45,305 nucleotides of DNA from Acidimicrobiaceae bacterium (GTDB taxonomy: Bacteria; Actinomycetota; Acidimicrobiia; Acidimicrobiales; Bog-793): contig PMVZ01000249.1 in assembly GCA_003166375.1 (NCBI GenBank), forward strand, positions 8,247 through 53,551. Direction: 5' to 3'. Under the pieces are notes generated by a model. The model was not told the DNA's origin and made no database searches. It was given only the letters and a program-made list of their open reading frames with translations. The position numbers and the translations under genes were made by a program. This document shows, one piece after another, positions 1-45,305 of this stretch. How positions within the stretch are numbered: position 1 is the first letter of the stretch; each line of letters opens with the position of its first letter.

Positions 1-2
1 GG

Positions 3-1490
3 CCACCCGTTGATCCTCTAGCTTTGGCTCTCGCCACATCGCAGCTCTACGGCCATGGCATCTATCTAGGGTCCTCGCTCGGGGCTCGAAGCGCCCCTGT
101 GTTCGCCCGCCCGCAGGACGGCGTGCTCTTGTTGGGACCACCACGTTCGGGAAAGACGGCTGCCGTCGTAGTTCCGAACGTTCTCGCGGCTTGCGGCCCG
201 GTGATCGCAGCCTCCACCAAGGCCGACGTCCTTGCCTCGACCTGGGCGGCCCGGTCCCGTGTCGGCCCTGTACTGCTCTTCGACCCCAGCGGCTCGGTGC
301 CTTGTCCGCCAGGAGTAGAACCGGTTGGCTGGTCGCCACTCGCTCTCGCAGGCACCTGGGACGGAGCGGTCCTCGTCGCCGAGTCCATGGTTCGGGCCGC
401 GCGCCCAGGATCCGATCGAGGCGAAGCATCGCACTGGAGCGAACGAGCAGGGGCGCTCCTCGCCGCCGTCTTCCATGCAGGAGCGCTCGAGCAACGGCCG
501 GTCCAAGACGTGCTTGCCGCCGTCAACCGCCACGATCCCGACGAGGCGCGGGCCTCGCTCGCGCGTCACGGTGCCGATCGGGCACTCGATCTCCTGGAGG
601 GCATCGTCGCCACCGAAGGGCGGGAACAAAGCGGGATATGGTCCACGGCCTCAGGTGTGCTCGCCGGTTATCGGACCGATGCCGCTCTCGCCTCGGCACA
701 AGGCCGGATGCTCGATGCGGCCGAGCTCGTGGGCAGCCGGACGACGCTGTATGTCTGCGCCGGCAGCGATCATCAAAGACTCGCCGCTCCTCTCGTCGCA
801 GGACTGCTCCGCGAAGTGCGCTCGGCCGTCTATCACCGCTCGCTGACCGCGATCGTGGCGGGGTCCGCCGATGGCGGCGATGCCTGGACTCGAGCGGCTC
901 GGGCACCTTCAGGGCCTCCCCTTCTTCTCGTGCTCGACGAATTGGCGAACATCGCGCCCCTCCACGACCTCCCGACGCTCGTTGCGGAGGGTGGCAGTCA
1001 AGGTGTCGTGACGCTGGCCTGCCTGCAGGACCTTGCTCAGGCCCGGGCGCGCTGGGACCGCGAGGCGGACGGGTTCCTGTCGTTGTTCGGGACAAAGATC
1101 GTGTTTCCGGGCATCGGCGACACTCGGACCCTCGAGGCCGTCTCTCTCCTCGCCGGCGAGCACGAGGTGCCCACGATCTCGGTCACCCGCGGGCCACGCC
1201 GCAACGGGCTGCGCGCCTTTGGGAAGGGCACGACCCGGACCGTGTCGATGCGCAAGGACCGCATCCTTCCTGTCGACGCCATCGCCCGGGGGCATCCTGG
1301 ATGCGTGCTCGGCGTCGAGGGCGCCGAGCCTGGTTTCCTTCAGATGACGCCGTGGTACTCGAGCTCACCGTGGCGCGAAGCGGTCACCGACGGCCGAGCG
1401 CGCGCTCTGAAGCGGCACGGTGTGGTCATGTCCCCTGCCCCGGTCCGGGCGGTCACGGCAGGTCGCGACCGGACAGTCGGCTTGCACTGA
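3..1490 (+). CDS. Type IV coupling protein (VirD4/TraG/TraD family), 5' partial
   Basis: This is a hexameric DNA-pumping ATPase of the inner membrane that couples a relaxase-DNA complex to a type IV secretion channel. Counting from the TTG at 24, Walker A (GPPRSGKT) is at residues 38-45 and Walker B (LLLVLDE) at about 300-306. It is followed by the conserved ANIAPLHDLPTLVAEGGSQG stretch and a TraM-recognition-like region ending in LFGTKIVFPG. The reading frame is open to the left edge (at least seven more codons), and the N-terminal membrane helices usual in this family are missing, so the true start lies upstream of the window. It converges on the MOBF relaxase, its expected partner, with 76 bases between the stops. 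No other secretion genes are visible. Family assignment is firm; the exact start is unknown. Confidence 0.9.
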   Translation, partial: PPVDPLALALATSQLYGHGIYLGSSLGARSAPVFARPQDGVLLLGPPRSGKTAAVVVPNVLAACGPVIAASTKADVLASTWAARSRVGPVLLFDPSGSVPCPPGVEPVGWSPLALAGTWDGAVLVAESMVRAARPGSDRGEASHWSERAGALLAAVFHAGALEQRPVQDVLAAVNRHDPDEARASLARHGADRALDLLEGIVATEGREQSGIWSTASGVLAGYRTDAALASAQGRMLDAAELVGSRTTLYVCAGSDHQRLAAPLVAGLLREVRSAVYHRSLTAIVAGSADGGDAWTRAARAPSGPPLLLVLDELANIAPLHDLPTLVAEGGSQGVVTLACLQDLAQARARWDREADGFLSLFGTKIVFPGIGDTRTLEAVSLLAGEHEVPTISVTRGPRRNGLRAFGKGTTRTVSMRKDRILPVDAIARGHPGCVLGVEGAEPGFLQMTPWYSSSPWREAVTDGRARALKRHGVVMSPAPVRAVTAGRDRTVGLH

Positions 1491-1566
1491 TCAGTCCGCA
1501 CTGCGTTCCCACTCGCCGCAGGACCAGAGCAGGTCACGCGACGCGAGCCGGGAGGCGTGATGCCCC

Positions 1567-3942
1567 TCAGCGAGCCCGGCCCGGCGCCTCCGGCGTGCGG
1601 CGACCCACCGCCGGCACCGGCCGTTCGATCGTGCGGACGGCGTTGCGAAGCTTGAGCCTCGTCTCTGCCACGTCGCCGGCGGCAGCAAGCCCGAGGGATC
1701 GCAGCGTGGTTCGATCGCCGACGGCGTGCTCTTGGTCGTCGATCGACCAGCGGCGGCGGAAGGCCTCGATCGCCGTCGCTCCGTCGCGCCATGCCGAGCG
1801 ATCCGAACCGCTCGACCGAGTCGCCCCGAGCTCGGAGACGAGGTATCGCGGCCGGGCAACCTCTGCTGCTCGGCCGAGCCGCTCGGCCACTGAGCACTGT
1901 GGCGAGACGATCGCGACATGGACACATTCTCCGGGCGCGAGATCCGTGACACCGTTCGGCAGCGAGCCCAGCACAACGAGCTGGCCACACGGGTCTGAGC
2001 CTGTACGCCACCCCGCCAGCCGGCTCGCCAGCCGGCGCGCCTCGACTACCTCGTCGGGTGAGCCACCGGCGTCGCGGACCGAGGCACGCAACGAGGCGAC
2101 GACCGCGTCGTCGCTCGCGACGACAAGCGGCCGTTGCCCCGACGCTCGGCCCCGCTGCCATGTCGTCAGCAGTGCTTCGCGCGCGGCGGGGCCGTCAGCG
2201 ACGACGAGGACCTCGCGACCAGCAAAACAATGGCTTTCCGGCGCAACCAGCCCGCGCCCAGGGACGCTTGGCACATCAGAGCTAGCACCGGGCGCGAACA
2301 AAGCGAGGTCGGGCGCAAGGACCGCGGCCGTGCCGAATCGGGCGTCGAGCCCCGCCGATGGGGCGAACAGGATCACCCGGCCTCCTCCGGCCAACGACGA
2401 CCCGACGACCGACGAGAGCTCCCATGGCCCCATGCGTTGCGCCTCGGCCACTACGACGACGCCGGTCCTGGCGCAACCCGGCGGCACGTCGGCGACCGCC
2501 GCCGTCTCGATGCCGGTGACCGACTCGAACGAGGCCGCGGCCTGGCGTCCGGGCGCGACCGCGACGACAGGCGCGCACGGGCTGGACGAGAGCCCGCCGA
2601 TCGCGTCGAGCGCCGGAAGCCTCCGACCGGGGCGATAGGCGAGGAGCTCAACTGTCTCCGGGTGGTCGCGTACGAGCCTCGTGAGACTTTCGTGGATCTC
2701 GAGAACCGCAGGAGTCGTGTACACCGGCTCGACGACACCTCCCGGGATCCCCCGTCCAGAGGTGTTCTTGAGGACCCGGCCGAACGGGCGGGAGGTCGTC
2801 GGGACCGGGATGACGCGTCCCTCGGCCAGGAGCGCTCCCACGTCGCGCTCGACCTCGGTGACCGGTGCACCAGACGGCAAGGACGCACAGCGCGCCCGAA
2901 TGAGATCGCCTCGCCGGCACGTGCCGTCCCGGGCGGCAACGCCCTGCTCGCCGAGCGCTCGCTCGGCCCAGCGGTCCTCGAGGCGGGCGTCGGACTCACC
3001 CCTGGCGACCGGTTCGGGCCCGGTGGCACGCGACCGCCGGACGACGGCGCCAAGCCGGGCGTCGGACACACCGAGCCGGTACGAGCGCTCGCGCCAGCCC
3101 ACCACGAGGTCGTCGTAGGGGGTCCCCAGATCCTTGTCCGGCCTAGTCCTCACCGAAGCGATGCGTGCAGCTCGCGGACCGGACTGACCCGCTTGGGCGA
3201 GGGCGGTCTCGATCTCGGCCGAGCGGCGGGAGAAGGCTCGCCTCACGCCCGGGTCGATTCCGGCGAGGTCGGCCCAAGCACCTTGGAGCTCGCGCCACGA
3301 GACACCCAGGCGGCCCGTGAGCTCGGAGCGCAACTGCGTCTCGTAGAGGTCCCGGGCCGTGCCCAGCTCGAGGAACAGCCCACGCGCGTCGAGTGCCGAC
3401 CAGCGACCGTCCGGTCCCGGTGCCAGGTTCGCGACGAGCACGTGGCTGTGAAGGTGGGGGTCGGGCGCGCGGCTGATTCTGTGGAGAAACGCCGCGGCCA
3501 CAAAGCCGCCGGCCGGGATCGAGGACGCTGCTTCGCCGCGTGCCAGGCGGCGCCGGACGCGGGCGCCACAGCGCTCCAGATACCCGAGCGCGGCCGCTGC
3601 GGCTTCCTCGTGGCCAGCGCGTACCTGCGTTCGCACGTCCTCGGGACCTAGCGCATGCAGCACGCTCACCGACTTCGGGGTCGAGTACGTGCAGTCATAG
3701 GCGGCCACGCGAACCCTGTCGTGATGCGCAGAGAGCACCTCGCCCGTGACCGGGTCGACGCCGGTGAGCAGCACACGCAATCCGGGGCCGTCCACCGTCC
3801 CGGCGAGGCCGAGCGCCGCAGCCGCCTGCCCGAGCCAACGCCCTTCGGGCTCGGCGAGGACACCGGCTTCCTCCCGGCCGGAGGCCACGGTCGCCAAGTA
3901 GTAGTCCTCCCTGCCGCGAGCCAGCTTGGCGACGCTCAGCAC
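1567..3942 (-). CDS. MOBF-type (TrwC/TraA) conjugative relaxase with degenerate helicase half
   Basis: This relaxase should nick and covalently bind the transferred strand at an origin of transfer. The N-terminal 300 residues are a TrwC domain: candidate catalytic tyrosines Y14/Y15 (REDYYLATV), the YDCTYSTPKSVSVL motif near 82-95, and the metal-binding triad H163, H165, H167 (DPHLHSHVLVAN). The usual YTTP linker follows near 408. The second half resembles the RecD-like helicase, but the Walker A position reads AVAPGRQAAAS (461-471), without the GKT/S, and the DEAQ box reads AEAQ (about 499-502), so ATPase activity is probably lost. The start is GTG at 3942 with only a weak ribosome site. Length (791 aa) is shorter than typical TrwC/TraI. 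It lies 53 bases downstream of the PafBC gene on the same strand and could be read from it. Confidence 0.88.
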   Translation of the reverse strand: MLSVAKLARGREDYYLATVASGREEAGVLAEPEGRWLGQAAAALGLAGTVDGPGLRVLLTGVDPVTGEVLSAHHDRVRVAAYDCTYSTPKSVSVLHALGPEDVRTQVRAGHEEAAAAALGYLERCGARVRRRLARGEAASSIPAGGFVAAAFLHRISRAPDPHLHSHVLVANLAPGPDGRWSALDARGLFLELGTARDLYETQLRSELTGRLGVSWRELQGAWADLAGIDPGVRRAFSRRSAEIETALAQAGQSGPRAARIASVRTRPDKDLGTPYDDLVVGWRERSYRLGVSDARLGAVVRRSRATGPEPVARGESDARLEDRWAERALGEQGVAARDGTCRRGDLIRARCASLPSGAPVTEVERDVGALLAEGRVIPVPTTSRPFGRVLKNTSGRGIPGGVVEPVYTTPAVLEIHESLTRLVRDHPETVELLAYRPGRRLPALDAIGGLSSSPCAPVVAVAPGRQAAASFESVTGIETAAVADVPPGCARTGVVVVAEAQRMGPWELSSVVGSSLAGGGRVILFAPSAGLDARFGTAAVLAPDLALFAPGASSDVPSVPGRGLVAPESHCFAGREVLVVADGPAAREALLTTWQRGRASGQRPLVVASDDAVVASLRASVRDAGGSPDEVVEARRLASRLAGWRTGSDPCGQLVVLGSLPNGVTDLAPGECVHVAIVSPQCSVAERLGRAAEVARPRYLVSELGATRSSGSDRSAWRDGATAIEAFRRRWSIDDQEHAVGDRTTLRSLGLAAAGDVAETRLKLRNAVRTIERPVPAVGRRTPEAPGRAR

Positions 3943-3995
3943 CCGCCCTGATTACGCGCAGGGCTGACCGCACGACCTACCGAATGGGGGCGCGA

Positions 3996-6098
3996 CTACT
4001 GCTGGTTGTAGCGCGCCAAGGCCCGCCGGGCAGCCCTCGCCCCCGCGTCGACAAGGGCCGGCGGGTCGATCACCTCGGCCTCGGGCCCGAGCAGCAGGAG
4101 CAGGCGGCCGAACCAGCCCTCCGCGTCGCTGACCGGGATGGTCGCCATGAGACGGCCTTCCCCGATCTCCTCGAGGCCGTCGGTGACGAGCCCTTCCACG
4201 GCAAAACGCGCCTCGGACGGCAACACGATCGTCGCCACCACCGCCTCGGACGCGCCGAGGAAGGCCTCGGGCCGTGACAGCGCCTCACGCTCGGGCTCCG
4301 AGAGCGAACCGACATTCTCTGCACGCCGCCCGGTCGGCCGTACGGCCTGCACGCGATCGACCTGGAAGCGCCGCAGGCCATTCGCCCTGTGGCACCACCC
4401 GTCGAGATACCACTTGCCTTCTCGGACAACGACCTGGTACGGGTCGACGAGGCGGGTCGAAGGCTCTGTCGCGGACGCGCCGAAGTAGTCGATCTCGACC
4501 TGCTCACCGGAGGCGACCGCCGCCCGAAGCGGGCCCAGCGATGGCGACGAGTCGACTTCCACGGCGAGACGTGACGATCCGAGCACTGCCTCGAGCTTGG
4601 CGAGCGCGCTGGCAAGGTCCCCCTCGTCGTCTGCCCCTGGCACGGCGAGCAGCGCTCGGGCGGCCACGGCGAGGGCGAAGCCCTCCTCGGGCGTGAACCG
4701 GCGGGGATGCGCCAGCTCCCGCAGGCCCTCGGCTACAACCCGGTCCTCGTCGATCAACAGGTCGATCAGCTGGTCGGGCGTGTACGGCGGCACCCCGCAA
4801 CATGCTGCCAGCTCGAGGTCGTGGAGGAGCTCGGTCGAGCTGACCGAGAAACGGGCAGCCAGATCCGTAAGCCGCGCCTCGCCCACTCTCGCGAGGTACA
4901 CCAGAATTGCAAGCAGCCGGTTCAGCCGGTCGCCGGCCGTCGCCTGCGGCGTGGGCAGCGTTCGCTTCGGGGCCGGAGCGTGACCATCCAAGATGCCGGC
5001 CTCAAGCTGGGTCGTCGCATCCGTCGGGACCGACCGTGTCCCAGGCGAAGAATGGCGGATGCTCGCCGGGTCCGTTGCTCGCCGCGGGCGTGCCACCAGA
5101 TCTTCGAGCCGCCGGACGACCACCGCACGCAGGTCCGGGGGGGCCAGCACCTCGGCGGTGTCGCCGAGACCGATGACCCAGTCGACAAACCTGCTCTGTT
5201 CAGGGGTGACAATCCGCAGGCGCGCGGCGCCGGACGGCTCCCAGGCCTGCAACGAACCGGCGCCGAGCGTGCCAACCACGCTCCGGGCGAGCCGCGCGTC
5301 GACGACCATCGTCACTTCCACCGGGGCGGGCTCACAACCCTCGGCCTCCTCGCCACGTGGACCGGCTGGCCTGGATCCGAGTTGCCAAGGGAGGAAGCGC
5401 ACGGCTTCGGGCAAGTCGAATCCCGCCGGCAGCTCGAAGGCCTCTAACTCCCCGAGTACCGGCGCGTCCTCGAAGCGGTCGACCCTGAACCTACGGAGCG
5501 CTTCGTCGGGCGCGGTCCTGTCGCGTCCGACGAGGTACCAGGCCGTGAACTTGAACGTGAGCCCATACGGCTCTACTTCGCGGCGCCGGCCCCGGTAGCC
5601 GAAGCGCACGATCGCCCGGTCGCGCACGGCTTGGTGGAGAGGACCGAGAGCGGGCAGCGACGGCAGGACGGCAATCGGAGGGAGCCCCGGTTCGGGGACT
5701 TCTCCCGTCGCGCCGAGCTTGGCCACCGCGTCTCGGCCTGCGGCGCCGCCGAGTTGCACCGCGGCGACAGCGAAGCTCAGAGCCTGCTCCTCATCCGGGT
5801 CGAGGCGAAGCTCGGGAAGGTAGTAGTCCTCCGGGTGAATGCGGTATCCGAGCTGATCCTCGCCTGCCAAAGTCTCGACGCTGATCGGGATCCCGAGCGC
5901 ACGAAGCGCTCGCTTGTCGCGTTCGAAGGCTTGGCGGCTTGCCTCCTTGCCTTGGGGGTAGCCCACCACCGTCGAGGCGATCTCGCGCAAGGAAAGTGGG
6001 CGTGACGCCTCGAGGAGCACCAGGACCAGGTTCGTCATCCGTTCGAGCCGGTCGGCTCTTGCTGCGGTCGCCACCTGTTGCATGGTAGGCCGAGACAA
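3996..6098 (-). CDS. pafBC: Fused PafB-PafC WYL-domain transcriptional activator
   Basis: PafBC is the main transcriptional activator of the mycobacterial LexA-independent DNA-damage response. Here the two proteins are fused into 700 residues. The N half begins with a winged helix (ERMTNLVLVLLEASRPLSLR) and contains the typical FERDKRALRALGIP segment, followed by a WYL core (FKFTAWYLVGRD). The C half repeats the plan: a winged helix (RLNRLLAILVYLA), PafC-like DLELAACCGVPPYTPDQLI, then a second WYL-type core (REGKWYLDGWCHRANGLRRF). The start is TTG at 6098 or ATG at 6083; the TTG is preferred because GGAGG lies 11 bases upstream. It starts 9 bases after the esterase stop, so the two are probably co-transcribed. 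pafA and proteasome genes, the usual neighbours, are absent. Confidence 0.88.
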   Translation of the reverse strand: MSRPTMQQVATAARADRLERMTNLVLVLLEASRPLSLREIASTVVGYPQGKEASRQAFERDKRALRALGIPISVETLAGEDQLGYRIHPEDYYLPELRLDPDEEQALSFAVAAVQLGGAAGRDAVAKLGATGEVPEPGLPPIAVLPSLPALGPLHQAVRDRAIVRFGYRGRRREVEPYGLTFKFTAWYLVGRDRTAPDEALRRFRVDRFEDAPVLGELEAFELPAGFDLPEAVRFLPWQLGSRPAGPRGEEAEGCEPAPVEVTMVVDARLARSVVGTLGAGSLQAWEPSGAARLRIVTPEQSRFVDWVIGLGDTAEVLAPPDLRAVVVRRLEDLVARPRRATDPASIRHSSPGTRSVPTDATTQLEAGILDGHAPAPKRTLPTPQATAGDRLNRLLAILVYLARVGEARLTDLAARFSVSSTELLHDLELAACCGVPPYTPDQLIDLLIDEDRVVAEGLRELAHPRRFTPEEGFALAVAARALLAVPGADDEGDLASALAKLEAVLGSSRLAVEVDSSPSLGPLRAAVASGEQVEIDYFGASATEPSTRLVDPYQVVVREGKWYLDGWCHRANGLRRFQVDRVQAVRPTGRRAENVGSLSEPEREALSRPEAFLGASEAVVATIVLPSEARFAVEGLVTDGLEEIGEGRLMATIPVSDAEGWFGRLLLLLGPEAEVIDPPALVDAGARAARRALARYNQQ

Positions 6099-6107
6099 CG
6101 AAAGGAC

Positions 6108-7328
6108 CTACCTCCCTACCTCCCGTTCCGCGGTCCGGGTCGCGACAATCCCGGCGGTGAAGCGCTCGAGGGCGTGCACGAAATGCACGGTCCTCGGCGA
6201 CCAGAAGTTGTCGAAGGCATGCTGGGTGAGCGGCAGCTCTACATACGCGACCGGCTGGGTGCTGCGGGCCCGCAACACAGCAACGAACGCGCGGGCACTC
6301 TGGACGGGGACGAGGACGTCGTTGCGGCCGTGGACAACGAGGAACGGGGGCGCTGACTCATTCACCCTCGAGATCGGCGATGCCGCCTCGAATGCCTCGG
6401 CAGCGCCCTGCTCGAACACTCGCCTTTCCAAGATCGGCGTGAGGTTGGCGTTCCCGATCTTCTCGGGGTCCACGAAGTCGTAGACGCCGTAGAGCGGGAT
6501 GCACGCCGCAACTGTGGTGTCCTCGTCTTCGAATCCGGGCTGCCAGGCCGGGTCGTTGGCTGTGAGCGCCACGAGGGCGGCGAGATGGCCGCCGGCCGAC
6601 CCGCCCGACAAGAACACGAGACGGGGATCGCCTCCGTACTCGGCGACGTGCTTCTTCACCCACGCGAGCGCCAGCTTGCAGTCGAGGACATGGCGTGGCC
6701 ACCTCGCCGTCGGGCTCAGAGCGTAGTTGGCGGTAACGCACACAAAGCCCTTCCCGGCGAGATGCTCGAGCATCGGGATGCCCTGCTCGCGCTTGTCCCC
6801 CATCACCCAGGCACCGCCGTGGAAGTACAAGAGCACCGGCGCTGCTACAGCCCTTTCAGGTCCGGCTTTGCGATAGATGTCGAGGCGATGGGCGTGACTT
6901 CCGTCGTCGGCATACGCGATGTTGCGAAGCCGTTCGACGCCTCTCGGCCGGATCGGCACAGCTACAACGACGCGGCGGGAGTGTTGCAGGCCCCAGCTCC
7001 ACCGCTGTGCGACCTGGCCCGCCTCGGCAAGCGCCGACTCGAAGCACCGACGCGATCGCAGACCGGAGGCGAACTGTGCCACGAGCCCCCCGCACGCCAT
7101 TGCTGCCAGCGCAAGGCCCACCCAGCCCGGCCAGCTCCCCAATCCACCCTCCAAACCACAACCGATCATCGCGCCGACAACGCCGGCGACGACGTGCAGT
7201 GGTGCCTCGCCGACGATCCAGCTCGGCACGAAAGAAAAGCTCGAACCCACCGGTCCGCGCAGCGGCAGAAGGGAGGTCAGCGAGAGCACGAGCGCCACCA
7301 CGCCGACCGCGAAGCACGCCCAATTCAC
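6108..7328 (-). CDS. Membrane-anchored alpha/beta hydrolase (HSL/BD-FAE-like esterase)
   Basis: This is a probable carboxylesterase acting at the membrane. About 90 N-terminal residues form hydrophobic segments (roughly 5-22, 43-60 and 66-88). The catalytic domain follows, with the oxyanion motif HGGAW (170-174), nucleophile S244 in GGSAGG, acid D337 in HGRND, and H370 in TQHAF. This is a complete catalytic triad of the hormone-sensitive-lipase type. The start is GTG at 7328. It is the first gene of a leftward set with pafBC. Its start is 26 bases from a DosR-box-like palindrome that may act in both directions. The physiological substrate cannot be told from sequence. Confidence 0.85.
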   Translation of the reverse strand: MNWACFAVGVVALVLSLTSLLPLRGPVGSSFSFVPSWIVGEAPLHVVAGVVGAMIGCGLEGGLGSWPGWVGLALAAMACGGLVAQFASGLRSRRCFESALAEAGQVAQRWSWGLQHSRRVVVAVPIRPRGVERLRNIAYADDGSHAHRLDIYRKAGPERAVAAPVLLYFHGGAWVMGDKREQGIPMLEHLAGKGFVCVTANYALSPTARWPRHVLDCKLALAWVKKHVAEYGGDPRLVFLSGGSAGGHLAALVALTANDPAWQPGFEDEDTTVAACIPLYGVYDFVDPEKIGNANLTPILERRVFEQGAAEAFEAASPISRVNESAPPFLVVHGRNDVLVPVQSARAFVAVLRARSTQPVAYVELPLTQHAFDNFWSPRTVHFVHALERFTAGIVATRTAEREVGR

Positions 7329-7352
7329 CCTGGCATGTTATCTGCGAGCACA

Positions 7353-7372
7353 GTAGGGACTTTCGGCCCTAG
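7353..7372 (+). promoter_or_regulatory. DosR/DevR-box-like palindrome with possible -10 at 7393-7398
   Basis: The core reads TAGGGACTTTCGGCCCTA (7354-7371), an imperfect palindrome matching the mycobacterial DosR consensus (GGGACT half site and its complement CCC). A CAAGAT hexamer at 7393-7398 would place the start of transcription near 7405 and the box centre near -42.5, a usual DosR activating position. The operon it precedes ends with a DosR-like regulator whose recognition helix matches that of DosR. The match to the consensus is seen directly; binding and start site are inferred. Confidence 0.6.
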
Positions 7373-7451
7373 GGTTCATGACGAGCCGCAGACAAGATGC
7401 GATGGGAACGTGACGGTCGTGAGTCACCTGTCAGTTGAGGGGGGAACGAAT

Positions 7452-7613
7452 TTGCTCGCAGCGCTCGTGCATCTAGGTGGGACAGGCAAGTACATCAGCT
7501 GGGGAGTCGTCCAGATCTCGCTCTCGAACCTGATCATCATCGCTGTGATGATCGTCATGCTCGTGGCCGCGATCGCGCTGCCGTTCCCCAAGCATGAAGC
7601 GAGGCGGAAATGA
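7452..7613 (+). CDS. Small single-pass membrane protein (53 aa) of the cytochrome b operon
   Basis: I do not recognise this protein by name. It has 53 residues: a short N-terminus with HLGGTGKYISWG, one strongly hydrophobic helix (about residues 26-44, LIIIAVMIVMLVAAIAL), and a basic tail (KHEARRK). The start chosen is TTG at 7452 because GAGGGGGG lies 7 bases upstream; an in-frame GTG at 7410 would add 14 residues. Its stop overlaps the cytochrome b start (ATGA at 7610-7613), so the two are translationally coupled. Position and form suggest a small subunit or assembly factor of a membrane complex, comparable to the tiny subunits of b6f complexes. That role is inference. Confidence 0.7.
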   Translation: MLAALVHLGGTGKYISWGVVQISLSNLIIIAVMIVMLVAAIALPFPKHEARRK

Positions 7614-8476
7614 GCACACCCTCGGTCGAGACTTTCGCCACCGTCGCTCAGAAGGGGACCTGGACCGGCAAGTTCCGCGAGAAGGCGGTCGAGGCGTTCC
7701 CACCGGACCGCTTGCTGCCGGACCGCCAACCCGCCTACGTCTCCTCGTGGGCCTACGTCTTCGGAGCCTTGTCCATCGGGGCGTTCATCGTCGTGCTGTT
7801 GTCCGGAGCCGTGCTCGCCGTCGAAGGCCCGGCATGGTGGCACAAGTCCAATGTCGGGTTGTTCGTGAACTCGCTGCACATGTGGAGCACCGAGTTCTTC
7901 TTCATGTTCATGGTCGTGCACCTCTGGGTCAAATTCTTCATGGCGGCGTGGCGCGGCCGGCGCAAGGCGACCTGGATCACCGGCGTGATCGCGTTCGCAG
8001 TCTCCATCGGGGCGGCGTTCACCGGTTATCTCTCCCAGCAGAACTTCGACTCGGAATGGATCGGCACCCAGGCGAAGGACGGCATCAACTCGACGGGCGC
8101 CGGTGCCTTCTGGAACGTTCTCAACTTCGGCCAGATGCTGATGTGGCACATCGTGCTGCTCCCGCTGGTCGTGGCGCTCGTGATCGGGCTCCACGTCCTG
8201 TTGGTCAGGCGCCGAGGCGTCGTCCCACCTTTCGCTCCGACCGAAGCTCAGCTCGCAAAGGCCGGGGTCTCCCTGACCACAACTGTCACGGCCGCGGCAT
8301 CCCTGCCGCTGGTGCAAGAACCGGTGGAACCTCTGCCAACCGAACAGCCCACGCCACAAGAGCCAGCGACCACGCCTGGCCTGCAGGAGCCGACGGCGCA
8401 ACCATCTCCTCTGCAGGAGCCACCGCCAGGGCTGCCGCAGGAGCCGTTGTGGAACCTGCCGGAGGACCCGTCATGA
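7610..8476 (+). CDS. Cytochrome b6-type di-haem b subunit (N-terminal cytochrome b domain)
   Basis: This is an integral membrane quinol-linked electron-transfer subunit with two b haems. Four hydrophobic helices span about 45-72, 84-111, 122-140 and 172-198. Haem ligands are H90 and H104 in one helix (SLHMWS...VVHLW) and H180 and H195 in another (MWH...GLH). There are 13 residues between the first pair and 14 between the second; the 14 spacing is typical of b6 rather than bc1 cytochrome b. The conserved RGRRKATWITG loop is present. There is no cysteine, so no b6f-type haem c-i. After residue 210 comes a Pro/Gln/Glu-rich tail with repeated QEP. No Rieske protein, cytochrome c1 or PetD is nearby. 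The start ATG overlaps the preceding stop, and the stop overlaps the next start. Confidence 0.88.
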   Translation: MSTPSVETFATVAQKGTWTGKFREKAVEAFPPDRLLPDRQPAYVSSWAYVFGALSIGAFIVVLLSGAVLAVEGPAWWHKSNVGLFVNSLHMWSTEFFFMFMVVHLWVKFFMAAWRGRRKATWITGVIAFAVSIGAAFTGYLSQQNFDSEWIGTQAKDGINSTGAGAFWNVLNFGQMLMWHIVLLPLVVALVIGLHVLLVRRRGVVPPFAPTEAQLAKAGVSLTTTVTAAASLPLVQEPVEPLPTEQPTPQEPATTPGLQEPTAQPSPLQEPPPGLPQEPLWNLPEDPS

Positions 8477-9507
8477 GCGCGACCAGTGCTTCCGACAACC
8501 CTCGCACCCACAGGTCTCGCCGCTTCAGGCCGGACCGTGACGTCGTCGAGTGGCAGGGTGCCTACAGGCGCTACGACGTGGTCAAGGAGGTCTTCGTCTC
8601 CTTCCTTGTCGTGCTTGTCTTGGTGGTCGTCTGTGCCGTCGTGTTCTCGTCGCCCGACGAGCACCCGGTGACCGTGAAATCGTGGTCGAACGCTGCCCCA
8701 GTGGACTTCGCCCAGACTGCGATGACCGAGCTCGACGGAACCAGCGGCGTTGCGACCTACGGGCCGCCGTACACGCACACAGCGGGTGCAGGACAAATGC
8801 TCGGCCCGATCTCGATCGAGCGGACTGCCGGAGTCAGGATCCCTATCAACACAGCCCAAGACTTCGTGTTGAAGCCGCTTGCGACACTGCCGGACCGCCC
8901 AGCTCTCGACGTTGCTCTCGCCGAGTACCGAGACGCTTCGGCTGCGCAACGGGCAAGTTGGGATGCCGCCTACGAGAACGTGGTCGCCCACGCGACTTTC
9001 TCCAATGGCCAGCTTGTAGTGAAGGGCGGCCCTTACGGCCCGGTGGGAGTCCTGATCGGCAACCTCGAGTCGATGGCGCGCAGCGGAGCCCTTGACGGGG
9101 CGCTTCTCGCCTCGCCCCAGCTGTACGCGACCAACTACGCCAATCCGTTGCTGTTCATCGCGGACGGCACATATCTGGCAGATCAGGCAGGCCTGCGTCA
9201 TCTCCAGGGAGATCAATGGGGCATGATGAACGAGACCGGGAACTTCCCCGGCCAGGCGTGGCTGTGGCTCTACACCTTGTGGTACCAGGTCCCTCCGATG
9301 AAAACCTCGTCCAACGGAGACGTCGAGGTGTGGGCGATCATGATGGTGCTCACGGTGCTGCTGGCGCTGTTGCCGTTCATCCCCGGATTGAGGTCCATAC
9401 CGCGGCGGCTGGGCGTGTATCGCCTCATCTGGCGCGATCACTACCGCTCGCTAGGTCCCGACATCCTTTCGCAGATGCCTCCCGGTCGTCAGTCGCACCG
9501 CCGTTAA
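8473..9507 (+). CDS. Two-helix membrane protein with large extracytoplasmic domain, putative partner of cytochrome b
   Basis: I cannot assign a family. The start is ATG at 8473, overlapping the cytochrome b stop (ATGA). It has 344 residues: a basic N-terminus, helix 1 at about 39-59, an outside domain of about 225 residues with no haem-binding CxxCH and no iron-sulfur cysteines, helix 2 at about 286-304, and a basic cytoplasmic tail. The only cysteine lies in helix 1. The end of helix 2 and the following LPFIPGLRSIPRRLGVYRLI region remind me of the C-terminal ends of some cytochrome b partner subunits, but the PEWY quinol-site motif of PetD is absent. The overlapping start implies stoichiometric synthesis with the cytochrome. 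A new type of complex subunit is inference. Confidence 0.72.
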   Translation: MSATSASDNPRTHRSRRFRPDRDVVEWQGAYRRYDVVKEVFVSFLVVLVLVVVCAVVFSSPDEHPVTVKSWSNAAPVDFAQTAMTELDGTSGVATYGPPYTHTAGAGQMLGPISIERTAGVRIPINTAQDFVLKPLATLPDRPALDVALAEYRDASAAQRASWDAAYENVVAHATFSNGQLVVKGGPYGPVGVLIGNLESMARSGALDGALLASPQLYATNYANPLLFIADGTYLADQAGLRHLQGDQWGMMNETGNFPGQAWLWLYTLWYQVPPMKTSSNGDVEVWAIMMVLTVLLALLPFIPGLRSIPRRLGVYRLIWRDHYRSLGPDILSQMPPGRQSHRR

Positions 9508-9535
9508 GGTCGAAGGGGACCAGCGGAGGGCTCAG

Positions 9536-10228
9536 ATGGCTTTACGAGTGTTCTTGGTAGACGATCACGAGATCGTCCGAAGCGGCTTGCGGAGAATGCT
9601 CGAAGCCGACGGCGACATCGAGGTCGTCGGTGAGGCCGGAACCGCTGCAGAGGCGACCACACGAGGCATCGCGCTCGGTCCCGATGTGGCGGTGCTCGAC
9701 GTCCGGCTCCCGGACGGCGACGGAATCGAGGTCTGCCGTGAATTGCGCTCGCGATTGCCTGGAGTCCAGTGCCTGATGTTGACGTCGTTTGCCGACGACG
9801 AGGCCCTCTTTGCCGCCATCATGGCCGGAGCGTCCGGGTACGTGCTCAAGCAGATCCGAGGCAATGACCTGTTGGACGCCGTGCGTCGAGTCGGGCGAGG
9901 CGAGTCCCTCATCGACCCGTCGATGACAAAGCGTGTCTTCGACCGCCTCCGGGATGGGCCCAGTCGCGACGAACGCCTCGAGCGGCTCTCGGATCAAGAA
10001 CGGCGTGTTCTCGACCTCGTCGCCGAGGGTCTGACGAACCGGCAGATCGCCGACCGCCTCTACCTGGCGGAGAAGACGGTCAAGAACTATGTCTCGAGCA
10101 TGCTCTCCAAGCTCGGGATGGACCGGCGCAGCGAGGCTGCCGCCTACGCCGCCAGGCTGTCGGAACGCCAGAGCGCCAGGGAAGCAGCCAGGCGAGCCGA
10201 CGGTGGCGGCTTCGGGTCGGGCTCCTGA
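9536..10228 (+). CDS. DosR/DevR-like NarL-family response regulator
   Basis: This is a two-component transcription factor. The receiver domain has D9, D10, phospho-acceptor D55 (VLDVRLPDGDG), T83 and K105, each offset by one from mycobacterial DosR. The LuxR helix-turn-helix (about 150-205) carries GLTNRQIADRLYLAEKTVKN; K180, K183 and N184 match the DNA-contacting residues of DosR. By family knowledge DosR responds to hypoxia, NO and CO through haem kinases DosS/DosT; no kinase lies in the window, so this is an orphan here. It starts 28 bases after the membrane protein gene with a GGAGGG ribosome site, so it is likely the last gene of the cytochrome operon, which carries a matching DosR-like box. 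Confidence 0.9.
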   Translation: MALRVFLVDDHEIVRSGLRRMLEADGDIEVVGEAGTAAEATTRGIALGPDVAVLDVRLPDGDGIEVCRELRSRLPGVQCLMLTSFADDEALFAAIMAGASGYVLKQIRGNDLLDAVRRVGRGESLIDPSMTKRVFDRLRDGPSRDERLERLSDQERRVLDLVAEGLTNRQIADRLYLAEKTVKNYVSSMLSKLGMDRRSEAAAYAARLSERQSAREAARRADGGGFGSGS

Positions 10229-10265
10229 AGGTCGATGAACCAAGCCAGATGACCGAGCATTCGCA

Positions 10266-10901
10266 TCAAATTCCGAAGCCGGCTTCGCTCACTATCCTCT
10301 GCGCTTCCTCAGGGCCGCCCAGCGAGACTCTTGCGACCCGTTTCCGCCCGTAGAGGAACAACACGATCTCCTGGGCACCACCGCTGAGCACCGCACCTGG
10401 TTCCCCCCGGCGAGCGACGATCCGCCCTCCGTCGGGCCGCTCGAGCTCGAGCCCGACACCTTGGACCTTGCGGGTCAGTGCCCGGGACATCCGACCGAGA
10501 GCGGCCCAGAGGGCTGCGTCGAGTTGCGGGTCGTTTCTCGGCTCGGAACCGGGTGCCGCTCGGCGCACGTCTTCGGTGTGCACGAAGAGCTCGGCGGTAT
10601 TCGCGAGATCGTCGAGCGGCCGCCACAACAGAGGAGGCCCGGATCGCACCTTGGCCACGAGGCCCGCATAGCCATGGCGCGACAACGCGAACGCCATCGA
10701 TCCGGCAGTGAGCTTGGCAAAGGGTCCGCCGAGCAGGATACCGGGCATTGCAAGCGGGCGGCGCTCGCGCACGAACAGGTGAGCCGCGAGATCACGCGTG
10801 AGCCAGCCCTCGCAAAGTGTCGGCGCGTCTTCCCCGAACTCGGTCAGCACGTCACAAAGACAAGCCCTCTCTGAGCGAGCGGGGTGAGGTGCATGCACCA
10901 T
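10266..10901 (-). CDS. TIGR03085-type metal-binding protein (DinB/MDMPI fold)
   Basis: This is an actinobacterial protein of the mycothiol-dependent maleylpyruvate isomerase-like, DinB-related fold, usually about 200 residues; here 211. Recognisable parts are the N-terminal ARSERACLCDVLTEFGEDAP, the CEGWLTRDLAAHLFVRERRP helix with its candidate metal histidine, and ELFVHTEDVRRA with a second histidine. The start is ATG at 10901, or the next codon GTG at 10898, because AAGGAGG sits only 2 bases before the ATG and 5 before the GTG. It follows ogt by 56 bases on the same strand and probably belongs to the alkylation-repair operon. Its enzymatic role is unknown; thiol-dependent detoxification would fit. 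Confidence 0.8.
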   Translation of the reverse strand: MVHAPHPARSERACLCDVLTEFGEDAPTLCEGWLTRDLAAHLFVRERRPLAMPGILLGGPFAKLTAGSMAFALSRHGYAGLVAKVRSGPPLLWRPLDDLANTAELFVHTEDVRRAAPGSEPRNDPQLDAALWAALGRMSRALTRKVQGVGLELERPDGGRIVARRGEPGAVLSGGAQEIVLFLYGRKRVARVSLGGPEEAQRIVSEAGFGI

Positions 10902-10957
10902 GGCCTCCTTCGGAGTCGCGCCCTGTGACGGTAGCGCGAGCCACCAGGCCTCGGGCC

Positions 10958-11512
10958 TCAGTGCGGCTTCGCGTCGTTGCGCCCGGCCGCCGCCGCCTCG
11001 TGCTGCAGCAACCAGTCCTTCATCCAAAGGCCACCGCCGTAGCCGACGAGGCTTCCATTCGAGCCGATGACGCGGTGGCAAGGGAGCACTATCGCCAGCG
11101 GGTTCTTGTTGTTCGCCATGCCGACCGCCCTGCTCGCCCTCGGGTTGCCGATCCGGGCCGCCACGGACCCGTAGCTCTCGGTCTTCGCGAACGGAATGTC
11201 CGCCAGCGCCCGCCAGACCTGAAGTTGGAAGGCCGTCCCTGTCAACACGAGCGGGAGGTCGAAGCGTGTCAGGTTACCGGCAAAATACGCATCGAGCTGC
11301 TCAACGGCCTTGGCTAGCGGGACGCAGGCCGGCGTCGAGGCCGCAGTCGCATCGCGAGCGGCGAACGAGCCGGGGAGGTGAAGCTCGCGAAGGCCTGAGT
11401 CGTCGGCGACGAGAAGCATCTCGCCAATTGGCGCCTCGTAAGTGGTCCAGTAGATGGGTTGTCCGGTGCCTCCGGTGCCGGCAGCAGTTGCCTGCATGGC
11501 CCTGATTGTCAT
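10958..11512 (-). CDS. ogt: Methylated-DNA-[protein]-cysteine S-methyltransferase
   Basis: This suicide DNA-repair protein takes the alkyl group from O6-alkylguanine onto its own cysteine. The active-site motif PCHRVIG is present, preceded by the AVGMANNKNPLAIVLP segment, with the minor-groove-binding helix (FQLQVWRALADIPF...ESYGSVA) upstream. It has 184 residues from ATG at 11512, a normal length for the Ogt type. The ATG overlaps the stop of the Ada-AlkA gene (ATGA at 11512-11509), so repair of O6- and N3-alkyl lesions is translationally coupled. Expression is probably driven by the Ada-type activator encoded just upstream. Confidence 0.93.
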   Translation of the reverse strand: MTIRAMQATAAGTGGTGQPIYWTTYEAPIGEMLLVADDSGLRELHLPGSFAARDATAASTPACVPLAKAVEQLDAYFAGNLTRFDLPLVLTGTAFQLQVWRALADIPFAKTESYGSVAARIGNPRASRAVGMANNKNPLAIVLPCHRVIGSNGSLVGYGGGLWMKDWLLQHEAAAAGRNDAKPH

Positions 11513-13083
11513 GCCGCGTTCTCCTTTCTCGCCGTCCGGCGGCGGTCGCCCGTGTCCCGTCCGGAGCTCATCGGAGTGGACCACAAGTACTGCAGCGCAT
11601 ACGAGCGCCACGGCCGCCACGCCTCGGCCATCGATGCGGCGCTCAGCGCGTCACCCGGAAGCCCACGTGCCTCGAGGGCCCGCCGGACCCCGAGATCGCT
11701 CGGCAGGAACGCGTCGGGATCACCGAGCGCGCGGAGCCGGATGTAGGCCACGGTCCACGGCCCAATGCCGTCAATGGCGAGCAGCCGCTCGGCGACCGCG
11801 TCCCGGTCGGCACCGGCGTCGAGGACCACGTCTCCCGAAGCGAGGGCCGACGCGAGCACGATGACAGCTCTCGCCCGGCCGGCCGGCATCGGCAGCTGCT
11901 CCGGCGCGAGCGCTGCGATCACTTCTGCGCTCGGGAACAAGCACGTGAGCGAGCCATGAGCGTCCGCCAGCTTGCACCCGTGCTCGGCCGCAAGACGGCC
12001 TGCGACCGTACGGGCGCCGGCCACGCTCACCTGCTGGCCGAGGACCGCCCTGAACGCCAGCTCATCGCCATCGACGTGCCCTGGCGTCCTGAGGCCCGGC
12101 ATCGCCATGACCGACGGGCCGAGGACCGGATCGGCCCCGAGTGCCTCGACGACCGCGACCGGATCGGCATCGAGATCGAACAGCCGGCGGAGCCGGCGGA
12201 CGGCCGCCGTGAGGTCGCGGACGTCGTCGAGGGCGAGCAGGCACTGCAGATAGCCATGAGCACCGGCATCGACCCTGACCTCGGCTACGGCGGACCCGTT
12301 CGGCAGGGAGAGCGTCCGGCGGTAATGCTCAGCGTCACCCTCCTCGACTCCCGGGATCGCCCGCGCGGCGAGGAACCCGAAGAGCTGTGCCGGCTGGAGT
12401 GGGGGCCGGTACGCGAGCCTGAGGGCGATGACGCCGGGCGCGGCCCACGAAGCTCCACGCGCCCCACGCCGGGCGGCCGAGCGGGCCCTCAGCGCCATCG
12501 GCGCGAGGGCGAAGACCTCCTGGATCGTCTCGTTGAATTGGCGCACACTCGAAAAACCGGCCGCGAAGGCGATCTCGGCGGCACGGAGATCTGTCGTCTC
12601 GAGCAGGATCCGTGCCGTTTGAGCACGCTGAGCCCGGGCGAGGGCCAACGGGCCCGCACCCACCTCCGCGATGAGCAACCTGCTGAGATGCCTTTCGCTG
12701 TAGCCGAGCCGACGAGCCAGTCCCGGCACGCCGGCTCGGTCCACGACACCATCGGCGATGAGACGCATCGCGCGTCCCACGACATCGGCACGACGGTCCC
12801 AATCGGGTGAACCTGGGGTCGCGTCCGGCACACATCGCTTGCACGCGCGAAAGCCCGCCCGCTGCGCTGCTGCGGCGGTCGGGAAGAAGCGCACCCGCGT
12901 CGGTCGGGCCGGCGGTGACGCGCAGCTCGGCCGGCAGTAGATCCCCGTCGAGGTGACAGCCACGAAGAACCACCCGTCGAATCGGGCGTCGCGGCTCCGC
13001 ACCGCCAAGTACCGGGCGTCATCGTCGAGCGGCGCCGAGATCGCCGCCCTCGTCGGTTTGTCCCCGATCGTCGTGCCCCCCAT
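11509..13083 (-). CDS. alkA: Ada-AlkA fusion: methyl-sensing AraC regulator plus 3-methyladenine glycosylase
   Basis: This 524-residue protein combines the Ada N-terminal zinc/methyl-acceptor domain (C50, C54, C81, C84; C50 aligns with the methyl-accepting cysteine of Ada), an AraC helix-turn-helix (about 100-195, with LARRLGYSERHLSRLLIAEV), an AlkA N-terminal domain (about 215-330) and an HhH-GPD glycosylase. The glycosylase carries the hairpin IDGIGPWTVAYIRLRAL and the catalytic aspartate in FLPSDLG. By family knowledge, methylation of the first domain by methylphosphotriesters turns the protein into an activator, while the C-terminal part excises alkylated bases. The start is near 13083, next to a long upstream gap that should hold its promoter. 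It is followed by overlapping ogt and the TIGR03085 gene. Confidence 0.92.
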   Translation of the reverse strand: MGGTTIGDKPTRAAISAPLDDDARYLAVRSRDARFDGWFFVAVTSTGIYCRPSCASPPARPTRVRFFPTAAAAQRAGFRACKRCVPDATPGSPDWDRRADVVGRAMRLIADGVVDRAGVPGLARRLGYSERHLSRLLIAEVGAGPLALARAQRAQTARILLETTDLRAAEIAFAAGFSSVRQFNETIQEVFALAPMALRARSAARRGARGASWAAPGVIALRLAYRPPLQPAQLFGFLAARAIPGVEEGDAEHYRRTLSLPNGSAVAEVRVDAGAHGYLQCLLALDDVRDLTAAVRRLRRLFDLDADPVAVVEALGADPVLGPSVMAMPGLRTPGHVDGDELAFRAVLGQQVSVAGARTVAGRLAAEHGCKLADAHGSLTCLFPSAEVIAALAPEQLPMPAGRARAVIVLASALASGDVVLDAGADRDAVAERLLAIDGIGPWTVAYIRLRALGDPDAFLPSDLGVRRALEARGLPGDALSAASMAEAWRPWRSYALQYLWSTPMSSGRDTGDRRRTARKENAA

Positions 13084-13621
13084 GCCCCAAGTCTGTCAGG
13101 CACCGAGCCCTGAGTCTGGCGGAAATCGGACAGGGGCATCGACATCGCGCCCGCGGGCTGCTGCCCGAACCCGGTTTCGAAGGCACGGTTCCCAGATGAC
13201 GCGGTCCTAGCTGCAACTTCTTGCCACATTCGGGACCGCGAGCTGTCGAAGGCTTCGCGACGACATAGGTCCCGGGCGCGCTTTGCAACGCGGCCCCAGG
13301 ACCGGTGACACGTACCCGTTCGCCGCTCGCTATTGCACTGGACCAGGGCACCGCATATTTTGGAACACAGGCCATTGCGAGGCGACCCACTTGCCTCCAA
13401 CCCAGCCCAGCGTGAACAGGGTGAACAGGAGGGTGATTTACCAGCCTTTTCTCTTCACCGCAGGAGAAGTCCTGTTAGTGTTCCATGCGGGACCATCTTG
13501 CAGTATTCGCGCTATGGGGGCGAGAGCAACAGATTCGAACACTAATAGGGCCGGGTGTCTTCGTACCGGACACGGTCGCCCGTAATCCTTGCGATAAGTC
13601 TGGCACCGAAAGGGAGTTCGG
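13084..13621. other. Intergenic region between divergent ada-alkA and HD-GYP genes
   Basis: No coding sequence with normal codon use is visible on either strand in these 538 bases. The only repeat seen is a tandem 9-mer, GTGAACAGG, at 13412-13420 and 13421-13429. The region should hold the divergent promoters of both flanking genes. I looked for a c-di-GMP riboswitch ahead of the HD-GYP gene and did not see its conserved core. The composition in the right half is less GC-rich than the neighbouring genes. Confidence 0.5.
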
Positions 13622-15187
13622 ATGAATGGAGCATGCTTCAGCGTCGGACAGACCCTCGACGAAGCCAGCAAGCCAGAAGGCCCACCCGTGCTCAATAGGC
13701 ATTGTCTCGAGGCACTGCTTGAAGGCTCCAACGAGCAATTTGCCATCCTCGATCTCGAGGGTGTGATCAAGTTCACCGGCGGTGCCATGGACGCCCGTTT
13801 CGCTGATTGGAACGACGGTATGGTCGGCAGGAACGCCGCCGAGTTCCTGCAGCCGCGCAACCTCGAACGTGGTCGGGCGTTTCTCGCACGGTGCCTTTCA
13901 ACGAAGGGGATTACGCCACCGGAGGACTTCTGGCTCGAGCGCCCAGACGGCTCCGGGATCTGCCTACATCTGGTACTCAACAATCTTCTCGACGACCCGG
14001 CGATCGCCGGGATCGTCCTCACCGGCCGAAGGATCACCGAGCAGGTGAATCTCGAGCGAACCCGGGCCTACGCGAGTGCCGCCAACTCCGTGCTCGTGAA
14101 TGCCAACGACGAGACGGACCTGCTCAATCGGCTCTGCGAGGTCGTGGTGGAGGACAGCAGCTATCACCTCGCCTGGGTTGGCTTCACCGACCCCAGCCGA
14201 CCCCTTGGCGTTCGCCTGGTCGCCAGTGGCGGCAACTCTTCTGCCTACATCGAGGCGCTCGAGGTTCTGGCGGGAAACAACACCTATCCTGGCCCGTTCG
14301 CCTACGCCATCGAGACGCGCGAGCCCTTCGTCATCCAGGACCTGGCCGCGATGCCGGAAGTCTTGACCTGGCAGAGCCTTGCGCTGGACCACGGTTATCG
14401 AGCGCTTCTCGCGCTGCCGCTGTTCTTGAACAAGACGGACTACGGCGTCCTCGCCGTCTACTCCGAGCGGCCCCACGTCTTTACGCCCGATACGGTTCGC
14501 GTGCTCATCGATCTCGCGAAGGACATCGCCTACGGCATCGACTCACTCCGGAGCCGCAAGGAACGCGCAATCCTCCAGGCACGCTTCGACGGAAGTATTT
14601 CCGCGGCCGTACAGGCGGTCGTCATGGCCTCAGAGTTGCGCGACCCGTACACGGCGGGCCATCAACGCCAGGTTGCCCATCTCGCCGGCGCCATCGCCGT
14701 CGAGATGGGGATCGACCCCGAGGTGATCGCAGGCATCCGCGTCGGGGCGAGCATTCACGACGTCGGCAAGCTGATCGTGCCCGCCGAGATCCTCTCCAAG
14801 CCCGGCCCGCTCAAGGAGGCCGAGATGAATCTGGTCAAACTGCACCCCCAGGCCGGTTGCGACATCGTTTCCGGGATCGAGTTCCCGTGGCCCGTCCCCG
14901 AAATGCTGCTCCAGCACCACGAGCGGCTCGACGGCTCCGGGTACCCCCACGGGCTTCGCGGCGATGCGATCGTGATCGACGCGCGCATCATCGCGGTAGC
15001 AGACATCGTGGAGGCGATGTCCTCCGATCGTCCATACCGTCCGGCACTCGGGATCGAGGCTGCCCTCGCAACGGTCCGAGAGGGCCGCAACACTCTGTTC
15101 GACCCCGCTGTGGTCGAGGCGTGCTGCCTCTTGTTCGACGAGAAAGGCTTCAGTTTCAGCAGGCATGAAAGTGCGCGTCAGGCCTAG
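13622..15187 (+). CDS. PAS-GAF-HD-GYP cyclic-di-GMP phosphodiesterase
   Basis: This is a soluble signalling enzyme expected to hydrolyse cyclic di-GMP. A PAS-like domain (about 28-142, NEQFAILDLEGVIKF start) is followed by a GAF domain (about 150-310, with RALLALPLFLN and GVLAVYS) and a full HD-GYP domain (about 325-515). The HD dyad is at 379-380 (ASIHDVGK) and the GYP signature at 432-442 (HHERLDGSGYP). All metal-ligand motifs expected of an active enzyme are present. No GGDEF domain is fused. The start is ATG at 13622 with AAAGGGAG about 7 bases upstream. No membrane segment is visible, so the input is probably cytoplasmic. It appears to be transcribed alone. Confidence 0.9.
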   Translation: MNGACFSVGQTLDEASKPEGPPVLNRHCLEALLEGSNEQFAILDLEGVIKFTGGAMDARFADWNDGMVGRNAAEFLQPRNLERGRAFLARCLSTKGITPPEDFWLERPDGSGICLHLVLNNLLDDPAIAGIVLTGRRITEQVNLERTRAYASAANSVLVNANDETDLLNRLCEVVVEDSSYHLAWVGFTDPSRPLGVRLVASGGNSSAYIEALEVLAGNNTYPGPFAYAIETREPFVIQDLAAMPEVLTWQSLALDHGYRALLALPLFLNKTDYGVLAVYSERPHVFTPDTVRVLIDLAKDIAYGIDSLRSRKERAILQARFDGSISAAVQAVVMASELRDPYTAGHQRQVAHLAGAIAVEMGIDPEVIAGIRVGASIHDVGKLIVPAEILSKPGPLKEAEMNLVKLHPQAGCDIVSGIEFPWPVPEMLLQHHERLDGSGYPHGLRGDAIVIDARIIAVADIVEAMSSDRPYRPALGIEAALATVREGRNTLFDPAVVEACCLLFDEKGFSFSRHESARQA

Positions 15188-15267
15188 AGCCCGCAGGCAC
15201 CCGGCCTTGCACCGGCGAGAACCGCCCAGAGGCATGAAAGCAAGTCGCGGGTACTTATGCTGCCGGG

Positions 15268-15753
15268 ATGGGCAACCTGGTTGTGCGGCCGATGACCTCG
15301 GCCGAGTTCGAGGCCTTCCGGTCCCGGCTCGTCCGCGAATACGCCGCGGAGCACGTGCGCGCCGGCAACTGGACCGCGGACGAGGCAGAGGCCCGTTCAG
15401 CCGAGCAGACCGCCGAGCTCCTGCCCCAGGGCGTGGAGACCCCCGGCATGCTGCTGCTCATGGCCGAGACGGCCGGTGGCGAGCCCGTGGGACATCTCTG
15501 GGTGGCTCTCGAGCGCCGCCGCGGCTTTCCGGGTGCCTGGATCTACGCCATCGAGATCGCGCCGGACCAGCGCGGCAAGGGCTACGGCCGTGCGCTGTTG
15601 CTCGCCGCCGAGCAGGCGACGGCGCGGCGGGGGGTGGGAACGATCGGCCTCAACGTCTTCGGGCCGAACACGGCCGCCCGGAATCTCTACGAGTCGGCCG
15701 GCTACGAGATCGCCTCCCTGCAGATGCACAAAGAGCTGCCGCAGCCCGACTGA
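15268..15753 (+). CDS. GNAT-family N-acetyltransferase
   Basis: This is an acetyl-CoA-dependent acyltransferase of 161 residues. The diagnostic acetyl-CoA binding loop QRGKGYGRALL is near 110-120, preceded by the beta-4 strand AWIYAIEIAPD and followed by GLNVFGPNTAARNLYESAGYE, the classic C-terminal motif B. The acceptor substrate cannot be predicted. It lies between the HD-GYP gene and glutamate decarboxylase and has its own short upstream gap of 80 bases. A strong hairpin at 15790-15810 follows the stop. Confidence 0.88.
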   Translation: MGNLVVRPMTSAEFEAFRSRLVREYAAEHVRAGNWTADEAEARSAEQTAELLPQGVETPGMLLLMAETAGGEPVGHLWVALERRRGFPGAWIYAIEIAPDQRGKGYGRALLLAAEQATARRGVGTIGLNVFGPNTAARNLYESAGYEIASLQMHKELPQPD

Positions 15754-15789
15754 GCGACGTAGTCCTGGTTGCGACCGTTCATCGACTCG

Positions 15790-15810
15790 CTCGCCGCCAG
15801 CGGCGGCGAG
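15790..15810 (+). terminator. Strong hairpin after the GNAT gene, possible terminator
   Basis: The arms CTCGCCGCC and GGCGGCGAG form a perfect 9-bp stem around a 3-base AGC loop, 37 bases after the GNAT stop and 60 before the decarboxylase start. No T-run follows, so it is either a weak intrinsic terminator of a kind common in high-GC genomes or a structural element in the decarboxylase leader. Confidence 0.45.
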
Positions 15811-15870
15811 CACAGCGCCTGACCGCCGGGTCCGGCCCCCTACTGTTGGCTGAGACGAGGAGGTCCGATC

Positions 15871-17265
15871 GTGCCACTGCACCCTCACACGCCTGATCCC
15901 GGCAAGAACGACGAGCTGAGCTTCCGGCCGCAGTTCACCCAGCACGGGGAGGTCGGCGAGGTCCCGCGCCTGCGGCTTGCGGACAGGGGCATGCCTCCCC
16001 GGATCGCCTTCCAGATCATCCACGACGAGCTGATGCTGGACGGCAACGCTCGGCTCAACCTCGCGACGTTCGTGACGACCTGGATGGAGCCCGAAGCCGA
16101 GCTGCTGATGGCCGAATGCGCCTCGAAGAACATGATCGACAAGGACGAGTACCCGCAGACCGCAGAGATAGAACGACGGTGCGTGAACATCCTCGCACGC
16201 CTGTGGCACGCGGAAGGCTCCGGCGCCACCGGGTGCTCCACGACCGGGTCGAGCGAGGCGTGCATGCTCGGAGGCCTCGCCCTCAAGTGGCGCTGGCGAC
16301 AGCGGCGCAACCTCGCCGGGCTCCCGGCCGACCGGCCGAATCTCGTGATGGGAGCAAACGTCCAGGTCTGCTGGGAGAAGTTCTGCCGCTACTTCGACGC
16401 CGAGGCTCGCCTGGTGCCCGTTGGGCCCGAGACCGCCCATCTCACGCCGGAAAGCGCCGCGAAAGCGTGCGACGACAACACGATCGGGGTCGTGGCGGTC
16501 CTCGGATCGACCTACGACGGGGCTTACGAACCGGTGGCCGAGATCGCCGCCGCGCTCGACGCCCTCGCTGCAGGAGGCGGCCCTGACGTGCCAATGCACG
16601 TGGACGGGGCGTCCGGTGGGCTGGTGGCTCCGTTTCTCGACACCAAGCTCAGGTGGGACTTCCGGGTGCCGCGGGTCCAGTCCATCAACGTCTCGGGTCA
16701 CAAGTTCGGTCTCGTCTATCCCGGCGTCGGCTGGATCCTGTGGCGAGACGCCGAGGCCCTGCCGGAAGACCTCGTGTTCAAGGTCGACTACCTCGGCGGC
16801 GAGATGCCGACCTTCGCCCTGAACTTCTCCCGTCCGGGAGCCCAGGTGGTGGCGCAGTACTACAACTTCCTGCGCCTCGGTGCCACCGGATACCGCGAGG
16901 TCCAGGCAACCTGCCGGGACACGGCACAGTGGCTCGCTGCTGAGATCGAACGGCTCGGCCCGTTCACCCTCGTCTCCAGGGCCGAAGGCATCCCCGTGTT
17001 CGCATTTCGGCTGACAGACACCTTGCCCTACAGCGTTTACGACATCTCTGAAGCGCTCCGTTCCTTCGGTTGGCTCGTTCCTGCGTACACCTTGCCGCCA
17101 GCACTCGACGACGTGGCGGTGCTGCGAGTCGTCGTGCGCAACGGCTTCAGCCGGGACCTCGCGAAGATGCTCCTCGACAACCTGCAGACGGTGCTGAAGA
17201 GGCTGGCGACGTCGACTGGCCCGAACCGGGGACCGACAGAGGAGAAGGCGAGCTTCCACCACTGA
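15871..17265 (+). CDS. gadB: Glutamate decarboxylase (PLP-dependent)
   Basis: This enzyme converts glutamate to GABA and CO2, consuming a proton. It has 464 residues against 466 in E. coli GadB. The PLP lysine is K278 in NVSGHKFG, with upstream HVDGASGG (about 243-250) and GSSEACMLGG (about 126-135) typical of the family. The C-terminus ends in HH, as in acid-activated GadB where a terminal histidine closes the site at neutral pH. The start is GTG at 15871 behind GAGGAGG. There is no GadC-type antiporter in the window, so acid resistance is suggested but the export half is missing here. It is followed at 109 bases by a metallopeptidase. Confidence 0.95.
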   Translation: MPLHPHTPDPGKNDELSFRPQFTQHGEVGEVPRLRLADRGMPPRIAFQIIHDELMLDGNARLNLATFVTTWMEPEAELLMAECASKNMIDKDEYPQTAEIERRCVNILARLWHAEGSGATGCSTTGSSEACMLGGLALKWRWRQRRNLAGLPADRPNLVMGANVQVCWEKFCRYFDAEARLVPVGPETAHLTPESAAKACDDNTIGVVAVLGSTYDGAYEPVAEIAAALDALAAGGGPDVPMHVDGASGGLVAPFLDTKLRWDFRVPRVQSINVSGHKFGLVYPGVGWILWRDAEALPEDLVFKVDYLGGEMPTFALNFSRPGAQVVAQYYNFLRLGATGYREVQATCRDTAQWLAAEIERLGPFTLVSRAEGIPVFAFRLTDTLPYSVYDISEALRSFGWLVPAYTLPPALDDVAVLRVVVRNGFSRDLAKMLLDNLQTVLKRLATSTGPNRGPTEEKASFHH

Positions 17266-17373
17266 CCCGAGTGACTCCGGCCGACCGCCCGGTCGGCCGC
17301 CCCGAGCCATCCCCCGGGCGCGAACACCCCCTCGTTACCATCGAGGCAAGCCTGATGGGAAAAGAGGAGTCCA

Positions 17374-17958
17374 ATGGACCCGGACGTCACACCTGAGGTC
17401 GAGATCCGCGCGAGCGCCCGGCGCCGCAAGACCGGAGTTGCCTTCTGGGAAGGCGGGCACGTGGTCGTCGTCGTCCCGGAGCGCATGTCTCGCGCCGCAC
17501 GGGACAGATTCGCCGGTCAGTTGGTCGAGCAGTTGCTCCAGCGCACTGGTCGCCGCCACGCTTCCGATGCCGGGCTTGCCGCGCGTGCCGCCGCCCTGGC
17601 GGATCAGTACCTCGGTGGCGTCCGGCCGTCCTCGATCCGATGGTCCTCACGCCAGCAGCGGCGCTGGGGATCCTGCTCGCTCCACTCCCGAGAGATCCGG
17701 ATCGCATCCCGCCTCCAGACCGTCCCGGAATGGGTGCTCGACGGGGTGATCGTCCACGAGCTCGCACATCTCCTAGAGGCCGGTCACACGGTCCGTTTCC
17801 ACGAGATCGCCAACCGGTACCCCCGCCAGGTCGAGGCGCACACTTATCTCGACGGCTTCGGCCACGGCCTCACGACAGCCGGGTTCCCGGTAAGGACCGA
17901 GGATGACGACGCGCCCGGAGAGGCTGCCGCCGACGGCGTCGCGGCCTGCGCCTGGTAA
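17374..17958 (+). CDS. YgjP/WLM-like zinc metallopeptidase (M48-type motif)
   Basis: This is a 194-residue probable metalloprotease of the YgjP family (DUF45). The zinc motif is HELAH in GVIVHELAHLLEAGHT, with a third histidine in the following RFHEIANRYP helix. The upstream strand IRWSSRQQRRWGSCS is the conserved WGSC block of this family. No signal peptide or membrane helix is present, so it should be cytoplasmic. The start is ATG at 17374 with GGAG upstream. The physiological substrate is not known. A gap of about 200 bases follows. Confidence 0.85.
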   Translation: MDPDVTPEVEIRASARRRKTGVAFWEGGHVVVVVPERMSRAARDRFAGQLVEQLLQRTGRRHASDAGLAARAAALADQYLGGVRPSSIRWSSRQQRRWGSCSLHSREIRIASRLQTVPEWVLDGVIVHELAHLLEAGHTVRFHEIANRYPRQVEAHTYLDGFGHGLTTAGFPVRTEDDDAPGEAAADGVAACAW

Positions 17959-18160
17959 CTGGTCGAGCACGCGGCTGGTTCGGGGCACGAATGCACGACA
18001 CGTAGTACCAACACTCGGCGCGGTTGAATGACTACAACTTGGGCCCCAATTCTCAGGTCCAACGCTTGAAGGGCGCCGGCGCCGTATTCATCTTGTCATG
18101 AACGAATTGAGCAGTTGGGCCATACACTCTTTGATGGAACCTGACTCTCGAAAGGAGTTC

Positions 18161-18250
18161 GTGCCCATCGGCTGCATGCAACCGCCCAGCTTTGAGGTCG
18201 CGGCCGCGGGACGTCGGTCCTCCGCGGGCGCACCGGACTGGTCGTCGTGA
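18161..18250 (+). CDS. 29-aa leader ORF translationally coupled to the MFS exporter
   Basis: A GTG-started reading frame follows a strong ribosome site (GAAAGGAGTTC) and encodes 29 residues beginning VPIGCMQPPSFEV and ending in DWSS. Its stop TGA (18248-18250) overlaps the ATG of the exporter (18250-18252). The exporter start itself has no good ribosome site, so the leader probably feeds ribosomes onto it. Such leaders sometimes sense the exported drug by ribosome stalling. That role here is inference, and the peptide does not resemble one I know. Confidence 0.5.
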   Translation: MPIGCMQPPSFEVAAAGRRSSAGAPDWSS

Positions 18251-19944
18251 TGTCCCCCTCGTCGGCGGGAGGTCACGGCCCGTTTGCTCGCGTCACCTCA
18301 CGTACGCACGAGGTCATAGAGCCCATCCTCGGCGATAGCCCCGGGGTTTCGTCGTTTCCGGGGAACCTTGAAGAGGCGGAGCTCCACTTGAGCCGGATGC
18401 GCCGACAGCTGGGCCTGGCGACTCTGTTGCTCGTGCTGTTCCTGACGTTCATGGACAACACCGTGATCAGCGTCACCTTGGCGAACGTACAGTCGACCCT
18501 TCACACCGGCATCAGCCAGCTGCAGTGGGTGATCAACGGTTACGCCCTGGTCTTTGCAAGCCTCATGCTTCTGTTCGGTACGCTCGGCGACCAGCTCGGC
18601 CGCAAGAAGGTCATGCTGTCGGGCGTCATCCTTTTCTGCTGTGGCTCTGTCGTCGCCGCGTTGGCACAGAACGCCGACACCCTGATCGCCGGCCGGGTGA
18701 TCATGGGACTCGGAGCGGCAGCGTCCGAGCCGGGCACGCTCTCGATGATCCGCCACATTTACCCCGAGCGCCGATCGCGGGCCAAGGCGCTCGGGATATG
18801 GGCTGGTGTGTCGGGCCTTGCGCTCGCAATGGGCCCCTTGATCGGTGGCGTCCTCGTGGGGGTTTACTCGTTCCGGGCAGTCTTCTGGTTCAACCTGTTC
18901 TTCGGCTTGGTCGCACTCATCGGCGCGGCGCTGATACTGCCCGAGAGCCGCAACAGGGTTCGCTTCCGCCTGGACTTCGCGGGCTTCCTTCTCGGAGCCG
19001 GTGCCCTCGCAGCTGCCTCCTTCGCCATCATCCAAGGCGAGTCGGCGGGCTACAGGAACTCCAGGATCGACCTGCTGTTCGCCGCCGCGTTGCTCCTCGC
19101 GATCTTCTTCGTGTTCTACGAACGCACTGTGGCGCACCCGATACTCGACGTCTCGTTCTTCAAGCGTTCAGCCTTCGCGGGTTGCAACGTCGTCGCGTTC
19201 TGCACGTACTTCGGTACCTTCTCGATCTTCTTCTTCGTGGCTCTTTATCTCCAGGACGTAGGAACGAGCTCGGGCTACGGAACCGCTCTCGACTTCGCGC
19301 CGATGGCGGCAGCAATGATCATCGCCTCGCTGCTCACCGGAAGTTGGGTGGCGCGCTCGGGCCCGAGGCTGCCGATGACAGTCGGTTGTGCGCTCGCAGG
19401 AATCGGCATCATCTTGACTGAAGTCGTCCTGACTCCGAGCTCGGGTCTGTCGACCATCGGCTGGACGCTCCCCATCGCCGGTGCCGGGTTCGGCATCGCG
19501 ATCGTGCCGGTGACATCCACTGCTCTGTCTTGTCTTCCCGCCCGGCACTCGGGCATGGCGGCGTCCGCCACCAACACCAGCCGCGAGCTGGGTGCCGTCG
19601 CCGGAGTGGCGGTGCTCGGATCGATGGTGAACGGCCAGCTGATCTCCAGCCTCATTCGTCAGCTCAACCTGATCGGGATCCCGAAGTCGTTCCAGAACAC
19701 CGTCATCACGGCAGTCACGACAGGCACGTTCAACTCCCAAGCCAAGCAGTTCAAGGGAACGCCGGCGATCACGAAGATCGTGAACGAGGTGACCCAGGCT
19801 GCGTACGTCGCGTTCGGCCATGGCCTGGACGCAGCGCTCTCGGCTGCCGGAGCGATGATGCTCGCGTGCGGGATCGTCGCTGCTTTCACCATGCGCGCGC
19901 GGACCCGGACATCAGGCGAGTTGCACGTCCGGTCGCAAGCCTGA
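18250..19944 (+). CDS. DHA2-family (EmrB/QacA) multidrug MFS exporter
   Basis: This is a proton-driven efflux protein with about 14 membrane helices in 564 residues. The first helix (LLLVLFLTFMDNTVISVTL) carries the DHA2 signature MDNTV, motif A is GTLGDQLGRKKVM, and motif C-like GLALAMGPLIGGVL follows. About 50 hydrophilic residues precede helix 1, unusually long. The start is taken as ATG at 18250, which overlaps the leader ORF stop; a GTG at 18247 is an alternative. Near the C-terminus is an insertion (about 465-520) typical of the DHA2 outside loop. No regulator gene is adjacent. Substrate unknown. Confidence 0.92.
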   Translation: MSPSSAGGHGPFARVTSRTHEVIEPILGDSPGVSSFPGNLEEAELHLSRMRRQLGLATLLLVLFLTFMDNTVISVTLANVQSTLHTGISQLQWVINGYALVFASLMLLFGTLGDQLGRKKVMLSGVILFCCGSVVAALAQNADTLIAGRVIMGLGAAASEPGTLSMIRHIYPERRSRAKALGIWAGVSGLALAMGPLIGGVLVGVYSFRAVFWFNLFFGLVALIGAALILPESRNRVRFRLDFAGFLLGAGALAAASFAIIQGESAGYRNSRIDLLFAAALLLAIFFVFYERTVAHPILDVSFFKRSAFAGCNVVAFCTYFGTFSIFFFVALYLQDVGTSSGYGTALDFAPMAAAMIIASLLTGSWVARSGPRLPMTVGCALAGIGIILTEVVLTPSSGLSTIGWTLPIAGAGFGIAIVPVTSTALSCLPARHSGMAASATNTSRELGAVAGVAVLGSMVNGQLISSLIRQLNLIGIPKSFQNTVITAVTTGTFNSQAKQFKGTPAITKIVNEVTQAAYVAFGHGLDAALSAAGAMMLACGIVAAFTMRARTRTSGELHVRSQA

Positions 19945-19985
19945 GCCTCTCCGGCTCGAAGGCAGGGATCGGGCTGCGACGACGA

Positions 19986-20096
19986 ATGTCACCTGCCTCG
20001 GCCCAGGACCGCCGCTACGCTTGGCAACCGACGTTTCACGAATACGTCGTGAACCCAAGTGATGCCTACCGGTTGGAGGATGTCTGGCTGAGCTAA
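19986..20096 (+). CDS. Possible 36-aa small ORF upstream of the ABC importer
   Basis: From ATG at 19986 a frame runs to TAA at 20096 and encodes 36 residues rich in aromatics and acids (RRYAWQPTFHEYVV...LEDVWLS). The third codon positions lean to G/C as in real genes here, but there is no clear ribosome site. It overlaps an inverted repeat. It may be a small gene, a leader, or chance. Confidence 0.25.
   Translation: MSPASAQDRRYAWQPTFHEYVVNPSDAYRLEDVWLS
20035..20053. repeat. Inverted repeat, candidate operator of the ABC importer operon
   Basis: The arms TTCACGA and TCGTGAA are perfectly complementary around ATACG, flanked further out by CTTGG and CCAAG. A second palindrome, GCCGAGCTGAGCTCGGC, lies at 20100-20116. 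Both are upstream of the permease gene and could be operator or mRNA structures. Confidence 0.4.
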
Positions 20097-20191
20097 GCGG
20101 CCGAGCTGAGCTCGGCGACAAGGAGCCCACGACTGCCATTGCAGGCGACTTGGCGGCCGGTCCCCGCTCAACCGGGCGCGGAGCGCCATTC

Positions 20192-21151
20192 GTGACCCGA
20201 TATCTCACCAGCCCCGGCTTGCGCTATGTCGTGCGCAGGGTCCTTCTCTCGATTCCCGTGGTGCTCGGTGTGGTCGTCGTCACGTTCCTGCTCCTGAGGC
20301 TGATCCCCGGCGACCCGGCCCGCACCCTGCTGGGCCTGCACGCACCGCCGGCAGCTGTTGCAGCGCTTCGTCACCAGCTCGGCCTGGACGAGCCGATCTG
20401 GCGCCAGTTCTGGCACTACTTTGACGGCCTTGCTCATGGCAACTTCGGCACCTCGATCTACTACCAGGCCCCGGTCGCCTCGGTCATCGCCCCCGGCCTC
20501 CCGTTGACCGGATCGCTCGTTCTCGTCGCGACGTTCTTCACGATCGTCATCACGGTGCCCTTGGCAGCGCTCGCCGCGATGCGCCACGACCGGGCCAGCG
20601 ACCACGCGGTAAGGCTGTTCTCGCTCATGGGCCTCGGGCTGCCGTCGTTCTGGTTCGGCATCATCCTGATCGTCTTGTTCTCGCTCGACCTGCACTGGTT
20701 CCCGGTCGGCGGCTACGGCACGAGCTTCTGGGCCCATCTGCATTCCCTCCTGCTGCCCGGATTGTGCGCTGCGATCGGTATCGTCCCGGTGCTCATCCGC
20801 AGCCTTCGGGTCGGCATGCTCGAGGTGCTCTCGGCCGACTACGTCGCGACCGCCCGCGCGAAGGGGCTGCGCCCGTCCCGTGTCACCTTCGTGCACGTCG
20901 CACGCAATGCGCTCATCCCGACGGTCAACTTGCTCGGGATCAACATCGCCTACCTGATCGGGGGCACGGTGGTGATCGAGCGAGTCTTCGCCCTGAACGG
21001 GCTCGGCAGCGCGATGTTGACCGCGATCGACAACCGCGACTTCCCGGTCGTGCAGGGCGTCACGCTCGTCTACGCGCTCGGCGTGATCGTCGTGATCCTG
21101 ATAACCGACCTCGTCACGGCGCGTCTCGACCCGAGGATAAGGCTCAGATGA
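20192..21151 (+). CDS. ABC importer permease, DppB/OppB type
   Basis: This is an inner-membrane permease for di/oligopeptides or related nitrogen compounds. The first helix (VLLSIPVVLGVVVVTFLLLR) is followed by RLIPGDPARTLLG, the hallmark N-terminal motif of the DppB family. The EAA loop that contacts the ATPases is near the end (EVLSADYVATARAKGLRPS). Six helices are expected. The start is taken as GTG at 20192; a TTG at 20150 would add 14 residues. Its stop overlaps the next start (ATGA). No periplasmic binding-protein gene lies upstream or downstream. Confidence 0.9.
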   Translation: MTRYLTSPGLRYVVRRVLLSIPVVLGVVVVTFLLLRLIPGDPARTLLGLHAPPAAVAALRHQLGLDEPIWRQFWHYFDGLAHGNFGTSIYYQAPVASVIAPGLPLTGSLVLVATFFTIVITVPLAALAAMRHDRASDHAVRLFSLMGLGLPSFWFGIILIVLFSLDLHWFPVGGYGTSFWAHLHSLLLPGLCAAIGIVPVLIRSLRVGMLEVLSADYVATARAKGLRPSRVTFVHVARNALIPTVNLLGINIAYLIGGTVVIERVFALNGLGSAMLTAIDNRDFPVVQGVTLVYALGVIVVILITDLVTARLDPRIRLR

Positions 21152-22029
21152 GCGCGGCGGTCACACCGGCGGTGGGACTGGCGGAGCCGGAGCACGAAGT
21201 CACTCGCCGGCCCTCGGTCAGGTCACGAGCGCTCCACAGCCCGATTTTCATGGCAGGCACCATCTTGACCGCCACGATCGTCGCTCTCGCTCTTTTGGCC
21301 CCGGTCATAGGGCGTTACAGCCCGGTCTCGCAGGACCTGCTGCACACGCTCGCGGGCCCGAGCGGTGCCCACTGGCTCGGAACCGACGAGATCGGTCGTG
21401 ACATCTGGTCCCGCCTCTTGTACGCCGGGCGCACCGACCTGCAAGTCGGCTTGCTCGCAGTGCTGTTTCCCTTCACCTTCGGCGTGTTCATCGGCACGGT
21501 GTGCGGCTACTTCGGCGGCCGCATCGACACGATCGTCATGCGGATCGTGGACGTCGTGCTGGCCTTCCCCTTCTACGTCCTGATCATCGCTCTCGTCTTC
21601 GTCGTGGGCGTTGGCACCCACGGGATCTACATCGCGTTCGGGCTGACGGACTGGGTCATCTACGCCAGGACGACGCGAAGCGGGACGATGGTCGCGCGCA
21701 ACCTTGACTGGGTGGCCGCCGCGGAAGGTGGCGGCCTCTCGAGGACGCGGGTGCTGTGGCGGCACATCCTGCCCAACACGATCACCCAGGCGATCGTCTA
21801 CTCGATGTCCGACATCGTGCTCGTGATCCTGGCCGTCGTCACTCTCGGCTACCTCGGGCTCGGGATCCAGCCGCCGGCACCGGACTGGGGATCCATGATC
21901 AGCGATGGTCAGAACTTCATCCAGACCAACCAGTGGCTTGCCGCCATCCCTGGGATGGCAGTCGTCCTCACAGGCGTCGGCCTGTCGCTTCTCGGCGACG
22001 GGCTCGCGGACATATTGCGGCCCGAGTGA
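21148..22029 (+). CDS. ABC importer permease, DppC/OppC type
   Basis: This is the second permease of the importer. HWLGTDEIGRDIWSRLLYAG (about 70-90) is the diagnostic DppC block, and the EAA loop reads DWVAAAEGGGLSRTRVLWRH. Near the C-terminus, GYLGLGIQPPAPDWGSMI is also family-typical. The length is 293 residues. ATG at 21148 overlaps the DppB stop; its own stop overlaps the GTG of the following ATPase, showing a tightly coupled operon. Confidence 0.92.
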   Translation: MSAAVTPAVGLAEPEHEVTRRPSVRSRALHSPIFMAGTILTATIVALALLAPVIGRYSPVSQDLLHTLAGPSGAHWLGTDEIGRDIWSRLLYAGRTDLQVGLLAVLFPFTFGVFIGTVCGYFGGRIDTIVMRIVDVVLAFPFYVLIIALVFVVGVGTHGIYIAFGLTDWVIYARTTRSGTMVARNLDWVAAAEGGGLSRTRVLWRHILPNTITQAIVYSMSDIVLVILAVVTLGYLGLGIQPPAPDWGSMISDGQNFIQTNQWLAAIPGMAVVLTGVGLSLLGDGLADILRPE

Positions 22030-23027
22030 CTCCCGTACTGGAGGTCGAGGGGCTCGTCGTCGAGATGCGACGCCACCGGGTGGCGTTTCGTGCAGTGGAC
22101 GACGTTTCCTTTGCGCTGGAGCCTGGTAGCGCTCTCGCGATCGTCGGCGAGTCGGGGTGTGGCAAGAGCCTCACGCTGCGGGCGATCATGGGCCTGTTGC
22201 CGAACAGGGGGCGCCTCATCTCCGGACGCGTCATCGTCGACGGTGTCACCCTCCCCAGCGACGCGCGGGGTCGAGGACGCGGCCACCGCCAGCACCGGCG
22301 GATGTCCATCGTCTTCCAGGACGCACTCAGCGCCCTCAATCCGGTCGCGACGATCGGCAGCCAGATCGCCGAGGCACCGAGACACGTGCTCGGCCTCGGG
22401 GGCGCCGCTTCGAGAGCGAGAGCAGTCGAGCTGCTGCGACTAGTCGGGATTCCCGATCCGGAGCGCCGCTACCACGCGTATCCGCACGAGCTGTCGGGCG
22501 GCACCCGCCAGCGGGTCATGATCGCGATCGCACTGTCATCGGACCCGTCAATCCTGCTGTGCGACGAGCCGACAACCGCCCTGGACGTCACGATCCAGAC
22601 CCAGATCCTTGCTCTGCTGGCAGACCTTCGAGTCGAACGCGGCCTGGCTCTGGTCTTCGTCACCCACGACCTCGGCGTCGTCAGCCAGGTCGCCGAGCGC
22701 GTGGCGGTCATGTACACAGGACGCCTCGTCGAGACCGGTCCCACCGCCGCTGTCCTCTCCGCGCCGAGGCACCCCTACACCAGCGGGCTCCTCGCGGCGG
22801 CGCTCGACGTGGACAGCCCAGAGCGCGAGCCGGTCCCGATCCCCGGCTCGCTTCCGGACCCGCTGGGACTCACGAGCGGTTGCAGTTTCCAGTCCCGCTG
22901 TCAGTTCGCGACGCCCGAGTGCGTGACGACCGACGTCCGCCTCGAGCGCGTCGGACCCGATCACGAGGCGGCATGCCTGCACTCGGACGTGCTCGCGGCG
23001 GCGCAGGCAGCTGGCCGCCGTGGCTGA
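22026..23027 (+). CDS. ABC importer ATPase, DppD/OppD type
   Basis: This nucleotide-binding subunit energises the importer. Walker A is GESGCGKS, the signature is LSGGTRQR, and Walker B is ILLCDEPTTALD with an H-loop in FVTHDLG. The C-terminal oligopeptide-transporter extension includes the cysteine motif CSFQSRCQFATPEC, which in some family members holds an iron-sulfur cluster. The start is GTG at 22026, overlapping the DppC stop (GTGA); 333 residues. It overlaps the next ATPase gene by 8 bases. Confidence 0.92.
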   Translation: MTPVLEVEGLVVEMRRHRVAFRAVDDVSFALEPGSALAIVGESGCGKSLTLRAIMGLLPNRGRLISGRVIVDGVTLPSDARGRGRGHRQHRRMSIVFQDALSALNPVATIGSQIAEAPRHVLGLGGAASRARAVELLRLVGIPDPERRYHAYPHELSGGTRQRVMIAIALSSDPSILLCDEPTTALDVTIQTQILALLADLRVERGLALVFVTHDLGVVSQVAERVAVMYTGRLVETGPTAAVLSAPRHPYTSGLLAAALDVDSPEREPVPIPGSLPDPLGLTSGCSFQSRCQFATPECVTTDVRLERVGPDHEAACLHSDVLAAAQAAGRRG

Positions 23028-23994
23028 GGCTCTCATCGAGGTCGACGACCTCTCGGTGACGTTCCGCTCCGAGCACGGGCGAACGCTGCGTGCCGTCGAC
23101 GACGTCACTCTCCGGATCGCCGAGGGCGAGGTCCTCGGTCTCGTCGGCGAGTCCGGGTGTGGCAAGACGACCATCGCGAAGTGCATCGCAGGCCGGGTCG
23201 CCCCGAGCTCGGGGGTGGTGCGCTTCGACGGTCGCGAGCTCGGCCTGAAGCGGGCCACAGAGGACCGGCGGGCGATACAGATGGTGTTCCAGGACCCTTA
23301 CTCGTCGCTCAACCCGCGCATGACCGTCCGTCACGTGCTCAGCGAATTGCTGAGGGTGCACCGGCTGGTCCCACGCGCCGACATCGAGACTCGCTGCAGG
23401 GAGCTCATGTCACTCGTGGGCCTACCGAGAGGAGCTCTCGACGGCCTGCCGAGCCAATTCTCCGGGGGCCAGCGACAGCGGATCGCGATCGCCCGGGCGC
23501 TCACGGTCGAGCCGCGCGTCATCATCGCGGACGAGCCCGTCTCCGCGCTGGACGTCTCGGTGCAGGCCACGATCCTCCGGCTCTTCGAAGACCTGCGCAG
23601 CCGCCTTGGCCTGACCGTCGTGTTCATCTCGCACAACCTGGCCGTCGTGCGCCACTTGAGCGACCGCGTCGCTGTCATGTACCTGGGGCGGATCGTGGAG
23701 CAGGGCGATCGCGAATCGGTCTTCAGCGACCCGCGTCATCCCTACACCCGCGCATTGCTGGCGTCCGCGCCGCGCCTGCATCAGATCGAGCTCGTCCGGC
23801 CCACGGTCGAGGGCGAGCCGCCGAGCCCGATCGACATCCCGACCGGCTGCTCGTTCCATCCCCGCTGCCCGCGCTCCGAAGAGATGTGCACCCGCGACAG
23901 ACCGAGTCTGGAGCCGGTCGGCACGCGAGCGGAGCACTTCGCGGCCTGCCACTTCCGCGACGAAAAGTCTCCCGAGGCTCCGGAGGCACCGTGA
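23020..23994 (+). CDS. ABC importer ATPase, DppF/OppF type
   Basis: This is the second nucleotide-binding subunit. Walker A is GESGCGKTT, the signature is FSGGQRQRI, Walker B is VIIADEPVSALD, and the H-loop is FISHNLA. The C-terminal cysteine motif (GCSFHPRCPRSEEMC and a later C) is present. The start is GTG at 23020 inside the end of the previous gene. Its stop overlaps the GTG of the aminotransferase (GTGA), so all five genes from 20192 to 25106 form one coupled operon. Confidence 0.92.
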   Translation: MAEALIEVDDLSVTFRSEHGRTLRAVDDVTLRIAEGEVLGLVGESGCGKTTIAKCIAGRVAPSSGVVRFDGRELGLKRATEDRRAIQMVFQDPYSSLNPRMTVRHVLSELLRVHRLVPRADIETRCRELMSLVGLPRGALDGLPSQFSGGQRQRIAIARALTVEPRVIIADEPVSALDVSVQATILRLFEDLRSRLGLTVVFISHNLAVVRHLSDRVAVMYLGRIVEQGDRESVFSDPRHPYTRALLASAPRLHQIELVRPTVEGEPPSPIDIPTGCSFHPRCPRSEEMCTRDRPSLEPVGTRAEHFAACHFRDEKSPEAPEAP

Positions 23995-25106
23995 CCAACC
24001 CGTTGCTGGATCCGCCGCCCATCCCGGCTGCCCGTTTCGAACGGCTCGGGCGTGCCGTCGCTTCGCTGCTCCAGACTCGCCTCGATGTCGTCCTGCCCCA
24101 AGCCGAGGCGGTCCTTCCGCTCGAGGCGGCGGCGCGCGGACTTGGCCGGGTCGGCGTCGCCGCGCTCAACCTCAACACGAGCCCGTACGGCGCAGCTATC
24201 GGGCACTGGCTTCGCCAAGCGGGAGCGACGGTGATCGGGATAGAGGCCGAGCCTCACAGGGCCGTCGACCCGGAGGCGATCGAGAGGGCGCTGCGGACCA
24301 ACCCTGAGATCTCGATCGTCAGCTTCGTCCACGTCGAAGCCGCGAGCGGAGTCTGCAACGATGCCCCGGCCATCACTGCGCTCGCCCGCGAGCACGGTGC
24401 CCTCGTTCTGATCGACGTCGTGGCTTCCACCGGTGCGCACGAGGTGCGGCTCGACGACTGGGACGTGGACGTCGCCGTGATCGGGCCACAAAAGGCCTTG
24501 GCAGGGCCAGCCGGCATCTCGATCGCCGCGGTGAGCGACCGCGCCTGGCGTGCGATGTCCGACAATCCCGGCGCGCCGCGAGGCTCGGTGCTCTCGCTGC
24601 TCGATTGGAAGCAGCGATGGGTCGACTCGGACAAGAGCGTAATTCCCGGCACGCCGTCACCACTCGAGATCCTCGCCCTCGAAGCTGCGCTCGAGCGCGT
24701 CTCGGCCGAGGGCCTACAAGGCGTGCAGCGGCGCCATCGCGCGTCCGCGGCAGCTAGCCGCTCCGGTGCGCGCGCGCTCGGGCTCACGCCGTACGCACGC
24801 GACGCCGACGCGGCAGTGGTCGTGACGACGCTCGCCGTGCCGTCCAGCACCGATGCGCGCGCCCTGGCGGAACGCGCACGAGCCGATCACCACGTTGCAC
24901 TCTCGTCGGGCTTCGGCGAGCTCGCCAGCACGGTCGTACGGATCGACCACACCGGCCAGCGCGCCCGCCTCGGGGTCGTGCTCGGCGCGCTCGGAGCGCT
25001 GGGGGCTGCACTTGACAGCTCGTCCGAGCTGAACGGTTCGATCCCGGCGGCCCTCGAAGCCGCAGCACGGGCCTGGTCGGCCGAGGAGGCCCGCTCGCTT
25101 CCTTGA
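23991..25106 (+). CDS. Class V PLP aminotransferase (AGAT / pyridoxamine-pyruvate aminotransferase-like)
   Basis: This is a fold-type I PLP enzyme of 371 residues. The PLP lysine is K168 in VIGPQKALAGPAG, the cofactor aspartate is D142 in LVLIDVVAS, and the FVHVEAASGVCND segment (about 112-124) is typical of alanine-glyoxylate aminotransferases. The start is GTG at 23991, overlapping the DppF-like stop. The coupling suggests that the imported compound is an amino donor or amino-containing nutrient that is deaminated here. The actual substrate is not predictable. Confidence 0.85.
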   Translation: MTNPLLDPPPIPAARFERLGRAVASLLQTRLDVVLPQAEAVLPLEAAARGLGRVGVAALNLNTSPYGAAIGHWLRQAGATVIGIEAEPHRAVDPEAIERALRTNPEISIVSFVHVEAASGVCNDAPAITALAREHGALVLIDVVASTGAHEVRLDDWDVDVAVIGPQKALAGPAGISIAAVSDRAWRAMSDNPGAPRGSVLSLLDWKQRWVDSDKSVIPGTPSPLEILALEAALERVSAEGLQGVQRRHRASAAASRSGARALGLTPYARDADAAVVVTTLAVPSSTDARALAERARADHHVALSSGFGELASTVVRIDHTGQRARLGVVLGALGALGAALDSSSELNGSIPAALEAAARAWSAEEARSLP

Positions 25107-25170
25107 GCACGGCCGAGCCGGCGTCACGACCGGCAAGCGAGCCCGCGGTGGCCGCAACAAGCCCGCTGGG

Positions 25171-26019
25171 TCAACGGCGTTCGGCGTCGACGAGGCGAGC
25201 ACCGTTCACGTGGCGGGCGTCTTCTTCGAGCGGCCTTCCGTAGCTGGCGGCACGTTCAGCCATGTCGAAGACCTCGGCACGCCAGCCATGGGACGCGAGC
25301 CACTCGACCGCCTGCCCGGGACCGGCAGAGCGCCAGAGCGCGACGTAGTCGCCCTGCTCGCTCGTGCCGTCGGGATGGGCCTCTCGCCATGCTCGCAGTC
25401 GCCGGGAGCTGGCCAGGGTGAGACCCAACCGGCTTCCCGGCACCGACAGCTCGGCGGCGCGGATGACAAGCGAGTCGCTGGCTTGCGGAGACAGGTAGGC
25501 GAGCAGTCCCTCGGCCAGCCAGACGACCGGCGTGGCCGCATCGAACCCTGCGTCGCAAAGTGGCCGGCTCCAGTTCTCAGAGAGGTCGACTGGCACGATG
25601 ATGCGCTCGCAGGAAGGTCGCCACCCTTCGGCCCTGACCGCCTGCTCCTTGAACTCCAGCACTTGAGGGAGGTCGATCTCGAAGACCCTGGGCTTGTCCG
25701 GCCAGCCCAACCGGAAGGCGCGCGCGTCGAGACCTGCACCGAGGATCACCACCTGCCGGCATCCTCGTGCGCACGCGTCGAGCACGAGATCGTCGAGGAA
25801 ACGAGTCCTGACGATGACCCAGGCGACCAGGGAAGCATGACGGTGACGACCCTCGGGACGGTCCGGCCGGCGGCGGCCCGGTCCAGCCGCTCGCACGAAG
25901 CCGGCCGCGAGCGGGTCCGTGAAGAGTCTCTCTGCTCGTTCCGTCTCAGCGGCGCGGACGGCCGCGACCCCGACCGCCGTCAACCCGACAGCGGGCAGCA
26001 CAGGCTCACTGCCCAACAT
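25171..26019 (-). CDS. SAM-dependent methyltransferase, LCM/TIGR00027 type
   Basis: This is a member of the leucine-carboxyl-methyltransferase-like family that is expanded in mycobacteria, 282 residues. The SAM motif is RQVVILGAGLDARAFRLGW (about 88-106), then FEIDLPQVLEFKEQ, and VVWLAEGLLAYLSPQ, all diagnostic. N-terminal GVAAVRAAETERAERLFTDP is also typical. The start is ATG at 26019, 15 bases after the VOC gene stop on the same strand, so they are likely co-transcribed. The methyl acceptor is unknown. Confidence 0.88.
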   Translation of the reverse strand: MLGSEPVLPAVGLTAVGVAAVRAAETERAERLFTDPLAAGFVRAAGPGRRRPDRPEGRHRHASLVAWVIVRTRFLDDLVLDACARGCRQVVILGAGLDARAFRLGWPDKPRVFEIDLPQVLEFKEQAVRAEGWRPSCERIIVPVDLSENWSRPLCDAGFDAATPVVWLAEGLLAYLSPQASDSLVIRAAELSVPGSRLGLTLASSRRLRAWREAHPDGTSEQGDYVALWRSAGPGQAVEWLASHGWRAEVFDMAERAASYGRPLEEDARHVNGARLVDAERR

Positions 26020-26034
26020 CAGCTCAGCATCTCG

Positions 26035-26412
26035 TCAAAGGCCATAAGCAGCCGGGTGCTCCGGCTCGTAGAGCATCATCTCGCCCGCGCCGGGTACCAC
26101 CAGGCTCGTCGTCATCCCGAATCCGTCGTCCCTGATCTCGCGGGTGAACGTGGCGCCCTTGTCCCTGAGCTCTGCCACGGTCTCAGCGATGTCGTCGCAC
26201 ATAAGAGAGATCTCATGGTGTTGCGGGGTCGACCACGCTTGCCCTCCGTGCTCACCCGAGGTCGGGTGCACGCCGAGCTCCGACGGCCCGGTCTTGAAGA
26301 TGAGCCAGCCTCCGTGGACGTCGACATGCGGCCATCCGAGGACGTCTCGGAAGAACGCTCGAGCCGCCTCGGCGTCGTCGGAGTAGACCAAGGTGTGGAC
26401 CGCTGTGATCAT
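26035..26412 (-). CDS. VOC/glyoxalase-fold protein
   Basis: This is a small metalloenzyme-fold protein of 125 residues made of the two paired beta-alpha-beta-beta-beta units of the vicinal-oxygen-chelate superfamily. Visible parts are the N-terminal VHTLVYSDDAEAARAFFRDV, LGVHP, and HEISLMCDDIAETVAELRDKGATF, ending in a metal-site glutamate in YEPEHP. It may be a dioxygenase, isomerase or resistance protein. It appears to lead a two-gene unit with the LCM methyltransferase. Confidence 0.85.
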   Translation of the reverse strand: MITAVHTLVYSDDAEAARAFFRDVLGWPHVDVHGGWLIFKTGPSELGVHPTSGEHGGQAWSTPQHHEISLMCDDIAETVAELRDKGATFTREIRDDGFGMTTSLVVPGAGEMMLYEPEHPAAYGL

Positions 26413-26836
26413 GTTCGCCAGGTTACGCCGCGCCCTTGGAGGCTGGAAGCGCCCGGGACCAGGTCCGGTCCGAAATCGGCGCGAACCGGGAACGAAACGG
26501 CTTCCCTCGGTGTTGTTGCTTGAGGTTCCCGAAGTGGAGCCAGGAAGGGGGCTCGAACCTTAGCGTGCGAGACGAATTCCAATACATCCCCGGGGCTGAC
26601 CAGAAGCCCGGAGGCGCCTCATAGGAGAGTTCGTCCCTACTGAGGTTGGTACTCAGGAACGTTGACGGTGATGCGCCTCGAGGGCCATCGCGCAGCGGTC
26701 AGAGCGCACAAAGCTCGCCTGAGGCCTCAAGTTCCCGGAGACTCAACGGCTTTCTCGGGATGTAGACAACCGAACAGACGAGTGCCCGCTCCCCAACAGG
26801 GGGCGGGCACTGTCGCGTCAGGCTGCGACGAAGTCC
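26413..26836. other. Intergenic region, one terminator hairpin, no gene seen
   Basis: No reading frame with convincing codon use is visible. The right end holds the hairpin at 26782-26810. A partial T-arm-like sequence (GGTTCGAGCC on the minus strand near 26550) was examined, but no complete tRNA cloverleaf could be built. The left end should include the promoter of the leftward VOC gene. Confidence 0.5.
26782..26810 (-). terminator. Intrinsic-type terminator hairpin of the leftward small gene
   Basis: The arms GTGCCCGCTCCCC and GGGGGCGGGCAC form a 12-bp stem with one G-U pair and a short loop. It lies 26 bases beyond the stop of the minus-strand gene at 26837. On the minus strand the hairpin is followed by a moderately T-rich stretch (TCGTCTGTTCGGTTGTC). 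Confidence 0.7.
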
Positions 26837-27142
26837 TCAGGTTCCGGGTTCGCCTGACGAAGCCGGACGGCTGCCCTTTGGCACGTAATCGAAGAACCGA
26901 TGCGTTTCACCGTTGGCGGTCCACTCCGCTCGCAGGCGAGTCCGGCGCTCGACCCGGCGCAGCGCAGACAGCAGGAAACGGTTGAGCTCGCGGGCATCGG
27001 CTCCTCTCATCCAGCCGTCGACGTGGAAACCGTCGGGTGTTGCGCTGACGTTGCCCTCGACGAGCTGTTCGAGCAGGGACCCAACCGCGCTTGGGCTGTC
27101 CGAGCTGACGTCGGCGATGAGATGGAAGGCTGTATCGGTCAC
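26837..27142 (-). CDS. Hypothetical protein, 101 aa
   Basis: I do not recognise this protein. It is acidic to neutral with a possible alpha/beta fold: HLIADVSSDSPSAVGSLLEQLV, then VSATPDGFHVDGWMRGADAREL and an arginine-rich helix (LSALRRVERRTRLRAEW). Codon use is as in neighbouring genes. The start is GTG at 27142, with no strong ribosome site. It is followed by a good terminator hairpin, which supports it being expressed as a single gene. Confidence 0.6.
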   Translation of the reverse strand: MTDTAFHLIADVSSDSPSAVGSLLEQLVEGNVSATPDGFHVDGWMRGADARELNRFLLSALRRVERRTRLRAEWTANGETHRFFDYVPKGSRPASSGEPGT

Positions 27143-27284
27143 GGTGTCAGTTTGTCAGCTCACGGTCGTGGTCCCAAGGCCTAAGCCGTGCACACAAAGC
27201 CTCGAGCGAGTTCTCCGGTCCGGTCGGACGAGATGTGGGCTTGAATGTGACCGACGGACTTTGAGCCAACCGGGGAACGGCGCT

Positions 27285-27875
27285 TCAGGCGCGAGCCGGG
27301 AGTGCTCGTGCAGCACCCAACGCCGCGGCCCACCACAGGAGATCCGCGACGACTGTGTCAAGACGTTGGTCGAGTGAGCTGAACAGCTCGGGAGAGAACG
27401 GATCGGCTTGCCTCGCGGCGATCATCAGCTCCGGAAGGATGTGGATGGCATGGCGAAGCGGAGCCATTTCGAATTCGACGACCACCAGGCGCAATTGCTC
27501 TATTGCCCGGGCCCCCCCGACATTGCCGTAGCCGACGAACGCCACTGGTTTGCGATTGAATTCCGCGAACACATGGTCCATCGCGTTCTTGAGCGAGGCC
27601 GGGTAACCGTGGTTGTACTCGCTCGTGACGATGATGAAACCGTCAGCGCGTTCGATGGTCTGGCCCAGGCGGGCCACGTTCTCGTCCGGGTAGTCCCGCA
27701 ACGAGCGGGCCGGCGGAACCGCTTGGTCGAAAAAGGGCAGCGGGTGGTCCCGAAGGTCCAAGATCTCGAGATCGAAGTCGTCGCGGCGCCCGAGACGATC
27801 CGCCAACCAGGCAACCGGCTTGTCCGCGAATCGGCCCGGCCGCGTGCTACCGACGATCACCTGGATGAGTGGCAT
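27285..27875 (-). CDS. NADPH-dependent FMN reductase
   Basis: This is a flavodoxin-like reductase of 196 residues that uses NAD(P)H to reduce FMN. The FMN phosphate loop is GSTRPGRFADKP (near 9-20), and the isoalloxazine-binding SEYNHGYPASLKNAMDH is near 76-92. The start is ATG at 27875; a longer frame upstream is ignored because similarity begins at MPLIQVIVGS. It diverges from the MhuD-like haem monooxygenase with a 108-base gap, so it could share a promoter region with it and supply electrons to it. That link is inference. Confidence 0.9.
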   Translation of the reverse strand: MPLIQVIVGSTRPGRFADKPVAWLADRLGRRDDFDLEILDLRDHPLPFFDQAVPPARSLRDYPDENVARLGQTIERADGFIIVTSEYNHGYPASLKNAMDHVFAEFNRKPVAFVGYGNVGGARAIEQLRLVVVEFEMAPLRHAIHILPELMIAARQADPFSPELFSSLDQRLDTVVADLLWWAAALGAARALPARA

Positions 27876-27983
27876 CTGCCGGAGCCTATCGAGGAACTGG
27901 ACAATGCCCCCTACTTCTCGCAGATCGCCCGATGGATGGTGCCCGACACCCCGGCAAGGTCCGGATCTGGTGAGATCTAGCCC

Positions 27984-28316
27984 ATGACGGTCGTCAAGAT
28001 CAATGCAATCACCGTGCCGGACGTCACCGGAGACGAGCTGGCGCGGCGCTTCGCGGCCCGCGCCGGCGCGGTCGACGGTCAGGATGGCTTCGAGGGATTC
28101 GAGCTGCTCCGGCCGACCGACGGGCGCAATCAGTGGCTGGTCGTCACCAGATGGCGCGACGAGGAAGCGTTCCAAACTTGGGTCAGCTCGCCTGCCTTTG
28201 CACACGGCCATGCCGGAGCCGACCGGCCGGCGCCTCACGGTGGCCCCGTGTCGGTCTCTTCCGAATTGTGGTCATATGAAGTGGCGGGTGGTTCGCCCAC
28301 CGCCACGAGTGGCTGA
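27984..28316 (+). CDS. mhuD: Haem-degrading monooxygenase, MhuD/IsdG-like
   Basis: This is a small dimeric ferredoxin-fold enzyme that opens haem and releases iron. The sequence follows mycobacterial MhuD closely as I recall it: VVKINAITVP at the start, GFEGFELLRP near 36-44, VVTRWRDEEAFQTW near 53-66. The catalytic N7 and W66 are conserved; the haem-ligand histidine (H75 in MhuD) is represented by H74 or H76. The length is 110 residues. It diverges from an FMN reductase, and 15 bases after its stop begins the Ser-Ile-Gly repeat protein, likely co-transcribed. MhuD makes mycobilin without CO release; whether this enzyme does the same is unknown. Confidence 0.85.
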   Translation: MTVVKINAITVPDVTGDELARRFAARAGAVDGQDGFEGFELLRPTDGRNQWLVVTRWRDEEAFQTWVSSPAFAHGHAGADRPAPHGGPVSVSSELWSYEVAGGSPTATSG

Positions 28317-28331
28317 GAGGGCGGAGGACCC

Positions 28332-28649
28332 GTGACTCGAGAAGCCATCTCTCGAATATTGCCGTTGTCCCTCTGGTCGGAGGGCTCTTTCCTGTCGATC
28401 GGATCCAAGGGCTCCGTCCTGTCGATCGGCTCGATCGGCTCCGCGTGCTCGATCGGCTCGATCGGCTCGATCGGGAGCTTCCTCTCCGCTTTTTCCGTGC
28501 TTTCCGTCGGATCGTTCCTGTCGGTGCTGTGCAGCTTGTCGCGGCGTTCGACGCTGTCACACCGGTCCCAAAACTGGCGCCTGAGCAGCCGATGCCTGGA
28601 TCTTTTGCTCGACAGACAACGATTTTCCCGGGCCCAGGTGCGCGGCTAG
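28332..28649 (+). CDS. Ser-Ile-Gly repeat small protein (possible beta-solenoid)
   Basis: This 105-residue protein begins MTREAISRILPLSLW and then runs through serine every third residue: GSFLSIGSKGSVLSIGSIGS, SACSIGSIGSIGSF, and SVLSVGSFLSVL (about 18-66). Such triplet periodicity suits a narrow beta-solenoid with stacked serines. The C-terminus is basic (RRSTLSHRS). It starts with GTG at 28332 behind GCGGAGG, 15 bases after the MhuD-like gene, and ends 26 bases before the decarboxylase start. I recall similar uncharacterised proteins in other actinobacteria but cannot name a family. Function unknown. Confidence 0.65.
   Translation: MTREAISRILPLSLWSEGSFLSIGSKGSVLSIGSIGSACSIGSIGSIGSFLSAFSVLSVGSFLSVLCSLSRRSTLSHRSQNWRLSSRCLDLLLDRQRFSRAQVRG
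28422..28474 (+). repeat. Short tandem repeat inside the Ser-Ile-Gly protein gene
   Basis: A 9-base unit TCGATCGGC recurs in and around 28422-28474, interrupted once by CCGCGTGC. It encodes the Ser-Ile-Gly triplets. Copy number could vary by slippage in steps of three codons without changing frame. Confidence 0.6.
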
Positions 28650-28675
28650 CCTCAATCGAGCGTGACCGCATAGGA

Positions 28676-30163
28676 ATGACAACTCGAGAGGCCGCCAATG
28701 AAGCCGCTCCCGAATCGAACGCCCCGGTGAGACTTCGCGACGACTCCCCGCTCCTCAACGGGTATCTGAGTTACCTCAAGTCCAACTCGACCCCTTTCAT
28801 CACGCCGGGCCACAAAGGCCGTGCAAACATGCTCGACGCGGATCTCGGTGCGGTTCTCGCAGGTGATGTTCCCCTCTACGGCGGCGTCGACACGGTCAAG
28901 TCAGCCGGCGGTCTGCTTGCCGAAGCCGAGAGACGCTCTGCCCGTTGGTACGGCGCCGACTGGTGCCGTTACTCGACGGGGGGCTCCACGCACTGCAACC
29001 AGGCGCTCTGCCTCGCGATCGGACAGCCGGGCGACAAGGTCGTCGTGACGCGCTCGCTCCACCGGTCCCTGCTGCTCGGTATGGTGCTGGCAGACTTGGA
29101 GCCCTGTTGGCTGCCGACGACGATCGACACCGCCACGGGCATGCCACTTGGAGTGGCCGTCGAGGACGTCGAAGCCACGCTCGCGGCCAATCCCGATGCC
29201 CGCGCCGTGCTCATCACCGAGCCGGACTACCTCGGCACGCTCTCCGATGTCGGACGCATCATCGAAATCGCCCACCGCCGCGACGTGCCCGTGATAGTGG
29301 ACCAGGCTTGGGGAGCCCACTTCGGCCACCACCCACAGCTGCCGGCGCATGCCATGTCCCTCGGAGCGGACGCGATGGTCACGAGCATCCACAAGCTCCT
29401 CCCCGGCTACACCCAAGCGAGCCTGGTGTGCGCCCGCACCCAACGTTTCGACCGTGACCGTCTCGAGCGGGGGTTCGAGGCAAGTCACACGACGAGCTCT
29501 GCCGGATCGGTGCTCGCGAGTATCGACGCATGCCGTGCACTTATGGAGGCTCGCGGTCCCGAGCTGGTCGAGCCCGTTCTCCTGGCCCTCAAGTCCGCAC
29601 GGCAGCGCCTGCGTGAAGAGGTCCCGGGGCTCGAAGTCCCCGATGAGCAGTCCTTCATGGCGGGTCGCTTCGACCCGATGCGGCTCGTGGTGCTGCTCTC
29701 ACAAGTGGGAGCAAACGGCGTCGAGATCGAGCACATGCTCTTGGACCAGGGACTCCCCTTGGAACTGGTCGACCGCGACACGATCGTGGCGATAGTGACC
29801 ATCGCCGACGACGAGGGCACGCTCGACAAGCTCGTCGGGGCCCTTGTTCCCGCAATTCATGCGACGTCGGGCCCGTCACGCTCGCCCACGGTCCCTGTGA
29901 GCTGGCACGTCCAGCCGGTGAAGGCGATGAGCCCGCGGGCGGCTTTCTTCTCCTCCCACGAGTCCGTCGCAGCGGACCTTGCCGTCGGGCGCATATCCGC
30001 GGAGCTCATCGCTCCCTACCCGCCAGGTATCCCGGTGCTGGCCCCTGGCGAGCTTGTCACCGAAAGGCTCCTTGCCGACTTGCGCGCTGTCGCGGCAGAC
30101 GGTGTCCGCGTCGCATACGCAGCCGACCCCACTCTGTCGACGATCGAGGTCGTGCGCACCTGA
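28676..30163 (+). CDS. Orn/Lys/Arg decarboxylase (PLP fold type I)
   Basis: This is a basic amino-acid decarboxylase of 495 residues making a polyamine or cadaverine/agmatine type product. N-terminal TPFITPGHKGRANMLDADLG is the classic opening; the PLP lysine is in TSIHKLLPGYTQAS, preceded by VIVDQAWGAHFG with the cofactor aspartate. The C-terminal decarboxylase domain has RISAELIAPYPPGIPVLAPG. The start is ATG at 28676. The length is that of the shorter Gram-positive SpeA/YaaO-like type. Substrate specificity cannot be assigned. It ends 29 bases from the convergent SDR gene. Confidence 0.9.
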   Translation: MTTREAANEAAPESNAPVRLRDDSPLLNGYLSYLKSNSTPFITPGHKGRANMLDADLGAVLAGDVPLYGGVDTVKSAGGLLAEAERRSARWYGADWCRYSTGGSTHCNQALCLAIGQPGDKVVVTRSLHRSLLLGMVLADLEPCWLPTTIDTATGMPLGVAVEDVEATLAANPDARAVLITEPDYLGTLSDVGRIIEIAHRRDVPVIVDQAWGAHFGHHPQLPAHAMSLGADAMVTSIHKLLPGYTQASLVCARTQRFDRDRLERGFEASHTTSSAGSVLASIDACRALMEARGPELVEPVLLALKSARQRLREEVPGLEVPDEQSFMAGRFDPMRLVVLLSQVGANGVEIEHMLLDQGLPLELVDRDTIVAIVTIADDEGTLDKLVGALVPAIHATSGPSRSPTVPVSWHVQPVKAMSPRAAFFSSHESVAADLAVGRISAELIAPYPPGIPVLAPGELVTERLLADLRAVAADGVRVAYAADPTLSTIEVVRT

Positions 30164-30192
30164 GCGAGACAGGTGTCGGCAGCTGGAGCTGT

Positions 30193-30981
30193 TCAGTCGC
30201 CTTGTGCGGTACTGGGAAGAGTGACACCGCAGATGCCGGAGCAAACCGCGAGCAGATCGTCCTGGAGGCGGCGGTCGTGCGCGGAGACGTGCGGCTCGCA
30301 AAGGCGCTGGTGGTAGAAGAAGGCGCCGGACACGAGGGCCTCGGCGTCGTCGGAAACGGCCAGCCATGCCTGGGTGGCCGAGCCCAGGGACAGGTCATCG
30401 GGCGCGCCTGGACCACCCATCTTCGTGGCCACCCAGCCTGGGTCGACGGCGTTCGACAGGACGTCTGGTCGATGCCGCGCGACTGCCGCGGCGAGCACGG
30501 CGACGAAGAGCTTGCTGTCGGAATACGCCTGCGAGCCGTTCCAGCGGCGATGCTCCCACTGCAGGTCGTCTAGGCGTGGGTTCCCACCACGGTGCATGCC
30601 GGAGCTGAGATAGACCAGCCGGCTCGGCATCTCCATGCCGGCAGTGAGAAGGTAGGGGGCGAGGACGTTGATGGCGAAGACGTGGCTCAGTCCGTCCGAG
30701 GTCACGGTCCGGCGCGCTTCGCTGGAACCGACGGCGGCGTTGTGGACGACGGCGTCGAACCGGCCCATCACGTTGGCCGCCTCCGCAACCTGGCGCATGC
30801 CGGCGATGGTGGTGAGGTCTCCCACGACGACGCCGGCTGCCTCGGGCAGCGCCGCGCGCGCGTCGGCGGCCCGAGCTTCGTTGCGCGCGTGCAGCACCAC
30901 GTAGTGATGCTGGTGTGCGAGAAGCTCCGCGGCCCCGAGGCCGAGCCCGTCGGAGGAGCCGGTGATCAGTATCCGCGCCAT
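30193..30981 (-). CDS. Short-chain dehydrogenase/reductase
   Basis: This is an NAD(P)-dependent oxidoreductase of 262 residues. The cofactor motif is TGSSDGLGLGAAE at the N-terminus, then VVHNAAVG (the NNAG equivalent), a serine in LVYLSSGMH, and catalytic Y and K in YSDSK. The sequence DPGWVATKMGGPGAPDDL is typical of the retinol-dehydrogenase-like SDRs. The start is ATG at 30981 with AAAGG 8 bases upstream. It is 43 bases downstream of the F420-dependent oxidoreductase on the same strand, likely the same operon. Confidence 0.9.
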   Translation of the reverse strand: MARILITGSSDGLGLGAAELLAHQHHYVVLHARNEARAADARAALPEAAGVVVGDLTTIAGMRQVAEAANVMGRFDAVVHNAAVGSSEARRTVTSDGLSHVFAINVLAPYLLTAGMEMPSRLVYLSSGMHRGGNPRLDDLQWEHRRWNGSQAYSDSKLFVAVLAAAVARHRPDVLSNAVDPGWVATKMGGPGAPDDLSLGSATQAWLAVSDDAEALVSGAFFYHQRLCEPHVSAHDRRLQDDLLAVCSGICGVTLPSTAQGD

Positions 30982-31024
30982 TGGGTGCCTTTCGTGATGG
31001 ATCTCCAGCTTGCCCGGCTTCGGC

Positions 31025-31942
31025 TCATGGGGCGAGCAGGAGCGGGGCGAGGACTTCGAGCGCCCCGGCATCGGTCCCTCCGCCGTGGGCGAGCGGCTGC
31101 ACGCATACGTGGTCCGCGCCCGCCTCGAGGTGGGCACGGACCTGAGCCGCGACCTCACTCGGTGTGCCGTGAGCCACGAGGACGTCGACGAGCCGGTCGC
31201 TCCCCTGCCCGGCCAAGTCCTCTTCGTCGTAGCCGAGGCGCTCGAGGTTCGCCCGGTAGTTGGGCAAGCGGAGGTAGCCCTCGAGGTAGCGCCTCGCTGT
31301 GACCCGTGCCTGGCGCGGCTCGGCCTCAAGGACGAGCGCCTGCTCGGGCGCCAAGAGAGGCGCTCCACCCAGGATCTGGCGGGCTCTCTCGGTGTGCGCC
31401 GGCGGCGTCAGGTAGGGGTGCGCCCCTTCGGACCGGTCCCGGGCGAGCTCGAGCATCCGCTGGCCGAGTGCTGCGAGGACCCGGGGCGGTGCAGGGGAGC
31501 TCCCGCCGTCCGCATCCCTCCCCTCGGCGTGGTCGAGCCCGGCGAGGAAGCCGTCCATGGCCCGCAGGGGACGCGTGTAGCGGTGACCAAGCCGCTCAAC
31601 GGCAGGAGCGTGGCTCACCCCGAGGCCGAGGACGAACCGGCCCGGATGGGCCGCCTCGAGTGCCGCGACCCGCTTGGCGAGCGCCGCGGGCTCCCAGGCC
31701 CAGATGCTCGTTATCCCGGTCGCTACCACGAGCCGGAGCGTTCCGGAAAGGGCCGCCTCGAGCAGGTCGAAGGACTTGGGGTCAGGATTGCTGCCGCCGA
31801 CCCAGAGTGCGCCATAGCCGAGAAGCTCCACTCGGGCGGCGAAGCCACCGGGATCCTGCTCGAGGGCGCCTGGGCCGACCCAGACCCCCACCCGGCCAAG
31901 GGACTCCCGCCAACCTGCTGCACTGGCTCCAGGGCTGCTCAT
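31025..31942 (-). CDS. F420-dependent LLM-class oxidoreductase (TIGR03620-like)
   Basis: This is a luciferase-like monooxygenase-fold protein of 305 residues, expected to use coenzyme F420. N-terminal RVGVWVGPG, LGYGALWVGGSNPDP and the central GRFVLGLGVSHAPAVERLGH are diagnostic; the C-terminus has GADHVCVQPL. F420 use is known for this subgroup and supports an actinobacterial host. The start ATG overlaps the stop of the upstream TetR gene (ATGA at 31942-31939). The substrate is unknown. Confidence 0.88.
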   Translation of the reverse strand: MSSPGASAAGWRESLGRVGVWVGPGALEQDPGGFAARVELLGYGALWVGGSNPDPKSFDLLEAALSGTLRLVVATGITSIWAWEPAALAKRVAALEAAHPGRFVLGLGVSHAPAVERLGHRYTRPLRAMDGFLAGLDHAEGRDADGGSSPAPPRVLAALGQRMLELARDRSEGAHPYLTPPAHTERARQILGGAPLLAPEQALVLEAEPRQARVTARRYLEGYLRLPNYRANLERLGYDEEDLAGQGSDRLVDVLVAHGTPSEVAAQVRAHLEAGADHVCVQPLAHGGGTDAGALEVLAPLLLAP

Positions 31943-32421
31943 CGCGCACCTCCATCTCGCCCACGTACCGCACCCTTTCTATCGCGACGGCGTGACGGCG
32001 AAGTCGCCGAATCCCGCGTTTGCCAACCGGACAGCGCGGTCACCAGACCGCTCACGAGCCGGTCGGAGCTGCGGTCGACGTCGAGCGGGAGGCCGAAGCC
32101 ACCCCCCGCCTCGAGAGAGACAGAGCCGTGCAATGCCGAGCGCAACGCCAGGCTTGCGTCGACGGCCTGCGACATCGACACGATGGCGTCCCCGCAAGAT
32201 CGGCCAACCGCGGCGCGCGCGAGCGTGTCGGCCAGCTCGTTCTTGGCCCGCAACGCGATTGAGCGCTGCAGACCGTCCATGCCGTCGATGTGCTTGTAGA
32301 ACGACGGTTGACGCACGCCCAGACGCTGCGGGAGAGCGGCGATTGTCAGCTGCTGTAGACCCACTTCGTCCGCGACCCGCTCGGCCTCCTCGACGATGCC
32401 ATGATCGCCCGCGCCGGCCAC
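31939..32421 (-). CDS. TetR/AcrR-family regulator, short
   Basis: The DNA-binding helix-turn-helix is clear: VEEAERVADEVGLQQLTIAALPQRLGVRQPSFYKHI. The C-terminal domain resembles the WHG type (RSALHGSVSLEAGGGFGLPL). It has 160 residues from GTG at 32421, shorter than usual (about 190-200), with the N-terminal arm trimmed by a few residues and an arginine-rich tail (SRRRDRKGAVRGRDGG). It overlaps the LLM gene start, so it probably controls the LLM-SDR unit. A frameshift near the end cannot be ruled out. Confidence 0.78.
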   Translation of the reverse strand: MAGAGDHGIVEEAERVADEVGLQQLTIAALPQRLGVRQPSFYKHIDGMDGLQRSIALRAKNELADTLARAAVGRSCGDAIVSMSQAVDASLALRSALHGSVSLEAGGGFGLPLDVDRSSDRLVSGLVTALSGWQTRDSATSPSRRRDRKGAVRGRDGGAR

Positions 32422-32438
32422 GGCCGACGGAACGACGG

Positions 32439-33554
32439 TCAGCTCCCGTCAGGAAACCCGCCCCGGTGCAACACCATGGGATAGTGCGGCAGCGTTTCGG
32501 GCTTGCGCACCGCCGCCCGCCACCCGTCAGGGTAAGGCCGCAGCCCTTCGAACAGGGGCGACTGTTGTGCGGTGGCATCCCCTACCAGCCGCTCGAGCAA
32601 CTCCCTGAGCTTGCCGATCTGGTCCTCGCCGAAGCGCGCCTGCCACTGCTCCTCGGTCTGGATGAGGACCCGTCGGTACTTGTCCTGGGCCCTGCGACCC
32701 TTCGGAGTGAGGAGAACGACCTTTCCCCGGCTCGCAGTCGGGTCTGGTTCGACCACGACACAACCGAGCCTTCTGAGGAGCCCCACCGACATGGCGATCG
32801 CTTCCTTCGAAACTCCTGCCAGGCGCGGAAGGTCCCGGATGCGCACTCCCGTCTCATCGAGGACCCTCAGCGCGTTGGCGCTTGTGGGGAGCGACAGGTT
32901 CGACTCGCGCTCGAAGTCGACAGTGAACATGAGCAGGGCTTTGGCGAGGAGAACCGACAGGTCCGGCCGAGCACCGGTGCCGCCTCGCGGGACGACTGGC
33001 ACTCTCCCGTTCAAGCGCTCGAGGCCTGCGAACATGTGGACCGAGACCACGGGGAGGTACTGGGGCAGCTCTGCGTCGCACTGGTCGACGAGCACCTGGA
33101 GCGACTGCCGGAGCCTGCCGATCTGCTCCTGGCCGAAGCGACCCTGCCATCGCTGCTCGATCTCATCGGCCAATGGCTGCCAGATCCCCTGAGCCTTCCG
33201 GCCGGCACGGGTGGGCCGGACCACCAGATCTGGGCGCAGGGACTCTGTTTCCTCGTCTGAGGGGACCGGCTCGACGACGACGTATCCCCACCGCTGCATG
33301 CCCGCCAGGTTCGTGATCCGGGCCAAGCCCTCGACCTCACTGAGACGCATGCCGTCGGCGTCGATGAACTGCATGAAGTTCGCCCACATTGCCTGCGAGA
33401 CCAGCCAAGGGCCACGGGGTGAGCCGGCCGCCGGGCCCCGAGACGTCCGGTGCGCGATCCGGTGCTCAGCCTCGTTGTCGAACTCGATCGTGAAGGCGAC
33501 AAGCACCTGCGACAGCAGGGTTGGCAAAGCCAGCCGCCCGGGCACGGCGCTCAC
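32439..33554 (-). CDS. Tandem-duplicated MarR-like winged-helix protein
   Basis: This is a 371-residue probable transcription factor consisting of two MarR-like units. Each has a hydrophobic N-helix (LVAFTIEFDNE and LLMFTVDFERE), a winged helix (the second reads DLPRLAGVSKEAIAMSVGLL) and a wing ending in GYVVVEP or GCVVVEP. Each ends in a near-identical segment, QRWQGRFGQEQIGRLRQ and EQWQARFGEDQIGKLRE. This is direct evidence of internal duplication; a single chain may act as its own dimer. It is on the same strand as, and 17 bases upstream of, the TetR gene. Its ligand is unknown. Confidence 0.75.
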   Translation of the reverse strand: MSAVPGRLALPTLLSQVLVAFTIEFDNEAEHRIAHRTSRGPAAGSPRGPWLVSQAMWANFMQFIDADGMRLSEVEGLARITNLAGMQRWGYVVVEPVPSDEETESLRPDLVVRPTRAGRKAQGIWQPLADEIEQRWQGRFGQEQIGRLRQSLQVLVDQCDAELPQYLPVVSVHMFAGLERLNGRVPVVPRGGTGARPDLSVLLAKALLMFTVDFERESNLSLPTSANALRVLDETGVRIRDLPRLAGVSKEAIAMSVGLLRRLGCVVVEPDPTASRGKVVLLTPKGRRAQDKYRRVLIQTEEQWQARFGEDQIGKLRELLERLVGDATAQQSPLFEGLRPYPDGWRAAVRKPETLPHYPMVLHRGGFPDGS

Positions 33555-33614
33555 GTCGCTGACCCGGGCGATAGTCGCTCAGGTGCGATCGGCCTGTGGG
33601 ACGGCGTCATCAGG

Positions 33615-34031
33615 TCACGAGGGGCGACGCACTGGCTCCCCGCGATAGGTGCCGAAGGACCACCGGTTGCCTTCGGGGTCGCGCACGGCGAAGTCGCGAG
33701 ATCCGTAGTCGGTGCCGTGCAAGCCGGTGATGATCTCGGCGCCCGCAGCCAGGGCTCGAGCGTGCAGCCCGTCAGGATCGTCGGTCACCACGTAGGCACC
33801 GAATGAGCCCGGCTTCAGCGGCCATTGGTCATCGTCGTCGGAGCGCGCACTGCCCATCATGATGCCTCCGCCGAGAGGCCAGGACAGCTGCGCGTGGTCT
33901 TCGCGATCGCCTTCGCCATAGACGACCACCTCCTCGAAACCGAACGCCTCGACAAGGAACTTGATGAGGCCACGAGCATCGCGCGCTCGCAAGGAGGGCC
34001 AGACCTGGGCAGGAGGCAGGATCTCGCTCAT
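33615..34031 (-). CDS. VOC/glyoxalase-fold protein (second)
   Basis: This is a 138-residue protein of the VOC superfamily. WPSLRARDARGLIKFLVEAFGFEEV opens the fold, HAQLSWPLGGGIMMGS is the first metal-strand region, and RDPEGNRWSFGTY is the characteristic C-terminal strand with the metal-ligand glutamate. It is closest in pattern to the bleomycin-resistance/PhnB-like members. The start is ATG at 34031. It lies between a TetR gene and the MarR-like gene on the same strand. Substrate unknown. Confidence 0.87.
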   Translation of the reverse strand: MSEILPPAQVWPSLRARDARGLIKFLVEAFGFEEVVVYGEGDREDHAQLSWPLGGGIMMGSARSDDDDQWPLKPGSFGAYVVTDDPDGLHARALAAGAEIITGLHGTDYGSRDFAVRDPEGNRWSFGTYRGEPVRRPS

Positions 34032-34150
34032 GGCACCATTCTCACATTGCCGCAACCGGAATTGGGTGGCGACACTCCAAGGGCCCCGCCTTGTAGTAGA
34101 GGGTCGCACCCGGCATCCCGAGCAGGCCCGTCTTCGCCTCGTCGATGTCG

Positions 34151-34726
34151 TCAGCGAAGATATCCCTCGATCACGGGCGCGACAATCGAGACGAGCTCGT
34201 CGTTGCTTGCCCGGACCACCGCGTCGAGCTTCACGACGTGGCGGAGCATGGCGATGCCGATCAGCTGTGCGACGACGAGCGACGCCCGAAGCTGGCCATC
34301 GGGATGACCGGTCAGCGTGCCGAGAGAGGCGAGCATCTCCTCGAGCAGGAACTCGCGCAGCATCGTTGCCGCTCGCTCGCTGGACACTGCCGAACGCACG
34401 AGACCGAGGACGACGTCTCGCGTCTGTTCTTGGTCGAGCACGGCCAGGTAACGACCGACGATCAGCTCGGCCGCCTCGCGGACATCGAGAGAGCTGAGCC
34501 CGCTGAACAGTGCGGACGGTCGAACGGTCACCTCGAGCGCGGCAAGGAACAGCCCGTCCTTGGAGCCGAAGTAGTGGACGAGAAGAGCAGGGTCGACGTG
34601 GACCTTGTCGGCGATGCTCCTGAGCGACGTCGCCTCGTAGCCGCGATCGCCGAAGGCTCGCCGCGCCGCGACCAGGATGTCTTCGCGGGTTTTCGGCGCC
34701 CCGGGACGCCTCCCGGTGCGGCTCAC
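34151..34726 (-). CDS. TetR-family repressor of the ABC export operon
   Basis: This is a 191-residue TetR protein. The helix-turn-helix reads ILVAARRAFGDRGYEATSLR then SIADKVHVDPALLVHYFGSK (about 15-55), and the rest is an all-helical ligand domain. The start is GTG at 34726, overlapping the stop of the upstream ATPase (GTGA), making it the last gene of a four-gene operon with the ABC-2 permease and two ATPases. By position it should be an autorepressor acting on the repeats at 37507-37551. The inducer is unknown. Confidence 0.9.
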   Translation of the reverse strand: MSRTGRRPGAPKTREDILVAARRAFGDRGYEATSLRSIADKVHVDPALLVHYFGSKDGLFLAALEVTVRPSALFSGLSSLDVREAAELIVGRYLAVLDQEQTRDVVLGLVRSAVSSERAATMLREFLLEEMLASLGTLTGHPDGQLRASLVVAQLIGIAMLRHVVKLDAVVRASNDELVSIVAPVIEGYLR

Positions 34727-35580
34727 GGTCGCGGTCCCCGCGAGACGACACTGACGAACGCCTCCTCGAGGTTGGCCGGCACGGTCGCCACTGCCGCAGG
34801 GAGGTCGTGCCCGGCGAGAAGGTCCTCGACTTGACGTGGTGAGCCGGGGACTCGGAGCAATTCGCCCTGCACCTGGACAACGAGTCCGTCCGCGTCGAGC
34901 ACTGCGAACGCTCTCCGCCAGTCGTCGCAGGTGACCTGGACAACTGTGCGGCTCCCGATCACGTCTGCTACGGCGCCTTCTGCCGCCACGCGCCCGTCGA
35001 CCATCACGACGAGCCGGTCGCACTGCTCGGCTTCTTCCATGTTGTGCGTGCTCACCAGCACCCCGGTGCCGTGCTCTGCGCTGTCGCGGATGTCCTGCCA
35101 AAGCCTGGCCCGGCTCAACGGCCCGACCCCGGAAGTTGGCTCGTCGAGCACGAGGAGCTCCGGGTTGTGGGAGAACGCCACGGCGAAGGCCACTCGCCGC
35201 TGGAGACCGAGCGGAAGGCTCCCGACAAGCTCGTCCTTCGAGCCCCGGACGCTCTCCGGAAGCGCAGGGCGCGCCGAACCGAAGGCGGCAGCTGTGAAGG
35301 TCCAGTTCTCCTGAACGGTCATGTCGTCGTAGAGGCCGAGCGTCTGCGGCACATATCCCACTCGGCGACGGGTGCTCATCGACGGGAGCGCACCGAAGAG
35401 AAGTGTTTCGCCACCAGAGGGGCGCAACAGCCCGAGCAGGAGCCGGATGAGGGTGGTCTTCCCCGCACCGTTCGACCCGAGGAGCCCGACGACCTCGCCA
35501 CTGCTGACAGCCAGATCCACCGAGTCGACGGCCGAGAGGGCTCCAAAGTGCTTGGCCACGCCTCGGGTCTCAGCGAGCAC
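34723..35580 (-). CDS. ABC exporter ATPase 2 (degenerate signature, intact H-loop)
   Basis: This is the nucleotide-binding subunit of an ABC-2 exporter, 285 residues. Walker A is GSNGAGKTT, Walker B is LLVLDEPTSG and the H-loop is VSTHNMEEA. The signature is replaced by LPLGLQRR, a known variant, and the D-loop reads SGVGP in place of SGVDP. The start is GTG at 35580, or TTG at 35586, which lies 9 bases after GGAGG; it overlaps the end of ATPase 1. The C-terminal domain after about 220 is typical of ABC-2 ATPases. It probably pairs with ATPase 1. Confidence 0.9.
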   Translation of the reverse strand: MLAETRGVAKHFGALSAVDSVDLAVSSGEVVGLLGSNGAGKTTLIRLLLGLLRPSGGETLLFGALPSMSTRRRVGYVPQTLGLYDDMTVQENWTFTAAAFGSARPALPESVRGSKDELVGSLPLGLQRRVAFAVAFSHNPELLVLDEPTSGVGPLSRARLWQDIRDSAEHGTGVLVSTHNMEEAEQCDRLVVMVDGRVAAEGAVADVIGSRTVVQVTCDDWRRAFAVLDADGLVVQVQGELLRVPGSPRQVEDLLAGHDLPAAVATVPANLEEAFVSVVSRGPRP

Positions 35581-36409
35581 GGCCAACGGGCTGGACCTCC
35601 TGCTCGTCCGCCAGGCAGGCAATGATGACGGCGTCCTCGAAGCCGGGTTGCAGCGGTTCGGCCCCCTCCGGGAGAACATCCGTCGGGGACCACACCCGCC
35701 AGGAGCTCCCCCACCGCCATGAGAGACCTTGGGGCTGTGCCGTCGATCGAACGACGCCCAACTTGCCGGCCACGGCGGCGACGATCTCGGAGGGGGCACC
35801 AGTCGAGATCGATCGGCCCTGTTCCAACAACGTCACAGTTGAAGCGCGATGGGCCTCGTCGACATATGTCGTCGTCGCGACGACGGCGGTTCCCCCGGCT
35901 GCCGCCGCGGAGATGAGGCGCCACAGCTCGGATCGGCTCACCGGATCCACGCCGGTGGTCGGCTCGTCCAGAACCAGTAGGGCCGGGCGATGCAAAAGTG
36001 CCATCGCGACCGCGAGCTTGCGCCGCATGCCTCCCGAGAGCTGGCCCCCAAGGCGGGTCCGGGCATTGGCAAGGCCGATCCGTTCGAGCAGCTCAGTAGA
36101 CCTGTGGGCGAGCTCCGACCCAACTACGCCATAGGCGCCACCTGAGAATGCCAGGTTCTCCTCAACGGTGAGATCGGTGTACAGACCGGCCGTGGCGGGG
36201 ACGTAGCCGATCTCCTCCTTCGAAGGTCGTCGGCTGATGCCACTGCTGAGCGGGACGAGACCGACGAGAGCCCGCAAGAGCGTGGACTTCCCGGCGCCAT
36301 CTCCGCCCACGACGACGCTCACAGTTGAGGGCTCGGCTCTGAGCGTCACGCGGTCCAACGCTGTTCGCGTCCCGAATCGGACACTTGCGGACTCGAGCCC
36401 CCACGTCAC
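35570..36409 (-). CDS. ABC exporter ATPase 1 (intact signature, altered H-loop)
   Basis: This is the first nucleotide-binding subunit, 279 residues. Walker A is GGDGAGKST (about 35-43), the signature LSGGMRRK is intact, and Walker B with D-loop is DEPTTGVDP. The H-loop position reads ATTTYVDEA, with threonine in place of histidine. The pair therefore has complementary defects, as in the fused E. coli YbhF/RbbA-type ATPases. The start is GTG at 36409, overlapping the permease stop (GTGA). Confidence 0.9.
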   Translation of the reverse strand: MTWGLESASVRFGTRTALDRVTLRAEPSTVSVVVGGDGAGKSTLLRALVGLVPLSSGISRRPSKEEIGYVPATAGLYTDLTVEENLAFSGGAYGVVGSELAHRSTELLERIGLANARTRLGGQLSGGMRRKLAVAMALLHRPALLVLDEPTTGVDPVSRSELWRLISAAAAGGTAVVATTTYVDEAHRASTVTLLEQGRSISTGAPSEIVAAVAGKLGVVRSTAQPQGLSWRWGSSWRVWSPTDVLPEGAEPLQPGFEDAVIIACLADEQEVQPVGRAR

Positions 36410-37491
36410 GGCGACACCGGCTCGGGTTGCGCTGCTGTGACTCGGCCGTGCCGGGCGCTCGGTGCCAGGTCACGCCGGAAGCGGAGCATCGCGAGCCCGA
36501 GAACGACGACAGCCATCCCCGCCAGCACCACGAGCGGTTCCCAGAGCGCCGCGACCGGTGTGTCCTTCAGCATCACGCCGCGGCTGATCTCGATGTACCA
36601 CGAGAGCGGCAGCACATAAGCGATCCATCTGACAGCTTCGGCCATCGATGAGATCGGGAAGATCAGGCCGGACATCAGGACCTGGGGCACGACGAACATG
36701 ATCGCCAGTTGGATGGCCTGGCCCTGGTTCTGCGACACAGTGGAGATCAGGACCCCCATGCCTAGCGTGACCAGCAAGAACAAGAGCGCGCCGAGACCAA
36801 AGGTGGCAACGCTGCCAACGAACGGCACCCCGAACAGCAGCATGCCTACGCCGACGATCACCGTGAGGTCCAAGGACGCGAGGAGCAGATAGGGAACGAT
36901 CTTCCCGAAGATCACGTCCCAGGGTCGGAACGGCATGACCGCGAGTTGCTCGATGGTCCCGGATTGCCGTTCCCGCACGATGCCGAGGCTCGTGATCAGG
37001 GTGCCGATGAACAACAGGATCAAGCCAGTAAGGCCTGGGATCATGATCCACGAGCTCATGAGCTTGGGGTCGAAGAGGATCTGAACGGTGACCGCCGGGG
37101 GCGTCACACCACTGGCCTCGGCAGCCCGGGCCATGTGGGCGAAGGCCCCCTCTGCGGCTTGCGCGGCGAAGAGCTGGGTACCGTCCATCAGAGCCAGGAG
37201 CGGGCGTTGCCCGGTGACGAGGCCGACGACCGCCTTGCCATCGCGCAGGCGTGATTCGACGAACGACTTGCCGGCACCCGGGTCGACCTCGACGACCTGG
37301 AACGGGCCTTGGAGCTGACTGGCGACCTGCTCGGCCTGCGGGCCGACCACGATGGTCGGGATGTTCGACACTTCGAACTTGGCCGCGTAACCGAAGATCA
37401 CGAGCAGCAGCACGGGCAGGACAACCAGCATCGCGAGCGTTCGCCTGTCTCGTTTGAGCTGCCGGAACTCCTTGACGATCATCGCCCACAC
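36406..37491 (-). CDS. ABC-2 type exporter permease (YbhS/YhhJ-like)
   Basis: This is an inner-membrane exporter subunit of 361 residues. An N-terminal cytoplasmic patch (VKEFRQLKRDRRTLAM) leads into helix 1 (LVVLPVLLLVIFGYAAKFE), followed by an outside domain of about 130 residues and five more helices. The region RERQSGTIEQLAVMPFRPWD is the diagnostic ABC-2 loop. The start is GTG at 37491 with AGGAG 9 bases upstream. It is the first gene of the operon. Only one permease is encoded, so a homodimer is likely. The exported compound is unknown. Confidence 0.92.
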   Translation of the reverse strand: MWAMIVKEFRQLKRDRRTLAMLVVLPVLLLVIFGYAAKFEVSNIPTIVVGPQAEQVASQLQGPFQVVEVDPGAGKSFVESRLRDGKAVVGLVTGQRPLLALMDGTQLFAAQAAEGAFAHMARAAEASGVTPPAVTVQILFDPKLMSSWIMIPGLTGLILLFIGTLITSLGIVRERQSGTIEQLAVMPFRPWDVIFGKIVPYLLLASLDLTVIVGVGMLLFGVPFVGSVATFGLGALLFLLVTLGMGVLISTVSQNQGQAIQLAIMFVVPQVLMSGLIFPISSMAEAVRWIAYVLPLSWYIEISRGVMLKDTPVAALWEPLVVLAGMAVVVLGLAMLRFRRDLAPSARHGRVTAAQPEPVSP

Positions 37492-37506
37492 CGGCCCACA
37501 CTCCTA

Positions 37507-37551
37507 ATTCAATTGTCGTTGAACTCTACGTTCGTTGAATTGCGGCGTCAA
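37507..37551 (-). promoter_or_regulatory. Promoter with overlapping repeat operator for the ABC export operon
   Basis: On the minus strand -35 TTGACG (37551-37546) and -10 TAGAGT (37528-37523) are separated by exactly 17 bases, predicting a start near 37516, about 25 bases before the permease GTG. TCGTTGAA occurs twice in direct orientation on the plus strand (37516-37523 and 37532-37539), 16 bases apart, and TTCAA...TTGAA (37508-37523) is palindromic. These repeats cover the spacer and -10 and are a likely TetR site. Confidence 0.65.
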
Positions 37552-37654
37552 CGATCTGGCCGGTCTCGTCAATCGCGTCCGGGCCTGGTCTCGCGCCCTT
37601 TCGCGCTGCCCTCGGCGCGGGCGCGCTAAGGGTGAATGACAGTCCTAGGGCGCA

Positions 37655-38503
37655 TCAATCGGTGCCTTCCTGCGAGGGCTCCACGACTGGCAGGCCAGTG
37701 TGAGCGTCGGCTCGATGCGCGCGTCTGGCAAGTTGCACGTCCGCGCGGGTGACGCCAAGGAAAACAACCAGGCAGAAGATGACGATCGTGAGGGCCACGG
37801 CCACGGTCCCGTCGCCCCAACCGAGGCCCCCGACGCTCTGGGGCTTGCCCATCCAGTCGGCGAACGAGGCGCCGAGCGGTCGGGTGACCACGTAGGCGAA
37901 CCAGAAGGAGAAGATCGCGTTCCAGTGGAACCATCTGAAGCCGAAGGCGGGAACCGCGATCACCCCTGCGAAGAGCAGGCCGGAGGTCAAGTAGCCCAAA
38001 TGGAACGTGACCGCCGTGAGGTCCCCCACAGCCGTCCCGAGAGCGAAGGTCGCCACCACGGACGCCCAGTAGAACGCTTCTCGACGAGATGTGTCCACGC
38101 TGTGGATCGACAGGGTCTTCTCGGTCATCTGCCAACTGACGAACACGGCAAGCAGCACGACGCCGTAGAGGGTGCTCGACACCGCGTACGCGACTCCGAA
38201 CCTGACATGGAGGACATCGGCGGCCATGGTGCCGAACACGCCCACCATGACCACGCCGAGCCAGTACGTCCATGCGACGTAGCGACGCATCGAGAACTGC
38301 AGAAACAGGGCTACGACGAGTCCGATGAAGCCCAGGGCGACGGCTAGCTCGGGGTTCAGTCCGTGAACGAGGTAGTCGGACGTCGCTTCGCCCATCGCCG
38401 TCGACAGGGCCTTTATCACCCAGAAGTAGACCGTGATCTCCGGCACCCGGAGGGCTCCGCGAACCGTGAGTCGTGCAAGGAAGGCGCGCTCGGTCACGGC
38501 CAC
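37655..38503 (-). CDS. COG4705-type multi-pass membrane protein
   Basis: This is an uncharacterised inner-membrane protein of about 282 residues with some seven or eight helices. Repeated motifs of the family are visible: VIKALSTAMGEATSDYLV, WASVVATFALGTAVGDLTA and YVVTRPLGASFADWMGKP, each with a small-residue/acid pattern (GE..SD, GD.T, AS.AD). The start is uncertain: GTG at 38503 or 38497, neither with a good ribosome site. Downstream of the S4-domain gene on the same strand, 73 bases apart. Function unknown; metal or proton transport has been guessed for relatives. Confidence 0.78.
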   Translation of the reverse strand: MAVTERAFLARLTVRGALRVPEITVYFWVIKALSTAMGEATSDYLVHGLNPELAVALGFIGLVVALFLQFSMRRYVAWTYWLGVVMVGVFGTMAADVLHVRFGVAYAVSSTLYGVVLLAVFVSWQMTEKTLSIHSVDTSRREAFYWASVVATFALGTAVGDLTAVTFHLGYLTSGLLFAGVIAVPAFGFRWFHWNAIFSFWFAYVVTRPLGASFADWMGKPQSVGGLGWGDGTVAVALTIVIFCLVVFLGVTRADVQLARRAHRADAHTGLPVVEPSQEGTD

Positions 38504-38576
38504 ATCTTGTCGCGAAGCGCGCCCCGCTCGAACGCACCTCGTCGGCTTCGTCGGCCGGCACATGCCGGCGCGAGGC

Positions 38577-38945
38577 TCAGCGTCCTCTCAGCCGGTCGAT
38601 CTGCCGGCGATCCCTCTTCGTAGGACGTCCGGACGAAGGGTCGCGGACCAGCACTCGGGGCACGATCTCGCGGGGCGGCGGCGGCGGGCTGTGGTCGAGG
38701 ATGCACCCTGCGGCGATGGGGGCGCCGACGCGTTTGTCGATCGCCCGGACCACCTCGAGCACGCGCTCGCGGTCGCCGATGCGGGCGGTGACAGTGTCCC
38801 CGGGGTGCACCGAGGTCGACGGCTTGGCTCCCGCCCCGTTCACCTTGACGTGTCCGGCCCGGCACAGCGCCGTCGAGGCCGCGCGCGTGGGCGCGGCACG
38901 CACCGCCCACAACCACCGGTCGACTCTTGCGACCTCCACGGGCAA
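38577..38945 (-). CDS. S4-domain RNA-binding protein (Hsp15/HslR-like)
   Basis: This is a small cytoplasmic RNA-binding protein of 122 residues. The S4 fold reads VDRWLWAVRAAPTRAASTAL, CRAGHVKVNG and AKPSTSVHPGDTVTA; the C-terminus is basic and proline-rich (SPPPPPREIVPRVL, RDRRQIDRLRGR), like Hsp15, which binds stalled 50S subunits carrying peptidyl-tRNA. The start is TTG at 38945 or GTG at 38939. It diverges from the DUF3516 helicase with a gap of 44 bases. Confidence 0.88.
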   Translation of the reverse strand: MPVEVARVDRWLWAVRAAPTRAASTALCRAGHVKVNGAGAKPSTSVHPGDTVTARIGDRERVLEVVRAIDKRVGAPIAAGCILDHSPPPPPREIVPRVLVRDPSSGRPTKRDRRQIDRLRGR

Positions 38946-38989
38946 AGCGTCCCACGAACGAGCCGCAAGCGCGGCACAGTAGGGGGGCC

Positions 38990-41527
38990 ATGTCGTCCAG
39001 CCTCGATCTCAGCGCGATCACCGGTGACAGAGACGACGCCCTCGAGACATTCCTCGCCTGGACGGCCGAACAGGGCTTCGTGCTCTACCCGGCCCAGGAG
39101 GAAGCGCTTCTCGAGGTCTTCTCCGGTGCGCACGTGATCGTGAACACGCCCACCGGCTCGGGCAAGAGCCTGGTTGCCCTCGGGGCCCACGTCGCGGCCC
39201 TTGCCAGCGGGATGCGTTCCTTCTACACGGCGCCTGTCAAGGCGCTCGTCTCCGAGAAGTTCTTCGCTCTGTGCGGGGATCTCGGTGCCGAGAACGTCGG
39301 CATGCTGACCGGCGACGCCTCCATCAATCCCACCGCCCCCGTCGTGTGCGCCACCGCCGAGATCGTCGCGAACATGGCCCTTCGCAGTGGCACCGACGCG
39401 GAGATCGACCAGGTGGTCATGGACGAGTTCCACTACTACGGCGACCCCGATCGGGGCTGGGCGTGGCAGGTGCCGCTCTTGGAGCTGACCCGGGCACAGT
39501 TCGTCCTCATGTCCGCAACGCTCGGCGACACGAGGACGATCGAACAGGGCCTGGCGCGCCGCACCGGTCGGCCAGTGTCTGTCGTGCGTTCCGCTACCCG
39601 ACCGGTCCCGCTGCGTTTCGAGTACCGTCGCACGCCGCTGCACGAGACGATCGAGTCCCTCCTTGCAGCAGACCAGGCACCGCTGTACGTGGTCTACTTC
39701 ACCCAGGCGCAGGTGCTCACCCACGCCCAGGCACTTACGTCAGCGCAGGTGACGACAAGGGCCGAACGGGAGGCGATCGCCGCGGCCATCGTGGGCTTCC
39801 GTTTCGCCCCGGGTTTCGGCCGCACGCTCGCGCGGCTCCTCCACCACGGGATCGGGGTCCATCACGGCGGGATGCTGCCGAAGTACCGCCGTCTGGTGGA
39901 GCGGCTCACGAAGGCCGGCCTCCTGCGGGTCGTCGTCGGGACCGACACGCTCGGAGTCGGGGTCAACATGCCGTTGCGCACGGTCGTGCTGTCGGGGCTC
40001 GCCAAGTACGACGGGTCGATCTCCCGGCTGCTGAGCGCGCGGGAACTGCACCAGATCGCAGGGCGCGCGGGCCGCCCGGGCTACGACTCCTCAGGTCTCG
40101 TCGTCGTGCAGGCCCCCGACCATGTAATCGAGAACGAACAAGCTGCCAAGAAGGTGGCGGGCGATCCGCGCCGGAGGCGCAAGCTCGTCAAGTCCAAGCC
40201 CCCCAAGGGCTACGTCGCCTGGGACGAGGCCGTGTTCGAAAGGCTCGTCGCCTCCCCGCCCGAGCCGCTCGTGTCCCAGCTCCGGGTCAGCCACGCGACC
40301 CTGCTCAACGTGCTCAACCGTCCCGGCGACGGCTGTGCCGCACTGGCGAAGCTCGTGACGGACAACGACGAGCCACGTGCGGTCCAACGCCGTCTCGTCC
40401 GCCAGGCGATCGCAATCTACCGCTCCCTTGTCGCGGCGGGAGCGCTCGAACGTCTCGAGACACCCGACGAACAGGGCCGCCGGGTTCGCGTCACCGCCGA
40501 GCTGCAGCCCGACTTCGCCCTCGACAGCCCGCTCAGCCCGTTCGTCCTCGAGGCTGCCCCCCACCTCGACCGTTCGTCGCCGACGTGGCCGCTCGACATC
40601 ATGAGCGTCGTCGAGGCCACCCTCGCCAATCCCGGTCCCGTTCTCGCGGCTCAGCTCGACCGCGTGAGGACGGAAGCCCTCGCAGCACTGAAGGCCGCGG
40701 GGGTCGAGTACGAGGAGCGGATCGAGGCTCTCGACAAGCTCGAGTACCCCAAACCTCTCCGTGAGTGGACCTACGACCTGTTCGACACCTACCGGCTCGC
40801 CCATCCCTGGGCCGCCGACTTCAACATCCAGCCGAAGTCGGTCGCCCGTGACATCTACGAGCGAGCGATGACCTTCTCGGAGTACGTCGCCCACTATGGC
40901 CTGACGCGTTCAGAAGGCCTCGTGCTGCGCTACTTGTCCGACGTCTACAAAGGGCTCATCCGTAACGTCCCGGAGGACCGGAAGACCGAGGAGCTCCTCG
41001 ACGTCACCGAATGGCTCGGCGAGCTCGTCCGCCAAGTCGACTCGAGCCTGATCGACGAGTGGCAGCACCTCGCTGCCGCAGCGGCAAGCTCGTCGCTCGA
41101 GGAGGCTGTCGCCGAGATCGGCATCGAGCTGAGCGCCGACACTGCTGCCCCTCCGCCAGTCACGGCAAATGCCCGGGCCTTCAAGGTGATGGTGCGCAAC
41201 GCCGCTTTCCGCAGGGTCGAGCTCGCCGCCAGGCGAGATCTCGCCGGCCTCGTCGAAGGAGAGATGCCCGGAGGGCTGGACGAATCCGGCTGGTCCGAGG
41301 CACTCGAGCAGTACTTCTCGGCCCATTCGAGCATCGGCACCGGTCCGGACGCCCGCGCCGCGACATGGTTTGATCTCACCGAACGGCCGGGCCTTTGGCA
41401 GGTACGCCAGGTCCTCGACGACCCGGAGGGCTGGCACGACACCGCAATCGTCTCCGAAGTGGATCTCGCGGCTTCCGACGAGGCCGGCTCACCCGCGTGG
41501 CGGACGCTGCATCTCGAGCGCGGTTGA
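38990..41527 (+). CDS. DEAD/DEAH-box RNA helicase with DUF3516
   Basis: This is a superfamily 2 helicase of 845 residues. Walker A is TPTGSGKS (53-60), motif II is DEFH (145-148), motif III is SAT (in LMSATLGD), and motif VI is QIAGRAGRPG. The region after about 450 is the DUF3516 domain of actinobacteria (RSEGLVLRYLSDVYKGLIRNVPEDRKTEEL), related to the Ski2-like C-terminal region. The start is ATG at 38990 behind AGGGGGG. It probably acts in RNA turnover or ribosome-associated remodelling, since it is next to an Hsp15-like protein. Confidence 0.93.
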   Translation: MSSSLDLSAITGDRDDALETFLAWTAEQGFVLYPAQEEALLEVFSGAHVIVNTPTGSGKSLVALGAHVAALASGMRSFYTAPVKALVSEKFFALCGDLGAENVGMLTGDASINPTAPVVCATAEIVANMALRSGTDAEIDQVVMDEFHYYGDPDRGWAWQVPLLELTRAQFVLMSATLGDTRTIEQGLARRTGRPVSVVRSATRPVPLRFEYRRTPLHETIESLLAADQAPLYVVYFTQAQVLTHAQALTSAQVTTRAEREAIAAAIVGFRFAPGFGRTLARLLHHGIGVHHGGMLPKYRRLVERLTKAGLLRVVVGTDTLGVGVNMPLRTVVLSGLAKYDGSISRLLSARELHQIAGRAGRPGYDSSGLVVVQAPDHVIENEQAAKKVAGDPRRRRKLVKSKPPKGYVAWDEAVFERLVASPPEPLVSQLRVSHATLLNVLNRPGDGCAALAKLVTDNDEPRAVQRRLVRQAIAIYRSLVAAGALERLETPDEQGRRVRVTAELQPDFALDSPLSPFVLEAAPHLDRSSPTWPLDIMSVVEATLANPGPVLAAQLDRVRTEALAALKAAGVEYEERIEALDKLEYPKPLREWTYDLFDTYRLAHPWAADFNIQPKSVARDIYERAMTFSEYVAHYGLTRSEGLVLRYLSDVYKGLIRNVPEDRKTEELLDVTEWLGELVRQVDSSLIDEWQHLAAAAASSSLEEAVAEIGIELSADTAAPPPVTANARAFKVMVRNAAFRRVELAARRDLAGLVEGEMPGGLDESGWSEALEQYFSAHSSIGTGPDARAATWFDLTERPGLWQVRQVLDDPEGWHDTAIVSEVDLAASDEAGSPAWRTLHLERG

Positions 41528-41568
41528 ACAGGCGGAGGACCCGCGGGCAGCTTTTCCCTCATGATGCA

Positions 41569-41583
41569 CCCGGCTACGCCGGG
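41569..41583. terminator. Short hairpin between convergent genes, possible terminator
   Basis: CCCGGC and GCCGGG form a 6-bp stem with a 3-base loop, between the helicase stop (41527) and the stop of the leftward membrane gene (41596). There is no T-run. It could serve both directions. Confidence 0.3.
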
Positions 41584-41595
41584 CAGCCGACAGGC

Positions 41596-42060
41596 CTACT
41601 TCGCCCAGGGAAGCTTCTCTCCGGAGCTACGGAAAAGAGCGACTGCAGCGACCACTTGCACCACGCCGGCAACGATCGTCAGATAGATGCCAATACGCGG
41701 GCCGTAGCTGAAGCCAGCGATACCGACGCCGCCACTCGGCATGGTGATCCATCGGAGCACGACGATCAAAGTCCCGAGCGCCGCAGCCCCCAACACGACC
41801 ACAGCCGGGGTGAGCGGCATCTTGGTCAAGTTGACCTCGGACCGCAGCAGCGCCAGGTAAACGCCGGCGGCGATGATGAGCAGCGCGCCGAGCCAGCCGT
41901 AGCTCGTGCTCCAGCCGCTGACCGAGGGGCTGAACGAGCCGTACACGCTGTGGTACGAGGCGCCATACCACGGCAGGAAGAGACAAATGAAGCTGAGGCC
42001 GGCCGCGCCGACAATTGCCCAGTCCCTTCTCGAAAAGTGCTTCGCATCGAACTTTGCCAT
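41596..42060 (-). CDS. Small four-helix membrane protein
   Basis: I do not recognise a family. It has 154 residues with four predicted helices: WAIVGAAGLSFICLFLPWYG (about 13-32), LGALLIIAAGVYLALL, PAVVVLGAAALGTLIVVL and IGIYLTIVAGVVQVVAAVAL. A short outside loop (SYHSVYGSFSPSVSGWSTS) lies between helices 1 and 2. The start is ATG at 42060 with GGAGG 9 bases upstream, a strong site. It is transcribed alone, convergent with the helicase. Confidence 0.75.
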   Translation of the reverse strand: MAKFDAKHFSRRDWAIVGAAGLSFICLFLPWYGASYHSVYGSFSPSVSGWSTSYGWLGALLIIAAGVYLALLRSEVNLTKMPLTPAVVVLGAAALGTLIVVLRWITMPSGGVGIAGFSYGPRIGIYLTIVAGVVQVVAAVALFRSSGEKLPWAK

Positions 42061-42341
42061 CAGAGTCCACCTCCTGCTCGCCTTCCACGTTGTGCAAGCC
42101 CCTCGCGCCCGTGGATGAGAACCAACATGACCGGAACCGCCCTGAGCACGCCGATGTCCTCGGCCCCTCTTGCTGCGTGCAAGGACACTACTAGTCGGAC
42201 CGGCTGCTGGCGACGATCTGTGCCTGCAGCTCACGGACTGGCTCTCGGAGCACCTCGACGCGGTTGTCGGGCCGCGCTGTTCGGCGACGCTTCCCACCGG
42301 CCCGCGGAGGGTCAGATTGCGAGCACGAACGGTCTGTGAGC

Positions 42342-43115
42342 TCAGTAGGTCACAGCGTCGGCACTGTCTTCGTCGCGGGGTGCAGCCGGAATGGGGAGGG
42401 CCGCGCCGTCGGCACTGCGCTCTGTGGCTTGGTCCAAGATGGCCGCTGTAGCAGTTGCGCCGAACCTCGTAACCCCGATGGCGACAAGCTCGAGCAACCG
42501 GTCCAGCGTGCGAACCCCGCCCGCGGCCTTGATCTGTACCTTCGGCGACGTGGCCCCGGCCATGAGCAGCAGGTCGTGCACCGTCGCACCCCCGGGAGCA
42601 AAGCCCGTCGAGGTCTTGATGAACTCGGCGCCTGCACGTTCGCCGAGCCGGCTGCCCTCGACGATCTGCTCGTCGCTGAGATAGGCGTTCTCGAGGATCA
42701 CCTTGACCAACGCTTGGGCTGAGTGGGTGGTCTCTACAATCTGGGCGATCTCTTCCTCAACGTAGTCGTGCTTGCCGCCGCGGAGCTTCCCGATGTTGAT
42801 GACCATGTCGATCTCCCGTGCGCCGTCATCAAGCGCTCGGCGGGTCTCGAAGAGCTTGCTCTCCATCGTCGAGCTCCCGTGGGGGAAGCCAACGACCGTC
42901 CCGATGACCACTCTGGTGCCCGTGAGCCGCTGCACGGCCAATGCGACGTCAGCCGGCTTCACGCAGACCGACCACGTTCCGTATTGGCCGGCGAGCGCGC
43001 AACCGTTGCAGACGTCGTCATCGGTGAGCTCGGGGCGCAGAAGCGAGTGATCGATGAGCGCAGCGATCTCGCGCACCGTTAGCGTGGTCGGGATGACCCT
43101 GGTGGCGGTGCTCAT
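42342..43115 (-). CDS. deoC: Deoxyribose-phosphate aldolase
   Basis: This is a cytoplasmic aldolase of 257 residues that cleaves 2-deoxyribose 5-phosphate to acetaldehyde and glyceraldehyde 3-phosphate. Motifs: LIDHSLLRPELTDDDV at the N-terminus, the Schiff-base lysine in EFIKTSTGF, and the phosphate-binding KAAGGVRT. The start is ATG at 43115; a longer frame upstream is not supported. The C-terminus has a non-conserved extension (PIPAAPRDEDSADAV). It diverges from the acetyl-xylan-esterase-like gene. No deoA, deoB or deoD is adjacent. Confidence 0.95.
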   Translation of the reverse strand: MSTATRVIPTTLTVREIAALIDHSLLRPELTDDDVCNGCALAGQYGTWSVCVKPADVALAVQRLTGTRVVIGTVVGFPHGSSTMESKLFETRRALDDGAREIDMVINIGKLRGGKHDYVEEEIAQIVETTHSAQALVKVILENAYLSDEQIVEGSRLGERAGAEFIKTSTGFAPGGATVHDLLLMAGATSPKVQIKAAGGVRTLDRLLELVAIGVTRFGATATAAILDQATERSADGAALPIPAAPRDEDSADAVTY

Positions 43116-43153
43116 TGAACCGGGCCCTTTCACGTAATGGGATTCAAACACCT

Positions 43154-43169
43154 CAGCTCAGAAGAGCTG
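43154..43169. repeat. Small hairpin in the deoC-esterase divergent region
   Basis: CAGCTC-AGAA-GAGCTG is a perfect 6-bp inverted repeat 38 bases upstream of the deoC start. It may be an operator or a leader hairpin. The rest of the 198-base divergent region shows no clear promoter. Confidence 0.35.
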
Positions 43170-43313
43170 CAGGTCGGTCACATACGTTAGCCCGTCCGCC
43201 TGCGACTTCACTGCGCTACATTCCAGACGTCCCCGGCGCCGCCTCGAATCCGGCGGGTTCGGCGATTCGGAGCATTCGTGAGGGTCGAATGACCTAAGAG
43301 AGGACGGAACGCC

Positions 43314-44282
43314 TTGTTTGTCGATCTGCCACTTGCCGAGCTTCGTGCCTATCTGCCTCAAGTCGACGAGCCCCCCGACTTCGATGAGCACTGGGCGCGC
43401 GAGGTCGATGACGCACGTTCTTGCGATATCAACGCACAGTTCAGATCCGTGAAGACCGCCATCCGCCACGCCGAGGTGTTCGACGTGACCTTCTCCGGCC
43501 ACGGAGGTGACCCCATCAAGGCGTGGCTGCTCATCCCGCACGCGGTCGGCGCGCAGGAGTCGGTGATCGTCGAGTACATCGGCTACGGCGGTGGTCGCGG
43601 CGATCCACTCGACTGGCTCGTCTGGAGCAGCGCCGGCTACCCGCACCTAATCATGGATACCCGCGGCCAAGGGGGTGCCTGGCGAAGCGCCGACACGAAC
43701 GACCTGGGTGACGGCGGCCAGCCGAGCAGTCCCGGCTTTCTCACGAGGGGCATCGGTGATCCACGAAGCTATTACTTCACGCGCCTGTTCATAGACACCG
43801 TCCGAGCCGTTGATGCCGCTAGGGAGCACCCAGACCTTGCCGGCCTACGCGTCGCCACCACAGGAATGAGCCAAGGAGGAGGACTCGCGCTCGCAGCTGC
43901 CCATCTCGCCGAGGGTGTCGTGGCCACACTGCCCGACGTCCCGTTCCTCGCCTACCCCCGTCGTGCTGCCGAGATCACCGCAAGCTTCCCGTATGGCGAA
44001 CTTGCCCAGTACTGCCGGGTCCACCATGACGAGATCGAACAGGTCTTTCGCACGATCTCGTATATCGACGTTGTGAACCACGCGAAGCGCACGGAAGTCC
44101 CGGCACTTTTCTCCGTCGGTCTGCTCGACGACATCACACCCGCATCAACGGTATTCGCTGCGTTCAACCACTACGCGGGCCGGAAGGAGATCGCCGTCTA
44201 CCCCTTTAGCGGCCACGAGGGCGGAGGGACGACTCACATGCAGAAGAAGCTCGATTTTCTTGCCTCGGTCTTGCGAAGTTAG
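43314..44282 (+). CDS. CE7-like acetyl esterase (acetyl xylan esterase / cephalosporin deacetylase family)
   Basis: This is an alpha/beta hydrolase of 322 residues that deacetylates sugars or similar esters. Characteristic elements are YIGYGGGRGDP and MDTRGQGGAWRSADTND, the nucleophile in TTGMSQGGGLALA, an acid in VGLLDDITP, and the histidine in FSGHEGGGTTH: the CE7 pattern (RGQ, GxSQGG, HE). No signal peptide is visible, so it acts inside the cell. The start is TTG at 43314 behind GAGAGGACGGAA. It diverges from deoC. Confidence 0.9.
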   Translation: MFVDLPLAELRAYLPQVDEPPDFDEHWAREVDDARSCDINAQFRSVKTAIRHAEVFDVTFSGHGGDPIKAWLLIPHAVGAQESVIVEYIGYGGGRGDPLDWLVWSSAGYPHLIMDTRGQGGAWRSADTNDLGDGGQPSSPGFLTRGIGDPRSYYFTRLFIDTVRAVDAAREHPDLAGLRVATTGMSQGGGLALAAAHLAEGVVATLPDVPFLAYPRRAAEITASFPYGELAQYCRVHHDEIEQVFRTISYIDVVNHAKRTEVPALFSVGLLDDITPASTVFAAFNHYAGRKEIAVYPFSGHEGGGTTHMQKKLDFLASVLRS

Positions 44283-45264
44283 GAGCCGCTGTTGGACCCG
44301 CGCCGGCCGCCGGTCTCCATCTGCCGGGCTGTGTAGCCGCTGGGGCGCAAGCCAAACACGTCCGCATCCAAGGCAGTCCCTCGTCTGTGGCTGCTTCTGT
44401 TCCCAGCTTTCGTACTGCTCCGGCCATGGCGGAGCAGTGGTCGCCTCGAACGCGTTCGGGAGCAGCGCAGCTTGGCCGGCCTTGGTAACGACCTGCCTGC
44501 GTTGACGTGGGCCTCGGCCCGGCGCTCGCCGGTGTCCCTCGACCGGCATCGTGTCGCTGCCTTCGACGCCTGGCCGCCCGGTTATGAGATCGATTCCGAG
44601 CGTCCTGACGTAGTGATCTCTTGTGGTCCCGATTTGGCCCGTGAGCTGCGATGTGTTCGCTGAGCCGGTCGCCAGCACCGGTTGTCGGGGTTCGAAGACT
44701 CGCAAAGATTACGCAAAGATTTCGCAACCTCTTGTGTGGCGTTTGCCACGGCGATATCGTGCCGTTCCTCGGACCTGTGCCCGAGGGAAAGTTTCTTGTC
44801 ACAGACGGCCAGCCTGGTGTTGGGGGGCGCTTTGGCCAAGACGACGATCAGAGCGGCAGCGGGGCAGGGAGGAGCCTCTCCCTCCGGTGTGTCTCGACCG
44901 CTCCGTCGTGCCGGCGGCATCTCCAGGAGGACCACCGAACGCCCCGGGAAGCGGCCGAACAGCCCGGTGCCAGCGTCTCTCCGACCGCCTACCGTCCCGC
45001 CGCGGGACACACGGGGCAGGGTGGTCGAGGTCAAGCCCTGCTTGACCGGGTCGTTCTTCGCAGAGCTGCTGGACGAGACCGGGCCCGTGATCGGGAACCA
45101 CAAAGCCACCGTCCGGCTTCCCGGTCGCCGCAGCGTGCCCACCGCCGGCACCAGAGCCGCCAGATCGCGCGGTCACGTTGTCGAGGGCTGCCGGCGAATC
45201 GAACCGGCGAGGTTCGGGTAGCCCGCAGATCCAGTGCACACAAGAGAAGGGGGAATAGAGAGGC
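44283..45264. other. About 1 kb with no convincing gene
   Basis: Several frames are open on both strands, but all give arginine/serine/proline-rich products of the kind expected from non-coding high-GC DNA, and none shows a known motif. Features seen are the 11-bp-spaced direct repeats at 44701-44727 and a small hairpin GTGGC-GTTT-GCCAC at 44736-44749. It may be a long regulatory region for the gene starting at 45265/45298, or a decayed gene. Confidence 0.5.
44701..44727 (+). repeat. Direct repeats with 11-bp period, candidate regulator box
   Basis: CGCAAAGATT occurs at 44701-44710 and again at 44712-44721, followed by CGCAA at 44723-44727. The unit therefore recurs every 11 bases, about one helical turn. 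This is the arrangement bound by OmpR/PhoB-type response regulators (Pho boxes have an 11-bp period). The block is also AT-richer than its surroundings. The gene it controls is not clear. Confidence 0.55.
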
Positions 45265-45305
45265 ATGAGGCTGTCAACTAGAAGGAGAGGTAACACGATG
45301 TCCCA
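45265..45305 (+). CDS. Start of a gene cut by the right edge
   Basis: ATG at 45265 (after AGAGAGGC) and a second in-frame ATG at 45298 (after AAGGAGAGG, 7 bases away) open a frame that runs off the window. The second site has the better ribosome signal, so the protein probably begins there. Too little is present to identify it. Confidence 0.4.
   Translation, partial: MRLSTRRRGNTMS

Follow-up and report, generated by a model that had tools for sequence, protein, structure and literature searches.

A DosR-type box upstream of a cytochrome b operon in an Acidimicrobiaceae bacterium and its relatives

A palindromic DosR-type box, GTAGGGACTTTCGGCCCTAG, lies ahead of an operon for a b6-like cytochrome b in the window (the whole 45,305-nucleotide stretch of DNA analysed here). 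It is almost certain that the DosR-like regulator encoded by the last gene of this operon really docks at the box. Most likely the box is a site of DosR/OsdR-type activation, with feedback that is positive because the operon includes the regulator gene. Taken as a whole, the explanation in which the regulator encoded at 9536-10228 binds the box and activates its own operon is, in our judgement, very probable.

The operon and its promoter

The relevant features, in window coordinates, are:

6108-7328, minus strand: divergent LipQ-like esterase, GTG start 26 bases from the box, outside the conserved unit
7353-7372, no strand assigned: DosR-type box GTAGGGACTTTCGGCCCTAG, unchanged in the related locus L249 and with one difference in L248; also the consensus from 73 orthologous upstream regions
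7393-7398, plus strand: -10-like hexamer CAAGAT, first base 21 bases after the 20-base box, unchanged in L248 and L249
7405, plus strand: predicted transcription start, placed from the hexamer position, with the box centre at -42.5
7452-7613, plus strand: small one-helix membrane protein, first operon gene, likely TTG start after GAGGGGGGA
7610-8476, plus strand: cytochrome b N-terminal/b6-like protein (Cytochrom_B_N_2), with its two pairs of histidines at spacings of 13 and 14
8473-9507, plus strand: p4, conserved membrane-anchored protein of 344 aa, cytochrome b partner, 541 relatives in genome_contigs
9536-10228, plus strand: DosR/DevR/OsdR-type response regulator, last operon gene, with D55, K180, K183 and N184; DevR 3c3w is the best solved match

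The box is centred at 7362.5 and is an imperfect palindrome, reading GGGAC...GGCCC and not GGGAC...GTCCC. The 18-mer quoted in the original prediction corresponds to 7354-7371; the box was found where that prediction had placed it, with CAAGAT 22 bases past the 18-mer and, on the other side, 26 bases between the 18-mer and the esterase GTG start (7328, minus strand). If the T of the hexamer is placed at -7, transcription would start at 7405, with the box centre at -42.5, and the conserved -10 spacing would set this start-proximal box over the -35 region. No consensus sigma-70 promoter or consensus -35 element was found in the operon region. Under a generic mycobacterial matrix the box is the narrow top match in the window, scoring 12.8 against 12.1 for the next position; since this matrix alone gives a narrow lead, the comparative evidence is what convinces. 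When the window is aligned with L248 and L249, the box and CAAGAT stand out as conserved islands in a region that is otherwise drifting. One clear box is present in the window, and a second box was seen in the relative L283.

The gene for the small membrane protein precedes the cytochrome gene in most orthologous loci. Its start is ATG in L248 and L249, at a position that reads ACG in the window (7446), which may use the TTG at 7452 instead (window 7446-7454). The third gene product, p4, has no Pfam or NCBIfam match, and its predicted model, of mediocre quality (mean pLDDT 66.7), gave no fold match among solved structures. It carries a near-invariant stretch, QWGMMNETGNxPGQAWLWLYTxWYQ, is present in hundreds of actinobacterial contigs and adjoins a b6-like cytochrome b in every examined locus; p4 is possibly a new subunit of a cytochrome b complex. 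Elsewhere in the window, a conjugation coupling-protein-like ORF (24-1490, plus strand) and a relaxase-like ORF (1567-3942, minus strand), both read from sequence only, may represent a mobile element near the operon.

The regulator gene starts 28 bases past the p4 stop, and no terminator-like site was found between the two on the plus strand. The protein combines Response_reg and GerE domains (a NarL-type receiver and a LuxR-type DNA-binding domain) and shares 58% identity with M. tuberculosis DosR across 206 residues. Its best match among solved structures is DevR 3c3w (E=9.8e-72; 244 bits vs 156 for VraR). D55 aligns with the phosphorylatable D54 of DosR, and the helix AEKTVKNYVS is intact with K180, K183 and N184, which bears out the claim that the DNA-contacting K, K and N of DosR are kept. 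By these homologies, the last gene of the operon encodes a DosR-type regulator.

We infer that this regulator binds the box and that it activates, as opposed to represses, the operon. A sensor kinase, oxygen- or redox-responsive by homology (a candidate lies on contig C292), would phosphorylate the regulator at D55; a regulator dimer would then occupy the box at the -35 region, with its centre ~42.5 bases upstream of the start, and bring in RNA polymerase at the CAAGAT -10 element. The resulting mRNA would encode the small membrane protein, the b6-like cytochrome b, p4 and the regulator, and because the regulator is encoded in the operon, activation would raise its level too, giving positive feedback. 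As the regulator directly follows p4 with no terminator-like site in the 28 bases between them, such feedback is likely in the subgroup made up of the window, L248-L252 and L268. A bound regulator could instead repress the operon, either as negative feedback or as an aerobic repression relieved by phosphorylation, and a box that overlaps the -35 region is also compatible with this. However, a fixed spacing to the -10 element and the lack of a consensus -35 are typical of activator-dependent promoters, and in DevR promoters the start-proximal box over the -35 element is activating (PMC3029386); we consider repression unlikely.

Conservation of the box with the cytochrome module

Among 296 genomes sampled from the class, 32 contain the module of small protein, cytochrome b and p4. 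With the generic mycobacterial matrix, a significant box was found upstream in 15 of 25 loci of regulator-bearing genomes and in 0 of 7 loci of genomes lacking a close DosR homologue (one-sided Fisher p ~0.006, calculated by hand), and about ten regulator-bearing genomes had no significant box before the operon. A wider set was drawn from 541 confirmed module relatives in genome_contigs, 80 of which were fetched (L248-L327). A Gibbs sampler run with no prior motif on 73 non-redundant upstream regions returned GGGACTTTCGGCCCTA, also given as GGGACTTTCGGCCCTAGT, with an information content of 15.8 bits, where shuffling gave 7.5 at most, and the window site scores near the top under this de novo motif. 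The strictest redundancy cut leaves 16 sequences; the motif persists, with most of them still carrying a box.

The geometry of the promoter is likewise kept, in agreement with the proposal that the box is centred near -42.5. An xAxxxT hexamer is found at offset 19 or 20 from the box in 51 of 58 box-bearing promoters, compared with 5.4 on average and at most 15 after shuffling, and in 48 of 55 once the window and its two near relatives are removed; these counts overstate independence, as the promoters are related by descent. Compared across these relatives, the sequences show a box that is under selection, lies at a fixed distance from the -10 element and tracks the regulator. Since site and promoter element recur at fixed spacing before the same genes in dozens of related bacteria from soil, bog and freshwater, the oxygen-shortage switch of the tuberculosis bacterium appears in this lineage to control a set of respiratory genes.

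The regulator directly follows p4, as in the window, in L248-L252 (except where uncalled) and in L268; in most other loci it is located elsewhere than the cytochrome module. L250 (4296-8592) holds a compact cluster of a Usp gene divergent from the box, the cytochrome module, the regulator, a further Usp gene and a pyridoxamine-oxidase-like gene. Many of the relatives in L248-L327 have the module adjoining genes named from sequence as CtaA, CtaB, CtaG and a TlpA-like gene, and these putative haem A synthesis and oxidase-assembly neighbours are consistent with a respiratory role of the module.

The box might mainly serve the divergent LipQ-like esterase, or both directions at once, given the distance of 26 bases between box and esterase start and the fact that divergent DevR promoters are present in M. 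tuberculosis (PMC3029386). The esterase is, however, absent from the other conserved loci, where the box stays with the cytochrome genes, and the conserved -10 element is on the cytochrome side. Among the 80 named loci the esterase stands beside the operon only in L248 and L249, and no match to it was found in 33 loci from other genomes. With a place beside the operon in two close relatives only, it was rejected as a conserved partner, and conservation gives no support to the original idea that it shares the box. We regard either of these roles for the box as improbable.

Sites and regulators across genomes

The window lies within contig C84 of a 3.67-Mb draft genome that is 84% complete. Site listings rest on one strict pattern, GGGACYTTNGGYCCY, which has 4 exact matches in this genome against 0 for the reversed control. 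Besides the cytochrome operon, the exact sites precede a POR operon (C7), cydA (C29) and an aldehyde dehydrogenase gene (C197), the last at a distance of about 215 bases. On C7 (L210:464-6277) a perfect box lies ~95 bases before the likely ATG of a pyruvate:ferredoxin oxidoreductase operon comprising POR-gamma/alpha/beta and two NADP-oxidoreductase-like genes, and the hexamer CAACAT occupies the offset that CAAGAT has in the window. The perfect box on C29 (L209:3795-3842) is only 28 bases before the annotated cydA ATG and does not fit activation from -42.5 unless translation begins leaderless at the next (second) ATG. On C103, a site with one mismatch is followed by CAAGAT at the family offset; it precedes a gene which, going by its sequence alone, encodes a cyclic-diphosphoglycerate-synthetase-like GTPase. 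Allowing two mismatches gave 48 matches vs 72 for the control, no excess, which leaves near-perfect sites as the informative ones. The POR/NADPH and cytochrome bd genes are probably under this regulator's control as well.

It had been anticipated that sites would fall upstream of Usp and ferredoxin-like genes. The ferredoxin part stood, in the form of the POR/NADP-oxidoreductase operon; no strong box was found near the Usp genes of this genome, and a Usp association was seen in the relative L250.

Across the order, 148 genomes were sampled, 80 with a DosR orthologue and 68 without. Perfect sites numbered 111 vs 17 control matches in the regulator-bearing genomes and 21 vs 12 in the remainder, and the site count follows regulator presence over all 148 genomes (Mann-Whitney p=1.3e-9; p=0.33 for the control pattern). 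Of 90 distinct perfect sites inspected, 48 (53%) lie outside ORFs as called by a simple script, vs 13% of positions drawn at random (p=3e-19). The outcome that was to speak against the box, sites of equal score occurring at random frequency, was thus seen neither in the scan of this genome nor among the 148. A perfect box lies just before the regulator gene in two genomes (G002 and G190); a box generally placed at the regulator's own promoter was unsupported in the loci scanned, which were not gene-oriented, so that boxes could be missed.

A different NarL-type regulator could use the box, as other members of this family are present in the same genome and single perfect sites also turn up in some genomes that have no DosR orthologue; in G059 there are three, with no close DosR homologue found, perhaps owing to an assembly gap. 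Against this, the operon regulator is the only close DosR homologue in its genome, the next most similar being only 40% identical, while site number follows the DosR orthologue and none of the seven module loci from genomes lacking it has a significant box. Such a substitution is very improbable. That the palindrome arose by chance is scarcely credible: another window position scores nearly as high with the generic DosR matrix, but chance is contradicted by the conservation, the fixed spacing and the genome-wide enrichment.

Two HisKA_3 kinases are encoded in the genome, and the sensor is unlinked to the regulator here. The one on C292 (L212:3773-5281) has a PAS-GAF-HisKA_3-HATPase arrangement, in which the PAS domain is closest to FixL and the catalytic part best matches DevS/DosT. 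The position of the haem-ligand histidine is kept in the PAS domain; the distal arginine of FixL is not. All 10 genomes with homologues at E<=1e-60 bear the regulator, and in 5 of the other 9 genomes (G371, G285, G223, G383 and G173) the homologue is close to the regulator. From its domains and distribution, we infer that the unlinked C292 kinase is the best candidate for the regulator's partner, with oxygen as the signal it would sense.

Relation to known systems and implications

The system shares with M. tuberculosis DosR/DevR a palindromic GGGAC...CCC box, a start-proximal position over the -35 region and a regulator that is 58% identical, has the same contact residues and is autoregulated (the position and the autoregulation being predictions in the present case). 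It differs in that the regulator is inside the cytochrome operon, apparently without a linked kinase, the target is a cytochrome b module, the box arm is GGCCC and not GTCCC, and one box is present, in contrast to the cooperative use of two or more at many DevR promoters. The predicted sites of S. coelicolor OsdR include CGGGACCTTCGGCCCT and AGGGACCTTCGGCCCC (PMC5069765), which are nearly identical to the window box in the core, so the box type itself is already known. The OsdR paper gives nar2, Usp and developmental genes as targets and does not contain the word cytochrome (PMC5069765); the counterpart of the OsdR/OsdK regulon with its Usp and pyridoxamine-oxidase-like genes is seen here in the relative L250. 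In comparison with FixL and DosS/DosT, the candidate kinase has a FixL-like PAS domain with the histidine kept and a DosS/DosT-like catalytic part, but is PAS-GAF and not GAF-GAF, has no distal arginine and is unlinked to the regulator. The cytochrome resembles cytochrome b6 and the cytochrome b of bc1 complexes in its Cytochrom_B_N_2 domain and two histidine pairs, with the b6-like 14-residue second spacing; unlike in those complexes, the operon has no recognisable subunit IV, Rieske protein or cytochrome c, and the partner proteins, the small protein and p4, match no known family. A search of the open-licence literature returned no paper naming both DosR and Acidimicrobi, and both the lineage and the cytochrome target of this DosR-type circuit appear to be undescribed.

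With these results, the low-oxygen circuit of DosR/OsdR reaches into an actinobacterial class that branches deeply and consists largely of uncultured organisms from soil, bog and freshwater. The circuit also gains a concrete target in respiration, with its promoter layout kept across dozens of genomes. A cultured relative, Acidithrix ferrooxidans (L327), has both module and regulator, with a weak box, which opens the circuit to bench testing. More tentatively, the DosR-type switch of the Acidimicrobiia may be primarily one of the respiratory chain, with the unnamed cytochrome b complex of small protein, b6-like cytochrome and p4 as its top-conserved target alongside cytochrome bd and POR, and the mycobacterial dormancy regulon might then be a lineage-specific elaboration of an older role. 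The system offers a route to asking what DosR controlled before mycobacterial dormancy.
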